The notes under the pieces are model-generated. The model searched no databases. It was not told the DNA's origin and saw nothing but the letters and a program-made list of their open reading frames with translations. The position numbers were made by a program, and so were the translations under genes. DNA of 33,709 nucleotides from Candidatus Martarchaeota archaeon (lineage in GTDB: Archaea > Micrarchaeota > Micrarchaeia > Micrarchaeales > Micrarchaeaceae). Shown here piece by piece: positions 1-33,709 of this stretch. Within the stretch, counting starts at the first letter, position 1. Each line of letters begins with the position of its first letter. The stretch is taken from the NCBI GenBank assembly GCA_023485505.1, contig JAMCZN010000010.1, positions 1 to 33,709 on the forward strand, written 5' to 3'.

Positions 1-368
1 AGCTTCTCAACTTCCTTTATAGCAAGGGCTATTCGGTAATAAGGAGCGCAGGCTCTGGAGTGAACTCGATAAGTCCTGATGTCATAGCAATAAAAAAGGG
101 GAAGGGCCTTGCCTTTGAATCAAAGGCGTGGAACGGCACAAGCATATCAATAGAGCCGGAAAAGTACAGGTCCCTGAAAGACTGGGAAGGCAATTCGGGC
201 ATGGAAACATACATGGCATGGCGCATGAACGGGATGGGCTGGTACTTCATAAAGCTTGATGAGCTTTACGTGGGGGAAAAGAACTATACAATAACAAAGA
301 AGCTTGCCATTGGCATAAACAGGAGGCCGGAGCATATAATGGAGGGAGTGCTCCCGGGGGAACTATAG
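1..368 (+). CDS. hjc: Holliday junction resolvase Hjc (5' end outside window)
   Basis: Archaeal Hjc is a dimeric nuclease that cuts four-way DNA junctions during recombination and fork repair. The frame is open from base 3 to the TAG at 366-368, so the N-terminus lies before the window. An ATG-like start at base 60 would be wrong, because the preceding codons read LLNFLYSKGYSVIRSAGSG, the conserved first helix and strand of the family. The nuclease core is visible: SPDVIA supplies the metal-binding Asp, and FESKAW supplies the E-x-K pair, as in PD-(D/E)XK enzymes. Only about 120 residues are seen, close to the full family length of 120-140, so little is missing. The catalytic Glu near the N-terminus is probably just outside. 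The next confident gene on this strand is dnaG, about 260 nt downstream. Confidence 0.88.
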   Translation, partial: LLNFLYSKGYSVIRSAGSGVNSISPDVIAIKKGKGLAFESKAWNGTSISIEPEKYRSLKDWEGNSGMETYMAWRMNGMGWYFIKLDELYVGEKNYTITKKLAIGINRRPEHIMEGVLPGEL

Positions 369-422
369 GCTTCGAGGATTCTTAAAAAAGATTTTATTTA
401 CATAGCGAAAGCGCTACACAAT

Positions 423-435
423 CTTTATATATCTT
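423..435 (+). promoter_or_regulatory. TATA-like box upstream of dnaG
   Basis: CTTTATATATCTT is the best archaeal TATA match in the 260-nt gap between hjc and dnaG. Transcription would begin near 455-460, giving dnaG a leader of about 170 nt or serving the small frame at 489. A short hairpin (TAGCG-AAAG-CGCTA, 403-416) sits just upstream, after the hjc stop; it may be an end-of-transcript structure. Confidence 0.4.
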
Positions 436-488
436 GACTATCCAACAGATTATTAGAACATGTTATTACTGACGAATTGTGGTACATT

Positions 489-593
489 ATGTGCTTTAAT
501 CTTTCAACGATAGACAAAAAAACTTACTATCTTGGAGCCTGGCTCTCGGTAGATGGAGCCATGCAATTGGGGCCGTACTGCACTTTGCCATGA
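489..593 (+). CDS. possible 34-residue small protein upstream of dnaG
   Basis: A short frame runs from ATG at 489 to TGA at 591-593. Its end reads YYLGAWLSVDGAMQLG, which is protein-like in composition. A good TATA-like element lies about 60 nt upstream (423-435), and GTGG precedes the ATG by 6 nt. No family is recognised. It could equally be chance inside a long dnaG leader: the segment also holds a small inverted repeat (GAGCC/GGCTC around 535-545). This is a weak call. Confidence 0.25.
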   Translation: MCFNLSTIDKKTYYLGAWLSVDGAMQLGPYCTLP

Positions 594-627
594 ATAGCTG
601 TTTCTGAACACAATATAAGGTGTTAGA

Positions 628-2124
628 ATGGCAAAAACTTACATTGACATAGTAAAATATATGGTAGAGGCCAGTTTCGATATATCTGGTCTTGTAGACA
701 AACCCGACATAATAGGAGCAGTATTTGGACAAACGGAGGGACTTCTTGGAAGCGACCTTGATCTTAGGGAGCTCCAAAAGAACGGAAAGATAGGGAGGAT
801 AGAGATAAACTCCAGCGCAACTGGAAGCAGGACAACTGGAAAGCTTTATTTGCCTTCATCTCTTGGAAGAGTGGAAACCTGCATACTTGCGGCAGCCATA
901 GAATCAGTAGACAGAGTGGGTCCTTTTGAGACATCCTTCAAGATAAACAAGATAGATGACACAAGGAACGAGAAAAGGAAGAAGATAATAGGAAGGGCGA
1001 AGGAGCTGGTAAAGGGGCTCATAAGCACAGGCGTCATACCTGACAGCAGGGAGCTGAGCGACCTTGTCGAAAGCGACGTAAAGGCAAGCGTGGTCACAAG
1101 TTACGGGCAGGAACAGCTCGCGGCAGGCCCAGATATAGACACAAGCGACGATATAGTGCTTGTTGAAGGAAGGGCGGATGTCATAGCGCTACTTAGAAGC
1201 GACATATCCAACTGTATAGCAGTAGGAGGGGCGACCGGCACCATACCAAAGACGATAGTCAACCTCATAGCCACAAAGGAGACGACGCTGTTCCTTGATG
1301 GAGACCGCGGAGGAGACATGATATTGAAGAGCATAATGAACGTTGGAGAGATAGACTTCGTTGCGAGGGCACCGGCAGGAAAGGAGGTAGAGGAGCTTAC
1401 GAGAAAGGAGATAATCAAGGCGCTGCGCTCAAGGATACCTATAGAGCAGGTATTCCCGAACCTCAAGAAGAATGGCAACGGCAACGGGGAACAAAAGGCG
1501 GAAAACAGAGAGGAGCAGCATGACAGGTACCAGCAGAGGCAACCACCGCAACAGCAGCAGAGGCAGAGAATGCCACAGCAGCCCAGGCAGCAGTTCGCCC
1601 AAAGACAGCAGCAACAGCAACCGGTGTTGAGCCCGTCTAGCATAGTGAACAACCTTACTTCGCCACAGCGATCAAGAACGCAGCCGCAGACAGAGGATCG
1701 CGATTCGAGGATTGACACCATAGACTCTGACCTTGACATAAAGGATTTAAGGGAAAGAAGGGACACAGGGGCAAATCCGGTGGATTCTATACCGTCGATG
1801 TACCAGCAGGGCTCTTCCGGCACAAGTGCGCCGAACCAGGTTCTTGTATCTGCTTTGGACCAGTTGCACAACACGCTTAGAGGAAGGCTCTATGACAAGG
1901 AAGGAAAGATGATATCAGAGATACCAATCAGCGACCTTATACATTCCATAGAGGATGGCAAGAATGTCTATGCGGTCGTATTTGACGGAGTGATAACGCA
2001 AAGACTTGTCGAACTCGCAAACAAATATGGCGTTAGAGAGGTGTATGGAATACGCGCCACACAGATATCGAGGAACTACGATACGGTATACCTGTTCACA
2101 AAGGAGCACGGCAAAATAAGTTAA
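628..2124 (+). CDS. dnaG: archaeal DnaG-type primase (TOPRIM)
   Basis: Archaeal DnaG is a TOPRIM protein with weak primase activity; in several archaea it is also an exosome subunit that helps recruit poly(A)-rich RNA. The sequence shows the archaeal N-terminal region (about 1-165), then TOPRIM with LVEGRADVIALL (catalytic Glu180) and the acidic motif DGDRGGD (224-230). A low-complexity linker rich in Gln, Arg and Pro follows (about 280-345), and a conserved C-terminal domain (about 405-498). At 498 residues it is longer than most archaeal DnaG proteins, the excess lying in the linker. GGTG sits 5 nt before the ATG, matching the ribosome binding pattern of this genome. Replicative priming in archaea is normally done by PriS/PriL, so an RNA-exosome role is as likely as a DNA role. 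Confidence 0.95.
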   Translation: MAKTYIDIVKYMVEASFDISGLVDKPDIIGAVFGQTEGLLGSDLDLRELQKNGKIGRIEINSSATGSRTTGKLYLPSSLGRVETCILAAAIESVDRVGPFETSFKINKIDDTRNEKRKKIIGRAKELVKGLISTGVIPDSRELSDLVESDVKASVVTSYGQEQLAAGPDIDTSDDIVLVEGRADVIALLRSDISNCIAVGGATGTIPKTIVNLIATKETTLFLDGDRGGDMILKSIMNVGEIDFVARAPAGKEVEELTRKEIIKALRSRIPIEQVFPNLKKNGNGNGEQKAENREEQHDRYQQRQPPQQQQRQRMPQQPRQQFAQRQQQQQPVLSPSSIVNNLTSPQRSRTQPQTEDRDSRIDTIDSDLDIKDLRERRDTGANPVDSIPSMYQQGSSGTSAPNQVLVSALDQLHNTLRGRLYDKEGKMISEIPISDLIHSIEDGKNVYAVVFDGVITQRLVELANKYGVREVYGIRATQISRNYDTVYLFTKEHGKIS

Positions 2125-2150
2125 TAAGCTAATCGGACCTTTTGGTGGCT

Positions 2151-2423
2151 TTATTGCCACCTTTCTGTTTTTGATATTTTTCTCATCATTACGCCGAACT
2201 GTCTTTCATCCTGCGGTTCTTTTCCTTCGACAAACCTCGTCTTTACCAGTATACCCTCTTCGCCGATGTCTGAGACCACTACCTCTTTTATGCTAGTAAG
2301 CCTTATTATCCGCTCGGCAAGAGCTTCCATATACGCATCGTCCTTGCAATTGAGCTTGAACTTGTACATCCCGTTCCTTAATTTCTTAAATTCCCTGACA
2401 CTCCCTATATTCGACCCTTTCAT
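2151..2423 (-). CDS. conserved-looking small protein, function unknown
   Basis: A protein of 90 residues that I cannot assign to a family. It is mixed alpha/beta and charged, with a strand-helix-strand feel (MYKFKLNC, then AERIIRL, then SIKEVVVSDI and ILVKTRF), so a small ferredoxin-like fold such as ACT or RAM is possible but unproven. I start it at the ATG at 2423 rather than the upstream GTG at 2429, because GAGGTG lies 5 nt before the ATG and the GTG overlaps that binding site. A TATA-like stretch (TATTATACTTAA, minus strand, near 2445-2456) sits just upstream. It converges on dnaG with 26 nt between the stops. Confidence 0.7.
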   Translation of the reverse strand: MKGSNIGSVREFKKLRNGMYKFKLNCKDDAYMEALAERIIRLTSIKEVVVSDIGEEGILVKTRFVEGKEPQDERQFGVMMRKISKTERWQ

Positions 2424-2501
2424 TTGCACACCTCTTTCCCATCTTTAAGTATAATAGGGCAGGCAAGGATACGCTGCATGCGCAGAAGGACGAAAAAATA
2501 T

Positions 2502-2518
2502 GTAACGTACAGTAACGT
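2502..2518. repeat. direct repeat GTAACGT, one helical turn apart
   Basis: GTAACGT occurs at 2502-2508 and again at 2512-2518, a 10-nt period that puts both copies on the same face of the DNA. It lies in the 330-nt gap between two divergent genes. A regulatory role is only a suggestion. Confidence 0.3.
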
Positions 2519-2682
2519 GGGGTGGTTCTTCTTTCGCCTCGACAATATTATAGAGTTCATGGCCTACCCTAATACATGAATTGCTTTTCTTCCATAGTAT
2601 ATAATGATAGTGACGCATTCTGGTCGCAAACACTATAGGCAATCGGCAAAATAATGTCCATCAATCGGGAAAATTATGTAAT

Positions 2683-2756
2683 ATATTGGTTATATACGTC
2701 TATAGTTTAACCTAAAAGAAACATATTTATTATTTAACTAATATATTAACCAATAT
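2683..2756. promoter_or_regulatory. split inverted repeat flanking the promoter of the Lrp-type gene
   Basis: ATATTGGTTA (2683-2692) and its exact reverse complement TAACCAATAT (2747-2756) flank a TATA-like box (ACATATTTAT, 2721-2730). The right arm overlaps the start codon at 2755. Because the TATA centre is about 28 nt before the ATG, the mRNA is probably leaderless, so the right arm would cover both the transcription and translation starts. The arms are 64 bp apart, about six helical turns. The gene encodes a DNA-binding protein with two Lrp-like units, so autoregulation through two half sites is a natural reading. The rest of the gap 2424-2754 shows no convincing gene. Confidence 0.5.
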
Positions 2757-4167
2757 GGATGATGTACCGCAGGCGGTCTCTCAAACGTACCTTAAGCTGA
2801 AGGAGAAATCGGACTACTGCATAACGCTCAAAAAGATAAACAGCAAGTTTTACGTATACAAAGCAACCACTTTTTGGGATAGAAAAGACAAAAAGGTAAG
2901 GAGCAGGACCGAATACGTAGGAAAGATAACCGAATCCGGAAAATTTGTAAAAAGGGCGCTGCGCCAGGTGGAAAGAAGAGAGCCTGTTTACGCGGAGCAG
3001 GCAAACGACATAAAGGGAAGATATGCGTCAAACCGCCATGAGCTTCCGGACAGTACAGAACTCACCCTGTTGACAATATTGAGCACCAATGCAAAAGCCA
3101 CCCTGTCTTATCTGGGAAAAAGGATCGGCCTCAAATCCGCAGAGACATACAGAAGGGTAAGGTTGCTTGAAAACAAGTACGGCATAAAATATGTTCCGGA
3201 GATAGACGTGGGCAAACTCGGTTTCCTGAAGTTCATGATATTCGTAAAGTTCAGGAGGAGAACGCCAAACAACGACGAGATAAGAAATGCCGCGATCAAA
3301 GAGCCCGCAATACAGCTTACCCAAAGGCTAGTCGGCAGGTACGACCTGCTCTTTTATGTACTGGCAAGGAATCCTGTCGAGGTGAACGACCTTAGGAGGA
3401 GGCTCAGGATAGCGCTTGGAAAATACGATTCATATTGGTACACAATGCCCGCATATGAACACTACGGTTTTGTGCCGTTGAGAAACGAATTTGTAGAAAC
3501 GATGAAAGACAACCTCCTCAACAGGGAGTATGCCGTCCTTTATGAATTGAACAAAAACGGGGTCGTTGACTTTAGTGAGATAGACAGGATGTATGGATTT
3601 GACCAGGGCAGATCTCTGTACACTTACCATAAGCTTTTGGATGAGGGCGTAATAAAAAGGGTAACGGTGAATATGTCAAATATTCCGCTTCTTTACGTAG
3701 GTTTGATATTTGAGGAGGTAATCAACTACGGCAAATTCAATAAGACCAGGGTGCAGTCCGTTTTGGATGTAGTTAAGGATAACGATGCCTGCCTTAACAA
3801 ATATGCATTGATATGCGCGATGGAGGAGCCGCAGGGTGCGGTTTTCTTTCTCCCAGTGGTAGAATTGAGCGACCTTGAAAAGAACAAGGAGCAGTTCTAC
3901 AGGAAGAAGAGAGGGATCTCGCTCAGCACAGCGGTAGTGACGGATACTTTGCTCGGCACTCTGTGCTTCAGGAAACTAGACCCAACGCACACCTATCAGT
4001 ATGATGACCTTGTCAATAATTACGGCATAACGCTCGGACCAAAGACCAACTACATCGAAACGGGAAGGAAAAAGAAGGAATACATAGCAATAGAAAAGGA
4101 GCTCGGAGTATGGGGGATCCCAGGCAGGCACGAAAACAGTGATAAGGGAGCCAGCATCTGGGAATGA
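2755..4167 (+). CDS. double Lrp/AsnC-like regulator with transposase-like N-terminus
   Basis: 470 residues in three parts. Residues about 25-85 (FYVYKATTFWDRKDKKVR, then EYVGKITESGKF) resemble the N-terminal segment of IS1634/IS4-type transposases, without any catalytic DDE domain. Residues about 100-240 hold a winged helix (ELTLLTILSTNAKATLSYLG, then TYRRVRLLENKYGI) and a RAM-like effector domain ending in RLVGRYDLLFYVLARNP. Residues about 255-450 repeat the plan: winged helix (REYAVLYELNKNG, then TYHKLLDEGVIKRV) and a second, more diverged ligand-binding half. Lrp proteins normally have one such unit in 140-170 residues, so this looks like an internally duplicated, perhaps pseudo-dimeric, version. 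It is convergent with the CYTH gene, 6 nt away. The target and ligand are unknown; autoregulation is suggested by the inverted repeat at its promoter. Confidence 0.75.
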   Translation: MDDVPQAVSQTYLKLKEKSDYCITLKKINSKFYVYKATTFWDRKDKKVRSRTEYVGKITESGKFVKRALRQVERREPVYAEQANDIKGRYASNRHELPDSTELTLLTILSTNAKATLSYLGKRIGLKSAETYRRVRLLENKYGIKYVPEIDVGKLGFLKFMIFVKFRRRTPNNDEIRNAAIKEPAIQLTQRLVGRYDLLFYVLARNPVEVNDLRRRLRIALGKYDSYWYTMPAYEHYGFVPLRNEFVETMKDNLLNREYAVLYELNKNGVVDFSEIDRMYGFDQGRSLYTYHKLLDEGVIKRVTVNMSNIPLLYVGLIFEEVINYGKFNKTRVQSVLDVVKDNDACLNKYALICAMEEPQGAVFFLPVVELSDLEKNKEQFYRKKRGISLSTAVVTDTLLGTLCFRKLDPTHTYQYDDLVNNYGITLGPKTNYIETGRKKKEYIAIEKELGVWGIPGRHENSDKGASIWE

Positions 4168-4173
4168 AAAAAC

Positions 4174-4749
4174 TCACTCGGACAAAAGCCTGTCCAGTTT
4201 TTCCCTGTTCCTTTTTGAAAGCGCCACCCAGTCAATCCCACGCAGTTTGTAGAATTCCACGATAGACATGTTCGCGACCTGTTCGCCACGGCTTAACGCA
4301 AGCCGCTTGTATACCTCTCTGACTTTTTTTACGCTGGCACCTTCAATCTCAACAATCCATGGCAGCTCCGGCCATTTATCGATGGTGATCTGCACGCCAT
4401 CGTACTTGTACTCTATCCTTTTGTTTTCTTCATAGATCGTAGGTTTGTACATCTTGCAAAGCATCTGCACTGCAGTCTTGAAATCGTCCACTTTTACCTC
4501 CCATTCATCCGTATGGTTTATTGCGCTGCCCTTCCTTTCCTTCAATGTTATTGTTGTGTACTTTCCGTCCGTGCGCACTCTGGCCCACATTTTATGCCCT
4601 TTGTATACGTTGGACACCTTGCCTTTTACTAGTAGTTCGACGCGCTTGAAGTTCCTTGTAGCTATGTACTTGGCGCCAAGCTTGTTGAGCTTTGACACCA
4701 CTTCATCCTTATCGACATCGCCTATCCTAATCTCTATTTCCTTCGGAAT
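4174..4749 (-). CDS. CYTH-domain protein, ATT start
   Basis: CYTH proteins form a tunnel that binds triphosphates; members include class IV adenylate cyclases, thiamine triphosphatases and inorganic triphosphatases. Reading from ATT at 4749 gives 191 residues beginning I/M-P-K-EIEIR, which supplies the ExExK-type N-terminal motif (here E-I-E-I-R, residues 4-8). The rest has the alternating charged strands of the fold (ELLVKGKVS, KMWARVRTD, YTTITLKER, PWIVEIEG). The first in-frame GTG, at 4701, would delete the motif. Upstream of ATT is a TGA in frame, and GGTGATTGA directly precedes ATT. The stop of infB lies 12 nt upstream, so the two genes are probably one transcript. Substrate and activity cannot be read from the sequence; a sequencing error at the start is the main alternative. 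Confidence 0.8.
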   Translation of the reverse strand: MPKEIEIRIGDVDKDEVVSKLNKLGAKYIATRNFKRVELLVKGKVSNVYKGHKMWARVRTDGKYTTITLKERKGSAINHTDEWEVKVDDFKTAVQMLCKMYKPTIYEENKRIEYKYDGVQITIDKWPELPWIVEIEGASVKKVREVYKRLALSRGEQVANMSIVEFYKLRGIDWVALSKRNREKLDRLLSE

Positions 4750-4758
4750 TCAATCACC
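4750..4758 (-). promoter_or_regulatory. ribosome binding site GGTGATTGA before the ATT start
   Basis: On the minus strand GGTGATTGA immediately precedes ATT. The last eight bases, GTGATTGA, also immediately precede the ATG of padR (11985-11992). GGTGAT is complementary to the 3' end of archaeal 16S rRNA. This decides the start of the CYTH gene. Confidence 0.6.
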
Positions 4759-4761
4759 AAT

Positions 4762-6519
4762 TCACAAACTCTTCTTTGAAAGCCTCTTTATCTCTTTGAT
4801 CTTTTTCAGCAGCTCCTTCTCCTCATCAGATATGAGGTCCGCGAAGTCCCCGCTAAGGAGCTTCTCATCGGAATCGGTAAGCCTTGTATAAAGGAACTGG
4901 TTCTCCTTTATCTGCCTTCCGAAGGTGGGCCCATCAACAGATATGGCAACGGAGGCGCCCTTCTTCGCCTCATCAAGCTTGGTCTTCTCCTCTTGTATCT
5001 CCTTTATCTTTCCCACAACGGTGCCGTTCTCGTTTATCAACACGTACCCGGGCTTTATCTTTCCGGCAACGACATCTACTCCGAACACAGCGGGGCCTGA
5101 AACCCTGAAACACGCGTTTGGCAACACTTTTATCATGGCAGGGAATGTCGTCTCGCTTTCGACTTTGTTCGATATGCTCTTTCTCTTCGCATCTACAAAT
5201 TCCTTATAGTCGTCAATAAGCTTGTATATTATTTCCCCCCTTATTATTTTTATGCCGCTGGTGTTAATTGATTCTTCGGCATCCTCGTCCACTTGAACGT
5301 TAAATCCGAGCACGACGGCGTTGAGCGGATCGGTCGCATTGTAGGTAAAGGCATCAAGGACATCGCGCTTCGTTATGTTGCCTATGCCCTTCTTGCTGAC
5401 GCCGAAGCCGTCCGCCTTTAGGAGCCTTGATATAGCCTCAATGCTCCCTATCGAGTCCGCCTTCAACACCACTCCTTTTTTATCAGTATCAAAAAGCTCG
5501 TTTATCTCCGACTTTATTTCCTTCTCGTAGCTTTGGTCCGTTACCTGTATGATAGGAGAACCGGGCATTGCGTCATCTAGGCCATTGCCGCTTATCTTTA
5601 TCCCGCTTGCCGCGGTCACCTCGTTAACGGAATAGAACTTTGCGGACGTGTCCCTGATTTCGCTCAGCGGCTTTGGCTTTAGAAGGGCCTTTATCTTTGC
5701 GGTCGCTATGCCGTTTGGCGTGGCGAATGCTATCATGTCGTTTACATGGAGAGTGCCGTTGTAAAGCACGACATCTATTGTCACGCCAAGACCCTTGACC
5801 TCTTTCTTCTCGAGTATGCTGCCCTTTCCGGGGCCATTGACCTCTATGTTGAGTTTGGCTTCCATGTACCTTTGCGCAAGGCCAGTAACCACCATTAGCA
5901 ATTCCGCAATGCCCTCCCCTGTCTTTGCGCTTATCGGGACTATTGCAAGCTCCTTGCTAAAGTCCTTGATCCTTGTGAAGAGCTCGCTCCCAAAGCCAAG
6001 CTCACTTAGTTTTCCTATCATCTGGTAAATCCTTTCATCGAACTCCTGCGCAACGTATGTGTTCTGCTTCTTTAGGGACTCCATTACGCTGTTCGTCTTC
6101 TGCGGTATCCAGCCCGTTATAAGGTCCACCTTGTTTGCGGCAACGACAAAGGGGGTCCTGTATTCCTTCAGTATGTTTATCGCTTCAAGCGTCTGGGGCT
6201 CAAACCCCTTTGACACGTCTACGACCAATATCGCAATGTCCGCTACGCTTCCGCCCCTTTTCCTGAGGTTTGTGAACGCTTCGTGGCCAGGGGTGTCTAT
6301 GAACAGAAGCCCAGGCAGTGTTATCTTTGCTCCAGAGCTCCTCAGCATTGGCCCGCATATCCTGTCTATAATGTCTATGGGGACTTCGCTTGCGCCTATG
6401 TGCTGGGTTATGCCTCCAGCCTCCTTTGCGGTTATTGTGGTGCTCCTAATTTTATCAAGGAGGGAAGTTTTTCCGTGGTCGACGTGTCCCATCACGACTA
6501 TTATAGGCTGCCTTATCAT
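4762..6519 (-). CDS. infB: translation initiation factor aIF5B
   Basis: aIF5B is the archaeal homologue of IF2/eIF5B, a GTPase that promotes ribosomal subunit joining and initiator tRNA placement. G-domain motifs are complete: G1 GHVDHGKT (11-18), G2 region with GGITQHIGA, G3 DTPGHE (76-81) and G4 NKVD (130-133). Domains II-IV follow, including ETTFPAMIKVLPNACFR and GPAVFGVDVVAGKIKPGY, and a helical C-terminus. At 585 residues it is of normal archaeal length with no N-terminal extension. The ATG is preceded by GGTG at 7 nt. It is divergent from ndk over a 78-nt shared promoter and is followed by the CYTH gene. Confidence 0.96.
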   Translation of the reverse strand: MIRQPIIVVMGHVDHGKTSLLDKIRSTTITAKEAGGITQHIGASEVPIDIIDRICGPMLRSSGAKITLPGLLFIDTPGHEAFTNLRKRGGSVADIAILVVDVSKGFEPQTLEAINILKEYRTPFVVAANKVDLITGWIPQKTNSVMESLKKQNTYVAQEFDERIYQMIGKLSELGFGSELFTRIKDFSKELAIVPISAKTGEGIAELLMVVTGLAQRYMEAKLNIEVNGPGKGSILEKKEVKGLGVTIDVVLYNGTLHVNDMIAFATPNGIATAKIKALLKPKPLSEIRDTSAKFYSVNEVTAASGIKISGNGLDDAMPGSPIIQVTDQSYEKEIKSEINELFDTDKKGVVLKADSIGSIEAISRLLKADGFGVSKKGIGNITKRDVLDAFTYNATDPLNAVVLGFNVQVDEDAEESINTSGIKIIRGEIIYKLIDDYKEFVDAKRKSISNKVESETTFPAMIKVLPNACFRVSGPAVFGVDVVAGKIKPGYVLINENGTVVGKIKEIQEEKTKLDEAKKGASVAISVDGPTFGRQIKENQFLYTRLTDSDEKLLSGDFADLISDEEKELLKKIKEIKRLSKKSL

Positions 6520-6553
6520 ATTGGTGCACCAAACAAAAAGAGTTAAAAATTTT

Positions 6554-6570
6554 CTTTATAATATATTTAG
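6554..6570. promoter_or_regulatory. shared AT-rich promoter core between infB and ndk
   Basis: CTTTATAATATATTTAG reads as a TATA-like box in both directions. It lies about 35 nt before the ndk ATG and about 40 nt before the infB ATG. The only other content of the 78-nt gap is the two ribosome binding sites (GGTGTAAAA before ndk, GGTGCACCAAT before infB). Confidence 0.5.
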
Positions 6571-6597
6571 CTCAGGTATAAAAAGTTAGGTGTAAAA

Positions 6598-7170
6598 ATG
6601 GAACGATCTCTAGTATTGGTAAAGCCGGATGGGGTCCTTAGGGGGCTTACTGGCGTGGTAATATCAAGGATAGAACAGGCAGGACTTAAGGTAATAGGCT
6701 TGAAGCTCGTAGTACCTGACAAGAAACTCGCTGAAAGGCATTATCCATGGGACCCAAAATGGGCGCAACAGATATGGGACAGGACCAAGAAGGCGATGGA
6801 TGCCAAGGGAGAGAAGATGCCGGCGAAGGATGCGACCGAATATGGACAATTCATAAGGAGCACACTGATGAATTATATAGTGGGAAGACCCGTTGTCGCC
6901 ATTGTCGTTGAAGGCAATGATGCGATAGCCAGCATAAGAAAGATATGCGGCGCAACATCGCCACATCTTGCCGAACCGGGCTCTATCAGAGGCATGTATT
7001 CGACAGACTCATACGATCTTGCCAACTTGCAGAAAAGGTCAGTGGTAAACATAATGCACGCTTCCGACAGCGTGACCACCGCAGACAAGGAGATACCGGT
7101 GTGGTTCACGGAAAAGGAGCTTGTGAAATACAAGAGGGCGGACGAGGACACGATATACAAGTTCGCCTAG
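6598..7170 (+). CDS. ndk: nucleoside diphosphate kinase, long form
   Basis: NDK moves the gamma phosphate from ATP to nucleoside diphosphates through a phosphohistidine. The N-terminus LVLVKPDGVLRG and the segment NIMHASDS, with catalytic His154, are typical, as are the motif GATSPHLAEPGSIRG and the C-terminal E. The protein has 190 residues, against about 140-155 for most NDKs. The extra length is mainly an insertion after the ERHY motif (about residues 50-88: PWDPKWAQQIWDRTKK and on) where other NDKs have a short helix-turn, plus a longer C-terminus. GGTG lies 5 nt before the ATG. A hairpin terminator follows the stop. Activity is expected to be normal because the nucleotide-binding and catalytic residues are present. 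Confidence 0.94.
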   Translation: MERSLVLVKPDGVLRGLTGVVISRIEQAGLKVIGLKLVVPDKKLAERHYPWDPKWAQQIWDRTKKAMDAKGEKMPAKDATEYGQFIRSTLMNYIVGRPVVAIVVEGNDAIASIRKICGATSPHLAEPGSIRGMYSTDSYDLANLQKRSVVNIMHASDSVTTADKEIPVWFTEKELVKYKRADEDTIYKFA

Positions 7171-7188
7171 ACAAACGCAGCCGTCAAG

Positions 7189-7213
7189 GGACGAATACGG
7201 GATTCGTCCTTTT
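7189..7213 (+). terminator. hairpin plus T-run after ndk
   Basis: GGACGAAT (7189-7196) and ATTCGTCC (7202-7209) form an 8-bp perfect stem with a 5-nt loop, followed by TTTT. It starts 18 nt after the ndk stop. Bacterial-style hairpins are not required in archaea, where T-runs suffice, but this one is well placed. Confidence 0.6.
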
Positions 7214-7243
7214 AAACAATCACGTTATAATATCCGTGATACT

Positions 7244-7729
7244 GTGTGGAGAAGAACAACGAATCCTTCCGATTCTAAACCGGAGACTGAAAAGGTATTG
7301 GTCGGAATTAATTATGATAAGCTGGCGTCATTGTATAGGCTTCCAATCTATCCGGGCGAGGACCTTGAAAAATCCAGACAAGGCATACGGAACGCGATAG
7401 TTATTGCGATAGAGAGAGGAAGAGAAGACGATGTGACTGCGCTGCGCGGGATTTTGTTCAATCTGATGATCGATGCGTACACTGAAGCATTGAAAGAGGA
7501 CAACTCAAGGCACCTTGACTCCATAATCACGATAATTTCAGACATGGAGCCACTTGAAAGGCTATTGCGTGATCCGGAGACAGCCACAAGAAACAAGATC
7601 AAAAGACTTAAGGCGCTGCAGGAGCACGATTCGGGATTAAGATCGGAGAGGACAAAAAGGACTTACGCGAACCGAGGAGTCCAGCCAAGAAGGATAGGCT
7701 CTGAAGAGATAGCATATGAAAGCCGCTAG
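7244..7729 (+). CDS. helical protein of unknown function
   Basis: 161 residues, predominantly alpha-helical and charged. The body from about residue 22 (INYDKLASLYRLPIYPGEDL) runs through a long helical stretch to ERLLRDPETATRNKIKRLKA and ends in a basic, disordered-looking tail (SERTKRTYANRGVQPRRIG). I do not recognise a family. The GTG start is supported by GTGAT three nucleotides upstream, the same spacing seen before alba and padR. The basic tail would suit nucleic acid or ribosome binding, but that is inference. It follows ndk by 73 nt, beyond the terminator, and overlaps the convergent MIP18-like gene by 4 nt. Confidence 0.7.
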   Translation: MWRRTTNPSDSKPETEKVLVGINYDKLASLYRLPIYPGEDLEKSRQGIRNAIVIAIERGREDDVTALRGILFNLMIDAYTEALKEDNSRHLDSIITIISDMEPLERLLRDPETATRNKIKRLKALQEHDSGLRSERTKRTYANRGVQPRRIGSEEIAYESR

Positions 7730-8022
7730 GCTCTTGCATACTTGAGCTCATCGCTCATCATCTCCGGATTCCACATTGGATCCCACACCAGATCGATATC
7801 GACTTTTCCTATATTCTGGATTGCTTCAAGCCTCAGCTGCACATCAGCAAGTATTATGCTTATCACCGGGCACATAGGGCTCGTCATTGTAAGGGTAACC
7901 TTCACGTTCTTTCCTTCCATTATTTTTATATTGTATATTAGCCCCAGGCTCACTATGTCCGCACCCATTTCCGGATCAACACACTTTGTCAGCGCTTCTA
8001 TTGCGTCTTTTGTAGTTACCAT
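7726..8022 (-). CDS. MIP18/DUF59 family Fe-S assembly factor
   Basis: Proteins of this family (PaaD, SufT, eukaryotic MIP18/CIA2) help mature iron-sulfur proteins. The 98-residue protein has the usual order: an N-terminal helix with KDAIEALTKCVDPE, the GADIVSLGLIYNIKI segment, strand VKVTLTMTSPMCP carrying the conserved Cys of the family, and the C-terminal VDIDLVWDPMWNPEMM. Length and motifs are complete. The ATG at 8022 is preceded by a minus-strand TATA-like element (TCTTAAATATTATT, about 8076-8089). It is monocistronic and convergent with the preceding gene. The client proteins cannot be inferred. Confidence 0.88.
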   Translation of the reverse strand: MVTTKDAIEALTKCVDPEMGADIVSLGLIYNIKIMEGKNVKVTLTMTSPMCPVISIILADVQLRLEAIQNIGKVDIDLVWDPMWNPEMMSDELKYARA

Positions 8023-8138
8023 AGTATCATGCGACAGGTATTCGGTAAAATTACGTTAATACTTACCAGCTAATAATATTTAAGAATAAGCAATCAATAA
8101 ATATCTGCCTAATTAAGTTTAGAGCAGAGGTAATATTT

Positions 8139-8306
8139 ATGGCCAGGTTAGTCGTTAGGGAGCCCAAAGGAGAGGTGAAGAAAGAAACGATGGGATTGCT
8201 TAGAAATTTTGCAGCTGAAATTGACGCCTGGGGAAAAGAGATAGAACAGGGCACGATATCGCCGTTTATCGCATTGAACTTGATAAGAAATCCGGCTAGC
8301 CAATAA
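8139..8306 (+). CDS. 55-residue protein of unknown function
   Basis: A frame from ATG at 8139 to TAA at 8304-8306 starts MARLVVREPKGEVKKETMG and continues through LLRNFAAEIDAWGKEIEQG. Codon use resembles neighbouring genes, AGAGG lies 8 nt upstream, and a TATA-like box (TCAATAAATATCTG, about 8094-8107) stands about 40 nt before the start. It looks like a short strand followed by an amphipathic helix. No family is recognised. The minus-strand frames across the same bases look like shadows. It stands alone, 82 nt before the MFS gene. Confidence 0.55.
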   Translation: MARLVVREPKGEVKKETMGLLRNFAAEIDAWGKEIEQGTISPFIALNLIRNPASQ

Positions 8307-8388
8307 TTGGGTCCGTTCTGAATTTACTTTCACATTTTCAAACTGCAATGCTTTTAGCCTTTTCAATAGCTAATAATCCAGTGACCAG

Positions 8389-10131
8389 ATGGCTGACAAG
8401 CGCATGCGCTCAAAATATGAATATGACATAGAGGAGCAGAGCCGTGAAAGCAAATATGGAAAGGGTTACAAGTGGATAGCGCTATCAAACACTACACTTG
8501 GGGCGCTTATGAGCGCCATAAACGGCTCCATACTCATAATATCCCTGCCTGCATTGTTCACCGGGATGGGCGTGAACCCGTTGCTTCCAAGCAACATTGC
8601 GCTCCTTCTTTGGCTCCTTCTCGGATATACCATAGCAAGCACGATAATGATGGTGAGCATAGGAAGGCTATCAGACATGTTTGGACGGGTAAAGCTCTAC
8701 AATATGGGATTCCTTATTTTCACGATATGCGCGATACTGCTGTACATATCGTCCGTGTACATACTTGGCACTGTTGGAGTGCTGGTGCTGATTATACTGA
8801 GAATATTCCAGGGCTTTGGCTCTGCATTCCTGTTTGCAAATGGAACTGCCATAATAACAGACGCATTCCCGTACAGCATGAGAGGAAGGGCCATGGGTTT
8901 CAACCAGATAGCGGGCGTGGGAGGGAGTCTTGTCGGTTTGTTGCTTGGGGGCGTGCTAGCCGCCATCGATTGGCACCTGATATTCCTCGTAAGCGTCCCG
9001 ATAGGCATCTTTGGGACGGTGTGGGCATACCTCATGCTGCATGAGATAGCCATAATAAAAAAGGGGCAGAAGTTCGATCTGCTTGGCAATGTATCTTTCG
9101 CAGTGATGCTTCTTTCAGCGATGCTTGCGATGACTTACGGGCTGCTTCCTTACGGGAACAGCACTACAGGATGGGGCAGCCCTTGGATAATCCTTATGCT
9201 GCTAATAGCGGCGGTGGCGCTCATCACGTTCGTATTTTCCGAAAAACGGGCAAAGGAGCCAATGTTCAGGTTAAACCTCTTTAGGATAAGGGCGTTTGCG
9301 GCTGGAAACATCAGCATGCTTTTGGCAGGGATAGCCAGGGGCGGCCTGCAGTTCATGCTCGTGATATGGCTGCAAGGCATATGGCTGCCGTTGCACGGAG
9401 TAAGCTTTGAAAATACGCCATTGCAAAGCGCGATAGATATGACTCCGCTCGTTATTGGGTTTCTTGTTGCCGGGCCGATAAGCGGATATCTGTCTGACAG
9501 ATATGGGGCGAGGACTTTCTCGACCCTGGGCATGGTGGTGAATGTCGTTGGATTCATTATGCTTTCGCTTTTGCCCGCAAATTTCGTGTACTGGGAGTTT
9601 GCCGCGATAATAGCGTTCCTTGGGATTGGCCAGGGCCTTTTTGCGGCACCAAACACGGCAGCCATAATGAATTCGTTGCCTCCCGAACAAAGGGGCTCAG
9701 GTTCCGGCATGAGGGCCACGCTGGTCAATGCGTCGTTCATGCTCAGCCTTGTGGTGTTCTTTACGCTTTTAATCATAGGAATGGCGCAACCATTGACAAG
9801 CGCAGTGTACAATGGCCTCACAGCGCAGGGAGTCTCCGCACAAATCGCCCATCAGGTGGCGAGCCTTCCGCCGACATCTGCCTTGTTCTCGGCATTGCTT
9901 GGCTACAATCCATTCAAGACCATAATACCAAAGAGCACGCTTGCAAACATGTCACAGACCCAGTCCAACACAATAACCGGCACCAACTTCTTCCCAAGCA
10001 TAATATCCAAACCATTCATGGACGGAATGCAGGTCGTGCTGTACCTTGCAGCAGGAATGGCTTTTGTCGCAGCAATAGCATCGGCGCTTCGCGGAAAGAG
10101 GTATATAAGGGAGCTCGATGGAAGACACTGA
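8389..10131 (+). CDS. DHA2-type major facilitator transporter
   Basis: A drug:H+ antiporter-like permease of the EmrB/QacA class, expected in the cell membrane with 14 transmembrane segments. After a charged cytoplasmic N-terminus of about 25 residues come hydrophobic segments such as ALMSAINGSILIISLPALF, the MFS motif A GRLSDMFGRVKLY (loop 2-3), the motif-C-like FNQIAGVGGSLVGLLLGGVL, and a second-half motif-A echo GYLSDRYGARTFS. A long external loop lies before the last segment (about residues 470-550). At 580 residues it is slightly longer than typical DHA2 members (470-520). The Asp in motif A is kept. GTGAC lies 3 nt before the ATG. The substrate is not predictable; the adjacent oxidoreductase may be co-transcribed (55 nt apart). 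Confidence 0.9.
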   Translation: MADKRMRSKYEYDIEEQSRESKYGKGYKWIALSNTTLGALMSAINGSILIISLPALFTGMGVNPLLPSNIALLLWLLLGYTIASTIMMVSIGRLSDMFGRVKLYNMGFLIFTICAILLYISSVYILGTVGVLVLIILRIFQGFGSAFLFANGTAIITDAFPYSMRGRAMGFNQIAGVGGSLVGLLLGGVLAAIDWHLIFLVSVPIGIFGTVWAYLMLHEIAIIKKGQKFDLLGNVSFAVMLLSAMLAMTYGLLPYGNSTTGWGSPWIILMLLIAAVALITFVFSEKRAKEPMFRLNLFRIRAFAAGNISMLLAGIARGGLQFMLVIWLQGIWLPLHGVSFENTPLQSAIDMTPLVIGFLVAGPISGYLSDRYGARTFSTLGMVVNVVGFIMLSLLPANFVYWEFAAIIAFLGIGQGLFAAPNTAAIMNSLPPEQRGSGSGMRATLVNASFMLSLVVFFTLLIIGMAQPLTSAVYNGLTAQGVSAQIAHQVASLPPTSALFSALLGYNPFKTIIPKSTLANMSQTQSNTITGTNFFPSIISKPFMDGMQVVLYLAAGMAFVAAIASALRGKRYIRELDGRH

Positions 10132-10185
10132 CAAATGGAACCTATAAAAACGTTAAAGGACAGTATAAAACCAGAGGGTGACATT

Positions 10186-11172
10186 ATGGAAGTTAAGATA
10201 AAGGAATTGCAAAAGTTAGGATTGCAGACGCTGCAGAAATACGACCATTCTAAGGAAGACGCAAACATGATACTTGATGTGCTGATGTATGCACAACTCA
10301 GGGGCAACAACCAGGGGCTCGTGAAGCTCATAGGGAATGGATACAGGAGGCACCCAAATGCCAAAGCGCCTTCAATAACCAAGGATACGAAGCTCTCGGC
10401 ATTGATTAACGGAAATCTTTCGCCGGGAATAGTGGTGATGAAGATGGCAACAGCGCTTGCCATAAAGAAAGCCAAGGAATACGGTTTTGGGATTGTCGGG
10501 ACAAACAGCACAAATTCCTCGACTGGCGCCATAGGTTACTATGCAAAGGAGATCGCAAAGGAGGGGTTTATCGGAATGGCATTCGCAGGTTCTCCGGAAC
10601 TAATAGCAATGCACGGCTCATCCCAGCCCATATTTGGCACAAACCCAATAGCAGTGGCAGTGCCCTCTAAGGAAGATCCAATAGTGTTGGACATGGCAAC
10701 TGCTGCAATCCCGTTCTTCGGTCTTGTCGAAGCCAAGACTGCAGGTAAAAAGATTCCGGAAGGCCTTGCATATGACAAGGAGGGAAACAGGACAACAGAT
10801 CCTGCAAAAGCACTGGAGGGAGCAGTCATGGCCTTCGGTGGACACAAGGGAGCCGGGCTTGCTATGATAATAGAGGTGCTTACGGGTCCATTGGTAAAGG
10901 CATCATTTTCAACAGTCGGCGACGTATCGAACAACTGGGGCAACCTTATACTTGCAATAGACCCAGACTTATTGACAGACAAGGAGTCTTTCAAAAAGGA
11001 GGTTTCTACGATGGTAGAAAAGATAAAGGCAACAAGGAGGCTTCCAGGCGTAGACGAAATCCTAGTTCCTGGCGAACGCGGCGACAAACTCACAAAAAAA
11101 TATTCGACCAAAGGCAGCATAGAGATAGAGGATAACCTTTACAATGAAATAAAGAAAGCCGCAGCCAAGTAA
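10186..11172 (+). CDS. Ldh_2 family NAD(P)-dependent oxidoreductase, atypical active site
   Basis: The family (MdhI/ComC, sulfolactate, ureidoglycolate and malate dehydrogenases) reduces 2-oxoacids using an unusual non-Rossmann fold. Family landmarks are clear: IFGTNPIAVAVPS, PIVLDMATAA, and AMAFGGHKGAGLAMIIEVLTG. Two conserved sites differ. Where most members have RG-x-x-SHG, this has RGNNQG (39-44), and where most have N-H-F-G-x-x-G-Y-Y, this has SSTGAIGYYA (111-120), so both usual histidines are absent. I recall archaeal relatives with the STGAIGYYA form, so this may be a subgroup trait. The start at 10186 has GAGGGTGA upstream and gives 328 residues; an upstream ATG at 10135 would add 17 unrelated residues. 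A TATA-like CCTATAAAAAC (10140-10150) precedes it. Confidence 0.82.
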   Translation: MEVKIKELQKLGLQTLQKYDHSKEDANMILDVLMYAQLRGNNQGLVKLIGNGYRRHPNAKAPSITKDTKLSALINGNLSPGIVVMKMATALAIKKAKEYGFGIVGTNSTNSSTGAIGYYAKEIAKEGFIGMAFAGSPELIAMHGSSQPIFGTNPIAVAVPSKEDPIVLDMATAAIPFFGLVEAKTAGKKIPEGLAYDKEGNRTTDPAKALEGAVMAFGGHKGAGLAMIIEVLTGPLVKASFSTVGDVSNNWGNLILAIDPDLLTDKESFKKEVSTMVEKIKATRRLPGVDEILVPGERGDKLTKKYSTKGSIEIEDNLYNEIKKAAAK

Positions 11173-11267
11173 CACAGGTATAAAATCGTTTTACGCAGCA
11201 GCCCATTTGAAGGAGACTTCATGCAATTAGATTCCTGACGATTGCACCGATAACCCGTATAGGAAAC

Positions 11268-11292
11268 ATTATATATCTCAAATGAGAGATAT
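11268..11292. promoter_or_regulatory. TATA box overlapped by an inverted repeat, before the HAD gene
   Basis: CATTATATATC (11268-11278) is a TATA-like box about 28-38 nt before the start. ATATCTC (11273-11279) and GAGATAT (11286-11292) form a perfect 7-bp inverted repeat with a 6-nt spacer. It overlaps the box and ends about 10 nt before the coding region, which suits a repressor site. The remaining gap 11173-11267 shows no gene. Confidence 0.45.
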
Positions 11293-11310
11293 CGGTATAT
11301 AGTGGGTTAT

Positions 11311-11898
11311 ATGCTTGGCGCCAGGAAGGTAGTCAGCTTTGATATTGATGGCACTATTGTTAACACTCTTGACAACACCAAGCTCGTCGTAAATAGGCTT
11401 TTTGGAGTAGATGTAAATGACGCAGACATAAGGAAGCTTGGCCTTACCAAATCCTTATACATGTTGAATCGTGAGCAAATCCTTATGGCCTTTTCAGAAG
11501 TATGGAAAAGGCCGGAAGAGATAAGGCTTATTGACCCGAGCATCCCCGGATGCATAGACGAGATAAAATCTAACGGCTATGATATTGCGATACTAACTGC
11601 AAGCTACGGTGAGGACCGTTTCATCAAGAGGGTGCTTGCCATCAACAACATTAGTTACGACAATTATTACCACGTAAACGACCAATTGAAAAAGAAGGAT
11701 GCAAATGTTGACATACACGCAGATGATTCCATAACGGTAATAAACTCGTTCGCCGCTGCAAACCGGCCATCAATGCTGTTATTGAACTGGTGGAACGAGG
11801 ATAGGCTTGATTCACTCCCAAACTCCGATGTACTATATAAATGCAAAGACTGGAAGGAGATGACAGATCTGCTTTGCAGCGACGGGCTCCAAAAATAA
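11311..11898 (+). CDS. HAD-superfamily hydrolase, 5'-nucleotidase-like
   Basis: HAD hydrolases form a phospho-aspartate intermediate. Motif I is VVSFDIDGTIV with both Asp residues; motif II is DIAILTAS; motif III is plausibly the Lys in DQLKKKDANV; motif IV is DIHADDS. The cap is small and helical, with the pattern of the 5'(3')-deoxyribonucleotidase/NT5C-like group. Size (about 195 residues) fits. The start is uncertain: ATG at 11311, or GTG at 11302 if the mRNA is leaderless, since the TATA centre is about 28 nt before 11302. The substrate may be a nucleotide or a small sugar phosphate. It stands as a single gene between the Ldh_2 gene and the PadR module. Confidence 0.8.
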   Translation: MLGARKVVSFDIDGTIVNTLDNTKLVVNRLFGVDVNDADIRKLGLTKSLYMLNREQILMAFSEVWKRPEEIRLIDPSIPGCIDEIKSNGYDIAILTASYGEDRFIKRVLAINNISYDNYYHVNDQLKKKDANVDIHADDSITVINSFAAANRPSMLLLNWWNEDRLDSLPNSDVLYKCKDWKEMTDLLCSDGLQK

Positions 11899-11922
11899 TC
11901 AATTTTGGAACACGTTTTCCAC

Positions 11923-11983
11923 AAATATTTAAATACTTTTTCTGCGCTATAGTTTATAATTAAACTAGTTTAAATTTAAACTA
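11923..11983. promoter_or_regulatory. padR promoter with two tandem 18-bp palindromes
   Basis: A TATA-like stretch AAATATTTAAATACTT (11923-11938) is followed by TAGTTTATAATTAAACTA (11950-11967; near-perfect) and TAGTTTAAATTTAAACTA (11966-11983; perfect). The two share a CTAG centre and are spaced 16 bp. The expected transcription start falls inside the first. GTGATTGA, the ribosome binding site, follows directly. The arrangement suits two cooperatively bound dimers of the PadR protein encoded next. Confidence 0.65.
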
Positions 11984-11992
11984 TGTGATTGA

Positions 11993-12385
11993 ATGGGACG
12001 CACCGGAGGGCATTTTGGGGTCACTGACCCTCAAGACCTTTTTGAAGACAATGCAATAAGAAGGACAATAAGAAGGAGCGTGCTCAAAGTAGTGCTATTG
12101 AGATGGATAGATAAAAAACCGAGCAACCCATATGAAATAATAAAATATATGCGCATAGGCAGACTTGGCCACATGGCGCATCTTGCTACCTCGTCACTGA
12201 AAAATGATATTTATAACACACTGAGCGCATTGGAAAAATCGGGTTATATAAAAGCGAAGGCGAAGACGGAGAACGGGCGTGTTAAAAAGTACTACACGAT
12301 TACACCAACAGGAAAAAGGGCATTGGCGGAGAGCAGGAAGGTACTAAAAAGGTCCATAAGGGAAATCTCTAATCTATTAGACTAG
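11993..12385 (+). CDS. PadR-family transcriptional regulator
   Basis: PadR proteins are dimeric winged-helix repressors, often controlling a neighbouring exporter. Residues about 28-115 give the fold: RRSVLKVVLLRWIDKKPSNPYEIIKYM, then IYNTLSALEKSGYIKA, the wing ENGRVKKYYTITPTGK, and a C-terminal dimer helix. A His- and Gly-containing N-terminal extension of about 25 residues is unusual. The gene is 8 nt from the ABC ATPase and is surely co-transcribed with it. Two tandem palindromes stand at its promoter, so it probably represses its own operon. The ligand that relieves repression is unknown. GTGAT lies 3 nt before ATG. Confidence 0.87.
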   Translation: MGRTGGHFGVTDPQDLFEDNAIRRTIRRSVLKVVLLRWIDKKPSNPYEIIKYMRIGRLGHMAHLATSSLKNDIYNTLSALEKSGYIKAKAKTENGRVKKYYTITPTGKRALAESRKVLKRSIREISNLLD

Positions 12386-12392
12386 TGGAGGC

Positions 12393-13391
12393 ATGGCAAC
12401 TCAAAAAAGCATAATAAAGGTAGAAAGGCTCGTAAAGAAATTCGGAGACTTCACGGCAGTAAACAACATAGACCTTGACATAAAGGAAGGCGAGATATTT
12501 GGGCTGCTTGGCCCAAATGGGGCGGGAAAGACCACAACGATAAATGTGCTTCTCTCCTTGCTCAAACCAACCTCCGGAAAAGTGACCATAAACGGCCTGG
12601 ATGTTTCGAAACACCCAGAGGAGGTAAAGCAGATGATAGGTCTAATGACCCAAGAGACAGTAGTAGAGGGAGACCTTACAGGAACGCAGAACCTGATGCT
12701 TTTTGCAGAACTATACCATATAGACAAAGTCAAGAGGGAAAAGGCAGTGAAAACGGCGCTTGAAGAGTCAGACTTAATGAACTTTGCAAACGCGCAGGCA
12801 GGCACCTATTCAGGTGGAATGCAAAGAAGGCTCGGATTGGTAAAGGCGATGCTGCATGAGCCAAAGATACTGATACTTGACGAGCCAACAACAGGCCTTG
12901 ATGTGCAGAACAGGGTAACGATGTGGAAGAGGATAAAGGAGCTCAATGCAAATGGGACGACGATATTGATGACAACCCAATACCTTGAAGAGGCAGATGA
13001 GCTCTGCAGCAGGATAGCGATAATAGACCACGGAAAGATAGCCGCACAGGGAACACCTTCAGAACTCAAGAAGCTCGCTTCGGATGGAGACATACTCGAG
13101 GTTGTCACAAAAATGGATGAGATACCGAAATTGCTCAATCTGTTAAAAACCAAATTTCACATCATTGGTACATCTACTGGGGAAAATGTCACCGCCCCGC
13201 TCGGGAAAGATGCAAGGAAGCAGTTTGTCAGGATTTCAGAGGCTATAGAAAAGGAGGATATAACCATATTCTCGATAGGCATGCATTTGCCAACTATTGA
13301 CGACGTGTTCATAAAGCTCACCGGTTCCACGATGAGGGACACGCTCGGAGAAAAAACCACAGGAAGGATGCCAATGATGGGAAGAAGGTGA
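12393..13391 (+). CDS. ABC transporter ATP-binding protein, DrrA-like
   Basis: The nucleotide-binding subunit of an ABC-2 type exporter. Walker A is GPNGAGKTT (40-48), the signature is YSGGM (139-143) and Walker B is ILILDEPTTGLD (159-170). The H-loop position is Gln196 (TTQYLEEADEL), as is common in DrrA-type ATPases. The C-terminal region (about 230-332) is the DrrA-type accessory domain with a basic tail rich in Met, Gly and Arg. GGAGG precedes the ATG. The permease gene follows after 4 nt. The daunorubicin-resistance relatives suggest export of an amphipathic compound or lipid, but archaeal members are mostly uncharacterised. Confidence 0.93.
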   Translation: MATQKSIIKVERLVKKFGDFTAVNNIDLDIKEGEIFGLLGPNGAGKTTTINVLLSLLKPTSGKVTINGLDVSKHPEEVKQMIGLMTQETVVEGDLTGTQNLMLFAELYHIDKVKREKAVKTALEESDLMNFANAQAGTYSGGMQRRLGLVKAMLHEPKILILDEPTTGLDVQNRVTMWKRIKELNANGTTILMTTQYLEEADELCSRIAIIDHGKIAAQGTPSELKKLASDGDILEVVTKMDEIPKLLNLLKTKFHIIGTSTGENVTAPLGKDARKQFVRISEAIEKEDITIFSIGMHLPTIDDVFIKLTGSTMRDTLGEKTTGRMPMMGRR

Positions 13392-13395
13392 TGTA

Positions 13396-14508
13396 ATGAG
13401 CTTGTGGGTAGATACATTTACGCTGTACAAAAGGGAAATGCTGATATTCAGGAGCAACCTTAGGACAAACATACTGCGTTCTGTGATGTTCCCCATAGTC
13501 ATACTGCTCTTCTTTGGCAACCTTGGATCAAGCATAACTGGCGTTCCCGTCGCGATAGTTAACTATGCGAATAACATGCAGGCAACGCAGTTCATCAACA
13601 GCCTCCAAACAAACCATGACATGCTTGTTAGCGCAGTAACAACACAGGACGCCGCTTTCAAGATGCTAAATACGGGCACGGTCTCTTTCGTTATTGTGAT
13701 ACTTCAAAATTTCCCATCGCTATCACAAAGCGCACCGTCCATAGATGTTTATTATGCAAATACGCAGTACACGGTTACGGGGGCGATAATCCCCGCAATA
13801 GAGGCGGCAGCTGAAAAATTCGGTGCAAGCGTAAATGCAAACCAACCAAGCCAACAGAATAGCAACATACAGGTGACCCCGATAAGCGGAGCCAGTGGAA
13901 GTTATAAGGATTACCTGTTTGCCGCTGTTCTTGCGATGACAGTAATGTTCGGGAGCATATTTACCGGAGGAACCTCACTCATAAGTGACAGGCAGATGGG
14001 TAATCTCAAGACATTCCTTGTCGCGCCGATAAGGAAAGAGGCAATAATAGTAAGCAGAATATTTGCAAGCGCGACAACATCCCTCATGTATGGCGTCACA
14101 ACCCTTATCGTCGGGACGGTGCTCGGTGCCCACATCGCAATGGGGTTGCTTGGCGCATTTGTAATACTGCTAATACTTATGCCGCTTTCAATTGGATTCA
14201 CTTCTGTAGCGATAACATTGGCAAACAGGATCAAGAAATTCGACGTTTACGTGCTCGCCTCACAGATGATAATCCTCCCGCTATGGTTCTTATCGGGAAG
14301 CTTTTTCCCGACAACAAGCCTGCCATCATGGCTTTACTGGCTCAGCGTGATAGACCCCGTCACTTACGCGACTACGGGGATGAGGGACATAGTTCTGACC
14401 GGAGCTTATCCGACAAGCGAGATTATAACGGATACGATAGCGCTTGCGGTTTTCATAGTCGTTTTCATTTACATTAGCATAAGGTCTTTCAAGAAGACAA
14501 TAGAGTGA
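13396..14508 (+). CDS. ABC-2 type permease
   Basis: The membrane subunit partnering the ATPase just upstream. It has an N-terminal cytoplasmic coupling segment, a first membrane helix (about residues 27-46, ILRSVMFPIVILLFFGNLG), a large outside domain of about 130 residues, then five or so hydrophobic segments. These include YLFAAVLAMTVMFGSIFTGG and ILPLWFLSGSFFPTTSLPSW, the latter ending in the family's SVIDPVTYATTGMRDIV signature. Size is usual. GGTGAT lies 3 nt before the ATG and overlaps the end of the ATPase gene. The large external domain and the following CARDB-like gene suggest that the system acts at the cell surface. Confidence 0.9.
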   Translation: MSLWVDTFTLYKREMLIFRSNLRTNILRSVMFPIVILLFFGNLGSSITGVPVAIVNYANNMQATQFINSLQTNHDMLVSAVTTQDAAFKMLNTGTVSFVIVILQNFPSLSQSAPSIDVYYANTQYTVTGAIIPAIEAAAEKFGASVNANQPSQQNSNIQVTPISGASGSYKDYLFAAVLAMTVMFGSIFTGGTSLISDRQMGNLKTFLVAPIRKEAIIVSRIFASATTSLMYGVTTLIVGTVLGAHIAMGLLGAFVILLILMPLSIGFTSVAITLANRIKKFDVYVLASQMIILPLWFLSGSFFPTTSLPSWLYWLSVIDPVTYATTGMRDIVLTGAYPTSEIITDTIALAVFIVVFIYISIRSFKKTIE

Positions 14509-14534
14509 TATTAATGGAATTTATTGGTGAAATT

Positions 14535-16166
14535 ATGAATACAAATATATGGAGGTTCCTGATACTGGCCGGAATGCTGACTTTGTTTATAGCTCCAAAC
14601 TTGACGCATTCGGCTTCTAGCGTGGACGATGCGCTGAGCATAAATTATCTGCACATAAGTCCGCAGCCCGTGGTCGCCGGAGACAACGTCATGATAACGT
14701 TCGACATGTTCAATTCCTATGTTAATACATTGAACAATGTTAACCTGCAGATAACCGCATCTACGGCATTGCTGAACGTATCTCCATCAAGTTCATATTT
14801 TGTATCTGCGATAGGACCTGGACAGTACGGGGGGCTGATACCAGAGCAGTTCAGTTTCAATTTGCACGTCCCATCAACGCTACAAGCAGGCGAATACACC
14901 ATAAACATAGACGCGTCATACTACTCCACATATGGCACTTCATCATCAACGGAGGATGAGCCGGGCACATCGACAATGCCGATAAACATGTACATATATG
15001 GCAAGCCAGATTTGCAAATAAGCGCAGCACCTGTTGGCCAGATACAGCCAGGAGGACAGTCCGAATTTGACCTGACAACGTTAAATGCAGGAACAGACAC
15101 TGCGGACAAAGTTTCGATAACAGTGCTGGACTCAAACTCATTTACCGTGTACGGTTCTCCTATATTATATGCGGGCACACTTGCAGCCAACAAATCTTCA
15201 ACTTCAGAAATAATCCTTCAGACTGCATCAAATCTCAGCGCCGGGCTTACAAGCATACCTATAATGCTGAATTACACGACAGCAAGCGGCACCAACGTCA
15301 GCGAAAACGTCAGCGTGCCGGTGAGTTTCATTGAAGGAAGCCCCACAATAGTGGCGAGCATACAAAGCGCCTTGCCACAGCAACTCTACGCAGGGGGAAA
15401 CCAGACACTCACAATTGATATACAGAACACAGGATACAGCGAAGCGAAGAACATAACCATGAACTTCCTTAGCACAAGCGCCATAAAGGTCGGGAGTTCA
15501 GATTCTACCCTCTTCATAGGATCTCTGCCAGAGGGGACGTCTACAACGGCGCAGGTGCTCATAACCGCAGCGAACAACGCAAACATGAGTTCATACTCGC
15601 TGCCTGTAGAGGTAACGTACAAGAATACTGCAAACCAAAACTTCTCAGTAGTGCAGAATATACCGATAAAACTGCAAAACTCGTCTATATTCAGCGTAAC
15701 AGCAGTAAACAGCACGCCATTGCAACCAGGAGGTTCCTATCAAGCAGTAAGCCTTACGATAAAGAACACTGGAAACGAGGAAGCGGACCAGGTCTCGTTG
15801 AGCCTGCAGACGGTATATCCGCTATCGCCAGTAGATACAAACTTCTACATAAACAAACTTATGCCAGGACAATCCACTACCGCAACGTTCTACGTTGACG
15901 TAGACTCCAACGGTGCCCCGGGCACATATCCCGTCACACTGTATGAACAGTGGAGGCAGCCAAACGGTTACACCACACAGCAGTACTCCGGTTCAAACAA
16001 CTATTATGCGGTGGTCGCGCAACCGACAAACGGTTCAGGAAGCAGTATGGAAGGTCTGATAATCGCCGTGGTCGTCATAATAGTCGTGGCGATAGTCGGT
16101 TATAGGTACTACAACACCAAAATGAAGGGCAATAGCAAAGGCAAGCACGAGAAAAACAAGCAATAA
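14535..16166 (+). CDS. exported, membrane-anchored protein with CARDB/NEW3-like repeats
   Basis: 543 residues. The N-terminus is a signal peptide (RFLILAGMLTLFIAPNLTHS) and the C-terminus is a membrane helix (MEGLIIAVVVIIVVAIVGYRYY) with a basic cytoplasmic tail rich in Lys. Between them lie at least four beta-rich repeats, each opening with a P-x-Q-x-x-G pattern and containing a phrase such as LNAGTDTADKVSI, IQNTGYSEAKNITM or IKNTGNEEADQVSL. This matches COG1361 (S-layer-like) and CARDB/NEW3 domains as I know them. I use the ATG at 14535, preceded by GGTGA; earlier starts at 14505 and 14514 would only lengthen the signal peptide. Its position just after the permease suggests a surface component that works with the exporter, for instance as an accessory periplasm-side subunit. 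Confidence 0.85.
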   Translation: MNTNIWRFLILAGMLTLFIAPNLTHSASSVDDALSINYLHISPQPVVAGDNVMITFDMFNSYVNTLNNVNLQITASTALLNVSPSSSYFVSAIGPGQYGGLIPEQFSFNLHVPSTLQAGEYTINIDASYYSTYGTSSSTEDEPGTSTMPINMYIYGKPDLQISAAPVGQIQPGGQSEFDLTTLNAGTDTADKVSITVLDSNSFTVYGSPILYAGTLAANKSSTSEIILQTASNLSAGLTSIPIMLNYTTASGTNVSENVSVPVSFIEGSPTIVASIQSALPQQLYAGGNQTLTIDIQNTGYSEAKNITMNFLSTSAIKVGSSDSTLFIGSLPEGTSTTAQVLITAANNANMSSYSLPVEVTYKNTANQNFSVVQNIPIKLQNSSIFSVTAVNSTPLQPGGSYQAVSLTIKNTGNEEADQVSLSLQTVYPLSPVDTNFYINKLMPGQSTTATFYVDVDSNGAPGTYPVTLYEQWRQPNGYTTQQYSGSNNYYAVVAQPTNGSGSSMEGLIIAVVVIIVVAIVGYRYYNTKMKGNSKGKHEKNKQ

Positions 16167-16170
16167 ACCA

Positions 16171-16208
16171 AAATATATAAAAACCTTATAACCCAGTTAT
16201 AATTGGGT
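16171..16208. promoter_or_regulatory. TATA box and 18-bp near-palindrome
   Basis: AAATATATAAAAA (16171-16183) is a strong TATA-like box. Nearby ACCCAGTTATAATTGGGT (16191-16208) is palindromic apart from one G/T pair. It lies at the expected transcription start, which is typical of a repressor site. As RNA it could also fold, with G-U closing the gap. Confidence 0.5.
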
Positions 16209-16251
16209 AAAAGGGGTAATTTGCGATGTGGGCTTCAGTAACGGGGATTCC

Positions 16252-17130
16252 ATGATAAAACGGGTAGTGATAGAGACAACGCTCAACAAATACGGATTGC
16301 CTAAATGGATTGCGCCATATGCGGAGGAGTATATCAGCGGAAATACCATAGCTGCAATAAAATACGCAAAAAGCTTTGTAAACTTCGGGAGAAAAAAGGG
16401 GATGGTTACAAAAGACACGATCACGCTTCCAAACGGGGTTACGTTCAAAAAGGAACAGGTAGTCCATCTCCTAAGCCTTTTTTACTATGGCGAATTGAGG
16501 ATAAGCGGCATATCGTTACATTGGTCAAATATGTTTGCAAGAGACTCCATGCAATCTGAGCACTTCCGCACCATGTCCGAGATGGAAGCGAAGAGGGCAA
16601 GAGCCATAAAAAACGTGATATCCGGAGTAGGCTACAAAGCAGAGGAGCCGACAAAAGAGCTCGTAGCAGTATACGATTATGTGGGAAGCCTCACCTCGTG
16701 GGAGGAGATGCTCGTCACAAGGAAGATACTGCTCAATTACTCTTATGTTATGCCATTTGCACAGATATTTTACAGGATATTCTATCCAGTTTCACCGGAG
16801 TTTATGAGATCTTTTGGCACCACGTTTAAGAAAAAAGGGGAACGCGAGACACGGGCGGAGGAGGAAGCGGAGAAAATAGTCCGCGAAGGAAAGATAAGCA
16901 GGGAGCGCCTGCTTCAACTGACCGATGATATTCTTGGCCTGGTGGCAAGATCCATAGATGCCGAGATGCCTAACGCAAAACGCGCAGGAGTAATCAAGGA
17001 AGCGTTGCTGCTCAGGAATATATCGCTAGCGTTTCCGTTACACCGGCTAAATGATTTCGGGTTGGAGATTGATGTCGACAACGAAATAAAGAACCTTGGA
17101 AAAACGAACAACGGAATCTCGAAAAAATAA
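16252..17130 (+). CDS. helical protein of unknown function
   Basis: A soluble, mostly helical protein of 292 residues. Segments such as LHWSNMFARDSMQSEHFR and TMSEMEAKRARAIKNVI recall the helix pairs of ferritin-like proteins, where a Glu and an E-x-x-H chelate iron. The chelating His is replaced here (MEAKRA) and I see no full ligand set, so this is only a weak resemblance. The C-terminal third has a conserved-looking EEEAEKIVREGKISRERLLQ helix. I start at ATG 16252; GTG at 16228 would add eight residues. No operon partner is evident; a palindrome overlaps its promoter, so it is probably regulated. A hairpin spans its stop codon. Confidence 0.65.
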   Translation: MIKRVVIETTLNKYGLPKWIAPYAEEYISGNTIAAIKYAKSFVNFGRKKGMVTKDTITLPNGVTFKKEQVVHLLSLFYYGELRISGISLHWSNMFARDSMQSEHFRTMSEMEAKRARAIKNVISGVGYKAEEPTKELVAVYDYVGSLTSWEEMLVTRKILLNYSYVMPFAQIFYRIFYPVSPEFMRSFGTTFKKKGERETRAEEEAEKIVREGKISRERLLQLTDDILGLVARSIDAEMPNAKRAGVIKEALLLRNISLAFPLHRLNDFGLEIDVDNEIKNLGKTNNGISKK

Positions 17131-17137
17131 TTTCGAG
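17118..17137 (+). terminator. hairpin spanning the stop codon
   Basis: CTCGAAA (17118-17124) and TTTCGAG (17131-17137) make a 7-bp perfect stem with a 6-nt loop that contains the stop codon TAA. An A-rich stretch follows rather than T's, so it may protect the 3' end or separate this gene from alba rather than terminate. Confidence 0.35.
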
Positions 17138-17151
17138 AAAAATAACAAGCC

Positions 17152-17160
17152 TTTAAATAT
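17152..17160 (+). promoter_or_regulatory. TATA-like box for alba
   Basis: TTTAAATAT stands about 45 nt before the alba start, and transcription would begin about 20 nt before the ATG. GTGAT (17193-17197) then gives a binding site 4 nt before ATG. Confidence 0.5.
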
Positions 17161-17201
17161 GTTTTTTCACAACTACTTTCACAAGACATTGAGTGATACC
17201 T

Positions 17202-17510
17202 ATGAATGAGGCACAAGAGACACAACACGACGGATTCGAAAGAGGAGAGAACGTGATATACATTGGCAGGAAACCTACCATGAATTACGTACTTGCAGTA
17301 GTGACGCAGTTCAACAGCGGAGCAGGCGAAGTCATCATAAGGGCAAGGGGCAACTCCATATCGAAGGCGGTAGACGTAAACGAGATAGTCAGAAACAGAT
17401 TCCTTCCAAGCATAAAGATAAGGAATATAAGTACCTCATCTGAGGAGCTCACAAATGAAGATGGTTCAAGGACAAAAGTTAGCGCCATCCAGATAGCGTT
17501 GCAGAAGTAA
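17202..17510 (+). CDS. albA: chromatin protein Alba
   Basis: Alba dimers bind DNA and RNA and coat the archaeal chromosome. The protein has 102 residues with the family core [20 protein letters not shown], the [21 protein letters not shown] segment that forms the DNA-contacting loop, and a C-terminal strand ending [11 protein letters not shown]. The Lys usually acetylated in Sulfolobus Alba (in the IGKKP motif) is replaced here by RKP, with Lys still at the second position. I choose ATG 17202 because GTGAT lies 4 nt upstream; the GTG at 17193 is part of that site. It appears to be a single-gene transcript with a T-rich end. Confidence 0.94.
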
Positions 17511-17514
17511 TTCT

Positions 17515-17551
17515 ATCTTATTTCATTTTTATTTTTGTATTTTTCTTTCAC
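17515..17551 (+). terminator. T-rich terminator after alba
   Basis: Four clusters of T's (TATTTCATTTTTATTTTTGT and on) begin 5 nt after the alba stop. This is a typical archaeal intrinsic terminator. The rest of the gap to 17618 holds AT-rich promoter sequence (TTTTTAATACTG, TTAATATAAC) for aspS. Confidence 0.55.
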
Positions 17552-17618
17552 AATGTAGTGGCTTTTTAATACTGTTTTCTTAATATAACATTCTAGGTAA
17601 AAATGTAAACGTGTTTTA

Positions 17619-18890
17619 ATGACCAAGTCCCAAGTAACAGGATTCGTCGAAGAGATAAGAATGCTTGGAAAGATAACCTTTCTCAAGGTGCTGACTGCAA
17701 AAGGTTATGTGCAGTTGACAATAAAGACAGACTCGACGGACCCTAAAATACTTGATACTGTAAAAAAACTCACAAGGCAGTCTTATGTGAGCGCAAACGG
17801 AGAACTCAAAAGCAATCCATCGGTCAAGGTCGGCCCGGAGATGCTTCCTGAGGCTCTTGAGATAGTGAGCCTTTCAGAGGAACCGCTTCCTCTTGACCCA
17901 TCGGGAAAGACACCGGTGGAGCTGGAAACACGCCTCAACTGGAGATCGCTTGACTTGAGGTCATTAAAGAACAAGGCGATTTTCAAGGTCCAGTCAAAAA
18001 TCGCAGAAGCATTTGTCGAATTCTTCAGCAAGAACGGCTTTGTGCAGGTCTTTACTCCAGCGCTCATGGGCTCGCCTTCAGAAGGGGGTTCCGAGGTGTT
18101 CTCGGTGGCATACTTTGACAAGGAGGCATTCCTAAGGCAGGACCCGCAGCTCCACAGGGACCTTACACTCCTTGGCGGACTTGACAAGATATTTGAGATA
18201 GGACCCGCATGGCGTGCAGAGCTAAGTCACACCCCAAGGCATATGTGCGAACACAGGGTGTGCGCCGCGGAGATGGCAGATATCAAGGACGAGATGGATG
18301 TCATAAAGGTAGAGGAGGACATGCTGTGTTATATCGCAAAAAGGATAAACGAGGATTGCCTAAAGGAGCTTGAGCTGTTTGACGCCAAATTCGACGTTCC
18401 AAAGACACCGTTCCCCGTAATCAGATTTCCGGAGATATACGACTTGCTTGAAAAACTCGGAAAGAAACTCAACAGGGGCGATGACTATGACAGGGAATCT
18501 GAAGAGCTCCTTGCAAAATATGTAATGGAAAAGTACGGGAACGAGTTTTACGTCGTAAACGGCTTCCCGTTCTCCGTCAAGCCATTCTATGTAGTAAAGA
18601 GGGATGACGACCCGACATGGGCGAGGAGCGTAGACATAATGTTTAGAGGAATGGAGATAAGCACAGGCGGCCAGAGGGAGCACAGGTATGACAGGTTAAT
18701 GGCGCAGGTGAAGGAAAAGAACATGACCCCAGCGTCTATAGAATGGTTTACCAAGTTCTTCAGGTACGGAGCTCCGACGCTCGGAGGCTTCTCAATAGGC
18801 TTTGAAAGATTCACAATGCAGATTCTCGGAATCAAGAACATAAGGGAGGCAACGCTTTATCCAAGGACCCCTGAAAGGCTGCTTCCATAA
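17619..18890 (+). CDS. aspS: aspartyl-tRNA synthetase, archaeal type
   Basis: A class II synthetase that charges tRNA-Asp. N-terminal OB-fold anticodon domain (about 1-85), then the hinge PLPLDPSGKTPVELETRLNWR, and the catalytic core with FTPALMGSPSEGGSEVF, the aspartate-binding QDPQLHRD, motif 2 FEIGPAWRAE, and motif 3 GGFSIGFERF near the C-terminus. The OB fold starts about 15 residues later than in Thermococcus AspRS; an in-frame stop upstream excludes a longer start. By my alignment from memory, the positions W26 and K85 that restrict Thermococcus AspRS to tRNA-Asp are Glu11 and Ser68 here, so it may be non-discriminating. The DHH gene follows after 13 nt. Confidence 0.94.
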   Translation: MTKSQVTGFVEEIRMLGKITFLKVLTAKGYVQLTIKTDSTDPKILDTVKKLTRQSYVSANGELKSNPSVKVGPEMLPEALEIVSLSEEPLPLDPSGKTPVELETRLNWRSLDLRSLKNKAIFKVQSKIAEAFVEFFSKNGFVQVFTPALMGSPSEGGSEVFSVAYFDKEAFLRQDPQLHRDLTLLGGLDKIFEIGPAWRAELSHTPRHMCEHRVCAAEMADIKDEMDVIKVEEDMLCYIAKRINEDCLKELELFDAKFDVPKTPFPVIRFPEIYDLLEKLGKKLNRGDDYDRESEELLAKYVMEKYGNEFYVVNGFPFSVKPFYVVKRDDDPTWARSVDIMFRGMEISTGGQREHRYDRLMAQVKEKNMTPASIEWFTKFFRYGAPTLGGFSIGFERFTMQILGIKNIREATLYPRTPERLLP

Positions 18891-18903
18891 TAATGTGTAT
18901 TTG

Positions 18904-19914
18904 ATGGGAACAATCTATAATTTCACGCATTCTTCCGATTTGGATGGCATAACAAGTGCAGCCCTGCTGGTGCGATGTTTCGGAATGCCCATAAAGAACG
19001 TGTTTTTTTCACAGCCTGACGGAAATGTATTTAACCAATCGATGGCGGCCATAAAAAAGTTAAAGGGAAGCGGAAACCTGTTAATCGTAACGGATATAGC
19101 TGTTGACAAAAGCAACACGAAAATCGTTGCGGACGCGCTCAGGGAGTTCAGGAAAAATAATAATAAAGTAATCTGGCTTGACCACCATGAATGGGACATT
19201 TCTACAGTAAAAGAGCTTTCAAAATACTGCGATTTCATAATCGCAGGGCAATTGAGGGTTTGCGCGGCGGAACTCGTATACAGGATACTTTGCGACAAAA
19301 GCAACCTCTGTGACGAGCTGGTAAAGATAGCGCACTTTGCAGATTTTGCGATATATCCGAAAAAATATGAAAAACAGATTTGGATAGTTAACCATGCGAT
19401 GAAAATCCTTAGGCTCAACGAGAGCCTTGACAATCCAAGGCTGAGAAAGCTCGTGCTTCTTGTTTCAAAAGGCAAATATAACGACAGGTACGTCGTTTCT
19501 GCGGCAAACAGATATCTAAAGAGGAGAAAACCGCACATGGACGCGCTTCTGGAAGACACAAAAGTGATGAACATAGGGAAAATAAGGCTTGCAATAGGCT
19601 ATTCGGAAAAGCTTTCAAACCAGGAGGCGAGCATGGAGCTTCTTGACAGATTCGGGGCAGACATTGCAGTCTACGTGCCCACGGATACAGGGAACTGCAG
19701 CATAAGATGCAAAAGCCATGTAGACAAGTCGGGCATGCTTAGGATAGGCGGGGTTGATGGTTCAAAACTCGCGCGCGCATTGGGGGGAGGAGGCCATCCG
19801 CTCGCTTCAGGCTTCCCGCTGACGGCCTATGGAAACAAAAATTTTACAAAAGAGGACATCGAAAAAGCGGAGAAAAAGATAATCGGAAAGGCGCAGCTCA
19901 TTTATGGCCGCTAA
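18904..19914 (+). CDS. DHH/DHHA1 family phosphoesterase
   Basis: DHH enzymes are Mn2+-dependent phosphodiesterases; relatives include RecJ, NrnA (nano-RNase) and archaeal GAN. The metal site is present: HSSDLDG (9-15), TDIA (63-66) and DHHEWD (93-98). A helical linker follows, and the C-terminal DHHA1 domain ends with the substrate loop ALGGGGHPLASGFPL. The 336-residue length suits a short-substrate NrnA-like or archaeal Rec-J-like enzyme. I start at the ATG at 18904, since an upstream GTG at 18895 has no binding site and the family begins close to HxxD. It probably shares a transcript with aspS. Whether the substrate is nano-RNA, pAp or DNA is not decidable from sequence. Confidence 0.87.
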   Translation: MGTIYNFTHSSDLDGITSAALLVRCFGMPIKNVFFSQPDGNVFNQSMAAIKKLKGSGNLLIVTDIAVDKSNTKIVADALREFRKNNNKVIWLDHHEWDISTVKELSKYCDFIIAGQLRVCAAELVYRILCDKSNLCDELVKIAHFADFAIYPKKYEKQIWIVNHAMKILRLNESLDNPRLRKLVLLVSKGKYNDRYVVSAANRYLKRRKPHMDALLEDTKVMNIGKIRLAIGYSEKLSNQEASMELLDRFGADIAVYVPTDTGNCSIRCKSHVDKSGMLRIGGVDGSKLARALGGGGHPLASGFPLTAYGNKNFTKEDIEKAEKKIIGKAQLIYGR

Positions 19915-19927
19915 ATGGCATAGCGCA

Positions 19928-21142
19928 TCATGAGACGATGCCGTAACCCGTAAGCCTCCATCTCTGCCCTATATTCCTCATCACTGCGATCTTTGCGCCC
20001 TTTTCTACAACTGCAGGCCTCTTTAGTTCGACTTCCACGTTATCGTTCTTTGCCTTTTTTATAAAACCGATAGCGGTAGCGGTGCCTACACCCATGACCA
20101 GGGTCTCGTTCTCTTTCATCGATTGCTCCGGAATGTCGGGCCTGTTGAGCTTATGGTACTTGAACATGAAATGCTCCGAAGTCTGCGGAAGCTTGCCGAT
20201 ATGTCCCACAACATTCCCCACTAGAGAATCCGCTTTTGTAAAAGTAGGATCTATCTCTGTTGAAAGCCCTATGAGACCGCCTGGCGTCGCCTCCTTAATC
20301 TCGTCTTCGCCATTGCTCATCTTGACTATCTTGGTGATTATCGGAGAATATGCCTCTTTCTTGCCCTTCTGCTCCTTCATTCCCGGCCTGACCTCTATTT
20401 CATCTCCAACCTTGAACTTGCCCCTTATTATGGCGCCGCCTATTACGCCCCCGGTGATGTTTTCCGCATCAAGTCCTGGCCTGTTCACATCAAACGACCT
20501 TACGACATACATCATAGGTTCGGACGTGGTATCCCTTGCGGGCCTCGGCATGTTGACTATCTTTTCGAGGACTATGTCCACATTTATGCCCTGGTTTGTC
20601 ATGACCGGGACTATAGGAGCGTTCTCTATTACGGTTCCCTTTACGAAGTCCCTTATCTGCTTGTAGTGTTTTATTGCGCCCTCCTTCCCGACTATGTCGA
20701 CCTTGCTCTGGACTATTATGACGTTCTTTATCCCGAGCAGGTTTATTATCATAAGATGTTCCCTTGTCTGCTGCATCGGGCATGGCTCATTCGCAGCTAT
20801 GACAAACAGTATTCCATCTATGACGCTTGCGCCAGATATGGCAGTTGCCATAAGCGTTTCGTGGCCGGGAGCGTCAAGGAGGGATATGCGCATTAACGGT
20901 TCTGTCTTTGAACCGCACATGCTGCATTTCTCTTCCGTAGTGTAAGCCTGCACCCCTTCGCATTTTGGGCATTTCTTTATTATGGTATCGGCATAGCCAA
21001 GCTTTATCGTCATGTTCCTCTTTATGCTCTCGCTGTGCCTGTCTGTCCACATATGAGTTATGGCTCTGGTAAGAGACGTCTTACCGTGGTCTATGTGACC
21101 AAGCGTACCTATGTTTAACACACTTTGCTTAAGCTGCTCCAA
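19928..21142 (-). CDS. eif2g: translation initiation factor aIF2 subunit gamma
   Basis: The GTPase subunit of aIF2, which brings Met-tRNAi to the small ribosomal subunit. Counted from my start: G1 GHIDHGKT (15-22), a zinc knuckle C-P-K-C and C-S-M-C (Cys58, 61, 73, 76), G3 DAPGHE, and SKVD at G4. Domains II and III follow (SFDVNRPGLDAENITGGVIG and on). Length (404) is normal. I start at TTG 21142 because GTGAT lies 4 nt upstream, exactly as in alba; GTG at 21151 is the alternative and adds three residues. It is the last gene of the cdc48-S6e-aIF2gamma set on this strand, 20 nt after S6e. Confidence 0.94.
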   Translation of the reverse strand: MEQLKQSVLNIGTLGHIDHGKTSLTRAITHMWTDRHSESIKRNMTIKLGYADTIIKKCPKCEGVQAYTTEEKCSMCGSKTEPLMRISLLDAPGHETLMATAISGASVIDGILFVIAANEPCPMQQTREHLMIINLLGIKNVIIVQSKVDIVGKEGAIKHYKQIRDFVKGTVIENAPIVPVMTNQGINVDIVLEKIVNMPRPARDTTSEPMMYVVRSFDVNRPGLDAENITGGVIGGAIIRGKFKVGDEIEVRPGMKEQKGKKEAYSPIITKIVKMSNGEDEIKEATPGGLIGLSTEIDPTFTKADSLVGNVVGHIGKLPQTSEHFMFKYHKLNRPDIPEQSMKENETLVMGVGTATAIGFIKKAKNDNVEVELKRPAVVEKGAKIAVMRNIGQRWRLTGYGIVS

Positions 21143-21162
21143 AATTATCACTTAGCGCCGAT

Positions 21163-21573
21163 TCAGGCCTTGGCTTTTTCCTCGGCCTTCGGCTTTTCCG
21201 CCTTTTCCTTCTTTGGGAAGAGCTCCTCTACTGGCTTTTCCCCGTATTCGACAATCATCAGATTGACCTGCTCGGTATCCGCGTTTATCATGTTGCCGCG
21301 CACCATCATCCTTTTGTATTGGCCCTTTTGCCTTCCGCTGTCCGCTATCTTTTTCATGACCTTTGTCTTAGCGGTGCCTTCAAGGCTCTTCTCCATAGGG
21401 AACCCGCTCTTGTCAGAGCCGCCGGTTATCTTCAGCTTGTAACCTACGAGGTCTATGACTGAACCGTCTATCGTCTCGCCGATCTTCTTGTTCAGAAGTG
21501 GCACTGTCCTATCGGCAGGCAATTCCATCTGCGCTGTCCTTCCGCTCTTTGCATCAGAGTATACTACTTTCAA
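21163..21573 (-). CDS. rps6e: ribosomal protein S6e
   Basis: A 30S protein of archaea and eukaryotes. The 136-residue protein shows the family segments MKVVYSDAKSGRTAQ, GETIDGSVIDLVGYKLKI, TGGSDKSGFPM and KKIADSGRQKGQYKRMMVRG. A Lys/Glu/Ala-rich C-terminal tail (KKEKAEKPKAEEKAKA) extends beyond the core. The start codon is TTG, with GGTGAT 3 nt upstream. A minus-strand TATA-like element (CTTTTTATATTAAG, about 21612-21624) suggests its own promoter between it and cdc48. Neighbourhood with aIF2gamma is common in archaea. Confidence 0.94.
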   Translation of the reverse strand: MKVVYSDAKSGRTAQMELPADRTVPLLNKKIGETIDGSVIDLVGYKLKITGGSDKSGFPMEKSLEGTAKTKVMKKIADSGRQKGQYKRMMVRGNMINADTEQVNLMIVEYGEKPVEELFPKKEKAEKPKAEEKAKA

Positions 21574-21626
21574 TGTATCACCAAATATTCTGTTTTATTG
21601 TATTTTTTCTTAATATAAAAAGATAA

Positions 21627-23828
21627 CTATCTGTACATCATCTCGGGTTCCTCCTTGAAGCGCTTTATCCTTTCGGCAAGCTCCTTTGGAATTGACGGGC
21701 GGACCTCTACCATTGCGGCTTCAAAGTCGTTCTTCGTGACTATCCATGCCTCTTTGCTGGTTTCCTTCTTTCCGCTCTCTTTATCGAACCTCGTATACCT
21801 TCTTATAGCAGTCATCCCCGCTTCCCTAACTATGTTCTCTATCTCTGCGCCGGTATAGTTTTCCGTTGCCCTTGCAAGGACCTCCAGGTTTACGTCTTTC
21901 GCAAGCGGCATGCGCTTTGTGTGCACCTTTAGTATGGCGAGCCTTGTGGCCTCGTCCGGAAGAGGTATCTCTATAATCTTGTCAAACCTTCCCGGCCTTA
22001 ACAGCGCAGGGTCTATCATGTCAGGCCTGTTTGTCGCAGCAAGAACTATCACGTTCTTTGCCTGCTGAAGGCCATCCATCTCTGTAAGAAGCGTGTCAAC
22101 GACTCTTTCAGTTACCATAGAATCGTTGCCCTCCGAATCCCTGACGGTCGTTATGGCATCTATCTCATCTATGAATATTATACACGGAGCGGCCATCTTC
22201 GCCTTTCTGAATATCTCCCTGACTGCCTTTTCGCTTTCACCGACATATTTGCTGAGCACCTCCGGCCCCTTGATAAGTATGAAGTTTGATTCCCTTTCTG
22301 TAGCAACGGCCTTCGCAAGCATCGTTTTTCCGGTGCCCGGGGCACCGACAAGCAGTATTCCCTTCAACGGCCTTATGCCAAGTTTCTCGAACGCTTCCGG
22401 GTTCTTTATAGGCAGTTCGCATGCCTCCTTGAGTTGTTCCTTTACCTCATCGAGGCCGCCAACATCGGACCAGCGCACATTCGGGCGCTCTACAAAGACC
22501 TCTCTCAGGGCGCTTGGTTGCACGTTGTTTATCGCTTCCTGGAAGTCCTTTGCAGTTACGTTTAAGCTTAACAGAAGCTCGTTTGGAACGCTCTTCTTGT
22601 CTATTATCTTTGGTATTATGCCACGCAGCGCGGCCATAGCCGCCTCTCTCACGAGCGCTGAAAGGTCGGCACCCGTATAACCATGGGTTATATCCGCAAG
22701 ATTGTCAAGATTGATGTCCTTTGCCAACGGCATGTTCCTCGTATGTATCTGCAGTATCTCCTTTCTTGCGGTCCTGTCAGGCACCCCTATCTCTATCTCT
22801 CTGTCAAACCTTCCCGGCCTCCTCAGAGCCGGGTCTATGGCGTTGGGCCTGTTTGTCGCGCCTATCACTATCACTTGGCCCCTTGACGATATCCCGTCCA
22901 TGAGAGTAAGGAGCTGCGATACCATCCTTCTTTCGACTTCATTCGTAGCCTCTTCCCTCTTTGGGGCAATGGCATCAATCTCATCCATGAATATTACTGT
23001 TGGCGCCTTCTCCTTTGCCTCATTGAACAGCTCCCTGAGCTTCTCTTCGCTCTCTCCTACAAACTTGCTGACCAGCTCTGGCCCGGAGATATCCACAAAA
23101 TGGGCATCGCTTTCGTTTGCCACGGCCTTTGCGAGAAGCGTCTTTCCCGTTCCTGGAGACCCGAATAGAAGAACGCCTTTTGGAGGCTCTATCCCAAGCC
23201 TTTCGAACAGCTCTGGGTACCTTATAGGCAGCTCCACCATCTCCCTGATCTTCTGGATCTCCGTCTTGAGGCCGCCTATGTCCTCATAATGGACCTCTCC
23301 GATCCTAACCATCGATTCCGATACGGGTTCGGTCTTTACCACTACCTCCGTGCCCCTTCCGACCCTCACTACCCCATGAGGAACTACCTGCGCGACCACA
23401 AACGTAAACACATAACCGAACATCGCTATGGGGACCACGTCTCCTTTCACAAGAGGCTTGTCTTCTAGCTTGTTCTTTGCATAGTCTGAAAAGTCAGGCG
23501 AAATCGGGGCCTTTTGCTGTGGGGGCGGAGCAAGGACTATGCGCTCAGCCTCGCTTACCTCTGCCTTCTTGACAAACACCTTGTCGCCTATACCGACGCC
23601 AAGGTTCTGCCTTATGAATCCATCTATCCTTATGAAATCAAGGCCCTCGTCCTGCTGATGAGCCTGCCATACTATGGCTGCAGTGGACCTCCTCTTGCCC
23701 TTTATCTCCACTATGTCTCCGGAGATGACATTGAGCATCTTCCTCGCTTTCGAGTCGATCCTGGCAATCCCTCTACCGTCGTCTGTGACAAGTGCCCCAG
23801 CAATCGTAAGCTCTATGCCTTCTGCCAA
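21627..23828 (-). CDS. cdc48: Cdc48/VAT AAA+ ATPase
   Basis: A hexameric unfoldase that feeds proteins to the proteasome and remodels complexes. N-domain about 1-175 ([10 protein letters not shown]), D1 with Walker A GSPGTGKT (223-230) and Walker B VIFMDEID (278-285), D2 with Walker A GAPGTGKT (495-502) and Walker B IIFIDEID (550-557). Arg-finger segments ([22 protein letters not shown]) are present. The usual GPPGTGKT is GSPGTGKT in D1 and GAPGTGKT in D2. The C-terminus EPEMMYR fits the HbYX motif (Met-Tyr-Arg) that docks ATPases on the 20S proteasome. The start is TTG; TAA precedes it in frame, and GGTG lies 7 nt upstream. A minus-strand TATA-like box (AAGTATTTAAAAG, about 23882-23894) precedes it. 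Confidence 0.95.
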
Positions 23829-24041
23829 TTATATGCACCGTAAAAAAGCGTAACCGCTCTAATATATTCAGTATTGAGACTTTTAAATACTTTCCGTATT
23901 GTCAGGAAGGTAAAATGCAGAATAGGATTAGGCTCGTAAAGTAAAACATAAAGTAAAAAACTAAATAAAAAATAGATACCGCAAAAGCAAATGATGCATA
24001 ACAAAAATTTATTTTAAAAACAACAAAACAAAGATGCCATT

Positions 24042-24152
24042 TTAGTAGTCTTCGTCTTCATCTTCTTCGTCATCGAAGTCTTCATCGTCGAAGTCCTCAT
24101 CTTCGTCGTCGTCATCCTCTTCCGCCGCCTTCAACAGTTTGTAGTCTTTCAT
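24042..24152 (-). CDS. hyperacidic 36-residue protein
   Basis: A frame from ATG at 24152 to TAA at 24042-24044 begins MKDYKLLKAAEE; its remaining 24 residues are Asp and Glu apart from two Phe and the final Tyr, giving about 22 acidic residues in all. GGTGG lies 5 nt before the ATG and a good TATA-like box stands about 65 nt upstream. T-rich sequence follows the stop on this strand (24000-24030). These signals support a real transcribed gene rather than chance. I do not recognise a family. Acidic tails of this kind bind basic proteins (histones, ribosomal proteins), so a chaperone or DNA-mimic role is possible; this is inference only. Asp/Glu runs are also produced by GA-rich repeats, which is the main alternative. 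Confidence 0.6.
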   Translation of the reverse strand: MKDYKLLKAAEEDDDDEDEDFDDEDFDDEEDEDEDY

Positions 24153-24216
24153 TCAAACCACCTTGTGGAACAGTCCAAAACGGTCCGCCCCAATGCTAGA
24201 CTGTTATAAACCGTAT

Positions 24217-24229
24217 TCTATAAATATCT
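24217..24229 (-). promoter_or_regulatory. TATA-like box for the acidic protein gene
   Basis: On the minus strand AAGATATTTATAG lies about 65 nt before the ATG. Transcription would start near 24193, giving a leader of about 40 nt with the GGTGG site near its end. A second weaker box (GGTTTATAACAG) lies closer. Confidence 0.45.
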
Positions 24230-24276
24230 TTCGATTTCTTGGGCGATATTTCGACAGGATTTGCAGCATATTGCCA

Positions 24277-25296
24277 TCAGTGCAACGCAGACGTCTTTGA
24301 AAGCTCTTCCGCTTTCTTTGATGCGGCATCTTCAAGCTCTTTTCCAAGGTTGTTTTCAAAAGCGGTCTTCGCGGCGTTCCTGTAATCCCTTACGGAGCCC
24401 TGCACGTTGTTGTCTTTTTCTTCCAGCTGCGCCTTGGAAATCTCAAGCTTATAGAGCAGCATGGCGACATCCCTGCTTCTTTCTATTGCAAAGCCATTGG
24501 ATACAGACACTGCCCTCTCGAGCACAGCCTTTGCGTCCGAATACTCGTTGTCCATCTTTATCATGTAAAATTTCCTGTTGCAAAAAGAGGCGCTTATGTC
24601 GCATATCTTGTTAGCCGCTATGGACATGTTCTGTTTGTCAAGCTTGTGATCATAAGCGACGTTGAAAAGGCGTGTAGCCATGTCAAGCTCATGTCGCTGC
24701 GCTATATCAAAGAGCTCGCTGCTGTCATTCGTCTTGCCCTTGAGTATGACGCTTATCTCGTTTTCTATGTTGTCAAGGGCCTTCCTGTACAGCAGGTAGG
24801 CTTTCTCCGCGGCCTCGATCTCCGAGTCCCTGTCAGGGGCGACGCTGGATGCGACACCGTACAGCTCTGCGCTCTTTATGCTGCCTGCGGTGCTCCTGGA
24901 ATTGACTTCATAGCGTGCAGCCTCTCCCGTATATATTGAAAATGCTTTCTTTGACGCTTCGTCCATTTTTGCCCTCCAATCCGGGGCGCTCGGATCGCCG
25001 TACTCTTTTGCGATGTAAAGCGCGCTTGAATACTCATCCGCAGAATCAAGACCATACGCATGTGAAGCGGATTCCATATAATAAGAATAGGCCTGCTTGG
25101 CGGTTTCCAAAGCCTTGTCGCTCCATCCCTTGCTCTTGGCAAACTTGACGGAGTGTTCAAGCTCTACGGCAGCGGTATGGAAGTCGCCATTCTCTCCCTT
25201 TTTCTTGGCTATGTAGACGCGGTTGTCAAATTCCCTTAATTCCTTTTCCTTTTCATCTATCGCGGGATCAACAGCCACAGAGACACCTGCATCCAT
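24277..25296 (-). CDS. alpha-helical repeat protein, function unknown
   Basis: 339 residues, almost wholly helical, acidic, with recurring helix pairs of about 40-45 residues resembling TPR or SEL1-like units (for example NRVYIAKKKGENGDFHTAAV, ETAKQAYSYYMESASHAYG, AAEKAYLLYRKALDNIENE, and DYRNAAKTAFENNLGKELED). No signal peptide or membrane segment is seen. I start at the ATG at 25296. The frame remains open upstream to 25407, but a TATA-like box at 25325-25337 lies inside that extension and about 30 nt from the ATG, so the mRNA is probably leaderless from here. TPR-like proteins act as scaffolds; no partner is indicated by neighbours. It follows no operon pattern with the acidic gene (124 nt apart). 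Confidence 0.72.
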   Translation of the reverse strand: MDAGVSVAVDPAIDEKEKELREFDNRVYIAKKKGENGDFHTAAVELEHSVKFAKSKGWSDKALETAKQAYSYYMESASHAYGLDSADEYSSALYIAKEYGDPSAPDWRAKMDEASKKAFSIYTGEAARYEVNSRSTAGSIKSAELYGVASSVAPDRDSEIEAAEKAYLLYRKALDNIENEISVILKGKTNDSSELFDIAQRHELDMATRLFNVAYDHKLDKQNMSIAANKICDISASFCNRKFYMIKMDNEYSDAKAVLERAVSVSNGFAIERSRDVAMLLYKLEISKAQLEEKDNNVQGSVRDYRNAAKTAFENNLGKELEDAASKKAEELSKTSALH

Positions 25297-25701
25297 TATA
25301 CTTATACAGATACCGAAACGAACTTTAATAATATATAGTCTGGATCCCCTGAATATATGTAGGTGAGGAACTGGAATTAGACAGGGATTACGAAACCCCT
25401 TTTCCAAATGCCCACATCGGAAACGAAAGACGCAAGAATCTGCGACCCACCGCGGAAGTTCCCCGCCTACGTCCCGAAATCAAAAGCCAGGGCTAAATCC
25501 ATTTTTATTGCAAATTGAAAAACAGAATAAGCATGAAAATAAGAGGTGCCCGCTTTTTAGAGACACAGGCATCCCCTTATTCCCTTCCACCCACCAAACC
25601 ACTGGTATTTCCTTTCCGGATTTACCTAATAATATTACGGCTTTCCTCCTATTTATAGCTTCCTGATATACATTTTGATATCCTCGACAGCACTACCGCA
25701 A
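25297..25701. other. gene-poor stretch with a long imperfect hairpin
   Basis: There is no confident gene in these 400 bases. AATAAGAGGTGCC (25538-25550) pairs with GGCATCCCCTTATT (25568-25581) through about 12 base pairs with one mismatch and one bulge, around a 17-nt loop. A GC-richer piece (25435-25495) contains short stems such as GCGG/CCGC. On the plus strand a frame of 41 codons runs from CTG at 25371 (preceded by GGTGAG) to TAA at 25494-25496; without an ordinary start it is not called. On the minus strand GCTATAAATAGG (about 25650-25661) is a TATA-like box that would transcribe through the hairpin. A non-coding RNA is possible. I found no tRNA, SRP RNA or RNase P motif. Confidence 0.35.
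25325..25337. promoter_or_regulatory. TATA-like element usable on both strands
   Basis: TTAATAATATATA is about 30 nt before the minus-strand ATG at 25296, suiting leaderless transcription. On the plus strand it would start RNA near 25355-25360, immediately before a GGTGAG. Confidence 0.4.
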
Positions 25702-25716
25702 GATATAAATATTTAA
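25702..25716 (+). promoter_or_regulatory. TATA-like box for EF-1alpha
   Basis: GATATAAATATTTAA is a strong match to an archaeal TATA box. Transcription near 25735-25740 would give a leader of about 95-100 nt ending with GGTGA before the ATG. A leader of this length is unusual among the short leaders in this window and may be regulatory. Confidence 0.55.
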
Positions 25717-25833
25717 GTGCTTTATTATTAGAGGAAGCATAAGGCTTTTTTTCGAGGGAGGGATTCTCTTAATCTTAAAAGCTCGGCTCCAATTTTATCA
25801 AAAAAGTGACAGATCATACTTAAGGTGAACTTT

Positions 25834-27105
25834 ATGGCAGACAAACCACATCTGAATTTAATATTCATAGGACACGTCGACCACGGTAAGTCGACGACAG
25901 TAGGACGACTGATGTACGAGACTGGCGCGGTCAGCGAAAGGGATATGGCTAGGTTCAAGGAACTTACCCAGACGTACAACAAGCCAACATTCGAATTCGC
26001 ATTCGTAATGGACAGCTTGAAAGAGGAACGTGAGAGAGGTATCACGATAGACATAGCGCACAGGGACTTCCAGACACAGAAATACTACTTCACGATTATA
26101 GACGCACCTGGCCACAGGGACTTCGTAAAGAACATGATTACAGGCGCAAGCCAATCAGACGCAGCCGTGCTGGTATGCAGCGCAAAGGAGGGAGTGCAGG
26201 CCCAGACAAGAGAGCATGCGATACTCGCAAACGTTCTCGGAGTAAGGCAGATGATAGTCGGAATCAACAAGATGGATGCCGTCAACTATGATCAGGCAAA
26301 GTTTAATGAGACCAAGAGCGCAGTAGAACAATTGCTCAAGACTCTCGGTTACAGGCCCGACACGGTCATAGCTTATGTGCCATACTCGGCGCAGGCGGGG
26401 GACAACGTATCAAAGAAGCCAGACAAGATGCCATGGTATAATGGACCAACGCTTCTTGGCGCGCTTGACTCTTTGAAGGTTCCAGAAAAGCCGACAAGCA
26501 AGCCATTGAGGCTTCCTGTGCAGGATGTGCACACAGTGCAAGGTTTCGGAACGATTCCAGTAGGAAGAGTCGAGACAGGCGTGCTTAAGCCAGGAGACCA
26601 GATAATAATTATGCCAAGTGGTGTGAAGACAGAGGTAAAGAGCATAGAAATGCACCACCAGCAGCTCCAGAAGGCAGAGCCAGGAGACAACATAGGCTTT
26701 GCGGTAAAGGGCATCGAAAAGAAGGATGTAAAGAGGGGAGACGTCATTGGTCCAACAAGCAGCCCGCCAACAGTAGCGCAGGACTTCACAGCACAGGTGG
26801 TAATATTGCACCACCAGAATGTGATAGCCAAGGGTTACACGCCAGTGTTCCACATACACACAGCGCAGATAGCGTGCACGTTTGAGGAGATACTGGAAAA
26901 GAAGGATCCGAAGACAGGACAGACCCTTGAGAAGAATCCACAGACGCTCAAGACTGGAGACATAGCGATAGTCAAGATAAAGCCTACGAAGCCGATAGCC
27001 TTGGAGAAGTTCAGCGACTTCCCGCAGTTGGGAAGGTTTGCAATAAGGGATATGGGCGAAACGATAGGCGCGGGAGTAATCCTTGAAGTGACTCCAAGAG
27101 CCTAA
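25834..27105 (+). CDS. tuf: translation elongation factor EF-1alpha
   Basis: Brings aminoacyl-tRNA to the ribosome. G1 is GHVDHGKS (13-20), the effector segment EERERGITIDIAH is present, G3 is DAPGHRDF (90-97) and G4 NKMD (145-148). Domains 2 and 3 are intact (VHTVQGFGTIPVGRVETG, IEMHHQQLQKAEPGDNIGF, GRFAIRDMGETIGAGVI). Length 423 is normal. I use ATG 25834 with GGTGA 5 nt upstream, not the GTG at 25825 that belongs to that site. rps10 follows after 14 nt, an order conserved in many archaea. Codon use is strongly biased, as expected for a highly expressed gene. Confidence 0.97.
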   Translation: MADKPHLNLIFIGHVDHGKSTTVGRLMYETGAVSERDMARFKELTQTYNKPTFEFAFVMDSLKEERERGITIDIAHRDFQTQKYYFTIIDAPGHRDFVKNMITGASQSDAAVLVCSAKEGVQAQTREHAILANVLGVRQMIVGINKMDAVNYDQAKFNETKSAVEQLLKTLGYRPDTVIAYVPYSAQAGDNVSKKPDKMPWYNGPTLLGALDSLKVPEKPTSKPLRLPVQDVHTVQGFGTIPVGRVETGVLKPGDQIIIMPSGVKTEVKSIEMHHQQLQKAEPGDNIGFAVKGIEKKDVKRGDVIGPTSSPPTVAQDFTAQVVILHHQNVIAKGYTPVFHIHTAQIACTFEEILEKKDPKTGQTLEKNPQTLKTGDIAIVKIKPTKPIALEKFSDFPQLGRFAIRDMGETIGAGVILEVTPRA

Positions 27106-27119
27106 GCAAGAGTGAATCC

Positions 27120-27425
27120 ATGAGCCTCGCAGTGATAAAACTCATAAGCACATCCATAAAGGATGTAGACTCAATAGCGCATCAGATAATAAGCATAGCA
27201 AAGGCCCTTAATGTAAAGAACAAGGGCCCGGTGCCACTGCCTACAAAGCACATAATCCAGCCAACAAGGAGGACACCAGCCGCAGATGGCAGCCACACAT
27301 GGGAGAAGTGGGAGATGAGAGTGCACAAAAGGCTCATAGAGATTGACGGAAGCGAACAGGCTCTTAGACAAGTGATGAGGATTCCAGTGCCTGATACTGT
27401 CCAGATAGAGATAAGCTTAAGTTGA
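27120..27425 (+). CDS. rps10: ribosomal protein S10
   Basis: A small 30S protein of the tRNA-binding region. The 101-residue protein shows RIKL-type beginning replaced by AVIKLISTSIKDVDSIAHQI, then the conserved GPVPLPTKH and the HxxR-type segment TWEKWEMRVHKRLIEIDGSE, finishing with PDTVQIEISLS. Complete and of normal length. GTGAA lies 3 nt before ATG. Co-transcribed with EF-1alpha; a T-rich terminator follows. Confidence 0.96.
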   Translation: MSLAVIKLISTSIKDVDSIAHQIISIAKALNVKNKGPVPLPTKHIIQPTRRTPAADGSHTWEKWEMRVHKRLIEIDGSEQALRQVMRIPVPDTVQIEISLS

Positions 27426-27439
27426 TTGGCTTATCCTCT

Positions 27440-27472
27440 GTCTTTCTTTTTCTATTTTTATTTATCGTTGCA
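27440..27472 (+). terminator. T-rich terminator after rps10
   Basis: A stretch of about 30 bases with several T-runs (CTTTCTTTTTCTATTTTTAT and on) starts 14 nt after the rps10 stop. It marks the end of the tuf-rps10 transcript and the left edge of an AT-richer island. Confidence 0.55.
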
Positions 27473-27562
27473 TTTTAGAAGTGTAATAAACAGCGTATGA
27501 AGTACAGCCAATAGATGTATAAGGATAGAATTGTAATATTTTTACTCCATCATTTAAATTAA

Positions 27563-30379
27563 CTAAGTAGGTGTTGCTAAAGGTGGTGTTGTATAAACAT
27601 AAGTCACTACTGCACCATTCCCACCGTTTCCTCCTGCTGTGCCTCCCGGATAAAAATTACCATTACCAAGGCCACCAATCCCGCCTAAAACGTTTACACC
27701 AATGGTGTTTGGTGTGATATTTCCTGATTTATATGCCAGAATGACAATTCCGCCCCCTCCGCCTGCGCCTCCACTTCCAAGGACATTGGCGCTCTGGCCA
27801 TCGATCCCATTTGCAAGAATAGTCCCAGTTATAATATTAGATGCCTGAATGTATAGGCCAGATGAACCAAGACCGCCGCCCATTCCTATTCCACCCATCA
27901 TTATTTCATTTGTTGTCTGATTGATGATTGATGCGCAAGAGGATCCACCCCCTCCTCCACCCGCACCACTAAGATAGTTCTGGAATCTATCGTTATGCCA
28001 CGATTGTATGTTTGAATTTGTAACAGCAATGTTGCCTCCGTTATTTCCATTTCCTCCAGGAGCAGATCCAACCCCTGCTCCAGTTCCACCGATAACTAGT
28101 GTATTGCCTCCATTCCCTCCATCACCTACACATAGATCATGCCCAGCCTCTCCACCTCCTCCTCCACTTCCACCATAAGAATATGACACGCTAGTTCCTG
28201 AATTTCCATTGGAGTTATGGCCTAGTGTGCCTTGAGGTACCAGTGCTCCTCCGGAGTTTCCCGTTGCATCTGTTATTATAACGCCGTAATTAATGAAATT
28301 TCCGCCAATCCATATATTATGTCCATCAGTAGTAAGGTTTACTCCATTGTCTACTGTGATTGATCCTGAAGCGCTGACGTCATTGGAAAGCGTTGTTGCG
28401 GTATTGTATGTGATTGAACCGATGCAGGCTCCCCCAGTCCAGTTGTTAGAACATATAAGTACGTTTGACGATAGCACGGTTACTGTGTTTGATATGGACA
28501 AAAATGAAAATGGAATGGAGGTTCCAGTATCTATGGCAAGCAAAGAGAAGATATAGTTTCCAATCGTGGCTGGAGTGTAAGTAAATACCACATTGCCACC
28601 ATTACTGGATATTGTTTTTGTCGAAACTATGTTTGCAGAAAGTATAAGGTCAGTGACAAATGGGCCAAACCCAACATTTGATGGTATTGTAGCGGTTATG
28701 TTTACAGACTGACCTAATGTTATGAATGTACTGCTTGGAATCATTGTTATTGTTGGCGTGGTTGCAACAAGTACGTTGTCTGAAATAGAATAATGGAGTT
28801 TCCCATTCCCAGTTGTGGCAGTGACTGAGACTTCATATGCTGTATTAGAGGAGGGACTTACAACAATAGTACTGCCGTTGGTATTTGATATTGGGAAAAG
28901 TGTATTACTGTTACTTACGATGTACCATTGCCATATCAGGTTTCCTGAAGTGGGAGTAAGGTTTTCAGTCGCATTTAATGTAACAGACTGGCTATTGTCG
29001 AGTTTTGGCGTCTGCGGGAATATCGTTGGTGCTGTAAGGTTGTTTGGGTTTACTGTGATTAATGGAGAGGCTGTTGTGTAGTTGTATGCGACAGGATTTG
29101 GAGTTAATCCATTGTCTGATACAAATACTGCATATGTGACATTTGGTTTTGCCTGTGTTATTGTTATAGTGTCGTTTGTATAAGAATTCTTTATGAAGGT
29201 CCTTGCAAAGTTTGTCCTATTGACTATGTACCATTTGTATGTAAGATTTGAAGGGTTTGTCTCACCAAGTACAGTGGCATGTAGAACCACCTTATTGCTC
29301 TTTCCTTCTTTCAATGAGGTACTGGTTATGTTTGACACTCTAAGAGCACCATAAGTGATTCCGAAGGACGTACCATCTGGGGTAATCGGGTCCGGTGTTG
29401 CTAAGATTGAGAAGTTTGGAGACATTATGTATTTTAGATGTGGCAGTGAACCTAATGGTGCTATTCTACCGTTCATATCAACAATTTCTGCCCTGAATCC
29501 TGATGGCGCAAAATCTTCACCAAAGTTTGAGTAACCAAAATTTGGAAAAGGTTGAAAACTCGAACAATTGTTCGCACACGGATCTTCTTCTACGAAATCT
29601 GCAATTGATTGAAATGAATTATATGTAACATTTCCAAATGCGACCCAACTCTGATTCATATCCCCAATAAAGATAAACCAAGTTTTACTAGATTGATTAA
29701 CAATCTTTATCTCCGCATACATCGTATCGTTAGCACCAATTGGCAACGAGAATATCCCATTGGAACTTAGAGTGTGGTTAGTTGTGAGAACACGAGGTTG
29801 GCCAGATGTAGAAAAAGACAGCAGTTCATATACTGGAAAATATTGCCCTAGCAAATAAGTATTCCCATTGAGAGTCCCTATAGAATATTTAGAATTTGAA
29901 AATGTACCAACTTGTATAAGTTGTGAGTCATTAAGCATACCGCCTATGCCTATCCATTGTGCTGATTGTAGCAACGAGGAAGATGATTGATATGGTACTG
30001 ATTGTACCTTCCACGACCCAGCAATTGCACTTACGCTATAGGGTTTTGCATAGAAGTTATTTGCTCCTGTTATGTTATATATTGCAGAGTATCCTGCCCA
30101 ATTTGATGGTCCATTATTATCTGTGGCTTGTTGAGATGCCAAACTAACTCCATTTGTAGTTAAAACGTTTCCTATAGAGGCATAATTTGCAGATATATTA
30201 TAAACATTGAAGCCTGACGCCTTCCAATTCGAAATATTATCTAAAATATTTACTGGTTCTATTTGGCTAAAATTTAGATGGAGTCTTTGTGAATTATTGG
30301 CAAAAGATACGTTTGATAATATGATTATACTTATAATAAATAAGACCCTCCCAGTTGCCGGGTGGCCTGCCCTGTTCAA
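27563..30379 (-). CDS. secreted G1 (eqolisin)-type glutamic peptidase with Ig-like and Gly-rich regions
   Basis: 938 residues. A signal peptide (RVLFIISIIILSNVSFA, 11-27) is followed by a domain at about 88-300 that matches family G1 acid peptidases: SNWAGYSA (92-99), QWIGIGG (141-147), LIQVGT with Gln156, YFPVYELL, then ADFVEEDP with Glu265, and PFPNFGYSNFGEDF. In scytalidoglutamic peptidase the catalytic pair is Gln53 (ILQTG) and Glu136 (FIIEDF), and these contexts align. Residues about 340-640 form Ig-like segments, two containing WYIV. Residues about 690-925 are glycine-rich with G6 runs, resembling secreted beta-helical Gly-rich proteins. There is no C-terminal membrane anchor. The start is TTG; no better one precedes the signal peptide. 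It is AT-richer than its neighbours. A secreted protease active at low pH is expected; an inactive binding protein is the alternative. Confidence 0.72.
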   Translation of the reverse strand: MNRAGHPATGRVLFIISIIILSNVSFANNSQRLHLNFSQIEPVNILDNISNWKASGFNVYNISANYASIGNVLTTNGVSLASQQATDNNGPSNWAGYSAIYNITGANNFYAKPYSVSAIAGSWKVQSVPYQSSSSLLQSAQWIGIGGMLNDSQLIQVGTFSNSKYSIGTLNGNTYLLGQYFPVYELLSFSTSGQPRVLTTNHTLSSNGIFSLPIGANDTMYAEIKIVNQSSKTWFIFIGDMNQSWVAFGNVTYNSFQSIADFVEEDPCANNCSSFQPFPNFGYSNFGEDFAPSGFRAEIVDMNGRIAPLGSLPHLKYIMSPNFSILATPDPITPDGTSFGITYGALRVSNITSTSLKEGKSNKVVLHATVLGETNPSNLTYKWYIVNRTNFARTFIKNSYTNDTITITQAKPNVTYAVFVSDNGLTPNPVAYNYTTASPLITVNPNNLTAPTIFPQTPKLDNSQSVTLNATENLTPTSGNLIWQWYIVSNSNTLFPISNTNGSTIVVSPSSNTAYEVSVTATTGNGKLHYSISDNVLVATTPTITMIPSSTFITLGQSVNITATIPSNVGFGPFVTDLILSANIVSTKTISSNGGNVVFTYTPATIGNYIFSLLAIDTGTSIPFSFLSISNTVTVLSSNVLICSNNWTGGACIGSITYNTATTLSNDVSASGSITVDNGVNLTTDGHNIWIGGNFINYGVIITDATGNSGGALVPQGTLGHNSNGNSGTSVSYSYGGSGGGGGEAGHDLCVGDGGNGGNTLVIGGTGAGVGSAPGGNGNNGGNIAVTNSNIQSWHNDRFQNYLSGAGGGGGGSSCASIINQTTNEIMMGGIGMGGGLGSSGLYIQASNIITGTILANGIDGQSANVLGSGGAGGGGGIVILAYKSGNITPNTIGVNVLGGIGGLGNGNFYPGGTAGGNGGNGAVVTYVYTTPPLATPT

Positions 30380-30401
30380 CTTACCACTAATCTATTTAGT
30401 A

Positions 30402-30427
30402 AGCAAATTATTTAATACTTAGCAAAT
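30402..30427. repeat. direct repeat AGCAAAT in a divergent promoter
   Basis: AGCAAAT occurs at 30402-30408 and 30421-30427, flanking a TATA-like ATTATTTAATACTT. This 58-nt gap separates the secreted peptidase gene from a membrane-protein gene and presumably drives both. CAGTAT/CAGTATG follows directly before the ATG at 30438, so that mRNA is probably leaderless. Confidence 0.35.
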
Positions 30428-30437
30428 CAGTATCAGT

Positions 30438-30752
30438 ATGAAGAATGCGATTCGAAATAGTAGAGGTAAATATACCATAATACCACTAGTTATTTTTTTA
30501 GAAACATTTATATCCGAATTCGGTTTAATTTTGTTCTACTATAAGAGTAATTTGGGTCTCTTCCTTTTTTTTGTGGGAGCTATATCTTTGATTATAACGT
30601 ATGTTGCTATTCTTAGGGCTAACAAATATGCAAAAAAGACTAGAAAAACTCTTTTTTACATATTAATTGTTTCGGGTATCTTAGGTTTAGGCATTATCTT
30701 TCTACTTTCTTATTTTATCGCTTTTGGTGCAACTTTTCGTTTAGGCCCATAA
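30438..30752 (+). CDS. small membrane protein (three segments)
   Basis: 104 residues with hydrophobic segments at about 13-34 (IIPLVIFLETFISEFGLILFYY), 38-60 (LGLFLFFVGAISLIITYVAIL) and 72-97, separated by a basic loop (RANKYAKKTRKT). No family is recognised. It is AT-rich and leaves the peptidase gene head to head over a 58-nt shared promoter. The following gene encodes a similar protein, so the two probably form a duplicated pair. Possible roles include surface anchoring, export or protection from the protease; none is shown by the sequence. Confidence 0.62.
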   Translation: MKNAIRNSRGKYTIIPLVIFLETFISEFGLILFYYKSNLGLFLFFVGAISLIITYVAILRANKYAKKTRKTLFYILIVSGILGLGIIFLLSYFIAFGATFRLGP

Positions 30753-30790
30753 TAGTTAAAAGTCGGTAAGCATAATATATGTGACGACGT

Positions 30791-31102
30791 ATGACTTATA
30801 ATTCTAGAAAGTCAAAATCTAAAGCCAATAAGATAATATTAGTTAGTTTGCTTTATATTGTATTCATATTTCTATTAAACTCTTATTTAATTTTGTACTA
30901 TAGTCCATTATCTGGTTTATGTTTGTTTGTAATTATTTTTATTAGCGGAAGTGTATACTATTTAATTTCAGGGTCTAGAGACGCTGTTATAAAAATCATT
31001 TACTTTTCCTTGCTAGCAATTATCGTGTCATACTTAATGTTAGAAATAGCTGCAATCATGACTAGTTCTGGTCAATACCCACTTGGACACATTATAAAGT
31101 AA
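30791..31102 (+). CDS. small membrane protein, likely paralogue of the preceding gene
   Basis: 103 residues with three or so hydrophobic segments (IILVSLLYIVFIFLLNSYLIL, GLCLFVIIFISGSVYYLI, IIYFSLLAIIVSYLMLEIAA) and a basic N-terminus (SRKSKSKANK). The segment LILYYSPLSGLCLF aligns with LILFYYKSNLGLFLF of the upstream protein, and the lengths match, so a tandem duplication is likely. GTGAC lies 5 nt before the ATG. 38 nt separate the two genes, which are probably one transcript. Confidence 0.6.
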   Translation: MTYNSRKSKSKANKIILVSLLYIVFIFLLNSYLILYYSPLSGLCLFVIIFISGSVYYLISGSRDAVIKIIYFSLLAIIVSYLMLEIAAIMTSSGQYPLGHIIK

Positions 31103-31130
31103 TCCAACATCGATTGTTAAAAACAGGTTA

Positions 31131-31277
31131 TCAGCTTAATGCTTGGTTGTGGATAGAGTACACAAATTCAAGTTCAAATAGCATATATAACATTACTACT
31201 GTTGCTGGTATTAGTGCAACAGCTAAATGATTGTAGTGCGTTTGCATTGGCGAAAACTTTAGTTCAATAAACAACAT
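31131..31277 (-). CDS. possible 48-residue membrane peptide
   Basis: A minus-strand frame from ATG at 31277 to TGA at 31131-31133. It begins MLFIELKFSPMQTHYNH and contains one hydrophobic segment (LAVALIPATVVMLYMLF). The TATA-like region at 31311-31323 could serve it as well as the HMG-CoA synthase gene. There is no GGTG site. It may be a real small gene or a gene remnant in this AT-rich gap; otherwise the 240 nt between 31102 and 31345 contain only promoter sequence. Confidence 0.28.
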   Translation of the reverse strand: MLFIELKFSPMQTHYNHLAVALIPATVVMLYMLFELEFVYSIHNQALS

Positions 31278-31310
31278 AATACATAATCGTTTATTGTCTA
31301 ACCCGAAACG

Positions 31311-31323
31311 ACATATTTAAATT
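31311..31323 (+). promoter_or_regulatory. TATA-like box for HMG-CoA synthase
   Basis: ACATATTTAAATT is centred about 28 nt before the ATG at 31345, so the mRNA is probably leaderless; there is no GGTG site before that ATG. Confidence 0.5.
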
Positions 31324-31344
31324 GGAATCGCCAACCTATTTCAC

Positions 31345-33045
31345 ATGACCAGTACAACAGTGGGAATCAACAGGATGGTAGTCACAGCTCCAAGCCTGTT
31401 TATAAGACCAGAGGAACTTGCAAAAGCAATCGTAACTAGGGAGAAGGGACTGGACAAAGAAGGCAAGCCAATCCCGGCAGAGGAGCTACAAAGGAAGATT
31501 GACAACGAGATATCAGCCATAAAGGACGGCATGGGCATAGAGCTCGTGAGAATCAACGGCTACTCTGAAAGCAATATCACGTTCGTAGCTGATAGCATAT
31601 ACTATTTCCTTAAGAACATCGCAAGCGACCCTGTGCTTACGCAAAAGTTCCTTACCCAGAAGGTGAAGAACATCTTCTTTGCGACAGAGAGCAACCCAGA
31701 CAAAAGCAAGCCGGAAGTGGAAGAAGCTCTTCTCATAGCCTCTTCAAAGCTGCTTGAAGAGGATGAGAAACTTTATACACCATTGGTAAGGTCGCTTAGG
31801 AAGGCATTTGTGCAGCCCATCACATACGCGTGTGTCGGAGGGGCCATGGCGCTTTATGATGCTGCAGCGTTTGTAGAAAGGGCGGTGCTTAAGGGTTGGG
31901 ACGAATCTGCGATAGTGATAGCTGCCGATACTGCGATATACGATAGCAAGATAGCTCCTGGAGCCGAGAAGACACAGGGCGCAGCGGCAAGCCTTTTGTG
32001 GGTGACAAAGGACCCAGATCTTGTAGAGATAATGGACCTTGCAGAAAGCTACCATTTCTCTGTGCCGGATTTCACAAAGTTCCTGTACGAGTTCCCTAAG
32101 GTCCATGGAAAGTTCTCCGAGATTGTCTATGTTTATTTTGTTGGCATGGCGCTTGAAGCGCTTGAAAACTCAAGCCGAAACGGCGCTGACAGCAAGAAAC
32201 TGCTTGATGCTATAGAGTTTTTCATCTGTCACGTCCCGTTCCCGAAACAGGCCATATACTTCGCGACATTCCTCTACTCGCACCTCATGAAGAGAAGGTA
32301 TCCCGGGCTTTTCAAGCTTATGCAGGAAGACCCACTCATTGGCAAGGAGCCCCTTGGTAGGTATGATAGCCTCATACACATGATAAGGATGAAGTTCAGG
32401 GAGTTCAACAGGAATGGCTCACCATTGAAACACGATGCTGAGATTGTAGACCATATTGAAAACGACCCGGACATAAAGAGGTACTGGAACTGGTTGAAGA
32501 ACGTGAGAAGCACGCCAGATTCAACAAATCCAAGGAAGGAAGTTCTTAGACCAGAGTTTGAGCAATTCCTGAAAAAACTGCATATCGATGAGGCGCTCGA
32601 ACTGCCAAAGAGGGTCGGCAACTCTTATGCGAACTCCATATTCGTAAGCTTAGCAAGCATATTGGAACACGCTTATGGAATGCTTGGCCTGCTTGCGGGT
32701 TATGGAAGCGGAGCTCAGGGAGTAGTATATCCGATAAAAGTAGTAGCAAGACCAGAGATTATAGGAGACAAACTCATAGTGCATCTTGACGCTGACCCAA
32801 GATATGAGATAGACGCAGCGCAATACGAGGAGCTGCATTCTGCACAGCTGAAGGGAGAGGCTTACAGGCTGACGTCTCTCGGTGACCTTGTTGAGATGGA
32901 CAAGAAACTGCTCAGAAAAGCGGAGGGAAAACTGCATTTTGGTTTCCACCAAATAAGAAGGAATCTAAATGGAACAGGGGAATACGTCCATTCTAATGGA
33001 GAGAAATGGACCTTTGTAAAGCCGTTGTTTGAGGATAATGAGTGA
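31345..33045 (+). CDS. mvaS: hydroxymethylglutaryl-CoA synthase, enlarged
   Basis: Condenses acetyl-CoA with acetoacetyl-CoA in the mevalonate route to isoprenoid lipids. The thiolase fold is recognisable: general base Glu115 in FFATESNPDKSKPEVEEAL, nucleophile Cys163 in TYACVGGAMALYDAA, AADTAIYDS after it, the catalytic His296 in FFICHVPFPKQ, and VGNSYANSIFVSLASILEHA near the CoA site with GYGSGA. The pattern is of the MvaS/eukaryotic type rather than the shorter archaeal type. At 566 residues it is well above MvaS (about 390) and above human HMGCS (about 520). Extra sequence lies around residues 30-65, between Glu115 and Cys163, and after His296 (about 312-420). It appears to stand alone. 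Confidence 0.86.
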   Translation: MTSTTVGINRMVVTAPSLFIRPEELAKAIVTREKGLDKEGKPIPAEELQRKIDNEISAIKDGMGIELVRINGYSESNITFVADSIYYFLKNIASDPVLTQKFLTQKVKNIFFATESNPDKSKPEVEEALLIASSKLLEEDEKLYTPLVRSLRKAFVQPITYACVGGAMALYDAAAFVERAVLKGWDESAIVIAADTAIYDSKIAPGAEKTQGAAASLLWVTKDPDLVEIMDLAESYHFSVPDFTKFLYEFPKVHGKFSEIVYVYFVGMALEALENSSRNGADSKKLLDAIEFFICHVPFPKQAIYFATFLYSHLMKRRYPGLFKLMQEDPLIGKEPLGRYDSLIHMIRMKFREFNRNGSPLKHDAEIVDHIENDPDIKRYWNWLKNVRSTPDSTNPRKEVLRPEFEQFLKKLHIDEALELPKRVGNSYANSIFVSLASILEHAYGMLGLLAGYGSGAQGVVYPIKVVARPEIIGDKLIVHLDADPRYEIDAAQYEELHSAQLKGEAYRLTSLGDLVEMDKKLLRKAEGKLHFGFHQIRRNLNGTGEYVHSNGEKWTFVKPLFEDNE

Positions 33046-33073
33046 GGAGTGCGCGCCCTGTTAAATAGCATTA

Positions 33074-33553
33074 TCATTCTGGCGCTTGCTGCTGCTCTTT
33101 CTTCTTTGCTCCGGCAACCCTTCCCCTTGGCTTTGGCACTTTGAGATTCTTCCAGATCTTCGACATCGCCACCTGGTTTATGCTTGTGTCATAGCCGAGG
33201 TTGCTTATGATCTTGCCCAAAAGGTATATCTCCGCAAGCGGCTTTACGTCCTTGTTGTCGCATGCCTGCTCTATTGCGCTCTTCGCTTCACTTGCGCCGA
33301 ACCTCTTAGCGGCTTCAGCCAACGAATCCGGGCTTTTCCTCATGCCCTTGGTGGCCTCGCCAGCATATGAATCTAGAACATTAGTCTTTATGCCAAGTAT
33401 GCCGAATGCCCTGTTGTCTATCGCATTTCTTATGCCAGCAAGCTGGAACACTATCTCCTCCGGCTTCGTGTTGCTCCTTATACCCATCCTCTTTATGGCT
33501 ATCCAATCCTTGTATTTGACAAGGAAGTCCACGTATTCTTCAGGCTCGTCCAC
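33074..33553 (-). CDS. DUF2666-like protein
   Basis: 159 residues. The opening FLVKYKDWIAIKRMGI, the central EEIVFQLAGIRNAIDNRAFGILGI and the end KNLKVPKPRGR resemble the archaeal family DUF2666 as I recall it; its function is unknown. The C-terminus is basic and Gln-rich (AGAKKKEQQQAPE). The start is GTG at 33553, preceded by GGTGTAAAA, the very sequence that precedes the ndk start. It lies 2 nt after the stop of a winged-helix gene and is surely co-transcribed with it. Convergent with mvaS, 28 nt apart. Confidence 0.68.
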   Translation of the reverse strand: MDEPEEYVDFLVKYKDWIAIKRMGIRSNTKPEEIVFQLAGIRNAIDNRAFGILGIKTNVLDSYAGEATKGMRKSPDSLAEAAKRFGASEAKSAIEQACDNKDVKPLAEIYLLGKIISNLGYDTSINQVAMSKIWKNLKVPKPRGRVAGAKKKEQQQAPE

Positions 33554-33555
33554 TT

Positions 33556-33709
33556 TTACACCGCGCCTATTATGTAGTAACCTGAGGCCTTTTCCCTAGC
33601 TACCCTCTTTATCACGCCCTTCTGTACAAGAGAGACAAGCGCATTGTTGATCATACCCTTTGGCCTGTTGCACTTCTTCATTATGTCGTCCGCCGTCTTG
33701 ATCGTTGTG
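33556..33709 (-). CDS. winged-helix protein, C-terminal part only
   Basis: The frame enters from beyond the window and ends at TAA (33556-33558). The visible 50 residues include ADDIMKKCNRPKGMINNAL, VSLVQKGVIKRV and SGYYIIGAV: a helix-turn-helix with a recognition-like helix and a two-strand wing ending in a YYI strand. Function cannot be assigned without the N-terminus. Being 2 nt from the DUF2666-like gene, it belongs to the same transcript. Confidence 0.6.
   Translation of the reverse strand, partial: TTIKTADDIMKKCNRPKGMINNALVSLVQKGVIKRVAREKASGYYIIGAV

Follow-up and report, generated by a model that had tools for sequence, protein, structure and literature searches.

The 938-residue protein described here, encoded in the window (the whole stretch of 33,709 nucleotides that was analysed), carries a domain that, judged from sequence profiles and a predicted fold, belongs, as a divergent member, to peptidase family G1 (eqolisin, PF01828). 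We consider it probable that the protein is a glutamic-class (G1) acid endopeptidase that is secreted and displayed at the cell surface, and in which Gln156 and Glu265 would be the catalytic residues. From the N-terminus it comprises a probable signal peptide, the G1 domain, about three Ig-like domains and a conserved Gly-rich module without a Pfam family. Residues 1-27 are its sole hydrophobic segment of transmembrane strength, and residues 28-92 are a possible propeptide, because their position and length resemble those of the propeptides of characterised G1 enzymes. The features are as follows, with SGP standing for scytalidoglutamic peptidase.

27563-30379, minus strand: whole open reading frame, 938 residues, secreted multi-domain protein, TTG start
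30299-30379, minus strand: probable Sec signal peptide, residues 1-27 (NRAGHPATGRVLFIISIIILSNVSFA), read from the sequence
30104-30298, minus strand: segment from the signal peptide to the G1 domain, residues 28-92, possible propeptide
29330-30103, minus strand: G1 (eqolisin) peptidase domain, residues 93-350, from profiles and predicted fold
29912-29914, minus strand: codon of Gln156, equivalent to SGP Gln53 by alignment
29585-29587, minus strand: codon of Glu265, equivalent to SGP Glu136 by alignment
28475-29329, minus strand: stalk of about three Ig-like/PKD-like domains, residues 351-635, from weak sub-threshold Pfam matches (PF22352, PF13927)
28476-29403, minus strand: sharply bounded tract also present in the paralogue of contig C39, 928 bp at 87% DNA identity
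27566-28474, minus strand: conserved Gly-rich C-terminal module, residues 636-938, without Pfam family or PDB fold match

The neighbours of this reading frame are ordinary archaeal chromosomal genes, including those for elongation factor 1-alpha, ribosomal protein S10, a CDC48-type AAA ATPase, a protein with HMG-CoA synthase domains and a DUF2666 protein. The source genome comprises 0.75 Mb in 43 contigs and is 73% complete, and close relatives of the G1 domain sit in Candidatus Micrarchaeota genomes. Viral contigs scanned for the G1 protein gave no match, and there is therefore no sign of a viral origin of the gene. Just upstream, on the opposite strand, two small hydrophobic open reading frames (104 and 103 residues; 30438-31102) occupy a low-GC stretch and have no Pfam match.

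Family membership and active site

All six G1 landmarks named in the initial annotation are present in the reading frame in the claimed order (NWAG at residue 93, QWIGIGG at 141, LIQVGT at 154 with Gln156, PVYELL at 182, ADFVEEDP at 260 with Glu265, and PFPNFGYSNF at 277). The domain had been placed at residues 88-300 (29480-30118); a G1 domain is present there, but its homologous part continues to about residue 350 (29330). The proposed identity of this secreted archaeal protein as a G1 family member is supported by the profiles of its relatives and by the predicted fold, while the suggested comparison with PF01828 gave a divided result: the window domain alone reaches 17.5-20.9 bits (E 7e-4 to 2.6e-4), below the cut-off of 22.3 bits, whereas 21 of 24 aligned family members match the model (best E 9e-28), individual relatives as strongly as E 3.6e-23. 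Pfam and NCBIfam scans with the full-length protein yielded no significant G1 match, PF01828 being absent from the listing; no G1 enzyme was retrieved when the PDB sequences were searched with the window protein as single query, and a first scan of genome contigs using the window protein alone gave no match. Since the direct match is sub-threshold, proof of membership depends on the relatives and the fold, and the null direct scans are not counted as refutation because the relatives' profile is decisive. When a profile was built from 20 Micrarchaeota relatives with the window protein and its three closest relatives set aside, the window domain reached 152 bits (E 2e-44) against it; the best among 2000 shuffled versions of the domain had E 2. 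In a PDB search the family profile retrieved both aspergilloglutamic peptidase (2.6e-19) and SGP (3.9e-15), which a ten-sequence profile without the window protein also retrieved (4.1e-16 and 1.6e-12, respectively).

The AlphaFold model of the domain (pLDDT 80.5, pTM 0.84) has the double beta-sheet sandwich fold of G1. Its first match in a fold search of the PDB is SGP (E 2.4e-9, target TM 0.71-0.72), with which it is superposable, as the initial annotation had envisaged; aspergilloglutamic peptidase and neprosin follow, all top matches being glutamic peptidases.

With SGP positions counted from the printed family-profile alignment, Gln156 aligns with Gln53 and Glu265 with Glu136, so that both catalytic contexts are matched as previously asserted. 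Together with the superposable fold, this alignment suggests that the two side chains may face one cleft. All of 24 relatives have the Gln of the dyad and 23 have the Glu; when the set is widened to 56, 55 have the Gln and 54 the Glu. No fused protein is found among the rows of the wider set without a dyad residue, all fused proteins aligned keeping both. Trp39 and Glu69 of SGP are retained as Trp142 and Glu185. Four glycines held to be required in G1, G8, G41, G44 and G55 (PMC6154417), are kept as G96, G144, G147 and G158, of which G96 and G158 are invariant across the 24 relatives and G144 and G147 are read from the alignment. Trp67 of SGP positions Gln53 and stacks on the substrate (PMC6154417). 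Its equivalent in the window protein is Val183, and Val is also found in the sister protein; since 50 of 56 relatives have Trp or Phe here, the window domain departs from most of its family in carrying no substrate-stacking residue at position 67. We treat Trp67 as a specificity feature and not as defining membership of G1. Further changes are Asp43 to Gly, Asp57 to Phe, Pro72 to Ser and Phe138 to Pro, of which the Gly and the Pro are the state in most of the family, and the change of Asp43 to Gly is regarded as acceptable (PMC6154417). From the residues changed at positions 67, 43, 57, 72 and 138 it follows that the active site has drifted, and the domain would be an enzyme with an altered cleft whose specificity or strength may differ.

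Loss of catalytic residues was seen in other homologues. Two stand-alone copies (L014 of genome G050, 1198-2154, and the second copy of L071, frame from 2388) lack one or both, the replacements being Gln for Glu, and Ser and Thr for Gln and Glu. A Bacillota protein (L117, 1-2799) consists of an upstream part with a GTSLAAP motif, which by eye has the look of a sedolisin/subtilisin-type peptidase, then Big_1 repeats, and then a G1 domain in which both catalytic residues are Ala; the G1 fold can therefore persist without catalysis.

Fused architecture and proposed function

The mounting on Ig-like segments and a Gly-rich tail, which had been pointed out as unusual, is real and recurs across the phylum. 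Many Micrarchaeota G1 copies are stand-alone proteins of about 280-400 residues, but no fewer than 15 belong to reading frames of 900-2465 residues, from several genera and both families sampled. In these fused proteins Ig-like/PKD-like repeats are followed by varied ends (DUF2341-type, Kelch-like, beta-propeller or Gly-rich). About 70 G1 matches in Thermoplasmata include none in a frame longer than 712 residues, and thus no fused form. The tree has at least four alternations between fused and stand-alone forms on well-supported branches, and the fusion was therefore gained or lost repeatedly. Since the Bacillota protein joins G1 to Big_1 repeats, a long fused G1 protein is not unique to Micrarchaeota.

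For the Gly-rich tail (residues 636-938) nine relatives can be aligned, with a mean column identity of 51% and invariant Trp and Tyr, which rules out mere low complexity. Several of the tail relatives form the extreme C-terminus of other secreted proteins. The conserved module measures about 280 residues, and the secreted Micrarchaeota proteins that bear it are unrelated to one another (e.g. G000:C23:27658-28425). A Pfam scan of the tail found no family, and a PDB fold search with its moderate model (pLDDT 72) found no match; the C-terminus of the window protein shows neither a membrane anchor nor a known sorting signal. From its position, we infer an attachment role for the tail.

We propose that the N-terminal signal peptide exports the protein, and that the segment of about 60 residues behind it probably holds the enzyme inactive until low pH removes it, as judged from fungal and bacterial G1 peptidases. 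The beta-sandwich would then cleave peptide bonds using Gln156 and Glu265, whose equivalence to the SGP dyad is established, while the Ig-like stalk and the Gly-rich module would keep the catalytic domain distant from, yet attached to, the cell surface or extracellular matrix. The cell would probably use it to feed on or remodel proteins, either those of its acid surroundings or those of a partner archaeon. The related organism Mia14 is reported to depend on a Thermoplasmatales partner and to be rich in PKD and LamG-like surface proteins (PMC5498576), which fits, without proving, a substrate on the partner surface.

An active G1 domain could instead have its own protein (in cis) or sister surface proteins as its main targets, trimming or releasing surface proteins rather than degrading food proteins. 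It is mounted on Ig-like and DUF2341 modules of the kind from which these cells construct their surface proteins (PMC5498576, on Mia14). Against this, secreted relatives that consist of G1 alone are common in the same phylum, and we regard such a role as rather unlikely. It is unlikely as well that the G1 domain has little or no catalytic activity and now serves, on top of a surface stalk, as an adhesin or a head that binds proteins. The changed cleft residues (Val for Trp67, Phe for Asp57 and Ser for Pro72), a PF01828 score far below those of stand-alone relatives and the bacterial G1 domain with Ala for both catalytic residues in a large Big_1-repeat protein would agree with this, but the dyad and the four key glycines are kept in both the window protein and its sister protein, which are only 45-48% identical, and the dyad is kept in every fused protein aligned. 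Similarity by chance, or a convergent beta-sandwich without relation to G1, is extremely improbable: the direct Pfam match under the cut-off and the direct PDB sequence search without a G1 enzyme would speak for it, but it is refuted by the profile built without the window protein and by the leave-out profile, and the G1 structures at the top of the fold search and the conserved dyad stand against it too.

Mosaic structure of the gene

The source genome holds one other G1-domain match, on contig C39. Between the two proteins the G1 domains (residues 93-325) are 30% identical and the stalks 78-93%, while the ends are unrelated. The shared 928-bp tract (residues 326-635; 7677-8604 in L032) is sharply bounded at gene positions 977 and 1904, beyond which identity drops to 30-50%. 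On the tree the window G1 domain groups with that of G108, a genome of another family (99/90 support), and not with C39; the stalks oppose this tree, the window stalk being 78-93% identical to that of C39 and about 35% to that of G108. This mosaic is best accounted for by an exchange between paralogues, through either partial gene conversion or transfer of a segment. Genome G067 independently has a mosaic of the same kind: the G1 parts of its two paralogues have about 50% amino-acid identity, and a 541-bp stalk tract is 97% identical (L040 4368-4908, L096 246-786). Such copying of stalks between sister genes appears undescribed.

A collapsed assembly repeat with C39 is ruled out for the tract as a whole by its 13% divergence. 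A mis-join inside a 116-bp identical run could have swapped the tails of both G1 genes of the source genome, and the assignment of the Gly-rich tail to the window gene therefore carries caution. More broadly, Micrarchaeota might possess modular surface-mounted glutamic proteases and pass the catalytic head, the Ig stalk and the terminal module from one paralogue to another through local gene conversion; each cell would then own a shifting repertoire of acid proteases directed against surface proteins of the partner cell. We consider this wider scenario quite doubtful.

Significance and comparison with known G1 systems

The genomes of Micrarchaeota are small, and these cells presumably live at the expense of partner archaea. 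A surface-mounted acid protease would be a concrete, expressible candidate for the contact between Micrarchaeota and their partners. Few G1 enzymes have been characterised, and the family offers divergent ones, changed in the cleft, to set beside them; it also indicates that peptidase head, stalk and terminal module can recombine inside one genome.

The domain was found in 24 of 148 related genomes searched and in 43 of 301 genomes of the Micrarchaeota phylum. It is further present in 42 of 250 Thermoplasmata-class genomes, about one-sixth of those sampled, and in records of Nitrososphaeria, Bacillota, Actinomycetes and Parachlamydia; the archaeal and bacterial relatives include acidophiles, among them Thermogymnomonas acidicola. 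Publications on G1 peptidases of prokaryotes go back to 2010 (PMC3009609; PMC6154417), with pepG1 of Alicyclobacillus characterised and homologues of Acidilobus and Caldivirga listed (PMC3009609). A G1 peptidase in an archaeon is therefore not novel, and in the open-access literature we found no paper linking G1 peptidases with Micrarchaeota.

The large secreted Ig/PKD-type surface proteins of the Micrarchaeota-type organism Mia14, which is related to ARMAN-2, resemble the window protein, and the DUF2341-like tails of sister G1 proteins extend this likeness; the passages of that report covered here describe PKD and LamG-like modules and mention no peptidase domain (PMC5498576). Neprosin-type glutamic prolyl endopeptidases (PDB 7zvb) are a weaker match to the predicted fold (target TM 0.52), and the sequence signature and best structural match of the window protein are those of G1. 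With SGP (MEROPS G1, PF01828; PDB 1s2b, 2ifr, 2ifw) it has in common the predicted fold, the Gln/Glu dyad, W39, E69, the four glycines and, as predicted from its N-terminus, secretion. However, SGP is a small single-domain fungal enzyme with a mature chain of 206 residues, whereas the window protein has Val for Trp67 and Gly for Asp43, no disulphides were seen to match those of SGP, and about 590 residues of stalk and tail follow its catalytic domain. The bacterial and archaeal G1 peptidases of Alicyclobacillus, Acidilobus and Caldivirga (PMC3009609) share with it the prokaryotic origin, the acid setting and common motifs. Nearly all prokaryotic G1 proteins sampled outside Micrarchaeota are stand-alone and of about 250-400 residues, in contrast to the fused window protein. 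The apparent novelty thus lies in the architecture, as the combination of a G1 head with an Ig stalk and a Gly-rich end appears undescribed.
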